Below are positions 1 to 64,000 of a DNA stretch of 64,000 bases, piece after piece. The stretch is taken from positions 1 through 64,000 of the forward strand of contig DATENU010000007.1 in NCBI GenBank assembly GCA_035274845.1, given 5' to 3'. Every line of letters begins with the position of its first letter. Position 1 is the first letter of the stretch. Source of the DNA: Chthoniobacterales bacterium (GTDB taxonomy: Bacteria; Verrucomicrobiota; Verrucomicrobiia; Chthoniobacterales; UBA10450). The notes below the pieces were generated by a model. It saw only the letters and a list, made by a program, of their open reading frames with translations. It did not search any database and was not told the DNA's origin. Made by a program: the position numbers and the translations under genes.

Positions 1-361
1 TTGCTCAACGTGCCGGTTCGATTGATTCGCTCGGCTCCCGCCTCGCTCACCGCTACCCTCGCGGCTTTCCGTCTATGTCGCTCGTCCCACTCGCTCCATT
101 CCCGCCCCCGCCTGTTCAACATGCTCGGGATGAACTGACAACGGGGCCTTTGCTTAACGCGCCGGTTCGATTGACTCGCTTGCTCCCGCTTGCTCACCCC
201 GCCCGGGCTTCGCCTATGTCGCTCGGCTTCCGCCGGCTCCATTCCCGCCCTCCGGCTGCTAATCACCCCATCACTCCATTACTCCACTACTCCATCTCCC
301 CACCCCCTGCTCGGCCTCCAAAATGCTCGACCTGGCCGCGGTGTTAGCGTTATCTCATCGG
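1..361. other. Non-coding upstream region with a degenerate direct repeat
   Basis: No convincing gene is seen before the pectinesterase. The stretch contains a direct repeat of about 50 nt: bases 1-53 and 149-201 share the core GCCGGTTCGATTGA(T/C)TCGCT followed by a similar C-rich tail. The downstream part (about 250-310) is made of C-rich, pyrimidine-biased short repeats (CATCACTCCATTACTCC type). Short reading frames here have low-complexity Pro/Arg-rich translations and look spurious. Confidence 0.5.
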
Positions 362-2293
362 ATGCCCCGTTCCCGACCATTGAGCGCCAGGCCAAAATCG
401 CCTGGCGCGGTATGGCTTTGCCTTTGCGCGATGGCTCTGGCTTCGGCCAGCAGCGCGATCGGTCGCGATTATTTTGTGAATCCGGCCGGCGCGGACGGCG
501 CCTTTCCGACGGTCCAAAGCGCTGTCGATGCCGTCCAAGATCAGACGGAAACGGACCGGGCGAATATCTTTATCGCGCCAGGGAGGTACGTCGAGCGGGT
601 GATTGTCGATAAACCATGGGTCACCTTCATTGGCCAGGGCGCAGGACCGGAGAACGTGACCATTTCATACCACATCACGCAGACGCCGGCGTCGCTGAAT
701 GAGGTGGTCTCGATCCATCCGAGCGCGACGGCTTTCATGGCGCGCAACCTGACTTTCGAGAATTCCACGCCCCAAAGCAGTTTGTTTCAGGCCCTGGCGA
801 CACGCTGCGACGCAGACCGGGCCGTGTTCGATAATGTTCGTTTCCTCGGCTACCAGGACACGCTTCTCGTCTGGAGCTCGACCAGACAGTACTTCAGTAA
901 CAGCTTCATCACGGGCGACGCCGATTTCATTTTCGGAAACGCGACCGCGGTCTTCGACCACTGCACGATCGAGAGCACGGGCTTGGGCTATCTCACCGCC
1001 GCCGACACGCTGCGCGTCATCGCCAATGGATTGATCTTTCTCGATTGCGAGCTCGTGAAAGGGTTTTCACGAGAGAACGGCACGACCGCTCCGAACAATT
1101 CCGTTTTCCTCGGCCGGCCGTGGTTTTATTCGCCGTCCCAGCAAATGCCGAGCGTGATTTACATTCGGACACGAATGGGAACGCATATCACGCAGGCAGG
1201 TTGGGACCCGTGGAACAGTCTCATGGACCCCGGCACAAATCGCGATCCGTTCACCCGCGTCTCGGAGTGGGGTAGCATGAGCCTCAGCGGCCAGCTGCTG
1301 GCGGATTCCGACGGGAATGGGACTCCCAATGGTCGAGTCGCGTGGGCCGATCCGATGACCGCGGAACAAGCGGCCAATTATACCCTGCAAAATATCTTTG
1401 GACCGGTGGATTTCTGGAACGCGACGACGCAGCCCGAGAGCGCCGGGCCTTATGAGAGCCAGGGAGCGCCGTGGGATCCGCAGCTCCAAATGCTCTGGCT
1501 GCCGGTGAAGCCAGGCGCGAAGCCGCAATTCTTCAATATCTCCACAAGACTCCGGATCGACGCCACCCAGAATGTGGGGATCGGCGGTTTCATCATTACG
1601 GGAACCGCGCCGAAGAAGGTCGTCGTGCGCGCCATTGGTCCGTCGTTGCAGGCCGCGGGTTTGACGGATGCCCTGGCGGACCCAGTGCTGACGGTGCACG
1701 GAGTGAGCGGAGAGATCGCAACCAACGATAATTGGCAGGACGATGCCGTGTCTGCCGCGGAGTTGGAGACGAAGAGTTTGTCGCCGGCGCACGAGCTCGA
1801 GTCGGCTCTAGTCCTGACGCTTGCCCCCGGCTCCTACACAGCCGTGGTTCGCGGACACGATGGGACCCTTGGGACTGCACTCGTCGAGGTTTATGATGGC
1901 GATCTTCCCGCGGATTCGCAGTTGGGAAATATCAGCACCCTGGGGTTCGCCGGCACCGGGGACAATGTCTTGATCGCCGGCGTCGTCATCGGCGGCCCGA
2001 CTGCGGGGCAGGTGGTATTGCGCGCGATCGGCCCCTCGCTGACGGCATTTGGCGTGGCGAACACGCTCCAGGATCCAATGCTGCAGCTTTACGATGCGAA
2101 CGGAAGTCTCACCGGTAACGACGACTGGGGGACGTCGGTAAACGGCCAACCCATTCCCGCTTCTTTGCAGCCGACGAATCCGCGTGAGTCTGCTCTGCAA
2201 ACCAGCCTGGCTCCCGGGCATTACACCGCGATCGTGCAAGGCAAAGGGGCGACGACGGGCGTGGCTTTGGTGGAAGCTTACAATTTGGAATAG
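362..2293 (+). CDS. Secreted pectinesterase (CE8) with duplicated C-terminal domain
   Basis: Pectin methylesterase, expected to demethylesterify plant pectin outside the cell. After a positively charged start and a hydrophobic stretch ending ASSA (signal peptide, about residues 1-34) the CE8 beta-helix follows: VQSAVDAV, GYQDTLL with the catalytic-type Gln-Asp, then GDADFIFGNA carrying the second catalytic Asp, and FLGRPW near the end of the domain with the substrate-binding Arg. The last ~250 residues are two copies of a ~125-residue domain, each with (V)VLRAIGPSL or VVRAIGPSL, a NDNW/NDDW motif and an LAPG(S/H)YTA(V/I)V strand; such tails are common on secreted Verrucomicrobiota proteins. 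The ATG at 362 is chosen over 323 because it gives a normal signal peptide. The protein would be 643 aa, roughly twice a bare CE8 domain. Single gene, no obvious operon. Confidence 0.9.
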   Translation: MPRSRPLSARPKSPGAVWLCLCAMALASASSAIGRDYFVNPAGADGAFPTVQSAVDAVQDQTETDRANIFIAPGRYVERVIVDKPWVTFIGQGAGPENVTISYHITQTPASLNEVVSIHPSATAFMARNLTFENSTPQSSLFQALATRCDADRAVFDNVRFLGYQDTLLVWSSTRQYFSNSFITGDADFIFGNATAVFDHCTIESTGLGYLTAADTLRVIANGLIFLDCELVKGFSRENGTTAPNNSVFLGRPWFYSPSQQMPSVIYIRTRMGTHITQAGWDPWNSLMDPGTNRDPFTRVSEWGSMSLSGQLLADSDGNGTPNGRVAWADPMTAEQAANYTLQNIFGPVDFWNATTQPESAGPYESQGAPWDPQLQMLWLPVKPGAKPQFFNISTRLRIDATQNVGIGGFIITGTAPKKVVVRAIGPSLQAAGLTDALADPVLTVHGVSGEIATNDNWQDDAVSAAELETKSLSPAHELESALVLTLAPGSYTAVVRGHDGTLGTALVEVYDGDLPADSQLGNISTLGFAGTGDNVLIAGVVIGGPTAGQVVLRAIGPSLTAFGVANTLQDPMLQLYDANGSLTGNDDWGTSVNGQPIPASLQPTNPRESALQTSLAPGHYTAIVQGKGATTGVALVEAYNLE

Positions 2294-2327
2294 CCGGAAC
2301 CGTTGGCAGTTTCGGCGCGTTAGCTCT

Positions 2328-2349
2328 CCGGCTCGCCGCGGCGAGCCGG
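2328..2349. terminator. 22-nt perfect G+C-rich palindrome after the pectinesterase gene
   Basis: The two halves CCGGCTCGCCG and CGGCGAGCCGG are exact reverse complements and begin 35 nt after the pectinesterase stop codon. There is no T-run, so it may be a structured 3' end rather than a classic Rho-independent terminator. A fragment GGCAGGCCGCCTCCAA at 2363-2378 matches the repeat family seen at 44407-44436. Confidence 0.4.
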
Positions 2350-2494
2350 CCCCATTACGACGGCAGGCCGCCTCCAAGCGCGAGAAAAGCGCAAGCCTTT
2401 CTGCCATCCAAAGGTTCGTGGTCTAACGAATCAATCTTGGATAACGCTGCTGAATAATGCGGCCGCGCTTTCCGTCAGTCACATCTACATGCTT

Positions 2495-3457
2495 ATGAAA
2501 AAATCACTTCTGTTGGGAGCAACTTTGGCCGTATTGGGTCTCGCCATTGCTCCTGTTTTCGCTCAGACGACCCAGAGCACGACCACAACCACAACGGGTT
2601 ACATTCAAAGTAGCAGCGTTATCGGTTCCAAAATCAAGGATTCACGCGGACAGGATGTCGGCGAGATCAAGGATTTCGTGCTCGATCGAAACAGCGGTTG
2701 CCTCGCTTACGTGGTTCTTTCAACCAGAGGGGGCGGGACGACGACAACGAGTACCACGACCACGACAAAAACCGTCGCGGCGCCCTGGAGCGTCTTTTCG
2801 GTAAGCTCCGAACCGCGCGTATACGTCACGCGAGTGGAGCGGGAAAAAATCTACAGCGCCCCAGTGTGGGAATCGACTCGGATCGAAGAATACAGCCGGC
2901 CGGAATATATCAGCGGTGTTTACGGCTACTTCGGCGTGACGCCAAGCTTTAGTATCGGCGTGACGAATACCAGCACGAGCGGGACGACGACAACTACGAA
3001 CGCGAGCGCCTCGACCAATGCAACCGCGGTGCCGGCGACGAGTGTTACGCCCGCCGCGTCGGCAGCGCCGAGCCCGAGTGGGACAGCTGCGGCCATCGTG
3101 ACTCCGAAGCCAACGCCTATGAGCCCGGCCACGTCCTCGCCCTCGAAGCCGGCCGCCAGCGCCTCCGCTTCGAAACCTTCCACCGCCAAGAGCCCGGCGT
3201 CTGAAAGCGCGAGCAGCCCTTCGTCAAAGAGCACGAAGAAGAAGAGTAGCGCCGATACCGCGACGGATGAGTCGACGAAGACCGAATCCACCCAGAGCGA
3301 CTCGACCAAGAGCAGCTCGAAGAAGTCCGAGGCCAAGACCGAGAAATCGCCGAAGAGCGATTCCGCCACGGAAAGCACGACGAGCGAATCGAAGCCAAAG
3401 AAATCGCAAAAATCCGAGAAAAAGACTTCCGAACCGGAAGCGGCTCCGACGCCGTAA
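2495..3457 (+). CDS. Exported PRC-barrel protein with long Ser/Thr/Lys-rich tail
   Basis: Exported protein of 320 aa. A typical signal peptide (MKKS then a Leu/Ala-rich core ending PVFAQ) is followed by a PRC-barrel-like domain at about residues 35-115 (IGSKIKDSRGQDVGEIKD, VLDRNSG). PRC barrels are small beta-barrels found in photosynthetic reaction centres, RimM and many envelope proteins. The C-terminal half, from about residue 150, is low complexity: Ala/Ser/Thr/Pro first, then Ser/Lys/Glu-rich with SKS, TES and KSE repeats, which suggests an extended, highly charged surface or periplasmic segment. ATG 2489 is an alternative start two codons upstream. A strong terminator follows. Function unknown; the PRC call is by motif. 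Confidence 0.8.
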   Translation: MKKSLLLGATLAVLGLAIAPVFAQTTQSTTTTTTGYIQSSSVIGSKIKDSRGQDVGEIKDFVLDRNSGCLAYVVLSTRGGGTTTTSTTTTTKTVAAPWSVFSVSSEPRVYVTRVEREKIYSAPVWESTRIEEYSRPEYISGVYGYFGVTPSFSIGVTNTSTSGTTTTTNASASTNATAVPATSVTPAASAAPSPSGTAAAIVTPKPTPMSPATSSPSKPAASASASKPSTAKSPASESASSPSSKSTKKKSSADTATDESTKTESTQSDSTKSSSKKSEAKTEKSPKSDSATESTTSESKPKKSQKSEKKTSEPEAAPTP

Positions 3458-3482
3458 GGTTAACCAAGCAATTGTATTCAGA

Positions 3483-3519
3483 ACAGCAGGAGTGCGGGAG
3501 CGCTCCTGCTGTTTTGCTT
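3483..3519 (+). terminator. Rho-independent terminator of the PRC-barrel gene
   Basis: ACAGCAGGAG (3483-3492) pairs exactly with CTCCTGCTGT (3503-3512), with a 10-nt loop, and TTTGCTTT follows. It begins 26 nt after the stop codon. The downstream MFS gene is convergent, so the hairpin may serve both strands. Confidence 0.8.
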
Positions 3520-3536
3520 TAACGGCTGGGTGGGTC

Positions 3537-4811
3537 TCAGGCAGCGGCCGCCTCGACACGGGCAATGTCGCGGGGCAAAAACTTCGCCCCAATCAGCCAA
3601 AGAACCCCCGCCAAAAGCATCATTCCCGAGACGACGAGAAACGCAGTCGTCCAATTACTGTGGCCAGCCACATAGCCGATTGCGGGAAATGCCGGAACGT
3701 CGCCAAACATGTGAAGCATGAGGATGTTAAAGGCAAACGCTGTCGCGCGCACCTTCGGCGACGTAACGTTGGCCAACGCCGTGTTCGACGGTCCGGTGTT
3801 GAGAAACAAGAAGAAGACCGACCCAAACATCCACAGCCAGGCGAATGGAAAGGGCGTAAACAACATGGCCACGAAAAGGGGAAAGGCGCAGAGCATTCCC
3901 CAGCCTGAGACGAGGAAGTAGGAACCACGATACTTATTGCGAAGACGATCCGCCAGCCAACCGCCGATCAAAGTCGAGGTCAGACCCGCAACGGCAATGA
4001 TGACTCCGAAAATCTCGGTGGAGGATGAAGGCAAACCACGATCCTTCAAATATGCCGCGATCCACCAGCCGATCCCACCCGCCGCGAAGGTCATCGCCGT
4101 CTGAGCTCCGCAGTTTATAAGGAAGGAAGGCGTTCGAATGATCGTAAGGTAGTCCCCCCATTTCGCGCGTTGTTTCTCGGGACGCACGCCGTGGACGGCA
4201 CGTGGGTCTCGCTGCAAAAAACACCAAAGGCCGAGAGCGATTCCCGGGACTGCCACCAGGCATAAGGCCCAGCGCCACCGGTCCGGCTCGGCCACGAAAG
4301 TCAAATGCGTCAGGACCGCTCCGCCAATGACGTAACCCAGCGCGCTGCCGACCGGAATGGCCGCGAAAAAGAAAGACATAATGCGGCCGCGTTTCTCAAT
4401 CGGAAACAGATCCGCCAAAATTGTCGGCGCCGCCGGTCCGTATCCGCCTTCCCCGACTCCAACAAGAATGCGGGTAAAAAACAAAATGCCGTAAGTCGCA
4501 GCCAAACCGGAACCGGCGGTGGCGAAGCTCCAAAAAATAACCGCGAGTCCGATAATAACCCAGCGCGAAAAACGGTCCGCCAGCCAGCCGAGCGCAGGCG
4601 CGACCAGCATGTAGGTGACAAGAAACGCACTTCCAAGGCTACCGCTGATCGCGAGGGCGTTTTTGTCCCCCGGCAGAAAAAACGCCGCCCGGATAGAAGG
4701 TTCGACGGCCGCCAGGATTTGCCGGTCGACATAATTAAAAATATTGATCGAAAGCAAGAGCGCGACTGCGGTGCGTGCTCCCAGGCGGCCAGGGGAATCC
4801 TTTGTCATCAT
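3537..4811 (-). CDS. MFS transporter, Spinster-like
   Basis: Major facilitator superfamily carrier of 424 aa in the inner membrane, with about 12 hydrophobic segments. Recognisable features are NYVDRQIL in the first membrane segment, LADRFSRW in the loop between helices 2 and 3, and the GVGEGGYGPAAPT segment followed by LFP, the pattern of bacterial Spinster-like and organic-anion carriers. The substrate cannot be told from sequence. The start is one of two adjacent ATG codons (4811 or 4808); the reading frame extends further upstream but that extension lacks membrane-protein character and overlaps the divergent acyltransferase gene. The gap to the divergent gene is only about 50 nt, so the promoters must overlap or lie in the 5' ends. 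Confidence 0.85.
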   Translation of the reverse strand: MMTKDSPGRLGARTAVALLLSINIFNYVDRQILAAVEPSIRAAFFLPGDKNALAISGSLGSAFLVTYMLVAPALGWLADRFSRWVIIGLAVIFWSFATAGSGLAATYGILFFTRILVGVGEGGYGPAAPTILADLFPIEKRGRIMSFFFAAIPVGSALGYVIGGAVLTHLTFVAEPDRWRWALCLVAVPGIALGLWCFLQRDPRAVHGVRPEKQRAKWGDYLTIIRTPSFLINCGAQTAMTFAAGGIGWWIAAYLKDRGLPSSSTEIFGVIIAVAGLTSTLIGGWLADRLRNKYRGSYFLVSGWGMLCAFPLFVAMLFTPFPFAWLWMFGSVFFLFLNTGPSNTALANVTSPKVRATAFAFNILMLHMFGDVPAFPAIGYVAGHSNWTTAFLVVSGMMLLAGVLWLIGAKFLPRDIARVEAAAA

Positions 4812-4863
4812 GGAATTGCCGATTGCATGGGACAACCGGCTCCTTGTAAACCATAAACAAACA

Positions 4864-7059
4864 ATGGCTAAATCTTCCGGCGTCGAAAGCGTGCTCCGTT
4901 TTTTTGGCTTGGGCATCGCGCGGGTGATTTATCGCGTTTCCACCGTGGGCCGCGAAGATCTCCCGACGGGCGGTTTCCTTCTCCTGCCGAATCACATCAC
5001 CTGGGTGGACGCCATCGTGCTCTCGCTTGCCTGTCCGCGCCCGGTTCGGTTCATCATCGACGCGGGCGTGTACAAGAATCGTGTTCTTAATCCTGTGTTG
5101 CGAGCGGTCGGTTGCATCCCAATCACGGCCCGCAAAGCGAAAGACGCGATGCGCGAGGCGGTCGCGCGGATTGAGGCGGGCGAGATTGTCTGTCTGTTCC
5201 CCGAGGGCGAACTCACGCGAATCGGATCGCTTCTGCGCCTGCGCCGCGGTTATGAAATCATCGCCCGGCAGGCGGAAGCGCCGGTCGTCCCTGTCTGGCT
5301 CGACCGTCTTTGGGGTTCGATCTTTTCTTTCAAGGGCGGACGCTTTTTTACGAAATGGCCCAGCGCGGTGCCGTATCGGGTGATGGTCGCATTCGGCCAG
5401 CCCCTGCCGGCGGATGCGGCCGACATCGCCAGCGTGCGCGAAGAGCTGCTCAAGCTCGGGGAATTTTGTTACAGCCAGCGGCCGATCCTGCGCGAGCACC
5501 TCGGGCGCGCCTGTTTGCGCGGACTCAAACGCCATCCGTTTCGAACCGCGCTCACCGACGGCCTGGACGGGAGCACCTTGTCGCGAAGTAAGTTGCTCGG
5601 GGTCGCCCTCGCGTTGAGCCGGCACCTGAAAACTAATTGTCCGGAAAAGCGGATCGGAGTTGTCCTTCCGCCGGGCAAAGGCGGCGTGGTCGCGAATCTA
5701 GCCGTGACCCTCGCGAACAAGGTCCCGGTGAACCTGAACTTCACCAGCCCGCGCGACGCGGTCGAGTCCGCAATCGAGCAGGGGCGCGTTACCACCATCA
5801 TCAGCGCGCGAGCGCTGGCCAAACGGCTCGAGGATTTTCCCTGGACGCAAAACGTCATTCACCTGGACGAAGTGCTGCCGCCGATGAAGAAAAAGATCCT
5901 CGGTTCGTGGATCGCCGCGCTCATTTTGCCGGCGTCCATCCTGGCCCGGCGCCTTCGGTTACCGCGAATCGGCGACCACGAAGAAGCCGTTCTCTTGTTC
6001 ACGAGCGGAAGTTCCGGGAAACCGAAAGGCGTGGTCCTGAGCCACCGCAATATTGTCGGCAACGTCTCGCAATTCGCCGTGTTCCTCGAAGCGAAAAAGA
6101 ACGACGTGATCCTCGGGTCGCTCCCGTTTTTTCACAGCTTCGGCTGCACGGTCACGCTTTGGTATCCGCTCATCGAGAGGGTGCGCGTGGTCACTTACCC
6201 GAATCCGTTGGAAGCGAAAAAGATCGCGGGATTGGTGGAAGAGCATGCGATCACGGTGATGCTGGCGACGCCGACATTTCTCCGGGCCTACTTGCGCAAG
6301 GCCGAGCCGCCGCAGTTGCGCAGCGTCCGTCTCCTGATCACCGGCGCGGAAAAATTGCCGGACGAACTGGCGAACGCGTTCGCCGTGCAATTCGGCAAGG
6401 AGGTGATGCAAGGCTACGGGCTTACCGAGACATCGCCGGTGGTCAGCGTGAATCTTCCGCAGTTGACGCCTTCGAAGCCTGGCCAAAGCGTCCAGCCTTC
6501 GAATCGTCTCGGCGCGACTGGCAAACTGCTCCCGGGGATCGCGGCGGAAATTCGCGATCCGGAAACGAACGCGCACCGGTCGCTTCACGAAACGGGAATG
6601 CTCTGGCTGCGCGGCCCGAACATTTTCGAAGGTTACCTCGACGCTCCGGAACAAACCGCCGCGGTCTTGCGTGACGGCTGGTTCATGACCGGCGACATCG
6701 GACGTTTCGACGAAGACGGGTTTCTTTTCATCGAAGGGCGCCTGTCGCGTTTCTCGAAGATTGGGGGCGAGATGGTGCCGCACGAAACAATCGAACAGAA
6801 GATCATCACGACGTTGAACCTGGATCAGTCGACGCGCATGGTCGCGGTCATGGGTGTGCCGGACGCGGCCAAGGGTGAAGCGCTCATTCTCCTGAGCAGC
6901 ATCGAGCTGGATTTGCCGACGCTGCGATCGGCCCTGGCTGAGTCCGGAGTTCCGAACTTGTGGATTCCAAGGACGGTCCGCCGCGTGGAAGCGATTCCTG
7001 TTCTCGGCTCTGGCAAACTCGATCTCGCGAGCTGCAAACGGCTCGTGGAGGAGGGTTAA
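4864..7059 (+). CDS. aas: Acyltransferase / acyl-ACP synthetase fusion (Aas-like)
   Basis: Two-domain lipid enzyme of 731 aa. Residues ~1-215 are a PlsC-type 1-acyl-glycerophosphate acyltransferase domain with the HX4D motif (His44, Asp49 in NHITWVD) and the FPEG motif. Residues ~255-731 are an adenylate-forming ligase with the P-loop LLFTSGSSGKPKG (~377-389), YGLTETSPV and TGDIGRFDEDGFLFIEGR. E. coli Aas has the same order and re-acylates lysophospholipids using fatty acids activated on ACP. Hydrophobic patches suggest membrane association. ATG 4864 is preferred because the family-like sequence begins there; ATG 4810 is also in frame but would overlap the start of the divergent carrier gene. 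No clear Shine-Dalgarno is visible. Confidence 0.88.
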   Translation: MAKSSGVESVLRFFGLGIARVIYRVSTVGREDLPTGGFLLLPNHITWVDAIVLSLACPRPVRFIIDAGVYKNRVLNPVLRAVGCIPITARKAKDAMREAVARIEAGEIVCLFPEGELTRIGSLLRLRRGYEIIARQAEAPVVPVWLDRLWGSIFSFKGGRFFTKWPSAVPYRVMVAFGQPLPADAADIASVREELLKLGEFCYSQRPILREHLGRACLRGLKRHPFRTALTDGLDGSTLSRSKLLGVALALSRHLKTNCPEKRIGVVLPPGKGGVVANLAVTLANKVPVNLNFTSPRDAVESAIEQGRVTTIISARALAKRLEDFPWTQNVIHLDEVLPPMKKKILGSWIAALILPASILARRLRLPRIGDHEEAVLLFTSGSSGKPKGVVLSHRNIVGNVSQFAVFLEAKKNDVILGSLPFFHSFGCTVTLWYPLIERVRVVTYPNPLEAKKIAGLVEEHAITVMLATPTFLRAYLRKAEPPQLRSVRLLITGAEKLPDELANAFAVQFGKEVMQGYGLTETSPVVSVNLPQLTPSKPGQSVQPSNRLGATGKLLPGIAAEIRDPETNAHRSLHETGMLWLRGPNIFEGYLDAPEQTAAVLRDGWFMTGDIGRFDEDGFLFIEGRLSRFSKIGGEMVPHETIEQKIITTLNLDQSTRMVAVMGVPDAAKGEALILLSSIELDLPTLRSALAESGVPNLWIPRTVRRVEAIPVLGSGKLDLASCKRLVEEG

Positions 7060-7141
7060 TGGCAGGGACGGCGCGCGGGCGCGTCCGCAAGGATAGCGCT
7101 GCAACTTGTGCTCGCGGACGCCGCAGCGCGGCGTCCCTACC
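7060..7141. repeat. Long imperfect hairpin between convergent genes
   Basis: The arm TGGCAGGGACGGCGCG.. (7060-7090) is the imperfect inverse of ..GCGCGGCGTCCCTACCA (7110-7141), about 30 nt per arm with several mismatches. It sits exactly between the convergent aas and maoC-like genes, so it could act as a bidirectional terminator. The sequence style (GGGACGCCGCG) suggests one copy of a dispersed element, but no second copy is in this window. Confidence 0.6.
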
Positions 7142-7151
7142 AAGCCAATCC

Positions 7152-7601
7152 CTACCGAGGACGCCGCTGCACCATCACGTAGGCGAGGAACGTTTGGACA
7201 ATCTCGCCGCGCTGGTTCGTGGTCACGTTCCGGATGCGGATAATGCCGCGATTGGGCTTCGATTGGGACGGGCGCACCTCCAGGATTTCAGTCTCGAGCC
7301 GCAGCGTATCTCCCGGCCGGACCGGATGCGGCCACCGCAATTCGTCCACGGCCAAACCAACCGAGCCACCGGCCGCTCGAAATTTTCCGGTGGTATACAA
7401 CTTCATGCTCATCGCCGCCGTATGCCAGCCGCTGGCGGCCAGGCCCTTGAAAACGCTCTTCTCGGCGGCGGATTTATCGAGGTGAAACGCCTGCTGGTCG
7501 AAGTCGCGGGCAAAAGCGATGATGTCCTCCTCCGTCACGTGGACAACGTCGGAATCAAAGCGATCGCCGACGTGCAAATCTTCGAGGTAGAGCTCGGTCA
7601 C
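7152..7601 (-). CDS. MaoC-like hydratase/dehydratase
   Basis: A single hot-dog fold protein of 149 aa. Features: HVTEEDIIAFARDFDQQAFHLD carries the conserved Asp/Gln-x-His hydratase surroundings, then FKGLAASGWHTAAMSMKL, the second half of the active-site helix. Family members hydrate trans-2-enoyl-CoA (R-specific) or related thioesters, giving 3-hydroxyacyl-CoA for polyester or fatty acid metabolism. It is transcribed toward the lipid enzyme aas and is separated from the next gene by a 500-nt repeat-rich gap, so it is probably monocistronic. The substrate is not predictable from sequence. Confidence 0.85.
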   Translation of the reverse strand: MTELYLEDLHVGDRFDSDVVHVTEEDIIAFARDFDQQAFHLDKSAAEKSVFKGLAASGWHTAAMSMKLYTTGKFRAAGGSVGLAVDELRWPHPVRPGDTLRLETEILEVRPSQSKPNRGIIRIRNVTTNQRGEIVQTFLAYVMVQRRPR

Positions 7602-7650
7602 GCTCTATTTTCAGCGTCATTTCCGATTTGTCATCCCGTGCGATGCGCGG

Positions 7651-7750
7651 GTTTCCGTCACCCCTTCGGGGTTAGGTGATTCGGGATCCACCCCCCCCGG
7701 AGTTCGCTGCGCTTCACTCCGGGCTTTAATCCCACGCGCCTCCGGCGCTG
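7651..7750 (+). repeat. Composite intergenic repeat, copy 1 (forward)
   Basis: Begins GTTTCCGTCACCCCTTCGGGG, contains the hairpin CCCGGAGTTCGCTGCGC..CACTCCGGG, then GGGCTTTAATCC, and ends GCGCCTCCGGCGCTG. The same order of blocks occurs in five further copies (7793-7890 reverse, 7916-8013, 18747-18850, 18998-19096, 19160-19261 reverse). The two short reading frames drawn across it code for nothing recognisable. Confidence 0.85.
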
Positions 7751-7792
7751 CAAGGAAAGCGCGCTCACGTTCCGATTCTGCCGTTATGGTTA

Positions 7793-7890
7793 GCCCCAAC
7801 GGGGCGTCGGATTAGAGCCCGGAGTGAAGCGAAGCGAAACTCCGGGTGCCGATCCCGACTGAAATCAAGCCCCGAACAGGGGCGACGGAA
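7793..7890 (-). repeat. Composite intergenic repeat, copy 2 (reverse)
   Basis: Reverse-orientation copy: AGCCCCAACGGGGCG, GATTAGAGCCCGGAGTGAAGC, ACTCCGGG, then CAGGGGCGACGGAA, which is the inverse of the TTCCGTCACCCC block of copy 1. It lies 42 nt after copy 1 and 25 nt before copy 3. Confidence 0.8.
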
Positions 7891-7915
7891 GGATCGATGC
7901 CGCCCAAAAGGCGTG

Positions 7916-8013
7916 GTTTCCGTCACCCCTTCGGGGTTTGGTGGATTTGTGAAAGGTCCCCGGAGTTCGCTCTGCTCACTCCGGGCTCTAATCCGGCGCG
8001 CCTCCGGCGCTCA
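7916..8013 (+). repeat. Composite intergenic repeat, copy 3 (forward)
   Basis: GTTTCCGTCACCCCTTCGGGG, then CCCGGAGTTCGCTCTGCTCACTCCGGG split by one or two changes from copy 1, CTCTAATCC and GCGCCTCCGGCGCT. The three copies 7651-8013 explain almost all of the 526-nt gap between the maoC-like gene and the tRNA; nothing else is visible in it. Confidence 0.85.
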
Positions 8014-8127
8014 AGCAGGTCCGAGGCAGCCGGGAATCCCAGCGTTTCACGCGACGCTACGAACGGAAGCTGTCGATGAGCCCGTTGACACAAACGCTCG
8101 CGGCGGTATTGAGTTTGTCTCGCAAAC

Positions 8128-8199
8128 GCCAGGGTAGCTCAGCGGTAGAGCAGGGGACTCATAAGCCCTTGGTCGGGAGTTCGATTCTCCCCTCTGGCA
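8128..8199 (+). tRNA. tRNA-Met (anticodon CAT)
   Basis: 72-nt cloverleaf. The acceptor arm GCCAGGG pairs with CTCTGGC (one G-T), the D stem is GCTC/GAGC, the anticodon loop CTCATAA gives CAT, and the T arm is GGGAG-TTCGATT-CTCCC. The discriminator base is A and CCA is not encoded. The G1-C72 pair argues against an initiator tRNA; CAT could also be the tRNA-Ile2 read after lysidine modification, which sequence alone does not settle. The base pair under the anticodon loop (A31-G39) is a mismatch. The last 31 nt are repeated perfectly at 8474-8504. Confidence 0.92.
8169..8199 (+). repeat. Direct repeat, left copy (tRNA 3' end)
   Basis: The 31 nt running from the variable loop to the discriminator base of the tRNA, identical to 8474-8504. 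The identity ends on both sides: 8168 is C against G at 8473, and 8200 is G against C at 8505. Confidence 0.95.
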
Positions 8200-8208
8200 G
8201 TTTCTTAA

Positions 8209-8451
8209 ATGGCTTGGGTCTATATCCTCCGCGGTTCCACCGGTCGCCATTACATTGGCTCAACCGTCGATCTCGATGCACGCTTCGCGCAGCATATTCG
8301 TGGTCACACCGCAACCACGAAGCGTCTCGGTGAGAAACTTGAAATTGTTGCAGCAAAGAGATTTTCGTCGCTAAGCGAGGCCCGCTCGGTCGAATGTCGA
8401 TTGAAAAAAAAGAAGAACCCTAAACTCGCGATTTACTATTTGCGCCGGTAG
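8209..8451 (+). CDS. Small GIY-YIG domain nuclease
   Basis: 80 aa, one bare GIY-YIG domain: WVYILRG (the GIY-equivalent strand), HYIGST (the YIG-equivalent), the Arg-containing helix LDARFAQHIRG, and the C-terminal Glu in SLSEARSVECRLKK. Domains of this size (UPF0213/YhbQ type) are predicted single-strand or structure-specific nucleases; the fold also occurs in UvrC and in intron homing endonucleases. The gene starts 9 nt after the tRNA and is bounded by the 31-nt direct repeats. Its Lys-rich C-terminus (KKKKNPK) fits nucleic-acid binding. No ribosome binding site is obvious, so it may be read from the tRNA transcript. Confidence 0.88.
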   Translation: MAWVYILRGSTGRHYIGSTVDLDARFAQHIRGHTATTKRLGEKLEIVAAKRFSSLSEARSVECRLKKKKNPKLAIYYLRR

Positions 8452-8455
8452 GCAG

Positions 8456-8473
8456 CCCCGAAAGCTTTCGGGG
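8456..8473. terminator. 18-nt perfect palindrome after the GIY-YIG gene
   Basis: CCCCGAAAGCTTTCGGGG is fully self-complementary, begins 4 nt after the stop codon and directly abuts the right copy of the tRNA repeat. It could end transcription or mark the inner border of the cassette. Confidence 0.45.
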
Positions 8474-8504
8474 TTGGTCGGGAGTTCGATTCTCCCCTCT
8501 GGCA
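8474..8504 (+). repeat. Direct repeat, right copy (orphan tRNA 3' end)
   Basis: 31 nt identical to 8169-8199: GGTCGGGAGTTCGATTC and the CTCTGGCA acceptor strand. No 5' half of a tRNA precedes it, so it is not a second tRNA gene. Confidence 0.95.
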
Positions 8505-8518
8505 CTCCCCTCACCCGT

Positions 8519-9286
8519 TTACTCCTTCTTTTTCTCCAAGTACGGCTGGAGATCTTTTTCGCCGCCGCGAATTGCGGCCATGAAACAAACGCCGTTTCGC
8601 TGGGTGACCGCGCCCGTCCAGCCTTCCAACTCGACGAAACGCCAATCGGAAAAATCGGTGACCTGGCCGGTTTTGGGGTCGGCCTCGGCCGGGAAGAGAA
8701 AACACTGCATCCGCTTTTCCACCAACCAGATTTGGGCGACGCGACGGACTTCATCGTCGTCAAAAACACGCGTGCCCAAGGTTTTGAAATCGGCGAACTC
8801 AGCCGGCACGTCATAATGCTCGAGCCGGTGCTTCATGAAATAGAAATCGCTCAGGGCGCCGGCCTCCGTTTTCAACGGATCGAGCAAGACCGATCGGGTC
8901 GAAGCGCCCACCGTGAGAAGTCTTCGCGCCTTGTCCGCGCCGGGAAAGTCGCGCAAGTGCTCGCGCACGCGATAAGCAGCGACGCCGCTGATGACGAGCA
9001 GGGCCAGGGCAATCGCGATGACAACTGGATTGAGCAGGATCTTTTTCCAGCGGCGCCTCACCACCGGAATGAGGTTTTCGTTTGCGAACCATTCCGCCAC
9101 CTGCGCGTCCACCGGGATCTCATGAACGAGCCTGGCCATCGCCGTGTCGAACGCCTGCTGATGGCCAAACGCGGCTGCCTTCTTCCCGTGGCGCGCGCGC
9201 TGGATCGCCACCCGCATCGCGCGGTCGATCCCCGGCTTTTCCGTGATGGGCGCGCAGCCCAGAAGAAGGTCAGACTTGTCCGGCAT
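8519..9286 (-). CDS. Single-pass membrane protein, probable sigma-factor partner
   Basis: 255 aa, not assigned to a named family. Residues ~1-75 are cytoplasmic and charged, then LLNPVVIAIALALLVISG forms one membrane helix (~84-101), leaving ~150 residues outside. The N-terminal part includes FGHQQAFDTAMARLVHEIPV and a Trp-containing segment, reminiscent of anti-sigma regulators but without a zinc HXXXCXXC motif. Its start overlaps the 3' end of the sigma-like gene by 17 nt, an arrangement typical of sigma/anti-sigma pairs; the anti-sigma role is inferred from that. The gene ends 14 nt from the tRNA-derived repeat. Confidence 0.7.
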   Translation of the reverse strand: MPDKSDLLLGCAPITEKPGIDRAMRVAIQRARHGKKAAAFGHQQAFDTAMARLVHEIPVDAQVAEWFANENLIPVVRRRWKKILLNPVVIAIALALLVISGVAAYRVREHLRDFPGADKARRLLTVGASTRSVLLDPLKTEAGALSDFYFMKHRLEHYDVPAEFADFKTLGTRVFDDDEVRRVAQIWLVEKRMQCFLFPAEADPKTGQVTDFSDWRFVELEGWTGAVTQRNGVCFMAAIRGGEKDLQPYLEKKKE

Positions 9287-9773
9287 CGAAAACTTCTTCT
9301 TCGTGATATGGCGTGGTGGCGTCGAGCCAGGATTGGAATTGACGACGCCCGCTCGAAATCAGCCCGGCAAACTCGCCGGTCTTCATTTCCAGCATCGTGA
9401 GCATTTCGTTCAAGGTGAATTCGTCCAGATAAAAAAGGGCCAGGGCACTGCGCTGCGGCTCGGGGGCTGCGGAAATCCAGACCGCGAGCTGATTAGGCTC
9501 CAGCTGTGCGATCTGCTTCGGGGCCGCGGGAGAAATTTCGGCCTCCTCCAACATTCCCGGCTCAGCCTGCAGATCCTGCTCGCCGAGCGCGAGGCAGCGC
9601 CAGCGCGCGTCATTAAAAAACCAGAAGCGATCCGGAGGCGGCTCGTCTTTCGCGGAGCGCAGGGCCGCTTCCCGGACTGTGTCCTGAAAGGCGCTCTGCG
9701 CCTTGCTCGCGTCGCCTGTCATTAGGAAACAAAAGCGATAGAGTTGCGGAAGATTTTGGGTGGTAACGGCCAT
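9270..9773 (-). CDS. ECF-like RNA polymerase sigma factor
   Basis: 167 aa. A region-2-like helix pair, LPQLYRFCFLMTGDASKAQ with FQDTVREAA, is followed by a linker and a region-4-like helix-turn-helix (LALFYLDEFTLNEMLTML, then SGRRQF). Both parts are divergent from the consensus; the aromatic DNA-melting residues of region 2.3 are weak. ATG 9773 begins MAVTTQNLPQ; the frame stays open for 38 further codons without family-like sequence. Coupled by overlap to the downstream membrane protein. Target promoters unknown. Confidence 0.7.
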   Translation of the reverse strand: MAVTTQNLPQLYRFCFLMTGDASKAQSAFQDTVREAALRSAKDEPPPDRFWFFNDARWRCLALGEQDLQAEPGMLEEAEISPAAPKQIAQLEPNQLAVWISAAPEPQRSALALFYLDEFTLNEMLTMLEMKTGEFAGLISSGRRQFQSWLDATTPYHEEEVFDAGQV

Positions 9774-9854
9774 TATTCGATTTTCTGAAGCACGAAATTT
9801 ACGCGCGAGCTGTGCCGCGACAAGGGGCTGTAGCTGGGACGCTTTCCAATGGAG

Positions 9855-9874
9855 CCGGCACGCCATCGTGCCGG
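9855..9874. terminator. Hairpin between dapL and the sigma-like gene
   Basis: CCGGCACG (9855-9862), CCAT loop, CGTGCCGG (9867-9874): perfect 8-bp stem located downstream of dapL on its strand. No T-run follows, so termination is possible but unproven. Confidence 0.4.
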
Positions 9875-9895
9875 AGGGATGCAGCATCGCTTTCT

Positions 9896-9924
9896 CTCAA
9901 CGGCCTGGTGGCAGGCCGTCTCCA
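9896..9924. repeat. GGCCTGGTGGCAGGCC repeat, copy within the dapL 3' end
   Basis: 29 nt starting CTCAACGGCCTGGTGG and ending CCGTCTCCA, identical to 41438-41466 inside the prfB 3' end. The core GGCCTG-GTGG-CAGGCC is a hairpin. Read on the minus strand it gives the last codons of dapL, GDGLPPGR-stop. Variant copies lie at 44346-44373 (reverse) and 44407-44436. Confidence 0.9.
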
Positions 9925-11147
9925 ATAAGGCGCCGTCCCACTTCCTCTGCGTTTTCCCGGCTGTTGAAGGCCGAGATGCGGAAGAACCCTTCGCCGCAGG
10001 ATCCGAATCCGCTCCCGGGCGTGATCACGACGTTAAGCTCGTGCAACATCCGATCGAACATCTGCCAGCTCGTCAGGCCGGGAGGCGTCGAGACCCAAAT
10101 GTAGGGCGCGTTCACGCCACCATAAACCTCGAGACCGGCGTGCTCCGCCGCTTCGCGCAGGATCCGCGCGTTCCCCATGTAATGATCGATCAAATGGCGC
10201 ACCTGCTCGCGCCCTTCCGGCGTGTAAATGGCCTCGGCGCCCCGTTGAACCGGATAACTCACACTGTTGGCTTTTGTGCTCCAGCGGCGATGCCAAAGAG
10301 GGTGGATCGGCTTCCGCTCGCCGCCCGCCGTGCGCGCCAGCAAACTCTTCGGCATGACTGTGAATCCGCAACGCACGCCGGTGAACCCGCCATTCTTGGA
10401 GAAACTGCGAAACTCCACCGCGCATTCGCAGGCACCTGGGATTTCGAAAATCGAGTGCGGAATTTTTGGATCGCTGATGTAAGCCTCATACGCCGCATCG
10501 AACAGGATGATGGACTCGTGTTTACGCGCGTACTCAACCCAGCGGGTCAACTGCTCCCGGGAGGCCACGGCGCCGGTCGGATTATTCGGAAAACAAAGGT
10601 AAACGATGTCGACCGGCTCCGACGGCGGCTCGGGCACAAAATTATTCGAGGGGCCGCAAGGCAGGTAGGTGATTCCTTCGTATCGACCTGATTTGTCGGC
10701 GGCTCCCGTGTGCCCCACCATGACATTCGTATCGACGTAAACCGGATAAACCGGGTCGGTAATCGCCAGTTTGTTTTGGTCGCCCAAAACGTCGAGGATG
10801 TAGCCGCAGTCCGATTTCGAGCCTTCCGAGATAAAAATCTCGTCCATGGTCATCTCAACGCCGCGGTCGCGATAATCCTGTTCCGCGATTCTCTCGCGCA
10901 GCGATTCCAAACCCTGCTCATGGCCGTAGCCGCGGAAAGTCTCGCGGACGCTGAGCTCATCCACCGCGTGGTGCATGGCCGCGATAACGGCCGGCGGCAA
11001 CGGCTCGGTGACGTCGCCGATCCCGCAGCGAATCAGGCGTTTCGCCGCGTCCGGATTCGCGTCGCAAAATTCACGGACCCGGCGGCTGATTTCGGGAAAG
11101 AGATAGCCAGCCTGGAGCTTGAGGTAGTTGTCGTTTAGATAGGCCAT
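9897..11147 (-). CDS. dapL: LL-diaminopimelate aminotransferase
   Basis: Converts tetrahydrodipicolinate directly to LL-diaminopimelate with glutamate as amino donor, the short route to lysine and peptidoglycan used by Chlamydiae/Verrucomicrobiota, cyanobacteria and plants. 416 aa, fold-type I PLP enzyme. Seen: [13 protein letters not shown] near the N-terminus, [41 protein letters not shown] (PLP-phenol Asp/Tyr) and [16 protein letters not shown] with the PLP lysine in SFSK. ATG 11147 ([11 protein letters not shown]) matches the family start. The C-terminus ends GDGLPPGR, encoded by a repeat shared with prfB, which replaces whatever the native tail was. Confidence 0.95.
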
Positions 11148-11150
11148 TTC

Positions 11151-11211
11151 TGTAGCGGCGGTCTCTGACCGCCGAAGCTCCACCTCACGGCGGTCAGAGA
11201 CCGCCGCTACA
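11151..11211. repeat. TGTAGC-type long hairpin repeat (24-bp perfect arms)
   Basis: TGTAGCGGCGGTCTCTGACCGCCG (24 nt, key ends TGTAGCGGCG and GACCGCCG) at 11151-11174 is the exact inverse of 11188-11211, with a 13-nt loop. Each arm is itself partly palindromic (CGGCGGTC..GACCGCCG), so a cruciform is possible. It separates sodB from dapL on the minus strand and begins 3 nt upstream of the dapL start. Similar TGTAGC-ended elements occur at 23717-23778, 31899-31978 and, partly, 35068-35092. Confidence 0.9.
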
Positions 11212-11231
11212 GATGAGCAAAACGTCGTCGC

Positions 11232-11831
11232 TTAATAGTTCTTCGCGACTTCGTCCCAGTTCACCACGTTCCACCAGGCCTTGATGTAATCGGGCCGGCG
11301 GTTCTGGTAGTTCAGGTAATAGGCGTGCTCCCAGACATCGACTCCGAGGAGTGGCGTGTTGCCCTCCATGAGCGGGCTGTCCTGGTTCGGAGTAGAAACG
11401 ACTTCGAGTTTGCCGCTCTTGTTCTTGATCAGCCACGCCCAGCCGCTCCCGAAACGTTTGGCTCCGGCATCGGCGAACTTTTCCTTGAAAGCGTCGAAGC
11501 TCCCGAAAGTGGATTTGATGTCATCGCCGAGTTTGCCGGACGGTTCGCCGCCGGCGTTCGGGCCCATGATCTTCCAGAAGAAAGAATGGTTCGCGTGCCC
11601 GCCGCCGTTGTTGCGGACGACGCCGCGAATGTCTTCCGGCACAGAATTGAGGTCCTTGATCAGATCCTCGACGGATTTGTTCGCGAGTTCGGGTTTATCC
11701 TTGAGGGCGTTGTTGACGTTGGTGATGTAAGTCTGGTGATGCTTGGTGTGATGGATTTCCATCGTGCGCGCATCGATGTGCGGCTCAAGCGCGTCGTAGG
11801 CGTAGGGCAGTTTTGGTAATTCGTAGGCCAT
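11232..11831 (-). CDS. sodB: Superoxide dismutase (Fe/Mn family)
   Basis: Dismutates superoxide to oxygen and hydrogen peroxide in the cytoplasm. 199 aa, the usual length. Metal ligands are visible: His in MEIHHTKHH, His in NHSFFW, and the [11 protein letters not shown] motif with Asp and His. The segment [18 protein letters not shown] is the classic N-terminus. [13 protein letters not shown] and GSGWAWL are also conserved. Whether Fe or Mn is used cannot be decided with confidence by eye. It lies upstream of dapL on the same strand but is separated by the 61-nt hairpin element. Confidence 0.95.
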
Positions 11832-11940
11832 AGTTTGGCAATGTCACTGCCTGCGGCAGCGCGTCAATCAAGCAGCGAACTGCCAAATTTACGGCGCCGC
11901 TCCGACAGGGCCGTCGCACCCTTTAGATTGCCGCTACGGA

Positions 11941-11967
11941 ATCTTGACGGCTTTAAGCCGTCAAGAT
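11941..11967. terminator. Hairpin downstream of the hopanoid operon
   Basis: ATCTTGACGGC (11941-11951) pairs perfectly with GCCGTCAAGAT (11957-11967) around a TTTAA loop. It lies 28 nt beyond the DUF5655 stop on that gene's strand, between it and sodB. No long T-run; part of the surrounding 11890-11940 sequence (GCCGCTCCGACAGGG.., GCCGCTACGG) looks like a degraded TGTAGC-type repeat. Confidence 0.5.
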
Positions 11968-11994
11968 TTGCAGCGCCCGTTCGCACGTCCGCCG

Positions 11995-12438
11995 TCAACC
12001 GAGATGGCGCTGCTGGCCGACTTGATAGGCTTCGGTAAACCAGGCGGCGGCTTCGTCGTCGATCTCGTCCACGCTCTCGAATCGAAAGGCGTGAAGATGA
12101 TTTCGCGGCGAAAAAGTCTCGATTCGGCGAAAGCGCGGGTTCTCCAGGCGGCGCGCGAGGACGACGTGTCCGTCCACCCAGTTTCGTCGGATGACGAAGG
12201 CGGCAAAGCTCATCCGAACCTGAAACGCGATCCGGGTTTTCTCGGGCAGAACAGTTACCGGCCCGTTCCGCCTGGCGACTGCGAGCAGCTTATCGAAAAT
12301 GGCACGGACCGTTTTCGGTTTGTCGTCGAAATGTGAAGCGAGGGTGTAATTCCCGCAGGCGTGGGATTGATTGCGATTGGCGAAAGCGCGGCCGCACTCA
12401 GGACAACGCCAGAGGGGAGGGCGCCGTTTCGTTGCCAT
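11995..12438 (-). CDS. DUF5655 protein with N-terminal zinc-finger-like motif
   Basis: 147 aa, small basic protein of unknown function. Residues ~11-27 read CPECGRAFANRNQSHAC, a possible zinc site made of three Cys and one His, followed by the DUF5655 core: FDDKPKTVRAIFDKLLA, TRIAFQVRMSFAAFVIRR and HAFRFESVDEIDDEAAAWFTEAY. The start ATG overlaps the stop codon of the upstream SnoaL-like gene (TGATG), so it is translationally coupled and is the last gene of the hopanoid operon. Nothing in the family points to lipid metabolism; the linkage may be incidental. Confidence 0.8.
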   Translation of the reverse strand: MATKRRPPLWRCPECGRAFANRNQSHACGNYTLASHFDDKPKTVRAIFDKLLAVARRNGPVTVLPEKTRIAFQVRMSFAAFVIRRNWVDGHVVLARRLENPRFRRIETFSPRNHLHAFRFESVDEIDDEAAAWFTEAYQVGQQRHLG

Positions 12439-12845
12439 CACGCCTTCAGTTGCCTCATCAATCCCGCGATATCAACCAGACCCCAGGCCTCGGCGGCACG
12501 GCCATCCACGATTCGCCAAACGCTGAACCCTTCGATCCGAACGTTCTTCCCCGTCGGCTCGATCCCAAAAAAAGCGCCGCGATGCACCCCCTCTGAAACC
12601 CAGTGATCGATGACGAGATCGCCTTCCGCCGCAGTATGCAGACTCCGCACTTTCTGGTCAAAAGCCGCTCGCAAATTTCCGACCGCATCGGCGAAGCCAG
12701 CCCGGCCGGGTCGCTGACCAGGAAATGCGGCATGGTCGTGAAAATCATCCGCGATAACCGTGTCCAGCGCGGCGATTGGTTTCTCGCCGCTCAACACGGC
12801 ATTAATGACTTCAACGACCTGCCGGTTCTCGGCCGTTTCGCTCAT
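12438..12845 (-). CDS. SnoaL-like / ester cyclase family protein
   Basis: 135 aa, NTF2-like alpha+beta cone. Seen: VVEVINAVLSGEKPIAALDTVIADDFHDH, FADAVGNLRAAFD, EGDLVIDHWVSEGVHRGAFFGIEPTGKNVRIEGFSVWRIVDGR split over strands typical of the SnoaL/ester cyclase group (the His/Asp pair in DDFHDH and the VRIEG.SVWRI strand). Members include polyketide cyclases and many uncharacterised small-molecule proteins. The ATGA overlap with the end of shc means coupled expression, so a role near triterpenoids is possible but unproven. Confidence 0.75.
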   Translation of the reverse strand: MSETAENRQVVEVINAVLSGEKPIAALDTVIADDFHDHAAFPGQRPGRAGFADAVGNLRAAFDQKVRSLHTAAEGDLVIDHWVSEGVHRGAFFGIEPTGKNVRIEGFSVWRIVDGRAAEAWGLVDIAGLMRQLKA

Positions 12846-14842
12846 GCGCCGCAGCGATAGAAGCTGGGATAATGGCCGAGGCCGCTGCGGTAATTGATGT
12901 AAGTCGCGAGCGCGAGCAGCGGAAAATTCTGCCGGTACATGTCGTACTTGAGATAAAAGACGCGGGGGAAACCGGTGCCCGTGATTTGCGGTTCGTCCCA
13001 GGCGCCGTCGGCTCGTTGGGTCGAAAGCAGATAACGCAAACCTCGCTGCACGCTGGCCCGATCGAGATCGCCACAGGCACAGATTCCCATGATCGCCCAG
13101 GCGGTCTGCGAGGCGGTGCTTTCGCCGCACCCTTTCACCGTCGGGTCGTCATAGGATGCGCAGGTTTCTCCCCAGCCGCCATCCGCATTCTGGCAGCTCT
13201 CGAGCCAATCACGTCCGCGCAGGATCCAATCCTGCGTCATGTTCTCGCCGATGGCGCGCAGGCCGCGGAGCACCTGCCATGTCCCGTAAATGTAATTGAC
13301 GCCCCAGCGTCCGTACCACGAACCGTCGTCATCCTGCGTTTCAAAGAGATAGCGGATGGCTTCGCGGACCGAGCGCTGTTTCACGTCGAAATTGATGTAG
13401 CCGAAAAGCTCGAGGGTGCGCGCGGTGAGATCGCTGCAGGTCGGATCGAGAATCGCGTTGTGATCCGCGAACGGCATGTCCTCGAGCCAATGTTTGGTCA
13501 CTTCCTTGTCGAACGCCGCCCACCCGCCGTCACGGCATTGGAAGCTGAGCTGCCAGGCGATCGCGCGTTTGAAAAGGGCATCGAGTGCCTCCTGGTCGTC
13601 CGGCTTTGCGAGCCGAAGTCCCATCAACACCATCGCGGTATCGTCGGTATCCGGATAATAAACGTTGTTGTATTCGAAGGCCCAACCGCTCGCATCCGTG
13701 TGGGGATTGTTGATCGTCCAATCGCCCTGGGTGCGGACTTCTTTGTCGACCAGCCAATTGGCGGCCTTCTTGAGCGAGGGATGGTCCGCCGGCAGGCCGG
13801 ACTCGGCCAGCGCGATGATATTGATCGCCGTGTCCCAGACAGGCGACAGGCAGGGCTGGATCCGGAAATCTTCCGGGTCATCGACGAAGAGGCCGGCAAA
13901 GTCGTTCGCGGCTTTTTTGTAAATCGGATTGTTGGGCGAATACCCGAGAGCGCGCAGGGCGATCAGCGAGTTGAGCATCGCTGGAAAAACGGCAGCCAAT
14001 CCGTCGCTCCCCTCCCCGATCCGCTCGATCATCCAGCGTTCGGCTTCCTCCAAGGCGCGCCGGCGCATCGGACGCCATCCCAGTTTCGAAATGATCTTGA
14101 TGGCGTGATCCGCCCGCAGGAAAAAATTCCGCCAGGCAAAAAAGCGGGGATCGCGGGAAAGTGTGAAATCCTTGTGCTCTGTACCGAGAGGATACAGCTC
14201 GTGCAATTGCTTCATCCCGGGGAGTTCACGGGTCGGCTTGAAATGATTAATGATCGCGAGCGGGATCAGCATCGCCCGGCTCCAGGAGGACATTTTGTAA
14301 ATGTTAAAGAACGCCCAACTCGGGAGGAGGATCATCTCGACCGGGATCGTGGGCAGATACTGCCACGGGAACTGCCCCAGCAGCGCGAGGTAAAGCTTGC
14401 TGAAGGTGTTCATCTTCGGAATTCCGCCAAGCCGAAGAATGTTGGCGCGGGCGTCGTGCATGAACGGCAGATCGGCCGAATGCCCGGCAAGCTTAAGGGC
14501 GAAGTAGGCTTTCACCGAGGCGTTCACTTCGCTCGGCCCGCCGTAGTAAATGTTCCATCCGCCGTCAGGCAGCTGGCGTTTCAAAATGTGGCGGACGCAG
14601 CGTTGCTGGAGAGCGTCGTCGACTTCACCGAGCCAGTGCATGAAGAGCACGTAGTCGGAGCAGAGGGTGCTATCGACCAGGAGCTCACCGCACCAGTGGC
14701 CGTCCGGGTGCTGTTGCCGGAGAAGATTATCCTGGGCCCGCGATATCGCGCTCGCGATTTCCGGATCGTCCTGCGAATAGGACGAGCTCGCGTTCGGGGC
14801 AACGCTCGGCAGCGGAATGAGGTTGGCAACCGGTGGCGCCAT
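12842..14842 (-). CDS. shc: Squalene-hopene cyclase
   Basis: Cyclises squalene to hopene (and diplopterol) at the inner membrane. 666 aa, a normal length. The acidic DXDD motif that protonates the terminal double bond is DTDD, residues 398-401, within YYPDTDDTAMV. Several QW repeats are seen (PDGGW, RDGGWAAF, DDGSWYGRWG, ADGGWGE, ADGAWDE) and the SPVWDTA segment. It follows hpnH by 4 nt on the same strand and its stop overlaps the next start, so the genes form one operon. The organism should therefore make C30 hopenes and extend them with HpnH. Confidence 0.96.
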   Translation of the reverse strand: MAPPVANLIPLPSVAPNASSSYSQDDPEIASAISRAQDNLLRQQHPDGHWCGELLVDSTLCSDYVLFMHWLGEVDDALQQRCVRHILKRQLPDGGWNIYYGGPSEVNASVKAYFALKLAGHSADLPFMHDARANILRLGGIPKMNTFSKLYLALLGQFPWQYLPTIPVEMILLPSWAFFNIYKMSSWSRAMLIPLAIINHFKPTRELPGMKQLHELYPLGTEHKDFTLSRDPRFFAWRNFFLRADHAIKIISKLGWRPMRRRALEEAERWMIERIGEGSDGLAAVFPAMLNSLIALRALGYSPNNPIYKKAANDFAGLFVDDPEDFRIQPCLSPVWDTAINIIALAESGLPADHPSLKKAANWLVDKEVRTQGDWTINNPHTDASGWAFEYNNVYYPDTDDTAMVLMGLRLAKPDDQEALDALFKRAIAWQLSFQCRDGGWAAFDKEVTKHWLEDMPFADHNAILDPTCSDLTARTLELFGYINFDVKQRSVREAIRYLFETQDDDGSWYGRWGVNYIYGTWQVLRGLRAIGENMTQDWILRGRDWLESCQNADGGWGETCASYDDPTVKGCGESTASQTAWAIMGICACGDLDRASVQRGLRYLLSTQRADGAWDEPQITGTGFPRVFYLKYDMYRQNFPLLALATYINYRSGLGHYPSFYRCGA

Positions 14843-14846
14843 CGCC

Positions 14847-16169
14847 TTAGGATGCCTTGGCCGCGACTTCCGCGCGCTTGCCCGTCAGATGCCCATTGCC
14901 TGAAGTGACGCCGTTGTATGCCGCGATTTCACTCCCCCGCCCGGTCGGTTTTGGTCGCGGACCGAAATTAAACTTTACCGTTTTCCAGGTATCGCCGCGC
15001 TTGGCGTGCAAACCGAGGCTGGCGGTCGGCTCGTAGCCGCAATGCGTCATGCAATTCTCGCAGCGCGGGTCTTTCGCGACACCTTCCACCACGCCGTACT
15101 TGTTCCAGTCCACATTCGCGAGGAGGTCGGCGTAGCTCTTGTAATGGCCGGTGCCGTTTGTGCCGGCGGCATCCGTCATGAAATAACAGGGAGCTTTCCA
15201 GCCGCTGATGTTGCGGGTCGGAATCGCCCAGGCAGAGCAGGTCAGGTCGCGTTTGCCGGCGAGAAATTCGAAGTAAACCGGCGTCCCGAAAAACGTGTAG
15301 CGCTTCATCCAGTCTTCCATCTTCGCGAACTTTTTCACCGTCGCGCTTCGGGTGAGAAAGAAATTTTCCGGCTGCAAGCTCAGCCGTTTGATCATGTCCT
15401 GCTTGGCCGCGTCGTACTCGTAGCCCGGGGTGATGGTGTGGCCATCCACGCCGAGATCGGAAAGGAAATCGAAGAGCTGTTCGAGCTCTTCCATATCGGT
15501 TTCCTTGTAAACGGTCGTGTTCGTCGCGATCTGATAACCAAGGATTTTCGCCATCTTGATCGCGAGGATGCATTCCTTGAAAACGCCTTCGCGCTCGACA
15601 ATCAGATCGTGCGTCCGCTCCAGCCCATCGAGGTGGACGTTCCAATACATCCAGCGGCTCGGGCCGATGGTCGGTTTCGCCGGATCTTTTGGACCTTGCC
15701 GGACGACTTCCGCATCCTTTTCGGAAACGAGGCCTTTGGCGACCAATTCCGCGAGCTTCGACTCCAGACCGGCGCGGCTGCCGTTATTCGCTTTCGCCAA
15801 TTCGGCCGCCATCCATTCCCGCATCTTTTTGCGCATGAACATGGCGTTGGTGCAGACGTAAACGATCCGTTTTTGCTCGAAGAGTCCGTTCACCAACGCT
15901 TCGATTTGGGGATAAATCAGGGGCTCCCCGCCGCAGATCGAGACCATGGGGGCGTTGCACTCCCGGGCAGCCCCCAGGCAGTCTTCCAGCGGCAAAATGT
16001 CCTTGAGCGAGGTGGAATACTCCCGGATCCGTCCGCAGCCGGTACAGGTTAAGTTGCACGTATGCAAGGGCTCAAGCTGGAGGACGGTGGCAAACTTCGG
16101 AGTCCGCCGCAGCTTGTTGGTGATGATGTAGGCGGCGATCTTGGAGGTCAACGCCAGCGGGAATCGCAT
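14847..16169 (-). CDS. hpnH: Hopanoid radical SAM protein HpnH, with extra internal segment
   Basis: Joins 5'-deoxyadenosine to hopene to give adenosylhopane, the first step of C35 bacteriohopanepolyols. 440 aa from ATG 16169 (MRFPLALTSK). The radical SAM cluster is C38-x3-C42-x2-C45 in CNLTCTGC; CGGEPL is the SAM-binding GGE motif. Other HpnH hallmarks: SVHLDGL-like WNVHLDGLERTHD, TPGYEYDAA, CSAWAIPTRNISGW and the C-terminal NCMTHCGYEPTA. Compared with the ~330-390-residue family form it carries about 50 extra residues (~121-171, Lys/Glu/Ala-rich) between MFMRKKMREW and WNVHLDG. First gene of the operon hpnH-shc-SnoaL-DUF5655. Confidence 0.95.
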   Translation of the reverse strand: MRFPLALTSKIAAYIITNKLRRTPKFATVLQLEPLHTCNLTCTGCGRIREYSTSLKDILPLEDCLGAARECNAPMVSICGGEPLIYPQIEALVNGLFEQKRIVYVCTNAMFMRKKMREWMAAELAKANNGSRAGLESKLAELVAKGLVSEKDAEVVRQGPKDPAKPTIGPSRWMYWNVHLDGLERTHDLIVEREGVFKECILAIKMAKILGYQIATNTTVYKETDMEELEQLFDFLSDLGVDGHTITPGYEYDAAKQDMIKRLSLQPENFFLTRSATVKKFAKMEDWMKRYTFFGTPVYFEFLAGKRDLTCSAWAIPTRNISGWKAPCYFMTDAAGTNGTGHYKSYADLLANVDWNKYGVVEGVAKDPRCENCMTHCGYEPTASLGLHAKRGDTWKTVKFNFGPRPKPTGRGSEIAAYNGVTSGNGHLTGKRAEVAAKAS

Positions 16170-16230
16170 AGGAAGCGAGGATAGTAACAAGGGGGGGCCC
16201 GCTGTCAATAAGACTGCCCCCTCTCAATCT

Positions 16231-16248
16231 TGCTCCTGATCAGGAGCA
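16231..16248. promoter_or_regulatory. 18-nt perfect palindrome in a divergent promoter region
   Basis: TGCTCCTGA-TCAGGAGCA lies 62 nt upstream of hpnH and 54 nt upstream of the divergent CoA-binding gene. A perfect dyad between divergent genes is the usual form of a repressor or activator operator; the regulator is unknown. Confidence 0.35.
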
Positions 16249-16301
16249 TCAGCAGGAAAAAGTGACAGCATTCATCGCTGGGCGTACCTTCATCTGCCAG
16301 C

Positions 16302-16673
16302 ATGAAAACGCCTGAAACCGTCGCTATTCTCGGCGCCTCGCCCAAGCCGGACCGCTACGCCTATAAAGCATTCGAGCTCTTGCAGGAATACGGGCACCGG
16401 CCCGTGCCCATTAATCCCGCCTTCGCCGATATCCTGGGGGAGAAATGCTACCCGAGCATATCGGACGCTCCGCGACCAATTGACACCGTGACGTTGTACC
16501 TCGGTGAAGCGCGCTCGAATCCGCTGATTGACGGCATCGTCGCCGCGAAACCGCGCCGCATCATCATGAACCCCGGGGCGGAGAACTTCGCCTTGGCGGA
16601 AAAAGCGGAAGCGGCCGGCATCGAAGTGGTCGAGGGCTGCACCCTGGTGATGCTCCGGACGGGGCAGTTCTAG
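16302..16673 (+). CDS. CoA-binding domain protein (YccU-like)
   Basis: 123 aa Rossmann-fold protein of the CoA_binding_2 family. Seen: VAILGASPKPDRYAYKAFELL, the nucleotide loop with G-A-S, then GHRPVPINP, LGEKCYPSI, ARSNPLI and IMNPGAEN ending in EVVEGCTLVML. Homologues bind CoA or related nucleotides and have no settled reaction. Single gene, followed by a convergent membrane glycosyltransferase 20 nt away. Confidence 0.85.
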   Translation: MKTPETVAILGASPKPDRYAYKAFELLQEYGHRPVPINPAFADILGEKCYPSISDAPRPIDTVTLYLGEARSNPLIDGIVAAKPRRIIMNPGAENFALAEKAEAAGIEVVEGCTLVMLRTGQF

Positions 16674-16693
16674 ACGCGAGAGCGCGTTCCCTC

Positions 16694-18058
16694 CTAGTTA
16701 CCGAAGCCTCGCCAGGCGTTGTAAAATACGTCCACTAACGAGAGCGAAAGCAGGACCCCCGACAACAGGACCGCAAAAGGCAGCCGGCGGCCTGCGATGG
16801 AGAAACTTCGATCACGCCCTACCGCGATAATGAAAAGAGACGCGGTAAAGACCACCGGTAAAAAGAGCGTCAGGATAAAACGCGTATCGCTGGTGATCGC
16901 GTCGAACCAGGCGAAGGCGACGATGAAAAACGCGCAGAACAAAAAGGCAAACGCCGCCCCAAACGGATTTTCGGCGACGAGCTGCCAGCCACGACGCGGG
17001 TCGCTTACCCACATAACCCCGGCCAGCAGCACGAGCCCCACCATGAATTTGTAGTGGCCGACCGCCATGGCTTTCTGAGTGGCGAGCGAGCGCAACCCTC
17101 GCGCGAATCGATTGACCACCTGCGACAGCGAGTGTTCCCGCCAATACTTCGCGGCCGAAGGAATCTGGTCGGCGGGAAGAGCGCGCCATTTCTCGCGGTC
17201 ATGTTGAAGTTCCAGCCATCCAAGCGCTTCGGGCCACGAATCGCACCACACCACGATGGCCGAGTTCACATTGAAGAAATAGGCGCCGTAAACTTCTTTG
17301 CTGGTTCGCAGATAGGCGGAGGTGACGGCCAAAAAGGTCACGATGACCAGGAGAAGCGCGAGCACGCGCGGCCCAACTTCTCCGGTCCTGTCACCCCTTT
17401 TCCAAAAAGTCTGGACGACGAAGAGGAGCACCCAGAGAGCCAGTGCGGGAAGCAGCGATCCCTTGGTCAAATGGGCCACGCCCATCGTTGCCCCGGCGAG
17501 CACCGCCAGCCACCAACGCGGCGTGGCGAACAATCGCGCGAACAAAAGGAAGGCGCAGAAGCAGAGGGTGTAGAGAAGCACCTCCGGTTGCGCCATCCCG
17601 GCGCGATAGAGAAACATCCCGAACGCCGTGATGCTAACGAGCGCTACGGCGTAAATCGTCGGGAATGTCCTGCGGAAAATCAGGAAGAGCAGGAACAAGA
17701 GAACAATGGACAGATTGACCGTGAACGTTTGCGCCCGCTCGAGAAATTTCTCCTCTGTCAGTCCCGGTTCGTAGAGGAACGAGAGGAGAAATGGATAGAC
17801 CGGCATCCGGGCGCGTTCTCCTACGGCCGCGTAGTTCGTTTCATACATTCGGACGGCATCCGCCAGGTAGGCGCCCTGGTCGCCCTGAGTCGCCGGCGTC
17901 GGTTCGAATTGCCGGCGAGCATGGGCTTCGAACCCGTAGATTACGAGAATCAGCAACACCACCAGCATACCGCCGTGACGTCGAAAGAAGGAGACCGGCG
18001 TGGGGGCCGCGGCGGGCGGAGAATTTTCTGAATCCGAAATCGGCGAAGGCGCACCCAA
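16694..18058 (-). CDS. Polytopic membrane glycosyltransferase-like protein (GT39/ArnT type)
   Basis: 454 aa integral membrane protein with about 9-10 hydrophobic segments. The first external loop has PATQGDQGAYLADA, a D-x-x-x-Y arrangement like the acidic catalytic loop of GT-C enzymes (GT39, ArnT, PMT), followed by RMPVYPFLLS. GVAHLTKGSLLPAL matches the conserved 'thinks-like' K-G motif of these enzymes. They transfer a sugar from a polyprenyl-phosphate donor to protein or lipid in the periplasm. Acceptor and donor unknown. It follows marC by 19 nt, so the two may be co-transcribed. Confidence 0.7.
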   Translation of the reverse strand: MGAPSPISDSENSPPAAAPTPVSFFRRHGGMLVVLLILVIYGFEAHARRQFEPTPATQGDQGAYLADAVRMYETNYAAVGERARMPVYPFLLSFLYEPGLTEEKFLERAQTFTVNLSIVLLFLLFLIFRRTFPTIYAVALVSITAFGMFLYRAGMAQPEVLLYTLCFCAFLLFARLFATPRWWLAVLAGATMGVAHLTKGSLLPALALWVLLFVVQTFWKRGDRTGEVGPRVLALLLVIVTFLAVTSAYLRTSKEVYGAYFFNVNSAIVVWCDSWPEALGWLELQHDREKWRALPADQIPSAAKYWREHSLSQVVNRFARGLRSLATQKAMAVGHYKFMVGLVLLAGVMWVSDPRRGWQLVAENPFGAAFAFLFCAFFIVAFAWFDAITSDTRFILTLFLPVVFTASLFIIAVGRDRSFSIAGRRLPFAVLLSGVLLSLSLVDVFYNAWRGFGN

Positions 18059-18077
18059 GGCAGCGGCTCTCCTTCCT

Positions 18078-18659
18078 TCAGGGCGCCTGCCAACCCCGCC
18101 TGATCAGGCTCACCGCAATCGCCGCCAGGAGCAGCGAAATCAATTTCGAGACGCCCCTCAGGCCCTGCTGCCCCATCCAGCGAGTAAAATGGCTCGCGTA
18201 GCGGAACCCAATGCCGACCAACAGCAAATTGACGAGGAGCGCCAAGACCGTGAACAAAATTCCGACGGTATCCACCAGGAGGAGCAACGCGGTGAGCAAG
18301 GCCGGGCCGGCGATTAGGGGCATCCCGAGAGGAACCACTCCAAACGCTTCTCCGGCGTAGCGGTTCCGTTCGCCGAGGTCGAGAAGCTCGCGGACCGCGA
18401 TGCCGAGGAGAATCAGGCCCCCCGCCACCTGAAAATCCGAAACGGTAATTCCAAGAGCGCGAAAAATTATTTTGCCGAGAAAAATGAAACCGATCGAAAC
18501 GGCCAGGCTCGTGATCAAGCCAAGGGTGCCTTCATGCTGCCGGCGCTTGGCGTCGGCATGGCCGCCCAGCCCGAGAAAAATCGCGACGAGCCCGATGGGA
18601 TCGATCGCCACGAAAAGCGGGATGAAGGCGAGAATGAATTTTTCGAGGTACGGTTGCAT
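18078..18659 (-). CDS. MarC family membrane protein
   Basis: 193 aa, six predicted membrane helices. Family motifs: FIPLFVAIDPIGLVAIFLGL at the N-terminus, FQVAGGLILLGIAV in the middle, and VVPLGMPLIAGPALLTALLLL. MarC-family proteins were once linked to antibiotic resistance, but their transport role is not established. ATG 18659 (MQPYLEKF) is preferred; ATG 18674 would add five residues. Upstream is a 700-nt repeat-rich gap. Confidence 0.88.
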   Translation of the reverse strand: MQPYLEKFILAFIPLFVAIDPIGLVAIFLGLGGHADAKRRQHEGTLGLITSLAVSIGFIFLGKIIFRALGITVSDFQVAGGLILLGIAVRELLDLGERNRYAGEAFGVVPLGMPLIAGPALLTALLLLVDTVGILFTVLALLVNLLLVGIGFRYASHFTRWMGQQGLRGVSKLISLLLAAIAVSLIRRGWQAP

Positions 18660-18746
18660 CAACTGCGATCTCATCGCATGGCGCGCCGATTTTCGCAAAA
18701 CGCGCGTTGCGTCCCCCCGACGGAGCCGCCGTTTCCCAAACCGCGG

Positions 18747-18850
18747 ATTCCGTCACCCCTTGTCAGGGGTTTTCGACATAATTCTTGCCGCGATTCCCGG
18801 AGTTTCGCCGCGCTGCACTCCGGGCTCTAATCCCTCGCCTCCAGCGCTCC
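18747..18850 (+). repeat. Composite intergenic repeat, copy 4 (forward)
   Basis: TTCCGTCACCCCTTGTCAGGGG, the CCCGGAGTTTCGCCGCGC..CACTCCGGG hairpin, GGGCTCTAATCCC and TCGCCTCCAGCGCT: same block order as copy 1 at 7651. Lies in the 705-nt gap 18660-19364 between marC and the M3 peptidase, for which I see no gene. Confidence 0.8.
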
Positions 18851-18865
18851 AATTCAGGCAACCCT

Positions 18866-18975
18866 TGTCATCCGAGCGAAGCGTAGCGAAGTCGAGGGCC
18901 CCCACGTCCACCAGATCGGTATCGCTCGCACCAAGGCGGGGTTGTTCGACTCCGCTGCGCTCCGCTCAGAATGGC
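18866..18975. repeat. TCATCC/GAAGTCGAGGG element between composite repeats
   Basis: TTGTCATCCGAGCGAAG.., CGAAGTCGAGGGCC at 18868-18901 resembles the element at 42627-42664 (GTCATCCCGAGCG.., GTCGAGGGATGAC), and GTTCGACTCCGCTGCGCTCCGCTCAGAATG (18945-18974) continues the same style. It is the filling between composite copies 4 and 5. Confidence 0.6.
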
Positions 18976-18997
18976 GGTGTTCGTGCACGTGCGCGCG

Positions 18998-19096
18998 GTT
19001 TCCGTCACCCCTCCGGGGTTCGATGGATTCGGATGCGACTGTCCCGGAGTTCGCTACGCTTCACTCCGGGCTTTATTCCTTCGCGCCTCCGGCGCT
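18998..19096 (+). repeat. Composite intergenic repeat, copy 5 (forward)
   Basis: GTTTCCGTCACCCCTCCGGGG, TCCCGGAGTTCGCTACGC.., CACTCCGGG, GCTTTATTCC and GCGCCTCCGGCGCT, very close to copy 1. Confidence 0.85.
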
Positions 19097-19159
19097 ATGA
19101 ACGAGTGGAGACACATGGGGGTTGCCTCCGCCTCGGCGCGGACAGCGACACCACCAGCA

Positions 19160-19261
19160 GCGCCGAAAGGCGCGGCGGAATAAAGCCGGGAGTGAAGCGA
19201 AGCGGAACTCCCGGTTTGATGTTCAAGACAGGTCAAGCCCCTGAAACGGGGCGACGGAAAC
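19160..19261 (-). repeat. Composite intergenic repeat, copy 6 (reverse)
   Basis: Reverse copy: AGCGCCGAAAGGCGCG, GAATAAAGCCGGGAGTGAAGC, ACTCCCGG, CAAGCCCCTGAAACGGGG and CGACGGAAAC, paralleling copy 2 including the ~20-nt spacer with TCAAGACAGGTCAAGCCCC. Confidence 0.85.
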
Positions 19262-19364
19262 AAAGGGCGGTTTGGAAAGCGCCCCTCCTTGAAGATCCGC
19301 CCCCCGGATTCCACTTTACCCTCCTCCCCTTCTCCAACATGTTTCGGCTTCCACTTCGTTATTT

Positions 19365-21506
19365 ATGAAACCGACAATTTTGCCACTCCTCTTTTTCGCA
19401 ATCACCGCCAGCCTTCGCGCCGATGAACTGAAAACCGCGGATTCCTTCCGCGAAGCCGCGACCAAGGCAAATGCAATTCTGACCCTGCCGGAGTGGGAGC
19501 AGACGCCGGATGCGGTCGAAGCGTCGATGACAAAGGCGATCGCGACCGCGAACGCCGCGCTCGATCAGATCGGCGCCCAGGACCCAGCCAAGGTTACGTT
19601 CAAGAGCACCGTCGTCGCGCTCGACGACCTCGGTTACCAAGCTCGGCTGGCGGCCAACCGGGCCACCATCATCAAGGAGACCAACACGTCTCCCGCCATG
19701 CGGACCGCCGCCGAAAACGCGGTCAAAAACTTCCAGGATTGGGCGGTGGGTGTCGATTATCGCGAGGACGTTTACAAGGCGATCAAGGCATTCGAGAAAA
19801 CCCAGCCGAAGCTGAGCGGCGAGGAGGCGAAGCTGTTCAAGGAAACTTTACGCGATTATCGCCGCGCCGGACTCGATCTGCCGCCGGAAAAGCGCAATGA
19901 GGTCGAGCAATTGCGCAAGGATCTCTCCAAGCTCGGAACGACTTTCGATACAAACATAGTTGAAGTGCAGGCGCCGGTCGTCTTCACCAAAGCGGAACTG
20001 GAGGGCATGCCGGAGAGCTTTCTCGCTTCTCCCGGGGTCAAGACCGGGGACGACGCCTACACGGTGAAAGCCAACGTCACCTGGCAATATCTCGCGGTGA
20101 TGGATAACGCGAAGAGCGAGGAGCTGCGCAGGAAGCTCTACGTCATTCACGACTCGATGGCGAAAGAGAAAAACGTCGAGGTGTTGAACCAGATGCTTGC
20201 GCTTAGGAACAAGATCGCGCTCCGGCTCGGCTACAAATCGTGGGCGGATTATCAGACCGAAATCAAAATGGCGAAGTCGGCCGCTGGCGCGACGAAATAC
20301 ATCGACGATCTCGTGACCGGTTCGCAGCCGAAGTTCGCCGCCGAGATTGAAGAGCTGCGCAAACTAAAGGCCGCCGAAACGAAGGACCCGAAAGCCGCCA
20401 TTAAGATCTGGGATTTCCGCTATTACACCAACCAACTGAAGAAGCAGAAATACGCCGTCGATACCGAGGCATTGCGCTCGTACTTCCCGTTCCAAAAAAC
20501 GCTGGAAGGGATGTTCGCCATTTATCAGAGCATCTTCGGCCTGAAATTCGAGAAGATCGCGGTCCCGCAAAAATGGGTGGACGACCTCCAACTCTACGCG
20601 GTCACCGATGCGGCCACCGGCGAACCGCTCGGGATGTTTTATCTCGATATGTTTCCGCGCGAGGGAAAATTCAACCACTTCGCCGAGTTTGAAATCATCG
20701 GCGGCAAGCAGATGGCCGACGGGAAATACCAGCGCCCAACCGTGGCGTTGCTTTGCAATTTTCCGCCGCCGAACGCGGAGGGCCAATCGCTCCTCACCCA
20801 TACCGACGTGGAAACGCTCTTCCACGAGTTTGGGCATGCGCTCCACACCATGGTGACCCGCGCAAAGTTTTCTCGATTCGCGGGAACCAATGTGCCGGGC
20901 GATTTCGTTGAGGCGCCTTCGCAAATGCTGCAAAACTGGGTCTGGGAAAAGAAGGTCCTCGATACCTTTGCCGCCGATTATCGCGATCCCGCGAAGAAGA
21001 TCCCCGCGGAAACGATCGAGAAAATGAAGGAAGCGAAACTGGCCACGGCCGCCACCTACTACCGGCGGCAATTCTCGATGGCCTCCCTCGACCTGGCGCT
21101 GCATGCGCCGCATCCGGAAGGACAGGCCTACGATTGCGTCGCCATTTCGAACCCAATCCTCGAGAAGGTCTTTCTGCCGATCGCGCCCGAGACGACGTTC
21201 GTCTCCTACTTCGGCCATCTGAATGGCTACGACGCCGGCTATTACGGTTACGCCTGGGCGGATGCGATCGCGGCGGATATGGCGACGGTGTTCGAAGCGG
21301 CGAAAGACCGTTATCTCGACAAGCAGGCCGGAATGCGTCTGCGCAAGGATATCTACGAGCCGGGCGATTCGCGGGAGATCACCGAATCGATCGAGAAGTT
21401 CCTTGGCCGCAAACAATCGGTCCAGCCGTTTCTGAAGAAAATCGGGATCGCGGCAGCGAAAGATAAAAATACGAAGCCGACGGTGAAGCCCCCGGACGCC
21501 CGATAA
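19365..21506 (+). CDS. Exported M3 family oligopeptidase
   Basis: Zinc metallopeptidase of the thimet oligopeptidase/Dcp family, 713 aa. An N-terminal signal peptide ([19 protein letters not shown]) sends it to the periplasm. The zinc motif HEFGH (~486-490, in [12 protein letters not shown]) with the downstream Glu ligand region ([14 protein letters not shown]) and the [11 protein letters not shown] substrate segment are conserved. Such enzymes cleave short peptides. The next gene, an M28 aminopeptidase, starts one base after its stop codon, so the two probably work together in degrading peptides taken up through the outer membrane. Confidence 0.93.
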
Positions 21507-21507
21507 C

Positions 21508-23175
<1,668 letters not shown>

Positions 23176-23188
23176 TCTGACGCCGGAG

Positions 23189-23715
23189 ATGAACCTTTCC
23201 GTCCCGATTATCAGTGTCGCCGTCGGCGTGGCGATCCTGTTGTTCGGGCGAAAGCTGTTCTGGCTCTTCGTCGCGGCGCTTGGTTTCGCCATCGGACTGG
23301 AGGTCGCGGCCTACTTCATGAAGGAGCCGCCGCAATGGATGACGTTGCTCGTCGCGCTCGGCTGCGGAGTGATCGGCGCGCTCCTTGCGATCCTGCTTCA
23401 AAAACTTGCGATCGCGGTGGCCGGATTCCTCGCCGGCGGCCGGATCGCGTGGGCGCTGGCGGCAACGTTCTTCGTCGATCACATCCACTATCGCGGCATC
23501 ACCTTTGTCATCGGCGGAATCGTGGGCGCGCTTCTGCTGCTCGCCTTGTTCGATTGGTCCTGATCCTTCTTTCTTCAATCGAAGGCGCGCACCTGATCGG
23601 AAACGGATTCACCCTGCCGGAAAAAGGCACGATGATTCTGACCATCGCGCTCGCCGCGATCGGGGTGATTGTCCAGGGCTCGATGATGCGGCGCTCGCGT
23701 CGCGTCGCGGAATGA
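23189..23715 (+). CDS. DUF4203/TMEM198-like membrane protein, frameshifted
   Basis: The first frame (23189-23563) codes 124 aa with hydrophobic helices (ISVAVGVAILLFGRKLFWLFVAALGFAIG split in two, GCGVIGALLAILLQKLAIAVAGFLAGG, FVIGGIVGALLLLALFDWS) and ends at TGA 23561. The other frame carries on without a break as VLILLSSIEGAHLIGNGF and a last helix MILTIALAAIGVIVQG to 23715. Full-length relatives have this continuous LFDW-LI-LSS-GA arrangement, so a single base is missing around 23555-23560 (GATTGGTCC). Either a real inactivating or programmed shift, or an assembly error. Function unknown. Third gene of the peptidase operon. Confidence 0.7.
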
Positions 23716-23716
23716 C

Positions 23717-23778
23717 GCTGTAGCCGCCCCGCTCTGTCGGGGCGTTTCCTCGGCGCGGCGACAGAGCGCCGCTACAGC
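23717..23778. repeat. TGTAGC-type hairpin repeat
   Basis: GCTGTAGCCGCCCCGCTCTGTCG at the left end is an imperfect inverse of ..CGACAGAGCGCCGCTACAGC at the right end. An inner CCCCGCTCTGTCGGGG hairpin sits in the left arm. It fills the space between the frameshifted membrane gene and convergent purH and probably acts as a two-way terminator. Confidence 0.75.
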
Positions 23779-23780
23779 GC

Positions 23781-25310
23781 TTAATGCCGGAAATGCCGGA
23801 CGCCGGTGAAGATCATGGCCATGCCGCGTTCATTGGCGGCCGCGATTACTTCCTCGTCGCGGACTGAGCCGCCGGGTTGAATCGCACAGGTGGCGCCGGC
23901 ATCGGCCGCCGCAAGCAAACCGTCCGGGAAAGGAAAAAAGGCATCGCTCGCCACCGCGCTTCCGCCGAGCGACAGGCCCGCTTCCCCCGCTTTCCACACA
24001 GCGATACGCGAAGCGTCCACACGTGACATTTGCCCGGCGCCGATACCGAGCGTCCGATCCGGCCCGGCGTAAACGATGGCATTGGATTTCACGTGTTTCA
24101 CCACGTGCCATCCGAAAATCATCGCGGACAACTCATGTTCCGCCGGCTGCCGCGTTGTGACGACTTTGTTCTCGAGGTCCGTGAGCGCGCCGGAATCCCT
24201 GTCTTGGGCGAGCAGGCCGCCCGCCACGGAACGGATGTCCTGCAAAGGCGTCTTGGACGGGGCTGGAGTCAGCGACCGGATCAGCCGCAGGTTCTTTTTC
24301 TTTTGAAACAAAGCCCGCGCCTCGCTTTCAAAATCCGGCGCGATAATCACCTCGCTAAAGATCTCGCTGATCGCCTTGGCGAGCGGCTCGCTGACCGGAC
24401 GATTGCAGACGATAACCCCTCCGAACGGCGCCTGCTTGTCGGTCGCGAAAGCTTTTTCCCAGGCTTCGCGCAGGTCCGGATCGCTGCCCACTCCGCAGGG
24501 GTTGGTGTGCTTCAAAATCGCGACCGTCGGATCGGTAAATTCGGCGATCAGGTTGGCGGCCGCGCTGATGTCCAGGATGTTGTTAAAGGAAAGCTCCTTG
24601 CCGTGCAGTTTCGTGAAGTGCTGGTCGAAATCGCCGTAAAGCGCCGCGGTCTGATGCGGATTCTCGCCGTAACGCAGGCGCGTCACCAGCGGAAGCGAGA
24701 GCGAAAAGGATGCGTCGGTGGACTGCTCCTGGTTCAGGAAACTGCCGATCGCGCGGTCGTAATCGGACGTTTTGATGAACGCCTTGATGGCCAGGCGCTC
24801 GCGCAATTTCAGGGTCGTCTCCCCTTCGTGATCGCGCATGTCTTCCAGGACCGTGTCGTAATCGGCCGGATCCACCACCACGGTGACCGACTCATAATTT
24901 TTCGCGGCGCTGCGGATCATGGAAGGTCCGCCGATGTCGATTTGCTCGATCGCTTCCGGAAGGGTGACGCCCGGCTTCTGTATCGTAGCTTCAAATGGAT
25001 AGAGATTTACGACCACAAGATCGATCGGTTGAAACCCGCATTCCTTGGCCTGTTTTTCGTGGAGCTCGTTCCCGCGTTTGTAAAGCAGCCCGCCGTGCAC
25101 CCGCGGATGGAGAGTCTTTACCCGGCCTTCGAGCACTTCAGGAAAATCCGTGAAGCTGGAAATATCCCGCACTGGGACGCCTTCTTTGCGCAGCAGATCC
25201 GCGGTCCCACCGGTGGAAATAATATCGACGCCTTTCTTTTCCAAGGCCCGGGCGAACTCCGCCACGCCTTTCTTGTCGGAAACGGAGATGAGAGCGCGAG
25301 TGACTTTCAT
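23781..25310 (-). CDS. purH: Bifunctional AICAR formyltransferase / IMP cyclohydrolase
   Basis: Last two steps of purine synthesis: AICAR to FAICAR with 10-formyltetrahydrofolate, then ring closure to IMP. 509 aa, the normal length. The N-terminal MGS-like cyclohydrolase domain (~1-190) has [32 protein letters not shown] and [12 protein letters not shown]. The C-terminal transformylase domain has [22 protein letters not shown] with the catalytic Lys-His, and [10 protein letters not shown] near the end. Cytoplasmic. Monocistronic by layout: the upstream gene is separated by a palindromic repeat. Confidence 0.97.
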
Positions 25311-25332
25311 TTTCGATGAACAGAAAATTTAT

Positions 25333-25414
25333 CCGCGGATTACACGGATGCCACGGATCAAAACACAGAAATTTGAGACTCCAGATCCATCCGTTTCATC
25401 CGTGTAATCCGCGG
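25333..25414. repeat. CCGCGGATTACACGGAT inverted repeat
   Basis: CCGCGGATTACACGGAT (25333-25349) and ATCCGTGTAATCCGCGG (25398-25414) are perfect 17-bp inverse arms, with further matching CCACGGATC / GATCCATCCG inside. It lies in the 116-nt gap between the start of purH and the 3' end of the AraC-type gene. Elements of this sequence are frequent in environmental bacterial genomes. Confidence 0.85.
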
Positions 25415-25426
25415 TTCAAAAATTCT

Positions 25427-26347
25427 CTACCGATCGAGGATGACGTTTTTCGCCATCGGATAGAGAACCGGGCAGCAGCCGATCGTTTCACAGAAGGCTT
25501 TGCTGAAGTGACTCAGGCTGGCGTAGCCCACTTCGGTAGCGGCCTCTGTGACATTGTATCGCCCGCTGCGCAGGAGCTCCGCGGCGCGTTCCATTCGGAG
25601 TTTCCGCAGATATTGCGGAATGGTCAGGCCGACTTCGCGGGAAAAGCTGCGGCTCAGGTAAAACGGGCTGCACCCCACTTCCCGTCCGAGCATTTCGAGG
25701 GTCGGCGGCTGGGCCAGATCGCGGGCCAGCAATTCCTTGGTTCGTTCGACGCGGTCCCGGGCCACCCGCTTTTGCCGCATGCAAAACAGCTCCGGGTCTT
25801 TCGGCGCGAACAGGAAATGCGACATCAGCTCCAGGGCTTTGCTTTGATACCAAAGAGCCTGGGCGGGCTTGGAAACCGGCGGCGTCAGCAGCGTGGAGAC
25901 GACCTGATGCTGCTCCGCCGTCATAGGCCGGGCGGAGGAAACAATCGGGCGTTCCTTTTCGGGGAAAATCGCGGCGCGCAGCTGAGGTTCCAGGTCGGCT
26001 TCGCAATCGGCAAGCTGACGTTGCAAATGGTCGTTGGAAAACTCGACGGTCACGAATTGATGATGATCGCGCGCCTGGCGCGAAGCCCGGAGCGGTTCGT
26101 CGGCGACCGCATAATAACCGGCACTGCTGGAAACGTAATCGGCCTCACGGCCCACGGCGCCACGTCCGGCGACGTTGAGACAAAACTCGAGGCTGCGCGG
26201 ACGGAAGCTCTGGCCCCAATCGAGCGAGCGCTCGGTCCGGAAATCGTGCCACTGGAGGCTTACCCCCAGCCGGTCGAAATCGCCCCAGAGCTGGCGCCAT
26301 CCCTGGGGGACGTCGCGCCACGCGATAGCTTCGTCGTTGCAAACCAT
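25427..26347 (-). CDS. AraC family transcriptional regulator
   Basis: 306 aa. The C-terminal ~100 residues form the double helix-turn-helix: LARDLAQPPTLEMLGREVG, SPFYLSRSFSREVGLTIPQYLRK and YNVTEAATEVGYASLSHFSKAF. The N-terminal ~190 residues resemble the sensing part of AraC proteins but have no assignable ligand. It is divergent from the lodA-like gene with a 200-nt intergenic region that would hold both promoters, so it is a good candidate regulator of that pair; this is inference from position. Confidence 0.88.
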   Translation of the reverse strand: MVCNDEAIAWRDVPQGWRQLWGDFDRLGVSLQWHDFRTERSLDWGQSFRPRSLEFCLNVAGRGAVGREADYVSSSAGYYAVADEPLRASRQARDHHQFVTVEFSNDHLQRQLADCEADLEPQLRAAIFPEKERPIVSSARPMTAEQHQVVSTLLTPPVSKPAQALWYQSKALELMSHFLFAPKDPELFCMRQKRVARDRVERTKELLARDLAQPPTLEMLGREVGCSPFYLSRSFSREVGLTIPQYLRKLRMERAAELLRSGRYNVTEAATEVGYASLSHFSKAFCETIGCCPVLYPMAKNVILDR

Positions 26348-26547
26348 GTGGGCCGACTTTACGGGCGCGGGGGGCGCGAATGCAAGTCGGGTTTGGCCTC
26401 CGGGAGCACAATGCGGTAATCGTTGCGGCTCCGATCAGGCATGAAATCGCCTTATTGATAACGTGACAAAACAATCCTGGCCGGGAACGAATATCAAGAA
26501 CTTGACACCGGACGTAGTCCGATCAGTCTAAACGAAAGGAATTCCCC

Positions 26548-28497
26548 TTGGCTGCGGATAAGACGATCGTTAGCGCGAAGATTCATCCCGGAATCGGTGT
26601 GGCGCGGGTGGGAAACAGCAAATCAGAATTTTTCGTGGGCCCGGAAGTTCCCCATCCGACCCCGGCTCCGCTCGACTATTACAAAGACGCCACAGGTGCG
26701 CTGAAACGTCAGGCCGCGAAATTTCGCATTTATGGCTACAATGCTGCCGGCGAAGTGATCGGCGAATTAAACGCTTCCAACGCCGAGATCGTGTGGACAG
26801 TTCACGTCGCCAACAAGAAGGCGGCCTGGTTCAACTTCGAAACGGCGATGGATATCCCCGAGGCTACGGCTTGTGTCCTGCGAAATGCCGGCGTGGTCGG
26901 AGAAAAGCGGAGCCAGTTAATCATCGATCCGGGCCCGCGATCAATTAAAGGAGAAAAGGGCGCCCCGGCGCAGAAGTTCGACACCGGCGAATTTTTTGGG
27001 ACGAAGGTTTACCTAGGCGAGTTGACCACCGATGAGCTAGGAAATCTGATTTTCCTCGGCGGGAGGGGCGAGTCCAACAGTCCGTTCCCAAATAATCCGC
27101 CTTATACGTTCGCCAATAATGACGGCTGGCATGACGACACCTCCGATGGGCCGGTTTCCGCGGAGGTTCGCGTCAAGGGCAAGTCAATCCCGGTGGATCC
27201 CGCCTGGGTCGTGACCGCGCCCCCTAATTACGCGCCGGAAATTGTCTCAGTCCAAACGATGTACGACTTGCTCTACGACACCTACCAGAAGGTTTGGATC
27301 AAGCCGGTCACCAAGCCCTCGTTCACCGAGCACATCTTTCCGATCTTGCAGCAGTTCTGTGATGCCCAATGGGTGAATTATGGCTTTCACGTTCAATTCG
27401 GCTGGCGATCACCCTACGATTTTCTGCAACCGGATTACTTCGACAAGCTCCATCGAGTGGTGTCGAACGATGGGCTGCCTGATTTGTTTCATGAAGTGCG
27501 GTTGCAATTGTTTAACATCTTCCGCGACCCGGCGTCTTCCGCTTTGAACGTTCTGGCCTGGCCCCAAATGTACGGGGATGCAGTGACAATTCCCGCCACT
27601 GGGCCGCGGTCTTTGCTGGCCCTGACCACGACCCAGTACCAATTCCTCCGACTCTGGGCCAGTGGCCAATTTGAGGATGATTGGCCCGCCGGTGGACCAA
27701 AATATCCCGGGAAGCTGGCTGAGGTCGAGCTGAGGGACCGGCCGGCGACGCTGGATAAAGCGGCTTTGTGGTTTTGTTTGGGAGGCCCGTTCCATCCTGG
27801 ATGCGAAATGACTTGGCCGATGAGACGGAGGACAATGTACTACGCGCCGTTTCGAGTTCGGCCCCGGGCCCCAAATCAATCCGAACCAGATTATGGCACG
27901 ACCTTGACGCCGGAGGTGGCCACGGGAGAGTTTGGCCCACTCTACGCGAACGGCCCGGGGGATCTCACGCGCTGGATGGCGGTGCCGTGGCAGACGGACA
28001 CGGCAAGCTGCCGGGCCGGATACGAGTCTGGCTACGATCCGTTTATCCCGACATTCTGGCCCGCACGCGTTCCCAATCATGTCCTGACGGAGGAGGCTTA
28101 CCAGCAGGTGATGAATAAGAAGCTGCCGCTGGAAAAACGTGTGCTGGCTTTCAACACGCGCGCGGTCTGGTACCGATTTCTGCTGGGAGGGACGCTGGCT
28201 CAGATCAAACAGATGATTTCCGATTTCGGAAAGCTCGGGGTGGTGGAGCGGCGGGCGGGGCCGAAGGACAAGCTCCCAGTTTTTCCACCCGACCTCTACG
28301 TCGAGTCTCAGACGGGATTTGCCCAAACAGTTTCGGCCGCCAGGAATCTGCGCGTGGGCCCGGCCGAGAAGGTCACCCGCCAGCAGAACCGACGAGCGCT
28401 TGCCGAGCGGGCTGAGGGAGCGATGCCCAGGGGGATCGAGGATTTTGCGAACCTCGCAAATCGCGCGAAATGGAAGACACCGGCGGACAGCCTCTGA
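26548..28497 (+). CDS. lodA: LodA/GoxA-like amino acid oxidase (CTQ quinoprotein)
   Basis: Relative of L-lysine 6-oxidase and glycine oxidase, which deaminate amino acids and release hydrogen peroxide (antibacterial in Marinomonas and relatives). 649 aa. N-terminus HPGIGVARVGNS is the family signature. The cofactor cysteine tryptophylquinone needs one Cys and one Trp: candidates are Cys419 in GGPFHPGCEMTWPMR and Trp481 in AVPWQTD, 62 residues apart, close to the spacing in LodA (Cys516/Trp581, 65). No signal peptide, as in LodA. The start is TTG 26548 with AAAGGA 7 nt upstream; no ATG fits. A TTGACA at 26502 may belong to its promoter. lodB-like gene follows. Confidence 0.88.
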   Translation: MAADKTIVSAKIHPGIGVARVGNSKSEFFVGPEVPHPTPAPLDYYKDATGALKRQAAKFRIYGYNAAGEVIGELNASNAEIVWTVHVANKKAAWFNFETAMDIPEATACVLRNAGVVGEKRSQLIIDPGPRSIKGEKGAPAQKFDTGEFFGTKVYLGELTTDELGNLIFLGGRGESNSPFPNNPPYTFANNDGWHDDTSDGPVSAEVRVKGKSIPVDPAWVVTAPPNYAPEIVSVQTMYDLLYDTYQKVWIKPVTKPSFTEHIFPILQQFCDAQWVNYGFHVQFGWRSPYDFLQPDYFDKLHRVVSNDGLPDLFHEVRLQLFNIFRDPASSALNVLAWPQMYGDAVTIPATGPRSLLALTTTQYQFLRLWASGQFEDDWPAGGPKYPGKLAEVELRDRPATLDKAALWFCLGGPFHPGCEMTWPMRRRTMYYAPFRVRPRAPNQSEPDYGTTLTPEVATGEFGPLYANGPGDLTRWMAVPWQTDTASCRAGYESGYDPFIPTFWPARVPNHVLTEEAYQQVMNKKLPLEKRVLAFNTRAVWYRFLLGGTLAQIKQMISDFGKLGVVERRAGPKDKLPVFPPDLYVESQTGFAQTVSAARNLRVGPAEKVTRQQNRRALAERAEGAMPRGIEDFANLANRAKWKTPADSL

Positions 28498-28560
28498 CTT
28501 CGCGAACGAGACGGCGCAGGCCCGGGAGATGCGTAGGCCCTTTGGTAGCTAGTCACTAAT

Positions 28561-29679
28561 ATGGCGCTGCCGCGCCGTATGTTTGATACGATTGTCGTGG
28601 GGGGCGGGCCAGCCGGTTCGGTGACGGCACTTGTCCTGGCCAGGGCCGGTGAGCGGGTCTTGTTACTTGAAGCAAAGTCCTGCCTCTCGTTTAAGGTTGG
28701 GGAGAGCTTGCCTCCGGCGATAAAGCCGCTTCTTCGTGATCTCGGCCTTTGGGATTCATTTGTCGCGGATGGCCATCTGGCTTGCTACGGGAATCAATCG
28801 GCGTGGAGCAGCTCGACGCTCCGGTCGACTGAGTTCATCAAAGATCCGCATGGTCACGGATGGCATCTCGACCGCCCTAGATTTGACGCAACGCTCAGGA
28901 ACGCGGCCCGGCACGCCGGCGTGTGCGTCCATGAAGAATCCAAGGTGGTGGAGGTGCGACGAGCCAGGAAGACATTTGAGGTGGAACTTGGGGCACACGG
29001 CAACGTGCGCGGCCGCTGGCTGGCCGATTGCACCGGACGCCTCAGCCTTGTGGCGCGCCAACAAGGTGTCCGCCGGGTCAAACACGACAGCCTGGTCGCA
29101 TTCGTTACTCTCTTCGCGACAAGGACGACCGAAAGCGAATTCGATTCAGACTCGGCTACGCTCGTTGAGTCCGCGCCTGAAGGCTGGTGGTATACCGCCC
29201 TGCTCCCATCCCGCAAAAGAGTTGTCGTTTACCATACCGATGCCGGCACCAGTTCCTCTTCCCTGGCCCGCACCATCTGCGGATATCGATCGCTCTTGCA
29301 CCGGACGAAACACATCCGCGCGAAAATCTCTCGTCACGGTTATGTGTTCCCGGGCCGACCGAAAGCCGCCGCGGCCAATAGCGCCCGGCTGGAAAAATTT
29401 CACGGAGATGATTGGATCGCGGCGGGCGATTCGGCCCTGTCGTTCGACCCCCTGTCCTCGCAGGGAATCCTGACCGCCATCTACGCTGGGCTCAAGGCCG
29501 GTCAGACGCTCATTGCACGCAAGGCCGGAGATGAAGGCGCGCTCGGCCGGTACGGCGAGCGGATGGAGTCAATCTACGCCGCCTACCTCGCTCAGCGACA
29601 CTCATTCTACGGTTATGAACAGCGATGGAGCGGAAAGGATTTTTGGAAAAGGCGCCACGACGGAACACTCCCGAAGTGA
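28561..29679 (+). CDS. lodB: LodB-like FAD-dependent maturation protein
   Basis: Flavoprotein of 372 aa related to tryptophan halogenases and the LodB/GoxB proteins that build the tryptophylquinone of LodA/GoxA. FAD-binding motif DTIVVGGGPAGSVTALVLARAGERVLLLE is present (GXGXXG), followed by FKVGESLPPAIKPLL, and the second flavin motif AAGDSALSFDPLSSQGI near residue 290. The halogenase Lys/WxWxIP motif is not seen, in keeping with a maturation role. ATG 28561 and ATG 28579 are both possible starts. 63 nt downstream of lodA on the same strand. Confidence 0.85.
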   Translation: MALPRRMFDTIVVGGGPAGSVTALVLARAGERVLLLEAKSCLSFKVGESLPPAIKPLLRDLGLWDSFVADGHLACYGNQSAWSSSTLRSTEFIKDPHGHGWHLDRPRFDATLRNAARHAGVCVHEESKVVEVRRARKTFEVELGAHGNVRGRWLADCTGRLSLVARQQGVRRVKHDSLVAFVTLFATRTTESEFDSDSATLVESAPEGWWYTALLPSRKRVVVYHTDAGTSSSSLARTICGYRSLLHRTKHIRAKISRHGYVFPGRPKAAAANSARLEKFHGDDWIAAGDSALSFDPLSSQGILTAIYAGLKAGQTLIARKAGDEGALGRYGERMESIYAAYLAQRHSFYGYEQRWSGKDFWKRRHDGTLPK

Positions 29680-29687
29680 CCTGTTCA

Positions 29688-30635
29688 TCACCGGGGCGGC
29701 CCGCGAAAATGCACGTCAGGTTTGACCTCTAGGAGCGCGGCACGATCCCAATGGCCGAGCGTCGAGGCCGCGTCGTACGCGCCGCGGGCAAAATCGAGCA
29801 GCGCCTGATCGGGCTCTGCAGCCTGCCGGACAGCCTCGTAGGGAAGGACGAATTCCTTGAGTTGCGCGTTAAAGCTCGCGGCCGCGGGTTTCACTTTCGC
29901 ATCAGAAAATCCGCTGGGTTCCGGGTAGGCGTAGGAATAAAAAATCGGATCAGGCATGGCTTCATTTCCCGGCCAGAACCCGAGGCTGCTTACTTCGTGC
30001 GAATAAGCCTCGCGCGTGATGGCGTCCGGCAAATGCGGGACGCCGCCGGGATGCTGGGGCGCGCGGCGGCCGGAGAACCGGGTGACGGCCAGGTCGAAGC
30101 TCCCCCAGAAAAAATGGACCGGGCTACATTTGCCGCAGAACTCCGCGCGAAATTCCTTAAAGACCCGGTCGCTCTGGAGAAGGACGCGCCAGAAGCGGTT
30201 CGCGTATTCCGCGTCGTAAGCGGCGTCCGTTTCGTTTTTCTCGAACGGGACCGCGGGGTCCACTTCATTCGGAGTGGTGTTGATCTCGACCGGCATTTCA
30301 AGATCGGCCAACGCGTTCATAACCTCACGATAAAACGCCGCGACTGAGAGCGGTCTCAACTTGATGACCCGAATTTCGCCGCCGCTGGTCAGGATTCGCA
30401 GTTGGTGGTCGATGAAATCGAAACGGATTTCAAATGTCGTCGTTCCGTGTGGGATCGGCGATGTCGTTAAGCCGCGCGAGGTAAGATAGAGGGTGACGTG
30501 CCAGGAATGATTCGTCCAGGGGGTGAGCGCGAGCCGGATCTTCCCGACGATCTGCGTCCACATGTGAAGAGTCCTGGCGGTCTCCTTCCACTCCGGGAGG
30601 GGAAGCGAAGGCCAGAGAGTTTCCGACGAGGCCAC
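29688..30635 (-). CDS. DUF5996 family protein
   Basis: 315 aa, cytoplasmic. The sequence fits the DUF5996 family of unknown function: LWPSLPLPEWKETARTLHMWTQIVGKIRLALTP at the start, NHSWHVTLYLTSRGLTTSPIP, then FSGRRAPQHPGGVPHLPDAITREAYSHEVSSLGFWPG split over the C-terminal half, with many conserved Trp/His/Asp residues. No transmembrane or signal segment. It is convergent with lodB (9 nt between stops) and lies 5 nt below the exported protein gene on the same strand, so the two are probably co-transcribed. Confidence 0.85.
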   Translation of the reverse strand: MASSETLWPSLPLPEWKETARTLHMWTQIVGKIRLALTPWTNHSWHVTLYLTSRGLTTSPIPHGTTTFEIRFDFIDHQLRILTSGGEIRVIKLRPLSVAAFYREVMNALADLEMPVEINTTPNEVDPAVPFEKNETDAAYDAEYANRFWRVLLQSDRVFKEFRAEFCGKCSPVHFFWGSFDLAVTRFSGRRAPQHPGGVPHLPDAITREAYSHEVSSLGFWPGNEAMPDPIFYSYAYPEPSGFSDAKVKPAAASFNAQLKEFVLPYEAVRQAAEPDQALLDFARGAYDAASTLGHWDRAALLEVKPDVHFRGPPR

Positions 30636-30640
30636 GAATT

Positions 30641-31375
30641 TTACCGGTTGAAGAAATCCACGAAGGAACGCCGGACCTTGTGAAATATTCGGGTCGCGTC
30701 GTGAGTTGTGCGGCGGAACATTCTCTTCACATCTTTCAATACGATGTTCTCGTCGGAATTTTCGTCCTCGTCCTGAACCTGATCATCCTCCGCCGGCGGC
30801 GGATTGTCGGCGGTGTCCGGGTTCACTTCCACCTGCTCCATGTTCCGGCCCTGATACATTCCCTCGACGCGGGTTACCCGGCCGTCGCTGGCGCGAATGT
30901 GGATCGTGCCCACCGGCCGGTTCCTCCGGTCGGCCAGGGCCACGACCCAGATCGGGTTTCCGCGATCGTCGGTCCGCAGCGTGTAACTGGTAAGCGAGAA
31001 GGTGACGTGCGATGTCTCCGCGGTATGGGCCGCAACCGAATACGCGCCGGTGGAATCAAGATTCAACTTCGAGGTGTTGATCGTCGCGCCCTGGGTGGAA
31101 CCGACGACCGAGCGGTTCGGCACGCGCTGCGAGACGACGCGATTGTCTTCCACCACGATCTCGCGCACGCCGTTAGCCGCGTTCTTGTCCTCGACCAAAA
31201 TCTTCCAGGACCGCGGTTGGGGATCGCCCTCCACGCCGTTGACCGAGACGACGCGATTAACCAGCCCGCGATTGAGCTGCGTGCCGATGACTCGCAACGC
31301 CTCGTAGGCGCTCGGGCTTTCCTGGGCCAAAACCGGTCCGGTCGCGAGGAGCAATGCGAGCAGCAATTTCCACAT
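30641..31375 (-). CDS. Exported protein of unknown function
   Basis: 244 aa. A clear signal peptide (MWKLLLALLLATGPVLAQE, cleavage after VLA) is followed by a beta-rich domain with repeated NRVVS-type strands and a TLRTDDRGNPIWVVALADRRNRPVGTIHI hairpin that resembles a small PepSY-like or lipocalin-like sheet. The last 70 residues are an acidic linker (EDDQVQDEDENSDEN) and a basic C-terminal helix (KRMFRRTTHDATRIFHKVRRSF). I recognise no family. Periplasmic by its signal peptide. Operon with DUF5996 downstream. Confidence 0.75.
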   Translation of the reverse strand: MWKLLLALLLATGPVLAQESPSAYEALRVIGTQLNRGLVNRVVSVNGVEGDPQPRSWKILVEDKNAANGVREIVVEDNRVVSQRVPNRSVVGSTQGATINTSKLNLDSTGAYSVAAHTAETSHVTFSLTSYTLRTDDRGNPIWVVALADRRNRPVGTIHIRASDGRVTRVEGMYQGRNMEQVEVNPDTADNPPPAEDDQVQDEDENSDENIVLKDVKRMFRRTTHDATRIFHKVRRSFVDFFNR

Positions 31376-31470
31376 GACGAAAGAGAGCTATGCTTGCGCC
31401 GGCTGTCCACCGGGTTTTCGGTAGGGAGTTTGAATAGGCGGCGGCATAGGTTCAGCGTTCACGCGGGTTA

Positions 31471-31881
31471 ATGAAAAAAACGAAGGTCGAATTTTCCAGC
31501 CACACCGGCAATCTGGCGCCGATGCGAAAATTCGTGCGCGGATTCCTGGACGCGTATCCGTTTTCCGAAAAGGAACGCATGCTCATGGTGCTGGGAGTAG
31601 ACGAAGCCTGCACCAATATTATTCGGCACGCTTATCAATTGCGGGACGATCAATTGATCTCGCTCTCCCTGGAAGGATTGCGCCATTGCATTCGAATGCG
31701 GTTGCGCGATTACGGGAAGCAAACCGAGGTCCATACCATGAAAGGCCGGGCGCACGATCTGATTCGACCGGGCGGTTTGGGCCTGCACCTGATCCGGAAC
31801 GCGTTCGACAAGGTGGATTACATTTTGAAGGCGCGGGGGACGGAGCTGGTGATGACGAAGAATCTGGGGAGGGCGGCGTGA
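31471..31881 (+). CDS. RsbW/SpoIIAB-like serine kinase ATPase
   Basis: 136 aa single HATPase_c domain. Seen: LGVDEACTNIIRHAY (the N-box with the Asn that binds Mg-ATP), DYGKQ (a weak G1 DXGXG), and GGLGLHLIRNAFDKVDY (G2-type G-x-G-L). Such small ATPases act as anti-sigma factors or as switch kinases for STAS-domain anti-anti-sigma proteins. No STAS partner lies beside it. The frame starts with MKKTKVEFSSHTGN; upstream is divergent to the exported protein gene. Confidence 0.85.
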   Translation: MKKTKVEFSSHTGNLAPMRKFVRGFLDAYPFSEKERMLMVLGVDEACTNIIRHAYQLRDDQLISLSLEGLRHCIRMRLRDYGKQTEVHTMKGRAHDLIRPGGLGLHLIRNAFDKVDYILKARGTELVMTKNLGRAA

Positions 31882-31898
31882 GGGTCGTGTCCCCCGTC

Positions 31899-31978
31899 TT
31901 CTGTAGCCGCTTCGCTGTGCGAAGCGAGACGCCGCTCACCGTCGATCTTGCGTCGCCCGCAGGGCGACGGCTACAGAA
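31899..31978. repeat. TGTAGC-type repeat with two inner hairpins
   Basis: Outer ends TTCTGTAGCCG and CGGCTACAGAA are inverse. Inside are GCTTCGCTGTGCGAAGC (31909-31925) and GTCGCCCGCAGGGCGAC (31953-31969), two further hairpins, so the unit could fold as a three-way or four-way structure. It lies between the ATPase gene and ruvB. Confidence 0.75.
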
Positions 31979-31992
31979 AAAGCTCTGAAACC

Positions 31993-32997
31993 ATGAAACC
32001 GCCTGAAACCGATCCCGCTTTCGAGATTTCGCTGCGGCCGCCGATGTTCAGCGAATTCACCGGCCAGGTGAAGGTTTGCGAGCGCCTGGAACTCCTGGTC
32101 GAAGCCGCGAAAAAGCGGGGCGACGTTCTCGAGCACATCCTGCTCAGCGGACCGCCCGGTCTCGGGAAAACCACGCTGGCGAACATCATCGCGAACGCCA
32201 TGGGGGTCAGCGTGAAAAACACGAGCGGGCCGGTGATCGAAAAGGCCGGAGAGCTGGCCGGTCTTTTGACGAGCCTCGAAAAAGGCGACGTCCTGTTCAT
32301 CGACGAGATCCATCGGCTTCAGCCAACGATCGAAGAATACCTTTATCCCGCGATGGAGGATTACCGGCTGGACATCATTATCGATCAAGGGCCCCAGGCG
32401 CGAAGTCTTCGCCTGCAATTGCCAAAGTTCACCCTGATCGGCGCCACCACCCGCGCGGGGATGGTGAGCGCGCCGTTGCGGTCGCGTTTCGGGATGACGG
32501 CGCGGCTCGACTATTATAGCGCGGACGAAATGCATAAGATCATCACGCGCAGCGCCGGGTTGCTCCGCGTGGAAATCGATTCCGCCGGCGCAGCCGAAAT
32601 CGCCAGCCGCACCCGCGGAACGCCGCGGACCGCCAACAATCTCCTCCGCTGGGTGCGCGACTACGTCCAGGTGAAGGCCGACGGAAAAATCACGGCCGAT
32701 CTGGCTGACAAAGCGTTGACCATGCTCGAAATCGACCGGGATGGGTTCGATCAGTGGGACAAACGGATCATTGAAACGTTGATCCACAAATTCAACGGCG
32801 GGCCGGTGGGATTGAGCTCGCTCGCGGTGGCCGTAGGCGAGGAGGCGGGAACACTCGAGGAAGTGAATGAGCCGTATCTGATTATGGAGGGATATATAAA
32901 GCGCACGCCGCAGGGACGGGTGGCGATGCCGAATGCGTACCGGAAGCTAGGGTTGAAAGTGCCGGTGGGGACGCAGGAAGAGTTGTTTGGAAAATGA
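31993..32997 (+). CDS. ruvB: Holliday junction branch migration helicase RuvB
   Basis: AAA+ motor of the RuvABC resolvasome, 334 aa. Walker [10 protein letters not shown] (~52-60), Walker [10 protein letters not shown], sensor 1 [10 protein letters not shown] and the arginine finger in [15 protein letters not shown] are visible; the C-terminal winged helix contains [11 protein letters not shown] and [20 protein letters not shown] 31993 (MKPPETDP) follows the hairpin repeat; the frame extends upstream through the repeat and is rejected as coding there. The stop codon lies inside the short direct repeat AAATGACGAAG (32991-33012). ruvA and ruvC are not adjacent. Confidence 0.96.
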
Positions 32998-33041
32998 CGA
33001 AGAAATGACGAAGCGCCTCCGGCCCTCGCCCTTTTGATCCC

Positions 33042-34418
33042 GTGGAAAGCGACTTCTTCCAACAAGCGTCCAAGGTCTTCACCGTCGCCGAGCTCACCCG
33101 CCAGATCCGCGGGACGCTCGAGACAAAATTTGGCGCAGTCTGGGTGCAGGGAGAAGTCTCTAATCACAAACTGCATCCCTCAGGACATCGCTATTTCACC
33201 CTGAAGGACCAGCGCGCGGCCATCTCCTGCGTGATTTTTCGAAATACCCTGCCGCCCGGGGGGCCGCCCATCGCCGATGGCGCGCAGGTCCAGGTTTACG
33301 GGAACGTCTCTGTTTTCGAGGCGCGCGGCCAGTATCAGCTTAGCGTGCAAATCCTGCAGACGCGCGGGGCCGGTCTGCTTCAGGCAAAGTTCGAAGCACT
33401 CAAGCGCAAGCTGGAAGCGGAAGGCCTTTTTGATTCCGCCCGGAAACGCGCCCTGCCGAAATTCCCAAAACGCATTGGCATCGTCACCTCACCGACCGGC
33501 GCGGCGGTTCGCGATATCCTGAATGTGCTGCGCCGGCGGGCGCCAAATGTGGAAGTGCTCATCAGTCCAGTGCGCGTGCAGGGCATCGGCGCGGCGGCGG
33601 AAATCGCCACGGCTATTAAGGAGCTAAGCGCGCCGAACACCGCCTGGGCTCCAATAGATTTGATCGTCATTGCGCGTGGCGGCGGCAGCATAGAGGACCT
33701 GTGGGAGTTCAATGAGGAAATCGTCGCGCGCGCCATCTTCCACTCCCCTCTCCCGCTCGTGAGTGCGGTCGGTCATGAAATCGATTTCACCATCGGGGAT
33801 TTTGTCGCCGACCTTCGGGCGCCGACCCCGAGCGCGGCGGCGGAGCTGATTGTGGCCGACGCAGCCGAACTCGCGCGGCGGGTGAACGAGCTGGAGAATT
33901 GCCTGAAAAAATATCTGCGCAATTTCCTGCAACAAAGCCTGACGCGTCTGCGTTTTCTCTCCGAGCGGACGCTGGCCCGGGAGCTGACGCAGCGAATGCG
34001 CGACACCCAGCAGCAACTGGATCTCACCGCGGAGTCGCTCCGCCGCCGATCAAAACAATTTGTGGCGGACGCGCGGGCGGCCCTTGCCGGGCGCGCGCAG
34101 TCTTTGAAGTCGCACGATCCTAAAAGTGAGCTGGCGCTTCGGCGCAGCCACCTGACCGATCTGCATCGGCGTTTTGTCGCCCAGCCACGGCGCTTATGGG
34201 AAAGCGCCCAGCAACGCTTCCAGCGCGGCAAAGAAATTCTGCGTGTTCTTGGACCAGAAGCGACGCTTCGCCGCGGCTACAGCATCACCACGAACAGCAA
34301 AGGCCAGGTGATTCAAACCGTCGCGGCTGTGCGCGCAAAATCGAAAATTCGCACTCGGGTGGCGGACGGCGAATTTGAGTCGGAAGTTATTGGGCCTCCG
34401 GCCCCGCCAAAACCGTAG
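33042..34418 (+). CDS. xseA: Exodeoxyribonuclease VII large subunit
   Basis: Catalytic subunit of ExoVII, which degrades single-stranded DNA from both ends. 458 aa, start GTG 33042. The N-terminal OB fold (~1-105) has FTVAELTRQIRGTLE, VWVQGEVSNHK and YFTLKD. The central domain has GIVTSPTGAAVRDI, DLIVIARGGGSIEDLWEFN and SAVGHEIDFTI(G)DFVADLRAPTPSAAAE split by the family pattern. The long coiled coil (~280-400) and the C-terminal domain ending in LRRGYSITT complete the family. It follows ruvB by 44 nt. The small subunit xseB is not next to it. Confidence 0.95.
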   Translation: MESDFFQQASKVFTVAELTRQIRGTLETKFGAVWVQGEVSNHKLHPSGHRYFTLKDQRAAISCVIFRNTLPPGGPPIADGAQVQVYGNVSVFEARGQYQLSVQILQTRGAGLLQAKFEALKRKLEAEGLFDSARKRALPKFPKRIGIVTSPTGAAVRDILNVLRRRAPNVEVLISPVRVQGIGAAAEIATAIKELSAPNTAWAPIDLIVIARGGGSIEDLWEFNEEIVARAIFHSPLPLVSAVGHEIDFTIGDFVADLRAPTPSAAAELIVADAAELARRVNELENCLKKYLRNFLQQSLTRLRFLSERTLARELTQRMRDTQQQLDLTAESLRRRSKQFVADARAALAGRAQSLKSHDPKSELALRRSHLTDLHRRFVAQPRRLWESAQQRFQRGKEILRVLGPEATLRRGYSITTNSKGQVIQTVAAVRAKSKIRTRVADGEFESEVIGPPAPPKP

Positions 34419-35181
34419 CGCCGTCACCGGAAACCACGCTTTCCTGGGGAGCGCCGGGGAGAGCCCCAATTTCGGCCTGGAACCTCGCCGGAGTATTCTT
34501 ATTACCGGCCAGCGTCGCCTGGATTCTTTGGTAAACACCGGTATCGCCGCTCTTCCGAATGACCACAAAACCAGCATCGCCGAAAGGCACCGCCGCCGGG
34601 TTAAGAGCGGTATCGTAAACGTAGTTCGAGCTGGCAGCGAAAACCGTGTTGGACGGATCGGTGCTCTTCACTTTGTAAACCTTGAGAGCGCACCTGCCGG
34701 AAAGAGTGACTACGGCCTGCGGGCCGCCCGTGCTGTGCACGATGCAATTCGCCCCTGGCGCGCTCAGCATTTCCTGAAGATCTTCTGCCTTCAGATACCC
34801 CTTTTGGACCAGTTTAGTGCAGTAGCCCGCCAGATCGATGGCCGGATAATCTCCCGGCCAGGCCGAATCTGCGTCGCCGTTGGCGGCCCCATCGGTCGCC
34901 ATATGAAAGCCGGCAAGATAGAAGGTGCGAGCATTCTTCATCGTCCGCGTCATCTCTCTTTTGGTGATGGCGTGTCTGATGGTTGGCCAGGCCAGAACGC
35001 CGAGCAGGCCGACCACCAGGATCACGACCAACAAGCGAAGCCAGGTAAAACCCGAGGAGGGCCTTCCTGTAGCCGGGGTCGTTGATCCCGGCCTTCGTCG
35101 TGCTGGTAACGAACAAGCAGATCTAAGGCGTATTCGGCAACAAGAGAGCGTTCCCAGTGGGAGAGATCCAGGTCGAGCCAT
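34387..35181 (-). CDS. Pseudopilin-like protein with atypical N-terminus
   Basis: 264 aa. Near residue 45 lies GFTWLRLLVVILVVGLLG, a prepilin signal followed by a hydrophobic stalk; the processed Phe is followed by Arg at position +5 where nearly all pilins have Glu. The globular part (~80-264) has single Cys pairs (GYCTKL, NCIVH, GRCALK) but no family I recognise. The start is unclear: ATG 35181 lies inside the 3' end of the upstream prepilin gene in another frame, and the short leader between them is interrupted by a TGTAGC-type repeat fragment (35068-35092). Probably co-transcribed with the upstream prepilin. Its 3' end overlaps convergent xseA by 32 nt. Confidence 0.65.
   Translation of the reverse strand: MARPGSLPLGTLSCCRIRLRSACSLPARRRPGSTTPATGRPSSGFTWLRLLVVILVVGLLGVLAWPTIRHAITKREMTRTMKNARTFYLAGFHMATDGAANGDADSAWPGDYPAIDLAGYCTKLVQKGYLKAEDLQEMLSAPGANCIVHSTGGPQAVVTLSGRCALKVYKVKSTDPSNTVFAASSNYVYDTALNPAAVPFGDAGFVVIRKSGDTGVYQRIQATLAGNKNTPARFQAEIGALPGAPQESVVSGDGATVLAGPEAQ
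35068..35092. repeat. Partial TGTAGC-type repeat at a gene start
   Basis: TGTAGCCGGGGTCGTTGATC followed by CCGGC; GCCGGG pairs with CCCGGC. It lies between the two prepilin-like genes, in the leader of the second, and shares the TGTAGCCG end with the elements at 23717 and 31899. Confidence 0.55.
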
Positions 35182-35854
35182 TCGCCGCGAAAATATCTGT
35201 GTTCGTGCTGCCACCGGTCGGTCCTTCTACTGTGGCCGTTCCGGCCGCTGCATTAACTTTGCACGATTCGACAGTCCCGCTCTGATCGCAACGAATAACG
35301 ATCGCCTTTTTGCCCTTCCAAACGCCGCCCTTCTGGGTTTGATCGGTCTTATAAACGGCGCTGGCTCCGCCGCTGAAGGGAGCGTCCGCGATCAGCGGAA
35401 AGCTCGGAGGCGAAGTCTCCGTCATGCCCAATTCGTAGGCGAAATTGTTAGTCCCGGCTTCGCAGCGGTCGGCCGGCAGAGTCGTTTTTTCATCCGCGAC
35501 CGACGGCGACCAGGCCGATCTGCCAAGGTAAAATAACTTTTCCGTCGGCAGATAATTCGGAATCAAAAGGGCGAAGGCCTGGTTCGAATTGCTGGCAGCC
35601 GTCAACGGCGCCGGCGGGTCGACGGTGCCATCCTTGTCCGGATATTTTCCATCGTTGTCAGCGGCGTAGAGTTTACAGGCGAGCGCAATTTGCTTGGCGT
35701 TCGAGAGGTCTTTCGTTTGAGCGCCACGCTCCTGGACGGTGCTATAGACGGGAAGCGCGATGCTGGCGAGAACTGCGATAATCGCGATGACAACCAGCAG
35801 TTCGATGAGGGTGAAGGCGGGGGATGAGTCGGGGGATGGGTAGTATGGTTTCAT
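35123..35854 (-). CDS. Type II secretion / type IV pilus-like prepilin
   Basis: 243 aa. A short charged leader is followed by FTLIELLVVIAIIAVLASIALPVYSTV, the canonical methylation/cleavage signal with Glu at +5, then a long helix carrying DLSNAKQIALACKLYAADNDGKYP, typical of the large Verrucomicrobiota/Planctomycetota family of secreted prepilin-domain proteins. The C-terminal part is a beta-rich head with one Cys pair (RCDQSGTVESCKV). ATG 35854 gives a 14-residue leader. These proteins occur in dozens of copies in such genomes; the exact structure they build is unknown. Confidence 0.85.
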   Translation of the reverse strand: MKPYYPSPDSSPAFTLIELLVVIAIIAVLASIALPVYSTVQERGAQTKDLSNAKQIALACKLYAADNDGKYPDKDGTVDPPAPLTAASNSNQAFALLIPNYLPTEKLFYLGRSAWSPSVADEKTTLPADRCEAGTNNFAYELGMTETSPPSFPLIADAPFSGGASAVYKTDQTQKGGVWKGKKAIVIRCDQSGTVESCKVNAAAGTATVEGPTGGSTNTDIFAANGSTWISPTGNALLLPNTP

Positions 35855-35923
35855 TGTCTGGGGAGGACTGCCGGGAGAATGGCAAAAGCCACCGCCTTGG
35901 GTCAAGCGTCAATCTGCGACGCT

Positions 35924-38131
35924 CTACTTCTCGAGTTTGAACGCCACCACGGCGAGCGGCGGCAGGCTAATCATCAGGGAATGCGTCCGGCCCTGCCAGG
36001 GATAATCCTCCGCCTCGAAGCCGCCCATATTGCCGACATTGCCGCCCCCATATGTCTCCGCGTCGGTGTTGATGATTTCGCGATAGAAACCGCCGCCCGG
36101 AACGCCGAGGCGATAACCCTGCCGCACGACCGGCGTCGCGTTCACGGCGAAAACGATCACGTCCTCTTCGCGAGACCGCCGGAGAAACGCCACGACGCTG
36201 TTATCGGCATCGTGAAAATCGACCCACTCAAAGCCTTCGTGGGTGTCGTCGAGATCCCAGAGAGCGGGCTCGCTTTTATAAACATAGTTGAGGTGTTGCA
36301 CCAGCCGGCGCAAACCGTCGTGCAGCGGCAGCTCCATCAAATCCCAATCGAGCTCGCGATCGTGATTCCACTCCCGCCGCTGCCCAAACTCGCCTCCCAT
36401 GAACAGCAGCTTTTTCCCCGGATGCCCATACATCCAGGCGTAGAACATCCGCAGATTGGCGAACTGCTGCCACTCATCGCCCGGCATTTTGTTGATGAGG
36501 GAGCGCTTGCCGTGGACCACTTCATCGTGACTGAGCACGAGAATGAAATGCTCCTGGAACGCATACATCAACGAGAAGGTGATGCTGTTGTGATGGAAGC
36601 GGCGGAAGATCGGATCCAGCGCCATGTAGTGGAGGAAGTCATGCATCCAGCCCATGTTCCATTTGAAATTGAAACCGAGGCCGCCCAAATGGGTCGGACG
36701 CGAAACGCCGGGCCAGGCGGTTGATTCCTCGGCGATGGTCATGACGCCGGGGAAACGCTCGCCACAGACTTCGTTGAAGCGCTTGAGGAAAAAAACCGCT
36801 TCCAGGTTTTCGCGGCCGCCAAACGCGTTCGGGACCCATTCGCCCGCCTTGCGTGAGTAATCGAGATAAAGCATCGACGCCACCGCATCCACCCGCAGAC
36901 CATCAATGTGGTATTTGTCGAGCCAGAAAAGAGCGTTCCCGATGAGGAAATTGCGGACCTCGTTGCGGCCGAAATTAAAAATCAACGTCCCCCAATCCTG
37001 ATGCTCTCCCTGGCGCGGATCCGCGTGCTCGTAAAGATCGGTCCCGTCGAATTCCGCGAGGCCATGGGCGTCCTTTGGAAAATGGGCCGGGACCCAATCC
37101 ATGATGACCCCAATCCCGGCCTGATGACACCGGTCGACGAACTGACGGAACTCGTCGGGCGACCCGAGCCGGCTGGTGGGCGCGAAATAATTGGTGACCT
37201 GATATCCCCACGAGCCTTCGAAGGGATGTTCCGCGACCGGCATCAGCTCGATGTGGGTGTAACCCATCTCGATCACGTACGGGATCAGCGTGTCGGCTAA
37301 CTCGAGGTAACTCAAAGACCGCTTGGCTCCATCAGATTTGCGCCGCCAGGAACCGAGATGAACCTCGTAGATGCTGAGGGCGCTGGTGTGCATGCGCCGC
37401 TCTTGACGCGATTCAATCCAAGCAGCGTCGCCCCATTTGTAACGCTCCAGATCGTAAACCATCGAGGCGGTCTGGATTCCGTGCTGGCTGAAAAGGCCGA
37501 ACGGGTCGCTCTTGATCAACAAGGCGCCGGCCAGCGTCCTGATCTCAAATTTGTAATGCACGCCTTCGCCGGCGTCGGGCAAAAATATTTCCCAAACTCC
37601 GCTTCCGATCAGTCGCCGCATCGGATTAGTGCGGCCATTCCAGAGGTTGAAATCGCCCACCACGCTGACCCGCTGAGCGTTCGGCGCCCAGACGGCAAAG
37701 TAAACGCCCTTCACTTCTCCGATCGTGCGCAGGTGAGCGCCGAATTTTTCGTAGATCTGCAAATGGTTTCCCTCGGAGAAAAGATGCAGATCGATCTCGC
37801 CCATGATCGGTCCATAGCGGTAGGGATCGTGCACGACGGCGGTCGAGCCATCCGCTTTGGTCAGGTGAATTTCGTATTCAACATCGCGATCCAGACCGGG
37901 AAGGACTGCCTGGAAAAATCCTTCGCGACTCAGCTGCTGGGCGGGAATGCGTTGCGGCTCTTTTCCGGGGAGGACCACGGTGACTTCCTTGGCATCGGGA
38001 CGGAAAATGCGGACCGCGAGATCGTCCCCGACTTGATGCGGGCCCAGCAGCCGGAAGGGATCGGGGTGCGCGCCTGCCAGAAAGAGATTGAGCTCGTCGA
38101 CAGGAAAGCCGGTTATTTCAAAGGATCTCAT
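35924..38131 (-). CDS. glgB: 1,4-alpha-glucan branching enzyme
   Basis: Makes alpha-1,6 branches in glycogen. 735 aa, the full-length form. Two N-terminal CBM48-like beta domains (~1-230) are followed by the GH13 barrel: [27 protein letters not shown] with the nucleophile Asp, IAEEST with the acid/base Glu and [10 protein letters not shown] with the third Asp. The C-terminal beta domain ends [11 protein letters not shown]. Cytoplasmic. No other glycogen gene is adjacent, and the gene stands alone between the prepilin and a membrane protein. Confidence 0.96.
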
Positions 38132-38207
38132 GCGCGAAACATCAATGTTAAAGCTTCCGGGAAAGATGTCGTGCGCGGATTTCCAGGCGGATGCAAAAAT
38201 CCGGCGG

Positions 38208-38576
38208 TTATTTATAGATCCAGAGGAGGGCCGCGGGCAGCGCGATTCCTGCGAACAAACAAACCGTGGCCACCATCGGGCGCTGACTGAACCGGTAGGC
38301 CATGACGATGCCGATCACAGAAGTCGCCACCAAACCGGCGCCGGCGGCGAGCATGAAATAGCGCAACGGCGTCGGCTCCCGCCCCGGCGTGCCGGGAATA
38401 TGGGCATCCTTATGAATGAAGGAGAGAGCGGCGAGAGCGGGCGGCGCGATGTAGGTCTTGTCCTTCGTCGACTGATGCCAATTGAACAGCTGCCACGAAC
38501 CGGTGACGGCGAAGAAAATCAAAATCGGCGCGAAAAGACAGCCCAGATAGAGATGAAGCGAGCGCAGCGATTTCAT
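38208..38576 (-). CDS. PepSY-type membrane protein
   Basis: 122 aa. An N-terminal [31 protein letters not shown] is the hallmark first helix of PepSY-associated membrane proteins (LH.YLG, then a helix with G at the end). Two more helices follow ([24 protein letters not shown] and [19 protein letters not shown]). It is shorter than the usual PepSY transmembrane proteins and lacks a clear periplasmic PepSY domain. Possible electron- or metal-uptake partner, unproven. ATG 38576 is preferred; the frame is open upstream but overlaps the divergent cysE region. Confidence 0.7.
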
Positions 38577-38679
38577 GTTCCGGTTCGAGATATCACAGTT
38601 GCTCCGTGTTCCCAAACCCTGTTTGGGAATGCGACTTTCCGTTTCCATTGCGGGCGGAGCCGTCGCATAGTTGGCCTGC

Positions 38680-39591
38680 ATGGAATCGCCGACGAACGAC
38701 GCTGCTGCCGAACTGCTTCAAACCTACACGGAAGGGGGCGGCATCAATTATCTCGATGCCGCGGCGACGTTGCCCTCCCGCCCGGCCATTGAAGAGGCCT
38801 GCGTCGGCCTGATGAGCTTGATGTTCCCCGGCTTCCATGGGGAGCCGCTGGTCGATTCGAGCGATCTGCCCGATGTCACCCGGAGCCGGATCCGCCGGCT
38901 CCACGCGCGGATGAAGCCTGAGATTTCCAAGAGCTTCAACAAACTCGACCGGGACACGGCCGATTCCAAGGCGGATGAGATTCTGAGATGGTTCATGTCC
39001 GAGCTTGGCCAACTGCGCCAGGTCTTATGGACCGATGTCGATGCGGCTTACGAAGGCGATCCGGCGGCGACGAGCTACGAAGAAGTGATCGTCGCCTATC
39101 CGGCCATCGAAGCGATCGCCATCCAGCGCATGGCGCATCTTCTTTACGAAAAAAAAGTGCCGCTGATTCCGCGGCTCATGACCGAATGGGCCCACACCCG
39201 GACCGGAATCGATATTCATCCCGGCGCCCGGATCGGACCGCATTTTTTCATCGACCACGGCACCGGTGTGGTGGTGGGCGAGACCTGTGAGATCGGGGCG
39301 CGGGTGAAGTTGTATCACGCGGTGACCCTGGGCGCGCGCAGCTTCCTCAAAGACGAGCATGGCAAAATCAAGAAAGGCGGGAAACGCCATCCGACTTTGG
39401 AAGACGACGTGACCATTTATCCAAACTCGACCGTGCTTGGCGGGGAGACCGTGATCGGCGCCCGGAGCACGATTGGCGGAAACGTTTTTCTGATCCAGAG
39501 CGTGCCCCCGGATTCGCTTGTTTATTACGAGGAGAAGCAATTGCAAATCGTGCCGAAACGCCGGGCTGGGGCCCGGGATTTCACGGCCTGA
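38680..39591 (+). CDS. cysE: Serine O-acetyltransferase
   Basis: Acetylates serine with acetyl-CoA, the first step of cysteine synthesis. 303 aa, the long form (EpsC/SATase-like). The C-terminal hexapeptide-repeat helix has IHPGARIGPHFFIDHGTGVVVGETCEIG, VTLGARS, KRHPTLEDDVTIYPNSTVLGGETVIG and the final IGGNVFLIQSVPPDSLV; catalytic His in DHGTG and KRHP. The N-terminal alpha domain (~1-150) carries the FN.LDRDTADSKADEIL helix bundle. ATG 38680 is chosen (MESPTND). 16 nt before the cysteine desulfurase gene; the two share sulfur metabolism. Confidence 0.93.
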   Translation: MESPTNDAAAELLQTYTEGGGINYLDAAATLPSRPAIEEACVGLMSLMFPGFHGEPLVDSSDLPDVTRSRIRRLHARMKPEISKSFNKLDRDTADSKADEILRWFMSELGQLRQVLWTDVDAAYEGDPAATSYEEVIVAYPAIEAIAIQRMAHLLYEKKVPLIPRLMTEWAHTRTGIDIHPGARIGPHFFIDHGTGVVVGETCEIGARVKLYHAVTLGARSFLKDEHGKIKKGGKRHPTLEDDVTIYPNSTVLGGETVIGARSTIGGNVFLIQSVPPDSLVYYEEKQLQIVPKRRAGARDFTA

Positions 39592-39607
39592 AAGGGACGG
39601 ACACGAG

Positions 39608-40786
39608 ATGATCTATCTCGATTACAACGCCACGACCCCGCTCTGTGCCGCCGCGCGGGAAGCGATGGAGCCGTTCTTCGACCGGCATTACGGGAATCCC
39701 TCGAGTGTTCATGCCGCCGGCCGCGAGGCCCGAGCGGGCGTGGATAACGCGCGTGATTCCCTGGCGGAATTGCTCGGGGTGAAGCCGCACGAATTGATCT
39801 TCACCGGCAGCGGAACCGAATCGAATAACCTGGCTGTGCTCGGCCTGGCGCGCGCCCATGCGGCCCGCGGCCGTCACCTGATCTGCGCCAGCACGGAGCA
39901 CCACGCGGTTCTGCAAGCCTTCGAGCATCTGGGCCGCCGTGAGTTTTTCGACGTGACCTTCCTGCCGGTTGACGACTGCGGCCGGATTGATCCCGGTGAC
40001 CTGGAGAAGGCGATTCGCGACGACACGATTCTGGTTTCAATCATGACGGCGAATAACGAGACCGGTGTGCTTCAGCCGATGGAGATTCTGGCCGGCATTT
40101 GCGCAGACCGGGCCGTCCTTCTGCATAGCGACATGGTGCAGTCGTTCGGGAAATTGGAGATCGATCTGGAAAGGAGCGGTTTCGCCGCGGCGAGTTTCGC
40201 GGCCCACAAATTCTATGGGCCTAAAGGAGCTGGTCTGCTTTATCTGCGGGGCGGCATCCCGATTGAATCGATTCAGTTCGGCGGTGCGCATGAGAATCAG
40301 CGGCGCCCGGGAACCGAGAACGTGCCGGCGATCGTGGGAATGGCCGCGGCCGCGGATAGGACGTTGCGCGATCGCGAAAGGGAACAGGAACGGCAGAGAT
40401 TACTGCGCGATCGTTTGTGGAAACATATTGCGGGATCGGTTCCGGACGCCACTCAAAATGGCGATAGGACGCACCGGTTGGCCAACACGCTGAACGTCAG
40501 CTTCGGCGGAGTGAGCTCGGAAACCATTCTCATGGCGCTCGATCTTGAAGGCGTCTGCGCTTCGAGCGGCTCGGCCTGCATGGTCGGGTCGGTCGTCGCA
40601 TCCCACGTTTTACTGGCGATGGGTCTTTCCCAGACTCTCGCCGGCTCCGCGGTCCGGTTTTCGTTAGGCCAGCAAACGACCGAACCAGAGATCGATCGCG
40701 CGGCGGCGATCATCGGCCGGGTGTTGAATCGAGTCTCCTCGGCAGCGGCGAGAACAGAAAAGCAGCTTCAAGGAGCGGCGATTTGA
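39608..40786 (+). CDS. Cysteine desulfurase (NifS/IscS type)
   Basis: PLP enzyme that removes sulfur from cysteine for Fe-S clusters or other sulfur use. 392 aa. Start ATG 39608, MIYLDYNATTPL, the classic N-terminus. Seen: YGNPSSVHAAGREAR, FTGSGTESNNLAV, TEHHAVL, NNETGVLQP, SFAAHKFYGPKGAG with the PLP lysine, and GVCASSGSACMVGS with the catalytic Cys. Downstream the stop codon lies inside a 66-nt palindromic repeat that also forms the start of the next gene. No iscU or suf genes are nearby. Confidence 0.93.
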   Translation: MIYLDYNATTPLCAAAREAMEPFFDRHYGNPSSVHAAGREARAGVDNARDSLAELLGVKPHELIFTGSGTESNNLAVLGLARAHAARGRHLICASTEHHAVLQAFEHLGRREFFDVTFLPVDDCGRIDPGDLEKAIRDDTILVSIMTANNETGVLQPMEILAGICADRAVLLHSDMVQSFGKLEIDLERSGFAAASFAAHKFYGPKGAGLLYLRGGIPIESIQFGGAHENQRRPGTENVPAIVGMAAAADRTLRDREREQERQRLLRDRLWKHIAGSVPDATQNGDRTHRLANTLNVSFGGVSSETILMALDLEGVCASSGSACMVGSVVASHVLLAMGLSQTLAGSAVRFSLGQQTTEPEIDRAAAIIGRVLNRVSSAAARTEKQLQGAAI

Positions 40787-40832
40787 AATCGCCGCCCGGA
40801 AAATCGGCGGTTTCAAACCGCCGCTCCTTGAA
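40767..40832. repeat. Cruciform-type repeat with two inner hairpins
   Basis: The outer arms TTCAAGGAGCGGCG (40767-40780) and CGCCGCTCCTTGAA (40819-40832) are exact inverses. Between them lie two inner hairpins, GGCGATTTGAAATCGCC and CGGCGGTTTCAAACCGCCG. It overlaps the 3' end of the desulfurase and the 5' end of the SprT-like gene. Confidence 0.9.
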
Positions 40833-41424
40833 GTCGAACGTCCAATCCGGCGACGAACAGCTCGATCTCGTCTTTCCCGCGGGGCCTTCACTTGTGGTCC
40901 TGGGTCGGGACTTCGCGCTGGAAGCGAAAGCGAGGGAATTGCTGGAAGCGCTGAACGCTTCGGAACTGGCCCGCGCTGTTCATGTCGAATGGAATGCCCG
41001 CCTTTTCAGCGCGGCCGGCCGGGCTGATTTCCGCCGCACCATGGTTTCCTTGAATCCACGTCTTCGCGAACACGACGCCGGTGAAATCGAACGAACTTTG
41101 CGGCACGAGCTGGCGCATCTCCTCGCCCAATTCCGCGCGGGCCGGCGCCGGCTGTCGCCCCATGGTGTCGAGTGGCGAAAAGCTTGCCGGGACCTGGGCA
41201 TTGGCGATGAATCGCGCACCCACGCGCTGCCTTTCCCGGTGCAACGCCGGACCCGACGCTACCTTTACCAATGCCCCCGCTGCGGAAAAGATTTTCCGCG
41301 CGTCCGCCGAATTCGGCGCGCCGTGGCCTGCCTCGATTGCTGCCGGAAATTTAATCGCGGCCAGTTCGACAAAAGCGCGCAGCTCCGCCTGGTGGAAAAC
41401 AAAGACGGAGCGCCGAAAGCTTAG
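40783..41424 (+). CDS. SprT-like zinc metalloprotease domain protein
   Basis: 213 aa from TTG 40783, or 198 from TTG 40828. The SprT-like core has RTMVSLNPRLREHDAGEIERTLRHELAHLLA split over the zinc motif HELAH, then PHGVEWRKACRDLG with the third His, and a C-terminal zinc ribbon CPRCGKDF..CLDCCRKFN with two Cys pairs. Family members are zinc proteases or putative nucleic acid-linked proteases; the bacterial ones have no settled role. The first 16 codons of the long form are the palindromic repeat itself. The TTGA overlap with the upstream stop would couple it to the desulfurase. Confidence 0.82.
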   Translation: MKSPPGKSAVSNRRSLKSNVQSGDEQLDLVFPAGPSLVVLGRDFALEAKARELLEALNASELARAVHVEWNARLFSAAGRADFRRTMVSLNPRLREHDAGEIERTLRHELAHLLAQFRAGRRRLSPHGVEWRKACRDLGIGDESRTHALPFPVQRRTRRYLYQCPRCGKDFPRVRRIRRAVACLDCCRKFNRGQFDKSAQLRLVENKDGAPKA

Positions 41425-41437
41425 CGCGCGAAGCCCT

Positions 41438-41466
41438 CTCAACGGCCTGGTGGCAGGCCGTCTCCA
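41438..41466. repeat. GGCCTGGTGGCAGGCC repeat, copy within the prfB 3' end
   Basis: Identical over 29 nt to 9896-9924 in the dapL 3' end. In both genes the stop codon is at the same place in the element and the last codons are GDGLPPGR-stop. Confidence 0.9.
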
Positions 41467-42597
41467 TCATCCCCCTCGCCTTTCTTGGCCTTTTGCCCGC
41501 GCAATTTCGCCTGGATAAACAGGTCGATGTCGCCATCCATCACCGCCTGAACGTCGCTCGTTTCCGCGCCGGTCCGGTGGTCCTTTACCATTTGGTAAGG
41601 CTGGAAAACATACGAGCGAATCTGGCTGCCCCACGCCACGTCCCCTTTTTCGCCATATTGCCGGTCGATCTCCGCCCGCTTTTTGTCCTGTTCGATTTCG
41701 TAGAGCTTGGCTTTCAACATCTTCAGGGCGAGCTCGCGATTGCGTCCCTGGCTCCGTTCCGCCTGGCACGCGACCACGATCCCAGTCGGCTTGTGCACGA
41801 TGCGGACAGCGGTTTCGACTTTGTTCACGTTCTGGCCGCCTTTGCCGCCGGCGCGAAAAGTAGTCACCTCGAGGTCGGCCGGGTTAACGTCAATGGGCGC
41901 CGAATCCGCAATTTCCGGCACGATGTCCACGCTGGCGAACGAAGTATGCCGGCGCTTATTCGCGTCGAACGGCGAAATCCGCACCAGCCGGTGGACGCCG
42001 CGCTCCGCGTTCAAATAACCGTAGGCGTACTCGCCCTGCACGAGCAGCGTCGTCGATTTGATGCCGACTTCTTCGCCCACCTGGACGTCGATCGTTTGGG
42101 ACGTGAACCCGCTCCTCTCGATCCAGCGCTGATACATGCGCAGAAGCATGTCCGCCCAATCGCACGACTCCGTCCCGCCGGCCCCGGAATGGATCGTGAG
42201 GAAAGCGTTCGCTCGATCGTTCTCGCCGGAAAGAAACTGGCGCAGCTCGAATTCTTCCAGTTGATGAATGAGACGCGCGTGTTCGCCCGCAAGTTCCTTC
42301 TCGGCTTCCGCGCGATGAGCGGGATCGGATTCTTCCTCGGCGAGCTGCCAGAGCGCCTCGAAATCTCCCACCGTGCGTTCGAGCTCACGCAGCGGAGTCA
42401 GGAGCGACCGGATCCGCGAGACTTCTTCCACATCGCCCTGGGCGCGCTCCCGGTTCGACCAAAAATCGGGCGCGCTCATCCGCCCTTCGAGCGCGCTGAG
42501 CTGGGCTTCTAGTTTCGGGACGTCAAAGAAACCTCCGCAGTTCGCCGACACGCGACTGGAGAGCTTCGGGATCGATTACCGGAACTTCGCTGGCCAT
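41439..42597 (-). CDS. prfB: Peptide chain release factor 2 (programmed +1 frameshift)
   Basis: Releases peptides at UGA and UAA stops. The gene begins at ATG 42597 ([17 protein letters not shown]), reaches an in-frame UGA at 42525-42523 after GELRRFL, and continues after a +1 shift as [16 protein letters not shown]; total about 385 aa. RF2 landmarks: the SPFD anticodon-like motif for stop recognition ([14 protein letters not shown]) and the GGQ loop in [15 protein letters not shown]. Programmed shifting makes RF2 regulate its own level. The C-terminus GDGLPPGR is encoded by a dispersed repeat shared with dapL. Confidence 0.95.
42522..42537 (-). promoter_or_regulatory. prfB programmed +1 frameshift site
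   Basis: On the minus strand the sequence reads CGGAGG-TTT-CTT-TGA-C. CTT-TGA-C is the universal RF2 slippery site, and the GGAGG three nucleotides before CTT is the internal Shine-Dalgarno-like stimulator at the same spacing as in E. coli. Low RF2 favours slippage past the UGA, high RF2 favours termination there. Confidence 0.92.
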
Positions 42598-42626
42598 GCG
42601 GAGAAAGTAGCGCCGCTCTCGAATTT

Positions 42627-42664
42627 GTCATCCCGAGCGCAGCGAAGCGAAGTCGAGGGATGAC
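42627..42664. repeat. GTCATCCCGAGCG.. inverted repeat
   Basis: GTCATCCC (42627-42634) and GGGATGAC (42657-42664) are inverse ends of an element with GCAGCGAAGCGAAGTCGA inside. It directly abuts the stop codon of the ftsB-like gene and ends 30 nt before the prfB start. A relative lies at 18868-18901. Confidence 0.75.
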
Positions 42665-43008
42665 CTACTTCTTCGGCGCGGGCGGAGATTCGAGCCGAAA
42701 GATCGTCTCCCCTTCCTTCATCAGGTCGAGCCGATCGCGCGCGACGGTCTCCAGATAGGTCGGATCGGTTTTCAGCAAATTTACTTCACGTGTTTGCCGG
42801 GCGAGAAGGATTTTTTGGTCGGTCACCTGGCTTTGGAGAGCTTCGATTTCCGTTCGGCTTTGGCCGAGTTTCTTAACAACCGGGAGAAATAGACTCACGA
42901 CGACGAGGCCGCCCGCGACGACGAGCAGGACGAGCAGAATGCTGTTGAGACGCTGCCAAACGGTGGCTTCACGTCTCGCGCGAAAATCGCCGTAACCCGG
43001 ATGATCCA

Positions 43009-43009
<1 letters not shown>
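42665..43009 (-). CDS. FtsB/DivIC-like septum formation initiator
   Basis: 114 aa bitopic membrane protein. A short N-terminus is followed by one helix (LNSILLVLLVVAGGLVVVSLFL, ~22-43) and a coiled coil (LGQSRTEIEALQSQVTDQKILL) ending in the family motif DPTYLETVARDRLDLMKEGE. FtsB/DivIC links late divisome proteins FtsL and FtsQ. Start GTG 43009 overlaps the enolase stop by one base; eno-ftsB is a widely conserved pair. Confidence 0.88.
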
Positions 43010-45300
<2,291 letters not shown>

Positions 45301-45304
<4 letters not shown>

Positions 45305-45735
45305 AAAAGACGGTCGCGCTTATCCTTGGCTTGATTCTGGGTGCGTCCTGCCCTTCGCTCCGGGCGGAAACCGATGAGGAAGTGGAAGCGCACAAGCTGG
45401 TGCTCGATCTGACCGGCGCTTTCTCAAACGAAGGCTTCAAGCTGCGGGATGGTCATTGGGCCGGCAAGATCAAGCCGTCCGAGCGGGCGCTCATTGCGGT
45501 CAATCTGTATGCCGGAAACCAGTATTGGTTCTCCGCCGCCGCCAACACGAAAGCGAAGAAGATCGCGATCGACCTGTATGACGAAAATGGCAAGCCTCTT
45601 GTGACCGAAAGCTACAACGAAGGCGAAAAGGCGTCCGCGGGATATACCCCCACGACCAGCGGGCAATACTTTGTGGCCGTGAGTCTTTTGGAAGGCGAAC
45701 AGACCACGTTTTGCGTCGTCTATTCGTATAAGTGA
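45301..45735 (+). CDS. Small exported protein of unknown function
   Basis: 144 aa. Signal peptide MKKTVALILGLILGASCPSLRAE; mature part beta-rich, with KPSERALIAVNLYAGNQYWF, KKIAIDLYDENGKPLVTESY and SGQYFVAVSLLEGEQTTFCVVYSYK. The pattern is that of a small beta-sandwich of the kind seen in secreted bacterial proteins with a 'PPC'-like shape, but the family is not certain. ATGA overlap with the upstream gene indicates coupling. Confidence 0.75.
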
Positions 45736-45765
45736 GATGGCGCGGCACGTGCTTGAACTGCGGCT

Positions 45766-46245
45766 GTGAACTATTCTCGACTGGTCCTGCCCGGAGCCCT
45801 GCTCCTCGCGATCGTTTTCGCCGGCTGTTCGACCGCGGATAAAAAGACTGCCCAGGAAACCAGCAAGGCGACCTCGACCAAGAATGGTCAACTGCTCGCG
45901 GTCTCCGCCGATTCCGCTGCTTTCTTTCAACGCGGGCCCCAAGCGGGCCGGGAGCCGGACAAGACGCTTCCGAGAGAGACTTTGGTCAAGCTGATCCGGC
46001 CGTCGTTCGGTTTCAGCAAGGTGCAGCTGGTCGCTTCTGGAGAGCAGGGCTATGTCGCCAGTGACGAGCTCAAACCAGCCTCTTCTACCCTGATCGCCTC
46101 GACGACGGCCCGAACATCTCCGGATTCTCTGACTCCCGCTTCGACCCCCGCGGTCGAGCAATTCAATCTGGATTCGAACGATCCGCGACTCGTCCCTCCC
46201 CCGGAAGAACTCCCCAACCCCGATCTGCCTGCTCCCTCACACTGA
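45766..46245 (+). CDS. Lipoprotein with SH3-like segment
   Basis: 159 aa from GTG 45766. The lipobox LLAIVFAGC places the lipid-modified Cys at residue 21. A linker rich in Lys/Thr/Ser follows, then a segment RETLVKLIRPSFGFSKVQLVASGEQGYVASDELKP that fits an SH3-like fold, and a disordered Ser/Thr/Pro tail. It should be anchored in the inner or outer membrane. Partner unknown. Confidence 0.75.
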   Translation: MNYSRLVLPGALLLAIVFAGCSTADKKTAQETSKATSTKNGQLLAVSADSAAFFQRGPQAGREPDKTLPRETLVKLIRPSFGFSKVQLVASGEQGYVASDELKPASSTLIASTTARTSPDSLTPASTPAVEQFNLDSNDPRLVPPPEELPNPDLPAPSH

Positions 46246-46260
46246 GAATAATCGCGCTGA

Positions 46261-46581
46261 ATGGTTGCCGCCGGCGACGCGCCGGACCAATCTTTGGGTA
46301 GCGTGATCGAATCCATCCATGTTTTTTACGAAGGCAACGTCCAGGGCGTTGGCTTTCGTTATTCGGTCAGGCAAATCGCCAAGGGATTCGACGTCACCGG
46401 TTCGGTGCGCAACCTGGCGGACGGCAGCGTGGAGCTGCTGGCCACCGGCGAGAAAGAAGAAGTCCGCGCGTTCCTGGAGGCCATTCTCCAAAGCGAACTT
46501 CGGGCCCACATCAAGCATCATTTCGAAACGCCTCTGCCCCATCCACCCCCCACCCGCGGTTTCGAAATTCGGCATGACTGA
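46261..46581 (+). CDS. acyP: Acylphosphatase
   Basis: Hydrolyses carboxyl-phosphate bonds. 106 aa from ATG 46261. The domain (from about residue 18) has HVFYEGNVQGVGFRYSVRQIA with the catalytic Arg in GFRY, then VTGSVRNLADGSVELLATG with the catalytic Asn in RNLADG, and EVRAFLEAI. The N-terminal ~15 residues are an extension. It overlaps the ABC ATPase start by 8 nt. Confidence 0.9.
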   Translation: MVAAGDAPDQSLGSVIESIHVFYEGNVQGVGFRYSVRQIAKGFDVTGSVRNLADGSVELLATGEKEEVRAFLEAILQSELRAHIKHHFETPLPHPPPTRGFEIRHD

Positions 46582-47446
46582 ACCTGCTGTCCTCCTCAGC
46601 AACGTCACCAAAATATTTCCAGTCCCATTCCAGCGGCGTCCCGTCGTGGCCCTGCGCGATTTGAACCTGGAAGTGGCGCCCGGCCAGATCTACGGCCTGC
46701 TCGGGCCCAATGGCTCCGGGAAGAGCACGACCCTCAAAATCATTCTCGGCCTGGTCACCCCGACGCGCGGAAAAGCGCAAATCTTTGGGCGGGACAGCGA
46801 CCGGGTCGCGAGCCACGAATCGGTCGGTTATCTGCCGGAGAGTCCCGATTTCTACAAATACCTCACGGGCGAAGAGACCTTGCGATTCTACGGAAAACTT
46901 TGCGGCCTCCGCGGCGCGCGCTTGAAGAATCGGGTCGGCGAACTGCTTGCCCTGGTCGGCCTAACGAGTGCGGCTGGACGACGGCTGAATGGCTACTCCA
47001 AGGGAATGCTGCAACGCATCGGCCTCGCCCAGGCTCTCATCCAGGAACCGGCGCTGCTCATCCTGGACGAACCCACGGCAGGGGTCGATCCGGCCGGGGC
47101 GCGGGAGATTCGCGACCTCATTCTGGAGCTGAAAGGGCGCGGCATCACGGTTCTGCTTTCATCGCATTTGCTTGGCCAGGTGCAGGAGATTTGCGATCGA
47201 GTCGGCATTCTCGCCAACGGGGTTCTGGTGCGGGAAGGGTCGCTGGGCGATTTGCTGAGCGTCGAAAACCAAACCCAGATCATTTTGGAAAACGCGTCTC
47301 CCGCCCTCATCAACGAAATCAGCGGCCTGGCCTGTGGATCCAGGGCACGCCTGGTTGAATGTGGCCCGCCCCGAACCTCACTCGAACGTCTCTTTCTCGA
47401 AGCTACCCAGGCGCCGGGCGGCAATGGCGCACGCAAATCATCCTGA
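46574..47446 (+). CDS. ABC transporter ATP-binding protein
   Basis: 290 aa. Walker A GPNGSGKST (~42-50), the Q-loop region VGYLPESPDFY, signature motif NGYSKGMLQRIGLAQAL, Walker B LLILDEPTAGVD and the H-loop LLSSHLL are all present. The pattern (YLPESP.FY..LTGEE) is that of the DrrA/CcmA-type exporter ATPases that pair with a separate integral membrane permease. ATG 46574 lies inside the end of acyP. The permease follows with TGATG overlap. Confidence 0.93.
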   Translation: MTEPAVLLSNVTKIFPVPFQRRPVVALRDLNLEVAPGQIYGLLGPNGSGKSTTLKIILGLVTPTRGKAQIFGRDSDRVASHESVGYLPESPDFYKYLTGEETLRFYGKLCGLRGARLKNRVGELLALVGLTSAAGRRLNGYSKGMLQRIGLAQALIQEPALLILDEPTAGVDPAGAREIRDLILELKGRGITVLLSSHLLGQVQEICDRVGILANGVLVREGSLGDLLSVENQTQIILENASPALINEISGLACGSRARLVECGPPRTSLERLFLEATQAPGGNGARKSS

Positions 47447-48330
47447 TGAACGCGGGCCATCACGCTTTCTCTTTTTTCCGGGTGGCGGCGATCACCGGCG
47501 CGACACTCAGGGGATTAGCCCGGCTAAAGACCTTTTACGTGTTGCTGTTCTTCGCCCTGCTCCTCATCGGCAATTCGATTTTCATGGCCCAAATGACCTT
47601 TCAGCAGGAGTTCCAGGTGCTGAAGGACATCGCTCTCGGCGCCATGAGCGTTTTCTCCTCGTTGCTCGCGGTGCTGGCTACGGCGCGCCTTCTTCCCCAG
47701 GACATCGAGGACCGCACTGCCTCCACCATTTTGGCCAAGCCGGTGTCGCGGTTTGAATATCTTGCCGGCAAATTACTGGGCGCGCTGCTGCTCCTCGCGA
47801 TCAGCCTGGTCGCAATGAGCGCGCTTTTCTTTCTGGTGCTGACATTGCGGGAACAGGCCGTTCTGCGCGAAACCGTGCGGCAAATGAGCGCGGCGCCGCC
47901 GGAACAATTGGCCGAAACATTGCGGCTGGTGAGGACTTCCGCCCTCAATTCGAATTTGCTCGCCGGTATTGCGATTATCTACGTGAAGGCTTGCCTGCTC
48001 GCCTCGCTGACGCTGTTCGTCTCGACGTTCGCCACGACTAGCATTTTTACGATGATCGTCATGACGTTCGTCTATTTCATCGGCCACCTCCAGGCGGTTG
48101 CCCGCGAGTTCTGGTTCCAAACCCACAGCGCCGGCTGGATCTCCCAGACTTTTCTTGGCCTGGTCGCGTTGTTCTTTCCCGACCTCCAGTTGTTTACTCT
48201 CACGGACGACGTCGTCGCCGGAAACGCCATCCCAATGGCGGTTCTTGCCCAAATCGTCACGCTCGGTCTGTTTTATACGGGCTTTTATCTCCTGCTCGCC
48301 TGGTCGGTTTTTTTCCGGAAAGAATTATGA
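47446..48330 (+). CDS. ABC transporter permease
   Basis: 294 aa integral membrane protein of the ABC-2 type, six hydrophobic segments. Helix 1 near LKTFYVLLFFALLLIGNSIF; the conserved cytoplasmic part is PQDIEDRTASTILAKPVSRFEYLAGKLLGALLLL (the E-D-R-T....KPVSR..Y..GK pattern), then segments near residues 125, 200, 240 and 270. Stops in an ATGA overlap with the next gene. With the ATPase it forms an exporter; the cargo is unknown. Confidence 0.88.
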   Translation: MNAGHHAFSFFRVAAITGATLRGLARLKTFYVLLFFALLLIGNSIFMAQMTFQQEFQVLKDIALGAMSVFSSLLAVLATARLLPQDIEDRTASTILAKPVSRFEYLAGKLLGALLLLAISLVAMSALFFLVLTLREQAVLRETVRQMSAAPPEQLAETLRLVRTSALNSNLLAGIAIIYVKACLLASLTLFVSTFATTSIFTMIVMTFVYFIGHLQAVAREFWFQTHSAGWISQTFLGLVALFFPDLQLFTLTDDVVAGNAIPMAVLAQIVTLGLFYTGFYLLLAWSVFFRKEL

Positions 48331-49076
48331 TGCGGGTTATCGTCGCCATTCTCGGCGTCGCACTATTTGGCGCGGCTAAATTACCGGTGGAACAGGCCAT
48401 CGCCGAAACGCATCGCCAGCTCCATTTTCGCGCGCTCGATTTCAATCTCGACTTGCGCGAGCACGTGGGACAACTCGGTTTCATCGCGGCCCTGAGCGGC
48501 TTCCGCTCGCTGGTGGCGGACGCCCTTTTTCTGCAGGCTCACGTGGCTTGGGAGCGGACGGAATGGGGGCGCGTCCTCCTGCTCTTTCGTCGGATTACTA
48601 CTCTGCAACCACGCGCCCTATTATTCTGGGACATGGCTGCCTGGCATATGGCGTGGAACGCAAGCACCGCCGCCCTGAACGACCGCGCCCAACCGCGCCT
48701 CGCCCTCCGGATCAAGGCGCAGCGGGAATATTTCCAGCTCGGCAAAGACTTCCTTGAACGCGGCATCAGAAATAATCCGGACCGTCCGCAACTCTACGAA
48801 GCCCTGGGCCGCCTTTATCGCGACAAATATGGCGATCACGAACACGCGGCGGAGTTTTACGCCAAGGCCGCTCTCCTGCCTGAAGCACCCGGTTACGAGA
48901 AGCGTTTCGCCGCGTATGAACTGGCGCTCTGCCCGGGCCGCGAACGGGAGGCCTACGCCAGTTTACAGGCCCTTTACAAATCCGGCGAAAAGGAAAGATT
49001 CCCGACCTTGCTACGCCGCCTTAAAGAACTGGAAATTAAGTTGGAAATACCGCCAGATGAGCGGATACCCGACTAA
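48327..49076 (+). CDS. TPR-like protein of unknown function, ABC exporter partner
   Basis: 249 aa. One N-terminal hydrophobic helix (MMRVIVAILGVALFGAAKL), then a helical array with two or three TPR-like pairs: GFRSLVADALFLQAHVAW, LLLFRRITTLQPRALLFWDMAAWHMAWN and RGIRNNPDRPQLYEALGRLYRDKYGDHEHAAEFYAKAALLP. Position directly after the permease suggests a membrane-bound subunit of the same system, seen in other bacteria with this exporter class, but no function can be assigned. Coupled by ATGA overlap. Confidence 0.75.
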   Translation: MMRVIVAILGVALFGAAKLPVEQAIAETHRQLHFRALDFNLDLREHVGQLGFIAALSGFRSLVADALFLQAHVAWERTEWGRVLLLFRRITTLQPRALLFWDMAAWHMAWNASTAALNDRAQPRLALRIKAQREYFQLGKDFLERGIRNNPDRPQLYEALGRLYRDKYGDHEHAAEFYAKAALLPEAPGYEKRFAAYELALCPGREREAYASLQALYKSGEKERFPTLLRRLKELEIKLEIPPDERIPD

Positions 49077-49100
49077 CGGCCCTGACCTTTTTATTTGCCC

Positions 49101-49823
49101 ATGCGTCTCGCGATTCTGAGCGATCTCCACGCTAACCTCGAAGCAACCAACGCCGTCCTGGCCGATGCGCACGAGTGCGGGTGCAGGGATTTCGTTTGTC
49201 TCGGCGACGTCGTCGGCTACAACGCGAACCCACGGGAGTGCCTGGAGATTGTGCAAAAAATGGAATGCCCGGTGGTGAAGGGAAATCACGACGAGCAGGC
49301 CTCGCTCGAGGAATCTTCGCGGGATTTCAACGCCCTTGCGGAAATGGCCATCAACTGGACCCGCTCCCAGCTGAAAGCCCCGGAGAAGGAATGGCTCCGC
49401 TCGCTTCCTTTGACCGGAACCGTGCGCGATTTCTCCATCGTGCATGCGACGCTCGATTCGCCCGCGGAATGGCGATACGTTCTTAACAGCCTCGATGCCG
49501 CGGCCAGTTTTCCTTACCAGACCGCAACGGTTTGTTTCTTCGGACATACCCACGTAGCAGGAGCGTTTGTCCGCGACGAAGGGGTCAAAAGCGTGAAAGT
49601 CGATCAGCTCGAAATCGAGGAGACGAAGAAATATTTGATTAACGTCGGCAGCGTCGGGCAGCCGCGGGATGGCGACTGGCGCGCCGCCTATTGCATTTAT
49701 CACCTGGACAAGAACGTCGTTGAACAACGGCGGGTCGAGTATGACCTCGAGACCGCGCAACAGAAGGTGATCAAGGCTGGATTGCCCCGGATGCTCGCGG
49801 AACGGCTGAAGCTCGGGCGGTGA
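49101..49823 (+). CDS. Metallophosphoesterase (YfcE-like phosphodiesterase)
   Basis: 240 aa calcineurin-like enzyme. Metal ligands: Asp and His in LAILSDLHANLEA, Asp in CLGDVVGYN, the GNHD motif in VVKGNHDEQA, His in SIVHATLD, and GHTH in FFGHTHV. The C-terminal part has INVGSVGQPRD, typical of bacterial single-domain metallophosphodiesterases. TTG 49095 is an alternative start two codons upstream. Last gene of the run; the 75-nt CAGATT-type repeat follows. Confidence 0.9.
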   Translation: MRLAILSDLHANLEATNAVLADAHECGCRDFVCLGDVVGYNANPRECLEIVQKMECPVVKGNHDEQASLEESSRDFNALAEMAINWTRSQLKAPEKEWLRSLPLTGTVRDFSIVHATLDSPAEWRYVLNSLDAAASFPYQTATVCFFGHTHVAGAFVRDEGVKSVKVDQLEIEETKKYLINVGSVGQPRDGDWRAAYCIYHLDKNVVEQRRVEYDLETAQQKVIKAGLPRMLAERLKLGR

Positions 49824-49825
49824 GT

Positions 49826-49900
49826 GATTGCAGATTGTAGATTTCAGATTGCAGATTGCCCCGAATTCAATCTGAAATCTGAAATCTGAAATCTGAAATC
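49826..49900. repeat. CAGATT-type array with inverse half
   Basis: Units of ATTTCAGATTGCAG and GATTGTAG (49826-49858) face ATCTGAA units (49868-49900), so the whole can fold back on itself. It directly precedes the coding sequence of the family 9 glycosyltransferase and seems to take the place of that gene's start region. Confidence 0.8.
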
Positions 49901-49942
49901 CGTTCGATTCTCATCATCAAGCCCAGCTCGCTCGGTGACATC

Positions 49943-50896
49943 GTGCATACCCTGCCGGCTGTGGCGGCGATCCGCGATGCTCACCCGCACGCGGACATCA
50001 CCTGGACCATCAATCCGGAATGGACCACGCTCCTGCGCGGCAATCCCGACGTCGACCACGTCCACATCTTTCCCCGAGGCAAACTAGGTGGGCTGAAAGG
50101 GCCGCGCCATTTGTGGCCCTGGCTTAAATCCACGAGAGCGTTACGCCCGGATGTCGCGCTCGATTTTCAAGGCTTGCTCCGCTCTGCGCTGATTGGGCGC
50201 GTGAGTAAGGCGAGGGAGTTTTGGGGGATGAGCGATGGCCGGGAAGGATCGAGATTTTTTTACCAGCACGTCGCGAAGGTGGACCGGCGCGCGCACGCGG
50301 TGGAACGCTATCTGAAACTCGCTGAGGCTTTCGGCGCGCCCGTGCGGGAACCGATTCGTTTTCCCCTGCCCACGGGAGATGAATTACCGCGTTTTGATCC
50401 GTATCCGCCGTTTGTCGTTCTGCATCCTTTCGCCCGCGGCTCGGGCAAATCGTTGAGCAACGCCGTGATTGAAAGTTTCTGTCGCGTCCTGGCGCCGGTC
50501 CGTGTCGTCCTGGTGGGAAAGACCGGCCGAGGAATCAAACCGGCGGATAATTGCGTGAACCTGGCTAATCAAACCACCCTTCTGCAGCTGATCTGGCTGC
50601 TGCGCTCGGCCCAGTTCACGATCAGCGTGGATAGCGGTCCCATGCACATCGCCGCGGCCATCTCGTCGCGATTGGTCTCGATTCACACCTGGTCCGATCC
50701 GCGCCGGGTCGGGCCTTACAATTCCGAAGCGTGGGTCTGGAAGAACGGGCAATTGCTTCAGGCCGGCGACCTCGCCGAGGCGAAGCTAAAAAAAGGCCGG
50801 CGATTTACGGAGGCCGACGTCCCGGGCATCATCGATTTGGTCGCCCGTTCGACATCGGAATCCGAAGCGACGAATTCTACGTCGAGCGGCGAGTGA
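49943..50896 (+). CDS. Glycosyltransferase family 9 (heptosyltransferase-like)
   Basis: Adds a sugar in lipopolysaccharide core or similar glycan synthesis. 317 aa from GTG 49943. GT9 features: DITWTINPEW, HLWPWLKSTRALRPDVALDFQGLLRSALIG, VLHPFARGSGKS and FTISVDSGPMHIAAA with the Asp-Ser-Gly and His motif. The family-typical N-terminal strand ILIIKPSSLGDIVH is encoded in frame from 49907, upstream of GTG 49943, but there is no ATG, GTG or TTG between the in-frame stop at 49880 and 49943: that stretch is the CAGATT repeat. Either a rare ATT/CTG start is used, or the product lacks its first strand. The 3' end overlaps convergent ispD by 20 nt. Confidence 0.78.
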   Translation: MHTLPAVAAIRDAHPHADITWTINPEWTTLLRGNPDVDHVHIFPRGKLGGLKGPRHLWPWLKSTRALRPDVALDFQGLLRSALIGRVSKAREFWGMSDGREGSRFFYQHVAKVDRRAHAVERYLKLAEAFGAPVREPIRFPLPTGDELPRFDPYPPFVVLHPFARGSGKSLSNAVIESFCRVLAPVRVVLVGKTGRGIKPADNCVNLANQTTLLQLIWLLRSAQFTISVDSGPMHIAAAISSRLVSIHTWSDPRRVGPYNSEAWVWKNGQLLQAGDLAEAKLKKGRRFTEADVPGIIDLVARSTSESEATNSTSSGE

Positions 50897-51557
50897 GCAC
50901 CGCCTCGGCCAGGAGCAGATCGCGCGGATAAGTAATCTTGAAGTTGAATTCGTCGTTCGGAACGAGAACCACCTTCGCTCCGAGATGCTCTACGGCGGAA
51001 ACCTCGTCGGTGATCGAGAGATTCTTTTCCGCCACGCCGGCATAAGCAGAGAGAAGAAGATCGCGGGAAAAAACTTGCGGCGTTTGCATGGCAAAGAGTC
51101 CCTCCCGGTTAACGCCTCCGGTGACCACTCGATCTGCATCGGCCCGTTTCAGGGTGTCGGTGACGGGCTCGGCCAACGCCGCCGCCCCGTGTTCACGAGC
51201 GATCGCAAAAACACGCTCGATTTGTTGCGACATGACCAGCGGCCGGGCCGCATCGTGCACCGCCACGTAGCGCGCTTCCGGGCCAAGCCGTTCCAATCCG
51301 GCGCGCACCGAGTCCTGCCGGTGTCTTCCTCCCGGAACGACGGCACGCACTTTTTGAAATTCGTTCCGCCGGACAAGCTCCTCCAGGTCCTGCACGCGTT
51401 CCGTATGCCCGACGAGAATGATTTCATTCACGCAATCCGTCTTCTCGAAGGCGCCAAGCGTATGCGCCAGGACCGGCTTGTCACCGAGCGGCGCCAATAG
51501 TTTATCAAACCCCATCCGCTGGCTGCTGCCCGCGGCGACGATGATGGCGCTTAACAT
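50877..51557 (-). CDS. ispD: 2-C-methyl-D-erythritol 4-phosphate cytidylyltransferase
   Basis: Third step of the MEP pathway for isoprenoids, forming CDP-methylerythritol. 226 aa. Seen: AIIVAAGSSQRMGFDKLLAPLGDKPVL with the CTP-binding loop, GGRHRQDSVRAGLERL, AVHDAARPLV and the C-terminal TDEVSAVEHLG, NFKITYPRDL. Downstream of yqeY with a 32-nt gap on the same strand. Supplies precursors for hopanoids made by the shc operon at 12-16 kb. Confidence 0.94.
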   Translation of the reverse strand: MLSAIIVAAGSSQRMGFDKLLAPLGDKPVLAHTLGAFEKTDCVNEIILVGHTERVQDLEELVRRNEFQKVRAVVPGGRHRQDSVRAGLERLGPEARYVAVHDAARPLVMSQQIERVFAIAREHGAAALAEPVTDTLKRADADRVVTGGVNREGLFAMQTPQVFSRDLLLSAYAGVAEKNLSITDEVSAVEHLGAKVVLVPNDEFNFKITYPRDLLLAEAVLTRRST

Positions 51558-51589
51558 GAAGACGAAAAAGAGCCCACCGCGCAGCCCTG

Positions 51590-52036
51590 TTATCCGAGTT
51601 GCTTTTGGACTTCCGCGCTCAACGCCTTCCCATCCGCGCGGCCCGCGGCTTTGGCCTGAAGCGCTTTCATCACCGCGCCCATCTGCGCCTTCGACGTCGC
51701 GCCGACTTCCGCGATGGTCTCCCGAACCAGCGCGGAAAGTTCCTCCGCGCTCAGTCCTTTCGGCAGATAGGCATTCAGAATTTCGATCTCTTCCCTTTCC
51801 TTCGCGGCGAGTTCGGGCCGCCCGCCTTTTTCAAAACTCTCAATCGAATCCTGGCGCTGTTTCACCTGCTTCCGGATCACTTGCGTCGCCGCGGAGTCAT
51901 CCAGAACGCCGTCCGGTTTTTCGATGGCGGCGTATTTGAGCGCCGATTTCAACATGCGAAGCACGGCGAGTTTGCCGGCCTCCTTCGCTCGCATCGCATC
52001 CTTCAGATCTGAATCTATCCGTTCTGGTAATGTCAT
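51590..52036 (-). CDS. GatB/YqeY domain protein
   Basis: 148 aa. The YqeY fold is recognised by MTLPERIDSDLKDAMRAKEAGKLAVLRMLKSALKYAAIE, then SATQVIRKQVKQRQDSIESFEKGGRPELAAKEREEIEILNAYLPKGLS and the C-terminal KAQMGAVMKALQAKAAGRADGKALSAEVQKQL, each split here by family pattern. The domain resembles the tRNA-interacting tail of GatB; function unknown. 3 nt after fabD. Confidence 0.9.
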   Translation of the reverse strand: MTLPERIDSDLKDAMRAKEAGKLAVLRMLKSALKYAAIEKPDGVLDDSAATQVIRKQVKQRQDSIESFEKGGRPELAAKEREEIEILNAYLPKGLSAEELSALVRETIAEVGATSKAQMGAVMKALQAKAAGRADGKALSAEVQKQLG

Positions 52037-52039
52037 TGG

Positions 52040-52975
52040 TTATCTTTCGCGCAACTTCTCCGCGCACGCATGCACCGAAGCCGGGTCGCTCACGCTGATC
52101 ACTTCGGCGTCTTTTCGGGTCCGGCGCAGCAAACCCGCTAGCACTTCGCCGGGACCGAGCTCGATGAAGAAATCGCAGCCCCGTTCCAGAAGGGCTTCCA
52201 GACAATCGCTCCAGCGAACCGTGCTGGTAACCTGGTCCTGCAGCGCGGTTCGAATCTCCGGCAATGTTTCGACGACGCCCCCGGTGACATTGCTCATCAC
52301 GGCAAAGCGCGGCGCGCTCAACTCGGCTTCGAGCAAAGGCTCTTCGAGTTGCTCATAAGCGCTGTTCATCAGGCGCGAATGATAAGCCCCGGCCACGTTC
52401 AAGAGCGTCGCACGCCGAATCCCATGTTCCTTCGCAAGGCTGACGGCCATTTCGACTTTCGAGGCCTCGCCAGAAACCACGATCTGTCCCGGCGCGTTAA
52501 TATTGGCCACGTCGACATCCGTCGCGGCCGCCAACGCGCGCACGGAGTTTTCATCCGCGCCAATCATTGCCGCCATGGCTCCCGCCGTTGCCGCGCAGGC
52601 CGTATCCATGAGCCGGCCGCGGGTCTCGACCAATTTCAGGCCCGTGGCAAAACCGAAGGTCCCGGCCGCTGCATGCGCCGTCCATTCGCCTAACGACAAT
52701 CCGGCCGCCGCCTCAATGGCAAAATCTCCCGCCACCCCGCGCAACGCCGCCAGGCAGGCCAGCCCATGAACGTAGAGAGCCGGCTGACAGTTCGAGGTCT
52801 TGGTCAGTTCTTCGAGCGGCCCGTTCCACGCGATCCCACTCAAGGAACGGCCGAGAATCTGATCGGCCTGCTGGAACAAGTCTCCCGCCGCCGGGTGGTG
52901 CGCGGCCAGGTCGCGGCCCATCCCGACGCTTTGTGCCCCCTGGCCGGCAAACAGTAGCGCGATCTTTTTTGCCAT
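52040..52975 (-). CDS. fabD: Malonyl-CoA:ACP transacylase
   Basis: Loads malonyl groups on ACP for fatty acid synthesis. 311 aa. Seen: ALLFAGQGAQSVGMGRDL, the active-site GLSLGEWTA with the nucleophilic Ser (GXSXG, here with Leu in place of the usual His before Ser), then AGAYHSRLMN with the catalytic His and FIELGPGEVLAGLLRR. Lies first in a fabD-yqeY-ispD run. Divergent from the TonB-C gene. Confidence 0.93.
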   Translation of the reverse strand: MAKKIALLFAGQGAQSVGMGRDLAAHHPAAGDLFQQADQILGRSLSGIAWNGPLEELTKTSNCQPALYVHGLACLAALRGVAGDFAIEAAAGLSLGEWTAHAAAGTFGFATGLKLVETRGRLMDTACAATAGAMAAMIGADENSVRALAAATDVDVANINAPGQIVVSGEASKVEMAVSLAKEHGIRRATLLNVAGAYHSRLMNSAYEQLEEPLLEAELSAPRFAVMSNVTGGVVETLPEIRTALQDQVTSTVRWSDCLEALLERGCDFFIELGPGEVLAGLLRRTRKDAEVISVSDPASVHACAEKLRER

Positions 52976-53060
52976 GTTAGGTTAGTAGTTTCTCCGCGCC
53001 TATCGCGCAACTCGCGTAATTAAGCTTGCATTTCTGTCATGAAATCAAAATACTTTGCGT

Positions 53061-53450
53061 ATGCAGAAACATGCACGCAATGCAGCGCTTGCAGTTATCG
53101 CGCTGTTGGTCGCATTGCCGCTAGCAACGGCTAATGCCAAATGGCTTGAAAAGTCAGAACCGAACCTTCCGTTCGGTGTCTACCTTCAAGGGTTACAGGG
53201 GTCAGTCGTGCTTTCCCTGACGCTGGACAAGAGTGGCCGCGTCACGAGCACCAATGTTCTGCGGAGCAGCGGTCATCCCGCTTTGGATGAACTCGCCCGC
53301 AACGCAGCCATGAACTGGCGCCTGAGCGCCGACTCCGTCCTGCCCACTGATATCAGCAAGGGCCGGGTTGAGTTGATAACGTTCAAGAACTCCCATCCGC
53401 CGAAGATGATGCTACCGGACACTCGGCCGTATTGGGCGCAGTTAAGATAA
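53061..53450 (+). CDS. TonB C-terminal domain protein
   Basis: 129 aa with a signal peptide or anchor (ARNAALAVIALLVALPLATANA) and a single TonB-C-like domain: LQGLQGSVVLSLTLDKSGRVTSTNVLRSSGHPALDELARNAAMNWRL split over the family strands and helix. There is no Pro-rich periplasmic spacer, so it is shorter than true TonB proteins; small proteins of this type are common but not characterised. ATG 53061 chosen; TTG 53055 is just upstream. Confidence 0.8.
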   Translation: MQKHARNAALAVIALLVALPLATANAKWLEKSEPNLPFGVYLQGLQGSVVLSLTLDKSGRVTSTNVLRSSGHPALDELARNAAMNWRLSADSVLPTDISKGRVELITFKNSHPPKMMLPDTRPYWAQLR

Positions 53451-53651
53451 AGTCGAACGCGCGGTAGTCGTTTCCTACGACTCCGCTGGCAGTCCGGCGG
53501 CGGACGCCCCATCCGCCGCCACGGGGCAGGTCCCCTTTGCCTTCCTTTTCTCGGAGGCAAATTGTCGGCGCCTCCTGACGCGTATCCTTCGTGGCGCGAC
53601 TTTGCGCTTGCGCCTCCGGCGTCACTCGCCAGCATAATCGCAAGCTCCCTT

Positions 53652-54908
53652 ATGGCTTTCACCACGCGCGAAATCGAATCCCCTGATCCAACGACGCGCG
53701 TGGTCGCGGCGGACGCGCAGGCCCGGGAAACGCTTGGCGATATCGGAGAAAAGATGGTGCTCAATATGGGCCCGTCGCACCCCGCCACCCACGGTGTTTT
53801 ACGTCTCGTCCTTGAGATGGATGGCGAGACGATAACGAAAGCGATCCCGGACGTCGGCTATCTCCATCGGGGCGACGAAAAAATCGCCGAGAACATGCAG
53901 TACAACCAGTTCGTCCCCTACACCGACCGGCTCGATTATCTCGCGCCGCTGGCGAACAACGTTGCCTATGCGCTCGCCGTCGAGAAATTGATGGGCTGGG
54001 AATTGCCGCCGCGGGGAAAAGCCATCCGGGTGATTTGCTGCGAGACCGCTCGCATTTCGGCGCATCTCCTGGGTCTGGGCGCCATGGCGCTCGATCTCGG
54101 AGCGATGACCGCGTTTCTTTACACGTTCACGGAGCGGGAAAAACTCTACAATCTTTTCGAACTGCTCACCGGCGCGCGCTTCACCACGTCTTATACTCGC
54201 GTCGGCGGCCAGATCCGCGATTTGCCCGAGAAGTTCATCCCCCAGCTGGAAAAGTTTCTCGACGGTTTCATCCCGCAGCTCGACGAGGTGGACAAACTCC
54301 TGACCCGGAACCGGATTTTTGTCGATCGCACTCGCGACATCGGAGTGATTCCGCGTGACCGCGCGATCGCCTATGGGCTTTCGGGGCCAAACCTGCGCGG
54401 CAGCGGCGTCGAACACGATCTGCGACGGAAGCATCCTTACTTGGATTACGACCAGTACGACTTCGAAGTCGTCGTCGGCACGGCCGGGGATTGTTACGAC
54501 CGCTATCTGGTGCGCGTCGAAGAAATGCGGCAAAGCGCCCGCATTCTCCGGCAGGTCATCGAGAAGCTGCCCGATGGCCCGATCAATGTCGCCGACTGGA
54601 AGAACATGCCGCCGCCGAAGTCACGCGTGATGACAAAAATGGAGGAGCTCATTCACCATTTCATTGTGGTGACGGAGGGGCTCGATGCGCCGCCGGGGGA
54701 GATCTATTTCGCGGCTGAAAATCCAAAGGGGGAGCTTGGCTTCTACATCAACAGCAAAGGCGGCGGGGTCCCTCATCGGCTAAAGATCCGGGCGCCCTCG
54801 TTTGTGAACTTAAGCATCCTGCCGGAACTATTACCCGGCAGCTTGCTGAGCGATGTGGTCGCCATCCTGGGCAGTCTGGACTTCGTTATGGGCGAATGCG
54901 ACAGATAA
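53652..54908 (+). CDS. nuoD: NADH-quinone oxidoreductase subunit D
   Basis: 49-kDa subunit of complex I, in the peripheral arm next to the quinone site. 418 aa. Seen: MVLNMGPSHPATHGVLRLVLEMDGE, the conserved quinone-site His in GPSHPATHG, GYLHRGDEKIAE, CCETARISAHLLGLG, and C-terminal ENPKGELGFYINSKGGGVPHRLKIRAPSF. ATG 53652 (MAFTTREIES) is chosen; the frame is open further upstream. Start of the nuo operon in this window; nuoA, nuoB and nuoC are not upstream. Confidence 0.96.
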   Translation: MAFTTREIESPDPTTRVVAADAQARETLGDIGEKMVLNMGPSHPATHGVLRLVLEMDGETITKAIPDVGYLHRGDEKIAENMQYNQFVPYTDRLDYLAPLANNVAYALAVEKLMGWELPPRGKAIRVICCETARISAHLLGLGAMALDLGAMTAFLYTFTEREKLYNLFELLTGARFTTSYTRVGGQIRDLPEKFIPQLEKFLDGFIPQLDEVDKLLTRNRIFVDRTRDIGVIPRDRAIAYGLSGPNLRGSGVEHDLRRKHPYLDYDQYDFEVVVGTAGDCYDRYLVRVEEMRQSARILRQVIEKLPDGPINVADWKNMPPPKSRVMTKMEELIHHFIVVTEGLDAPPGEIYFAAENPKGELGFYINSKGGGVPHRLKIRAPSFVNLSILPELLPGSLLSDVVAILGSLDFVMGECDR

Positions 54909-54910
54909 GC

Positions 54911-55035
54911 AAAATGACGAATGAACGAATGACCCGTAACGCAGCCTGCGAAGAAGGCGAGGCCGGGCTTTCCAATGACGAAAAAACAGCGAGCGGCGGA
55001 GTCACCTTGCGCCGGATGTCGTCATTCGTCATTTT
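54911..55035. repeat. AAAATGACGAATGA inverted repeat at a gene start
   Basis: AAAATGACGAATGA (54911-54924) and TCATTCGTCATTTT (55022-55035) are exact inverse 14-nt arms. The right arm codes residues 3-7 of the BamE-like lipoprotein signal peptide. Confidence 0.8.
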
Positions 55036-55291
55036 CCTCCTCGCGATCTCGCTTGCGCTTGCTTCGTGCAACTCCTCCAAGCGCCTCACCAAAGCCAACG
55101 TCGACGAAGTGGCCGAAGGCATGGCCAAAAAGCAGGTGGAATCGATCCTGGGACCGCCGACGACAATCGACACGAAGGATTTCGCCCTCCTCAAAAAGAC
55201 GACCTACGTCTACGCCCAGGGGAAAGATTCCATCACGATCGTTTTTAAAGACGACAAGGTGCAGTCCAAGGTCAGCACGTTGACGGAGTAA
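55016..55291 (+). CDS. BamE/SmpA-like lipoprotein inside the nuo operon
   Basis: 91 aa. Signal peptide MSSFVIFLLAISLALASC with lipobox LASC (Cys18). The domain ANVDEVAEGMAKKQVESILGPPTTI is the BamE/SmpA-OmlA signature (the GM.K..V...LG.P pattern), followed by strands KTTYVYAQGKDSITIVFKDDKV. BamE is part of the outer membrane protein assembly machine; small stand-alone versions have other roles. It has no known part in complex I and the next gene starts directly after its stop. The N-terminal residues are encoded by the right arm of an inverted repeat. Confidence 0.8.
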   Translation: MSSFVIFLLAISLALASCNSSKRLTKANVDEVAEGMAKKQVESILGPPTTIDTKDFALLKKTTYVYAQGKDSITIVFKDDKVQSKVSTLTE

Positions 55292-57298
55292 TTGAACGCG
55301 TTGTTTGCCGTGGAACCGACGAACAAGCGCATTTCCGCCGAGCTGGAGCGAAAAATGGATGACGCCATCGCGCGTTACCCGGCCGATCGCAAACGGAGCG
55401 CGGCGATGCCGCTACTCCATTTGTGGCAGGAAGAGTTTGGGTTCATCAGCGACGAAGGCGTTGAGTGGATCGCGGCGAAACTGGAGCTGCAACCGATTAA
55501 CATTCTCGAGCTGGTGACGTTCTACCCGATGTATCGCCAGGCGCCGGCGGGCAAAACGCACATTCGCGTTTGCCGGACGCTGAGTTGCGCGATGGCTGGA
55601 AGTTATCAAGTCATGGAGCAGGCCTGCGCTGCCGCTGGAATTGTTCGGGAACACGACGATAACGGGATGCACACCCCGGTCTCGGTGAGCAAGGACGGCA
55701 AATACAGCATCGAATTCGTCGAATGCCTGGCGAGCTGCGGCACTGCGCCGATCTGCATGGTGCAGGATGAATTGGTTGAGAACGTCGCGGCGCCAAGCGC
55801 TCCCACTCTTCTCACCGATCACCAGTCACTGATCACCAATCACCAACCCGTCCCGCACCCACTCGAGCATCGTCTTATCTTCAAGAACATCGGTCGCGCT
55901 GATTACACGCCCGACATCGACTGCTACCTCCGGCACGGCGGTTACGAGCAGTTACGAAAAGCCATCACGATGTCGCGGACAGAAATCGTCAACGAGGTGA
56001 AGACTTCCGGCCTCCGCGGCCGGGGCGGCGCGGGATTTCCCTGCGGCGTGAAGTGGGGCTTCATCAAACAGGATGAAAAGAAGCCGATCTACCTGATCTG
56101 CAACGCGGACGAATCCGAGCCGGGGACATTCAAGGACCGCTACATCATTCACGACGATCCGCATCAGTTGATCGAGGGCATCCTGATCTCGTGCTTCGCG
56201 CTCAATGCGAAGACGGCCTACATTTACATTCGCGGCGAGTTTCCCGAAGGCGCGAAGATTTTGGAGCGGGCGATTGAAGAAGCCCGCGGGAAGAACTTTC
56301 TCGGAAAAGACATGCTCGGCACCGGTTTTGACGTCGAGATTTACATTCATCGCGGGGCCGGCGCCTACATTTGCGGCGAAGAAACGGGCCTGATCGAATC
56401 CCTGGAAGGCAAGCGCGCCTATCCGCGGATCAAGCCGCCTTATTTCCCCGCCGTGCTGGGTCTCTACATGTGCCCCACCATCGTGAACAACGTCGAGACG
56501 CTGTGTCACGTTAAACACATCATCGAAATGGGCGGCGGAAAATACGCCAGCCTTGGCCGGCCAAATAACACCGGGACCCGAATCGTGTGTGTGAGCGGAG
56601 ATGTCCAACGCCCAGGCTATTTCGAAATCGAAGTCGGCGCGGTAACCATGGGCCAGCTCATTTACGACATGGCCGGCGGGCCACGTTACGGCCGCCAAAT
56701 CAAAGCCGTGATCCCGGGCGGCAGCTCGGCGAAAGTTTTGCGCGCCGACGAGCGGTTCAACCTGAAATTGAAACAGCCGGATGGCTCGATGGCGGAGCAG
56801 GCCGTGTCCCTTTTCGAAATCCCGATGGATTTCGATTCGCTGGCCGCAGCGGGGTCGATGGCCGGATCGGGCGGCGTGATCGTCCTCGACGACTCTCGCG
56901 ACATGGTCTGGACGCTGAACAACATCAACGAATTTTACGCCCACGAGAGCTGCGGCCAATGCACGCCCTGCCGCGAAGGCTCACTCTGGATGCAAAAGAT
57001 TACCGATCGCATGTTGCTCGGCGGCGGCGTAACGCAGGATCCCGACACTCTGAAGACCGTGGCGGATAACATAGCCGGGCGAACCATCTGCGCTTTTGGC
57101 GAAGCCTGCGCGTGGCCCACCCAAAGTTTCGTCGAGAAGTTCCGTGATGAGTTCGTAGCGCGGGCCCAAAAGCCGGTCCCGCCCCCCATGCCTCCAGAAT
57201 TTACCCCGGGAGAATTGATCGAAGAACCAACCATCCCCGCCACTCCCCTGCCCCGCGACCCAGGCTGGGAAAAGGCCGGCACGGCCGGAAGAATTTGA
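55292..57298 (+). CDS. Fused NADH-quinone oxidoreductase subunits E and F
   Basis: 668 aa, start TTG 55292 (next in-frame starts: TTG 55301, GTG 55310). Residues ~10-165 are NuoE: LHLWQEEFGFIS, VTFYPMYRQAP, then the [2Fe-2S] Cys in CRTLSC and CLASCGTAP. Residues ~195-668 are NuoF: GLRGRGGAGFPCGVKWGFI (FMN/NADH), NADESEPGTFKDR, GAGAYICGEETGLIESLEGKR split by the family pattern, and the [4Fe-4S] motif SCGQCTPCREG. The linker (~168-190, TLLTDHQSLITNHQP) is encoded by GATCACCA-type repeats. Fusion of E and F occurs elsewhere; here the linker looks repeat-derived. 100-nt microsatellite follows before nuoG. Confidence 0.94.
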   Translation: MNALFAVEPTNKRISAELERKMDDAIARYPADRKRSAAMPLLHLWQEEFGFISDEGVEWIAAKLELQPINILELVTFYPMYRQAPAGKTHIRVCRTLSCAMAGSYQVMEQACAAAGIVREHDDNGMHTPVSVSKDGKYSIEFVECLASCGTAPICMVQDELVENVAAPSAPTLLTDHQSLITNHQPVPHPLEHRLIFKNIGRADYTPDIDCYLRHGGYEQLRKAITMSRTEIVNEVKTSGLRGRGGAGFPCGVKWGFIKQDEKKPIYLICNADESEPGTFKDRYIIHDDPHQLIEGILISCFALNAKTAYIYIRGEFPEGAKILERAIEEARGKNFLGKDMLGTGFDVEIYIHRGAGAYICGEETGLIESLEGKRAYPRIKPPYFPAVLGLYMCPTIVNNVETLCHVKHIIEMGGGKYASLGRPNNTGTRIVCVSGDVQRPGYFEIEVGAVTMGQLIYDMAGGPRYGRQIKAVIPGGSSAKVLRADERFNLKLKQPDGSMAEQAVSLFEIPMDFDSLAAAGSMAGSGGVIVLDDSRDMVWTLNNINEFYAHESCGQCTPCREGSLWMQKITDRMLLGGGVTQDPDTLKTVADNIAGRTICAFGEACAWPTQSFVEKFRDEFVARAQKPVPPPMPPEFTPGELIEEPTIPATPLPRDPGWEKAGTAGRI

Positions 57299-57307
57299 GA
57301 TGAACAA

Positions 57308-57395
57308 TTGTCCTCGTCCTCGTCCTCGATCGGGCACGCTTTCGATCACGAGCACGAGCACGAGCACGAGCACGAGGACGAGGACGAGGACGAGG
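57308..57395. repeat. CACGAG/GACGAG hexamer microsatellite before nuoG
   Basis: TCCTCG units (57310-57330), then about four CACGAG units and four GACGAG units ending at 57395. The left TCCTCGTCCTCG is the inverse of the right CGAGGACGAGGA, so a long hairpin can form. If translated in frame with nuoG it would add a His-Glu / Asp-Glu run, but the ATG after it is a better start. Confidence 0.85.
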
Positions 57396-57400
57396 AAATA

Positions 57401-59053
57401 ATGGCTGAGACCGCTACAGCGCAGCAGATGGTCAACGTCCAGATCAATGGCGTCTGGCATGAATTTCCAAAAGGGACTCGCGTGATCGAAGCGTGCGAAC
57501 AGGCCGGCAGTTACGTGCCGCGCTATTGCTATCACAAGAAACTGAGCTCGCCCGGCAACTGCCGGATGTGCCTGATCGAAATGGGTCTCCCAAAAATGGG
57601 GCCGGACCGCAAACCGGAACTCGGCGAAGATGGCAAACCAGTGATCAACTGGATGCCGCGTCCCCAGATTTCATGCGCGCAGGACGTGAGCGAAGGAATG
57701 GGCATTCGGACCGACTCCCCCCTGGCGCAGGAATGTCGCAAGGGAGTGATGGAATTTCTCCTCATCAATCATCCGCTCGACTGTCCGATTTGCGATCAGG
57801 CCGGAGAATGCCGGCTCCAGGAATTCAGTGTGGAATATGGCCGCGCCGATTCGCGGTTCCTGGAAAACAAAGTCAAGAAGCCCAAGAACGTCGAGCTCGG
57901 GCCGCGCGTCACGCTCGATGACGAGCGCTGCATTCTTTGCTCGCGCTGCATTCGTTTCTGCCAGGAGATCGCGCACGACGATGTCCTCGGGTTTGTCGAC
58001 CGCGGCAGTCACAGCGTGCTGACCGCGCACCCGGGCAAGCGGCTCGAAAACAATTATTCGCTCAACACCGTCGATATCTGTCCGGTCGGGGCGCTGACCT
58101 CTTCCGATTTTCGTTTCCAGATGCGCGTCTGGTTTTTGAAGGAGACCAAAAGCTTCTGCACAAGTTGCGCCACCGGGTGCAATACCATTATCGGCAGCCG
58201 TGAAGATGTCATTTATCGCCAGACCCCGCGCGAAAACGACGCCGTTAATTCCTCCTGGATGTGCGACTACGGGCGGTTGAATTTCGATTATCTCCAGTCG
58301 GACCAGCGGCTCCTTCAGCCAGAGATTCTTTCTGGCGACAAACTCATTCCAGCCGAATGGAATGTGGCGATCGCGCACGCCGCCGGGCAGTTGAAACATT
58401 TCTCGGGTTGGGAAATCGCGATTCTGGCATCCGGCCGGATGACGAATGAAGAGCTTTGGCTCACGGCGCAACTGGCCAGAGCCCTGGGAGTCGAATTGAT
58501 CGACATAGTCCCGCGCACGGGGCCGGCCGATGAAATTCTGCTCAGCGCCGACCGCAATCCGAACACGAACGGAGCGCGACTCCTGGGAGTGACCTCCTAT
58601 CCCGGAGCGAGACTTCGCGAGATCGTGGATGGCGTCGCCTCCGGCAGAGTCCGAGCACTGGTCGCGCTGGGGGAAAATCCGATCGAGATCGGGCTTACCG
58701 TCCCCCAACTCGGCGCCCTGCAGTCGTTTGTCCTCATGAATATGCTGGCGAATGAAGCGACGCCGGCCGCAACGGCGCTTCTTCCTTCGTTTGGTTTCGC
58801 CGAGAAACGCGGCTCGATGATTAACGGCAAAGGCCGGCTTCAACGACTGAATCGCGCCGTGCGTGGTCCCGGCCAGGCGCGCGATGATTGGGAAATTTTG
58901 CGCGACCTGATTCAGACCTATTCCGGGCGAAACGGGATTTACTCGATTGAGGATGTCTTCAAGGAAATGAGCGAAGCGGTGCCGGCCCTGGCGGGATTGA
59001 GCCTGAGCAAGATTGGAGATCGGGGCGTGCAGGTGATGGGGGACGGCCAATAG
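57401..59053 (+). CDS. nuoG: NADH-quinone oxidoreductase subunit G (short form)
   Basis: 75-kDa Fe-S subunit of complex I, 550 aa. The N-terminal ferredoxin domain has the [2Fe-2S] Cys in YCYHKKLSSPGNCRMC, then the His-coordinated [4Fe-4S] (CPICDQAGECRLQEF) and CILCSRCIRFC, followed by VDICPVGALTS and the CTSCATGCNTIIGSR site. The molybdopterin-like domain is short; many NuoG proteins are 680-900 aa. ATG 57401 (MAETATAQQM) comes right after the microsatellite. The following nuoH starts 10 nt later. Confidence 0.94.
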   Translation: MAETATAQQMVNVQINGVWHEFPKGTRVIEACEQAGSYVPRYCYHKKLSSPGNCRMCLIEMGLPKMGPDRKPELGEDGKPVINWMPRPQISCAQDVSEGMGIRTDSPLAQECRKGVMEFLLINHPLDCPICDQAGECRLQEFSVEYGRADSRFLENKVKKPKNVELGPRVTLDDERCILCSRCIRFCQEIAHDDVLGFVDRGSHSVLTAHPGKRLENNYSLNTVDICPVGALTSSDFRFQMRVWFLKETKSFCTSCATGCNTIIGSREDVIYRQTPRENDAVNSSWMCDYGRLNFDYLQSDQRLLQPEILSGDKLIPAEWNVAIAHAAGQLKHFSGWEIAILASGRMTNEELWLTAQLARALGVELIDIVPRTGPADEILLSADRNPNTNGARLLGVTSYPGARLREIVDGVASGRVRALVALGENPIEIGLTVPQLGALQSFVLMNMLANEATPAATALLPSFGFAEKRGSMINGKGRLQRLNRAVRGPGQARDDWEILRDLIQTYSGRNGIYSIEDVFKEMSEAVPALAGLSLSKIGDRGVQVMGDGQ

Positions 59054-59063
59054 ACCAATCGAG

Positions 59064-60125
59064 ATGGACTACGCGTTTCTCATTTCATCGCTGATCAAGA
59101 TCGTCGTGCTTCTGGCGGTCGTTCTTGGCATCATGAATTACGCGGTCTATGCCGAGCGCCGGATCAGCGCGCTCATCCAGGATCGGCTCGGGCCGAATCG
59201 CGTCGGCCCGGCTGGGTTATTCCAGCCGATCGCGGATGCGATGAAGTTCCTTCTAAAGGAAGATTTCACTCCCGCCCACGTTAACACCTTCTACTACTGG
59301 CTCGCGCCGTGCCTCGCGATGATCCCCGCCATCATCACCCTCGCCGTCATTCCATTCGGCAGCACTCTTTTCGGATATCCCATGGTCATCGCGGACATCA
59401 ACGTCGGGGTGCTTTTTGTTTTCGCGGTCGCTTCGCTCGGAGTTTACGGGATCGTCATCGCCGGCTGGTCTTCAAACTCCAAGTATTCCTTCCTGGGTGG
59501 TGTCCGGTCGACCTCGCAGATGATCTCCTACGAATTGTCGCTCGGGCTGGCCGTGGTCCCTGTTTTCCTCCTGGTCGGACAGCTCAAATTAACTGAAGTC
59601 GTCCGCTACCAGATCGAGCACGGCTGGATGATCGCCCCCTTTGTGGGCGACTGGGGTAATTGGCACAAATGGCTGCTCGCAATTCCGATGCTGATCTCTT
59701 TTGTCGTCTTCGTCATCGCGGTCTTTGCCGAGACCAATCGCCTGCCTTTCGATTTACCCGAGGCCGAAACGGAACTGGTCGGCGGCTATCACACCGAATA
59801 CGGCTCGATGAAGTTCGGCCTTTTCTTCCTCGGCGAATACGTCGCGATGATCACCGGCAGCGCCATCATCGTGACCCTCTTTTTCGGCGGCTGGCATTTT
59901 CCGGGCATCCCGGATGGATCGGCCGGCTGGGGTTGGGGGTTGGTCAACATTTTTGTCTTCTTCTCGAAGATCACGGCGCTTCTCTTCGTTTTTATCTGGG
60001 TGCGCTGGACGCTCCCCCGCTTTCGTTACGATCAACTGATGCGGCTGGGCTGGGTTTTCTTTTTCGAAATCGCGCTCGTAAACATTTTTATCATGGCGAT
60101 CATCCTCGCCTATCTGCCGAGCTAA
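59064..60125 (+). CDS. nuoH: NADH-quinone oxidoreductase subunit H
   Basis: Membrane-arm subunit that closes the quinone chamber, 353 aa with eight predicted helices. Seen: AERRISALIQDRLGPNRVGP at the start, QPIADAMKFLLKED, FAETNRLPFDLPEAETELVGGYHTEYGSMKF (the long conserved cytoplasmic loop) and the LPRFRYDQLMRLGWVFF end. Directly followed by nuoI. Confidence 0.96.
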   Translation: MDYAFLISSLIKIVVLLAVVLGIMNYAVYAERRISALIQDRLGPNRVGPAGLFQPIADAMKFLLKEDFTPAHVNTFYYWLAPCLAMIPAIITLAVIPFGSTLFGYPMVIADINVGVLFVFAVASLGVYGIVIAGWSSNSKYSFLGGVRSTSQMISYELSLGLAVVPVFLLVGQLKLTEVVRYQIEHGWMIAPFVGDWGNWHKWLLAIPMLISFVVFVIAVFAETNRLPFDLPEAETELVGGYHTEYGSMKFGLFFLGEYVAMITGSAIIVTLFFGGWHFPGIPDGSAGWGWGLVNIFVFFSKITALLFVFIWVRWTLPRFRYDQLMRLGWVFFFEIALVNIFIMAIILAYLPS

Positions 60126-60133
60126 TCCTGACC

Positions 60134-60664
60134 ATGGCCCTCACCGTCCGACGTCCGAATCTCAATTTGCGGGAGCGCCTCTACCTTCCGGCCATCCTGA
60201 GCGGAATGGCCATCACGATGAGGCATTTCAAAAATATGCTTTTCGGCCGAACGAAAGTGACCATGCAGTACCCGGAAGAGAAATGGGACAGCCAGCTGCC
60301 GGAACATTATCGCGGCGCCCCCGCGCTGGTTAAGGATGAAACCGGACGCGTCCGGTGCGTGGCGTGTCAGCTTTGCGAATTCATCTGTCCCCCGCGCGCC
60401 ATCAAGATCATTCCGGGGGAGTTTTCGGAGGCCGATCGCTTTGCCAAGGTGGAGAAATTTCCGCAGGAATTCGATATCGATATGATTCGCTGCATTTACT
60501 GCGGGTTATGCGAGGAGGTTTGCCCCGAACAAGCCATTTACCTTCGGAAGGATTACGCCATTACCGGCTATACCCGCGCCGACATGGTGCATCACAAGGA
60601 AAAGCTCCTGGAGATCGGCGGAGTGATGCACGGAGTCGTCTTGAAATGGAACGAGAAGAAGTGA
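60134..60664 (+). CDS. nuoI: NADH-quinone oxidoreductase subunit I
   Basis: Carries Fe-S clusters N6a and N6b. 176 aa. The two cluster motifs are CVACQLCEFICP and CIYCGLCEEVCP; the N-terminal amphipathic part has HFKNMLFGRTKVTMQYPEE. ATG 60134 (MALTVRRP) follows nuoH by 8 nt. A CAGATT-type repeat separates it from nuoJ. Confidence 0.96.
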   Translation: MALTVRRPNLNLRERLYLPAILSGMAITMRHFKNMLFGRTKVTMQYPEEKWDSQLPEHYRGAPALVKDETGRVRCVACQLCEFICPPRAIKIIPGEFSEADRFAKVEKFPQEFDIDMIRCIYCGLCEEVCPEQAIYLRKDYAITGYTRADMVHHKEKLLEIGGVMHGVVLKWNEKK

Positions 60665-60670
60665 AAGGCC

Positions 60671-60750
60671 ATTTCAGATTGCAGATTTCAGATTGCAGAT
60701 TGGAGCGCCGCGCTTGCGCTCAATCTGCAACCTGCAATCTGCAATCTGCA
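60671..60750. repeat. CAGATT-type array with inverse half
   Basis: ATTTCAGATTGCAG twice (60671-60700) faces CAATCTGCA units (60721-60750) across GAGCGCCGCGCTTGCGCTC. The same family as 49826-49900. It ends 8 nt before the nuoJ start and a reading frame through it is rejected as coding. Confidence 0.85.
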
Positions 60751-60758
60751 TTCCTCCC

Positions 60759-61262
60759 ATGAACCCGTTTCTCTTTTGGTTCTTCGCCTTCCTGATGCTG
60801 GTGTTCGGCGCCGCCGTCATCATCAATCGCAACCCGATTGCCAGCGCGCTCAGTCTCGTCATCTGCTTCCTGGGGCTGTCAGCCCTGTTCATGTCGCTCG
60901 ATGCGTTCTTCATCGGGATCATCCAGGTCCTGGTTTATGCCGGCGCCGTGATGGTGCTTTTTCTTTTCATCATCATGTTGCTCGATCTGCGCGTCGAAGT
61001 GCGGCGCAAAACAAATTTCGTGGCGTTCGCCGGCGGAATCGCCGTCGCCCTGGCCTTTTTTGTTCAGCTTTGTTTTGTGGTGGGACAAATGAGCGCCGCA
61101 AAGGAACCCATCCCTCCGCTGGCGGCCGGCAGGACCGATGACGTTCATAGCGTGGGCGTGGCTCTTTTCACCAATTACACTCTTCCTTTCCAAATCATCG
61201 GCGTGCTGGTCCTGGTCGCGACGATTGGCGTGATCGTGCTGAGCAAGAGGGAGCTCCGATAA
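60759..61262 (+). CDS. nuoJ: NADH-quinone oxidoreductase subunit J
   Basis: 167 aa, five helices. Seen: [33 protein letters not shown], the conserved [25 protein letters not shown] (helix with the pi-bulge Tyr-Ala-Gly-Ala) and a last helix ending in [11 protein letters not shown] 60759 chosen over an upstream frame that would translate the repeat. 1 nt before nuoK. Confidence 0.93.
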
Positions 61263-61263
61263 C

Positions 61264-61584
61264 ATGGTGACCCTGGGCCAATATCTGGTTGTCAGCGGTT
61301 TGCTTTTCACGATTGGATTCGCCGGCGTCATGCTCCGCCGCAACATCATCATTATCTTCATGTCGCTGGAGTTGATGTTGAATGCCGCCAACCTCTCTCT
61401 GGTCGCCTTTTCTCGCTTTCGGCTGACCGCCGACGGAATGCCGAACTACAACGCGCAGGTCTTCGTCTTCTTCATCATTACCGTGGCCGCCGCCGAAGTC
61501 GCGGTGGGCCTCGCCATTATCGTGGCGCTCTACCGCGCCCGGCAGACGACCCATGTCGAAGACATCAACTCGCTGAAATTCTGA
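61264..61584 (+). CDS. nuoK: NADH-quinone oxidoreductase subunit K
   Basis: 106 aa, three helices. Seen: [38 protein letters not shown] with the conserved Glu in SLELMLN, and [19 protein letters not shown] with the second Glu. Start ATG 61264. Confidence 0.95.
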
Positions 61585-61607
61585 ATGAAAGCCGCCGCGC
61601 GTATTTC

Positions 61608-63401
61608 ATGAGCGCCCTGCCCTGGTATCTTTTGCTCCTGCCCTTGTTTGCGGCAGCCGTGATCGTTTTGTTCACGAAATCATCGCCGGGCCTGAGCAGT
61701 TTCATTTCCGTCGGCGCGGTCGTGGGAAGCTTCCTTTGCAGTTGCCTGGTCTTTGCGCAGGCCGACATCCAGACGTTTGAGCTGATTTGGATCGATCTTC
61801 GCCCGCTCCTCTATGTGCCGCTGGGGTTTGTTCTCGATAACCTGGCGAAAACGATGCTCGTGCTCGTCACCGGGATCGGCGCGCTTATCCATATTTATTC
61901 CCTCGGCTACATGCGGGACGATCCGGGCAAGTCCCGCTACTTCGCGTCGCTTTCCTTCTTCATGTTCTCGATGCTCGGAATTGTCGTTTCGAACAATTTC
62001 GTGATGATGTTCATTTTCTGGGAGCTGGTGGGCGTCAGTTCCTATCTGCTGATTGGCCACTGGTTTGACCGCGACACGGCGGCGGCCGCCGCCAAGAAAG
62101 CGTTTTTGACAAATCGCATCGGCGATTTCGGCTTCATGCTCGGAATCCTCATGGCCTGGACGGCGACGGGCTCCGTTCTTTTCAGCGAAATGAATCACGA
62201 ACTGGGCCGGATCACGAGTTACCCCGGGTACCTTACCGTCTCCGCGCTGCTCATCTTTTGCGGCGCGATGGGCAAGTCCGCGCAATTCCCGCTTCACGTT
62301 TGGTTGCCCGATGCGATGGAAGGCCCCACGCCGATCTCCGCTTTGATCCACGCGGCAACGATGGTGGCCGCCGGCGTTTACATGCTGGTGCGGGTCAGCT
62401 TCCTGTTTCAAGCGTCCGCCGAGGCGCTCTGGGTGATCGCCTGGATTGGAACGATCACCGCGGTCATGGCCGCACTCATCGCCACGCAACAAAACGACAT
62501 CAAACGCATTCTGGCCTACTCAACCCTGTCGCAGCTCGGATACATGGTGATGGCGGTGGGGCTCGCCTCGGGAGAGGCCGCGATGTTCCACCTGTTTACC
62601 CACGCGTTCTTCAAGGCGCTTCTCTTCCTCTGCGCCGGATCGATCATCGTGATGCTGCACCACGAACAAAATATATGGAAGATGGGCGGACTGGCGGGCC
62701 GCCTCGGCATCACCTTTCTCACCTTCCTGGTCGGGACGCTTGCCCTGATTGGGTTTCCGCCCTTCAGCGGTTTTTTTAGCAAGGACGCCATCCTGGCGTT
62801 GGCCTACGAAAAAGATCGCGCTATTTTTTGGCTTGCCCTTTTTACGGCGTTTCTGACCGCGTTCTACATGCTGCGCCTGGTGGTGGTGGTTTTCTTTGGC
62901 AAACCACGCAGCGACCAGGCGCGAGCGGGACGAGAAGCGCCTTGGGTGATGATCGGGCCGCTCGTTCTCCTCGCCCTTCCGGCCTTCGCATCGGGCTTTG
63001 GATTTGTCGCGAAACTCTTCGTCCAACTGCCGGCTGAGAAAGAGACGGACTGGCTCGTCCCCGGGATGGCTCTGGCCGCCACTGTCGCCGGCGCCACCGC
63101 CGCCATCGTCCTTTATCGCAACCGGCAAAGCGAACCGATGGACTTCGCACTGCTTCGAAAGCGTTTCTATTTCGACGAACTCTATGCGTTTCTGATTGCC
63201 GCGACCCAGGGACTACTGGCTGCCCTGGCCGCGTTCATTGACCGCTGGATCCTCGACGCCGGTTTCATCCGGGGCGCCAGCACCGCCACCTGGGGTATCG
63301 GTTCGCTGCTTCGGTTATTTCAGGTCGGAAACCTCCAGGCCTACTCGTTCCTTTTCGGGCTGGGGATCGTCGCGCTCATCTACTTCACGATTTTCCGATG
63401 A
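61608..63401 (+). CDS. nuoL: NADH-quinone oxidoreductase subunit L
   Basis: Antiporter-like proton-pumping subunit at the far end of the membrane arm, 597 aa. Seen: MFIFWELVGVSSYLLIGHWFDR (conserved Glu), FLTNRIGDFGFMLG, KSAQFPLHVWLPDAMEGPTPISALIHAATMVAAGVYM with the Lys/His channel residues, STLSQLGYMVMAVG and the C-terminal lateral-helix region. Start ATG 61608. Stop overlaps nuoM (ATGA). Confidence 0.95.
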   Translation: MSALPWYLLLLPLFAAAVIVLFTKSSPGLSSFISVGAVVGSFLCSCLVFAQADIQTFELIWIDLRPLLYVPLGFVLDNLAKTMLVLVTGIGALIHIYSLGYMRDDPGKSRYFASLSFFMFSMLGIVVSNNFVMMFIFWELVGVSSYLLIGHWFDRDTAAAAAKKAFLTNRIGDFGFMLGILMAWTATGSVLFSEMNHELGRITSYPGYLTVSALLIFCGAMGKSAQFPLHVWLPDAMEGPTPISALIHAATMVAAGVYMLVRVSFLFQASAEALWVIAWIGTITAVMAALIATQQNDIKRILAYSTLSQLGYMVMAVGLASGEAAMFHLFTHAFFKALLFLCAGSIIVMLHHEQNIWKMGGLAGRLGITFLTFLVGTLALIGFPPFSGFFSKDAILALAYEKDRAIFWLALFTAFLTAFYMLRLVVVVFFGKPRSDQARAGREAPWVMIGPLVLLALPAFASGFGFVAKLFVQLPAEKETDWLVPGMALAATVAGATAAIVLYRNRQSEPMDFALLRKRFYFDELYAFLIAATQGLLAALAAFIDRWILDAGFIRGASTATWGIGSLLRLFQVGNLQAYSFLFGLGIVALIYFTIFR

Positions 63402-64000
63402 TCCTGCCTTTCATTGTCTTTCTTCCGATCGCGGCTGCCGTGGCAATCCTGCTGGGAGCGCCTGCCCGAAGAACGGCTCTTTGGGCTGCAGGCCTGACGC
63501 TGGGAGCGACCCTGCTCGCTTACCTTTTATTCGAAGGTGGCCGGCGGGGTTTTGAAATGGTGATGTCGTTTCCCATCAGCGCCGATTGGAAGATCAACTT
63601 CACGCTTGGGGTCGACGGACTGAGCGTGATGATGCTGCTCCTCACCGCCCTGGTAACCCTGGCGGCCGTCTGGTTTACCGGCGAAATCGGGCAGCACCCA
63701 AATGCCTTTTATGCCTGTCTTCTTTTCATCGCCGCCGGGGCGCTGGGGGCATTCGCGTCGCTCGATCTATTTTTCTTTTATGCCTTCCATGAGCTCGCCC
63801 TGATTCCCACCTTCCTTTTGATCGGAATCTGGGGCACGGGTAATCGGCAGGCGGCGGCGTGGAAAATCACGATCTACCTGGCGACCGGAAGTTTCATTCT
63901 CCTGCTTGGCCTGATCATGCTTTACCGCGCAGTCCCCGAAGCGGCGCGAAGCTTTGATTTTCGGGCGTTGCACGCGGCCGCAGGGGCGATCCCGGCTGCT
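63398..64000 (+). CDS. nuoM: NADH-quinone oxidoreductase subunit M (partial)
   Basis: ATG 63398 overlaps the nuoL stop as ATGA. 201 codons are present without a stop before the window ends. The N-terminal part has FIVFLPIAAAVAILLGA, SADWKINFTLGVDGLSVMMLLLTALV, and FFYAFHELALIPTFLLIGIWG with the conserved Glu in HELALIP, all typical of NuoM. It would be about 500 aa in full. Confidence 0.93.
   Translation, partial: MILPFIVFLPIAAAVAILLGAPARRTALWAAGLTLGATLLAYLLFEGGRRGFEMVMSFPISADWKINFTLGVDGLSVMMLLLTALVTLAAVWFTGEIGQHPNAFYACLLFIAAGALGAFASLDLFFFYAFHELALIPTFLLIGIWGTGNRQAAAWKITIYLATGSFILLLGLIMLYRAVPEAARSFDFRALHAAAGAIPAA

Follow-up and report, generated by a model that had tools for sequence, protein, structure and literature searches.

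The sole tRNA gene in a 64,000-nucleotide stretch of DNA from a soil bacterium of the Chthoniobacterales (the window) lies in a block that belongs to a large family of very small cassettes, which probably invade single-copy tRNA genes by nuclease-driven homing and bring a replacement tRNA with them. At the level of aligned genomes, the loci collected here show that the insertion lies in the anticodon arm and deletes it, that each border has a hairpin and that the borders enclose a complete tRNA followed by a GIY-YIG nuclease gene. They likewise show states of gain and loss, and amplification. That the nuclease drives movement by homing is our best inference.

Architecture at occupied and empty tRNA genes

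An empty and an occupied tRNA-Lys locus from the same region and genus were compared. The empty locus (L107, genome G028) carries an uninterrupted tRNA-Lys of the allele GGGTCGG...CCGACCC. The occupied locus (L026, genome G446) matched it at 85% on the upstream side, as far as tRNA position 28, and at 89% on the downstream side, starting near position 42, and the 13-nt anticodon stem-loop was exchanged for about 418 nt made up of a palindrome (P), a stub, a spacer, a complete tRNA-Lys, a decayed GIY-YIG gene, a second stub and a second P. The inner tRNA-Lys was of a different allele (GGGTTGG...CCAACCC), while the outer halves kept the native allele; a further locus, L050 (G034), agreed with L026. 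We regard this comparison as decisive: the native tRNA gene was split, and the cassette carries a complete tRNA of other origin. The inner tRNA of L026 and the empty target have identical anticodon arms, and the native outer halves reach to within about 5–11 nt of the insert, arguing that there was no long co-conversion tract at this locus. As a rule, tRNA searches found one full-length, high-identity copy each of tRNA-Lys and of the tRNA-Met discussed below per genome, so the inner copy appears to be the sole working one. In G034, a tRNA-Lys fragment that includes the anticodon arm (positions 27–73; C286:6624-6670) lies 1.3 kb downstream of the L050 cassette and resembles the classical attachment site of an island, here in the native allele.

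In many relatives, searches with tRNA sequences also placed tRNA 5' fragments (positions 1–26) about 86–90 nt ahead of the intact gene, each followed by the same P and the short stub TTGGTC. The full order is native promoter, tRNA positions 1–26, P, stub TTGGTC, about 45 nt, intact tRNA, GIY-YIG gene, stub AGAGCAG, P and tRNA positions 42–72, with a cassette size of roughly 300–420 bases. Full, right-only, left-only and other partial states were all present among the loci collected.

The window copy is right-only, lacking the left part with its second hairpin and tRNA 5' part (Table 1). Its 31-nt repeat is perfect, with a start-to-start distance of 305, and the nuclease gene begins 9 nt past the tRNA and has its stop codon inside a GGTAG stretch similar to the tRNA D-arm. 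The stub reads AGAGCAG in relatives and may reach back to tRNA position 5 (L046). A strict consensus scan did not recover the candidate promoter TTGACA-16-TATTGA, whose counterpart in relatives of the full form precedes the 5' part of the split native tRNA. Judged by syntenic relatives, the segment running from promoter to repeat (8080-8504) is inverted with respect to the neighboring MaoC-like and 255-aa genes. Just upstream, at 7650-8011, are two copies of a non-coding module, spaced by about 260 nt and containing direct and inverted repeats, which may possibly be linked to the inversion.

Table 1. Features of the tRNA-Met block in the window (positions 8085-8504)
Feature	Position	Strand	Basis or remark
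Candidate promoter TTGACA-16-TATTGA	8085..8112	+	only suggestive
Intact tRNA-Met(CAT)	8128..8199	+	Rfam tRNA match of 64.7 bits in the same locus as L001
tRNA positions 42-72, copy 1 of the 31-nt repeat	8169..8199	+	repeat search
GIY-YIG nuclease gene, 80 aa	8209..8451	+	Pfam PF01541
Stub GGTAGGCAG; compare tRNA positions 17-26, GGTAGAGCAG	8447..8455	+	
Hairpin P, 18 nt, CCCCGAAAGCTTTCGGGG (CCCCGAA-AGCT-TTCGGGG)	8456..8473	+	stands where the anticodon stem-loop would be
tRNA positions 42-72, copy 2 of the repeat; right half of the split tRNA gene	8474..8504	+	abuts P

Across the family, the tRNA-Met locus has a shared gene order of aminotransferase, two small genes, tRNA-Met, MaoC-like gene and acyl-AMP ligase. 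Within the genus of the window, tRNA-Met is uninterrupted here in G002, G005, G006 and G007, and among the same neighboring genes G001 is left-only, G003 full and the window right-only. Presence and absence at a fixed site in close relatives, as expected of a homing element, was found both in these tRNA-Met states and in the tRNA-Lys pair. For close tRNA-Met members sharing one syntenic locus, much of the history may be vertical with losses.

These results bear on an earlier note made from the letters of the window. The tRNA, the perfect repeat, the 80-aa GIY-YIG gene and the 18-nt palindrome that it listed were all confirmed. It had also held that the unit has no integrase, and there is no integrase gene on the window's contig; the only plausible gene of the 305-bp unit encodes the GIY-YIG protein, and the unit contains neither a Y1 HUH transposase nor TnpB. 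Its statement that excision would leave a normal tRNA holds for removal of the GIY-YIG gene and repeat, and left-only loci display such a state; the four uninterrupted genes supply the empty site in sister genomes that it had proposed as a check. Its picture of a unit bounded by the repeat needs a further border, which lies upstream in the complete form, and the T-arm and acceptor sequence that it suggested as the recognition site gives way to the anticodon arm as the insertion point.

Hairpin and nuclease of the cassette

Among close family members, the 7-bp stem of P is constant and its 4-nt loop varies; across lineages, stem changes are compensated on both arms and a stem of 5–9 bp is kept. 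The mean stem was 5.9 of 6, compared with 2.9 when arms were re-paired between lineages, a descriptive contrast because the 16 sequences were hand-chosen from different loci. P is present at both cassette ends in direct orientation and folds as single-stranded DNA. Judging from these substitutions, P is a conserved hairpin that would form in RNA or in single-stranded DNA. A role as a double-strand palindromic site was rejected because the centre varies while the stem is kept, and a role as an intrinsic terminator because P has no T-run match. Two further candidates were discarded: an internal promoter that would serve the inner tRNA and use the stub TTGGTC as its -35 element, for which the best -10 scores equalled those of shuffled spacers, and an acceptor-like pairing of the ORF end with the 3' copy, seen in the fold of the window and absent in relatives such as L008. 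At L184:600-680, the loop of the right hairpin is enlarged by about 50 nt with further hairpins and the stem is retained.

The window protein matched PF01541 over nearly the whole profile (49.6 bits against a cut-off of 22.6; E 5e-13), and residues Y5, Y15, G17, R25, H29 and E62 were invariant in 22 sequences with identities to it as low as 31%. The structure model was confident (pLDDT 91), and the best Foldseek matches in the PDB were UPF0213, Slx1 and the UvrC N-domain, all with E above 0.001. The protein is a bare catalytic domain. Frame-shifted, decayed nuclease genes occur at several loci, fitting the life cycle of homing genes. In L021 and L023, the nuclease ORF has lost its stop and extends into the 3' copy of the tRNA, so that it ends in a tail such as GLVPGSSPGRP; tails of this kind in annotated proteins are translated tRNA sequence.

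Spread and movement

A scan of bacterial genomes returned 29 relatives. A tRNA gene lies directly upstream on the same strand in 21 of the 22 from Verrucomicrobiota, and where that tRNA was recognized the nuclease gene starts 5–13 nt past its 3' end in 20 of 21, the exception (L019) having an extra unit. Downstream, nearly all Verrucomicrobiota relatives carry a copy of the 3' part of their own upstream tRNA, beginning at about position 42–51. Close relatives lie downstream of a Met or Lys tRNA, more distant ones of Pro, Asn, fMet or Val. Six actinobacterial homologues (L027, L028, L030 and L032-L034) had no nearby tRNA, indicating that the link to tRNA genes is specific to the present set and not universal for GIY-YIG relatives. 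In the tRNA-Met set, the intact gene differs between species at three positions of its 3' part, and in 43 of 45 cells the downstream copy had the letter of its own species, a score reached by none of 5,000 shuffles. Chance is excluded because placement beside a tRNA gene and copies of the 3' part of that same tRNA recur among the relatives.

In Verrucomicrobiota, the cassette pattern was found at Met, fMet, Lys, Pro, Asn, Val, Arg, Thr, Ala and Ser tRNA genes, at least ten kinds, each with parts of its own tRNA; direct reading of the sequence established the arrangement at Arg-CCT, Thr-CGT, Ala-GGC, Ser, Pro and fMet genes. Of 388 Verrucomicrobiota genomes sampled, 169 have a relative at E 1e-5 or better, a figure that also takes in members away from tRNA genes and so does not number the cassettes. 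Among the Patescibacteria, a single locus (L222, Lys-CTT) is window-like in form and several are mirrored, with the tRNA 5' part, hairpins, GIY-YIG gene and intact tRNA in that order. The break in tRNA-Leu(TAA) falls on the anticodon itself. Three tandem nuclease units stand at both Arg and Thr loci, and at the Ala locus L192 two complete units and a partial third read as mutual copies, which makes amplification there recent; left units are also tandem, at L019, L184 and L185. Carriage by a phage or plasmid was rejected, as neither collection gave a match; viral contigs held two weak relatives. The small GIY-YIG genes beside tRNAs with 3'-end repeats that the earlier note had suggested seeking in Verrucomicrobiota thus exist at many loci, and the gene, far from keeping always to one place and one tRNA, occurs with at least ten tRNA kinds and has empty sites. 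The mini-element that the note envisaged stands as a small, integrase-free, mobile-looking unit of that breadth, but its intact tRNA can be a foreign replacement rather than a restored host gene.

Several loci depart from the common layout. A distant family member in the window's own genome (L002, C20:114831-118025) stands at tRNA-Val with a 23-nt 3' copy, and its hairpin seems to surround the T-arm rather than stand before it. The same genome has near-identical GIY-YIG genes in tandem with no tRNA directly adjoining (L003/L004, C24:30145-33831). In a tRNA-Ser cassette (L191:780-1020), the right copy has several hairpins inside the anticodon loop, and its T-loop holds a 24-nt unit repeated about four times. 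At G016:C12:150590-170779, tRNA-Lys carries a left hairpin unit, with the nuclease gene and the right-hand hairpin 20 kb off, as if an island had entered between them.

Comparison with host genes gave mixed signs of movement between lineages. The window's GIY-YIG protein was 75–76% identical to those of other genera and 71% identical to that of its congener G003, an opposite trend to the flanking host gene (51–56% and 82%, respectively). In approximately unbiased (AU) tests on the GIY-YIG protein, the host groupings G000+G003 (p 0.030) and G000+G003+G015 (p 0.014) were rejected, whereas dn255 strongly supports both. At the DNA level, G000+G003 (p 0.29) and likewise G000+G003+G015 were not rejected, and another host group was rejected (p 0.045). 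We take the trees, drawn from 80 residues, as moderate evidence that the gene may have moved, and the different-allele inner tRNA at L026 as stronger evidence of such movement.

Mechanism, rivals and precedents

We propose that the nuclease would break tRNA-gene DNA and that repair of the break would draw on a donor carrying the cassette, by way of the short tRNA-like stubs at either cassette end, amounting to homing without an intron. The replacement tRNA would render an otherwise lethal insertion tolerable and would put a cost on losing the cassette. At a later stage, recombination between repeated parts of the tRNA could yield tandem amplification, left-only and right-only states, the latter as in the window, and clean loss. 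We prefer homing with stub-mediated repair because of the superfamily to which the nuclease belongs, its life cycle and the precedent of SegB. SegB is a GIY-YIG enzyme that cuts tRNA-containing DNA and drives tandem amplification of tRNA and segB (PMC13096335), and segB is listed between tRNA-Arg and tRNA-Ile in the T4 tRNA cluster (PMC2988022). This free-standing nuclease of T-even phages resembles the cassette in being a small GIY-YIG enzyme among tRNA genes that undergo tandem amplification via short shared sequences, but it is phage-borne and intergenic, and no tRNA-gene splitting, replacement tRNA or hairpin borders are described for it. The main difficulty for homing lies in the inner tRNA, whose anticodon arm is still that of the target, so that a simple cutter of this site would cut its own cassette. 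The homing model also gives no account of the role of the hairpins. Counting against it as well are the lack of a long co-conversion tract at L026, the DNA-level test that did not reject G000+G003 and the possibly vertical history of the close tRNA-Met members.

A hairpin-directed mechanism in single-stranded DNA would account better for P and is the main rival, if an unlikely one. Here the same cassette would move by a nuclease acting on hairpins: P at both ends and the anticodon hairpin of the target would be recognized through the shared flanks AGAGCAG...TTGG, and the target hairpin would be swapped for the cassette, in the manner of IS200/IS605 ends or single-strand-specific GIY-YIG enzymes (Ssn). 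The direct orientation of P at both ends, its compensated stem and variable loop, its exact substitution for a hairpin, the match of its flanking stubs to the tRNA flanks and its folding as single-stranded DNA all speak for such a mechanism, but the hairpins of tRNA-Ser are multiple and lie inside a retained anticodon stem, the inner tRNA would again be a target, and we know of no joining activity in GIY-YIG enzymes. IS200/IS605 and REP-type elements are very small and have directly oriented hairpins near both ends; the cassette shares the small size and end hairpins of IS200/IS605 but has no Y1 transposase or TnpB, and its targets are tRNA-specific. The Ssn enzymes, reportedly described in 2025 (Nat Commun), are said to be minimal single-strand-specific GIY-YIG endonucleases tied to repeated sequence sites and resemble the cassette in placing minimal GIY-YIG proteins at repeated sites; they are not known to be connected with tRNA genes, replacement tRNAs or hairpin borders.

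The remaining explanations assign the nuclease a different part. It is improbable that the cassette is a passenger moved in trans by tyrosine integrases that use tRNA genes, with the GIY-YIG protein incidental: integrases are encoded elsewhere in the genome and classical tRNA-Lys 3'-half fragments (positions ~27–73) occur in the same genomes, but the cassette repeats lack the anticodon arm and are accompanied by an extra upstream 5' part, unlike ordinary integrase integration, most occupied sites have the GIY-YIG gene and no integrase in the unit, and the catalytic residues are conserved. Quite improbable, too, is a device acting at the RNA level, in which tRNA-like pieces with a blocked anticodon arm would be co-transcribed as decoys, processing signals or an RNA antitoxin to a tRNA-cutting GIY-YIG enzyme, mobility being secondary. 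The common left-only and right-only states, the unconserved spacer, the lack of any internal promoter or terminator seen at these loci and the unaltered anticodon of the inner tRNA all argue against it, despite a gene start 9 nt past the tRNA, co-oriented pieces, the conserved hairpin and the tandem arrays of left units. We give virtually no credence to repair-mediated partial duplication of a tRNA 3' end beside an unrelated nuclease gene, the alternative raised in the earlier note; it can be read from a single locus alone, but is refuted by phylum-wide recurrence at many tRNAs, with copies of each locus's own tRNA and hairpins.

Over these alternatives we favor homing with a replacement tRNA, and its nearest parallels differ in how the host is spared. 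Homing genes spare their hosts by residing in introns or inteins or by an intergenic position. Synthetic cleave-and-rescue drives pair a nuclease with a working copy of the essential gene that it disrupts; the cassette is natural and bacterial, and resistance of its rescue copy to cutting is not evident. Integrative elements in tRNA genes (attB) are similarly bounded by a repeat of part of the tRNA and leave a working tRNA, but the cassette has no integrase, spans only ~300–420 bp, and breaks and deletes the anticodon arm with displacement of both native halves. Group I introns in tRNA anticodon loops share with it the region of insertion, an internal nuclease gene and an insertion harmless to the host; a tRNA-fMet intron enzyme is specific for the anticodon region (Bonocora and Shub 2001, as summarized in PMC3984707). 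They differ in that the cassette has no ribozyme match and harm is averted by a replacement gene, not by splicing; a group I intron or its remnant was rejected as an explanation, as Rfam gave no match except tRNA in six loci.

Searches of the open literature, which takes in few subscription papers, found no description of the arrangement, and a term search of a GIY-YIG superfamily survey returned no such tRNA context. The cassette looks like an undescribed route by which a selfish gene enters an essential gene without host death. We put forward tentatively, as a possibility a little short of even, that it is a natural cut-and-replace element, spread over two or more bacterial phyla and no fewer than ten tRNA kinds: its nuclease, about 80 residues long, would open essential single-copy tRNA genes in the anticodon arm, its replacement tRNA would make the insertion survivable and its hairpins would form the ends, with no intron, intein or integrase. 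Harm would then be undone by a spare copy of the broken gene, placing the logic of cleave-and-rescue within about 400 bases at an essential tRNA gene. Such an element would account for the small GIY-YIG genes and tRNA fragments that lie beside tRNA genes in many genomes, would make minimal GIY-YIG proteins testable as site-specific tools, and would offer tRNA genes a route of horizontal replacement.
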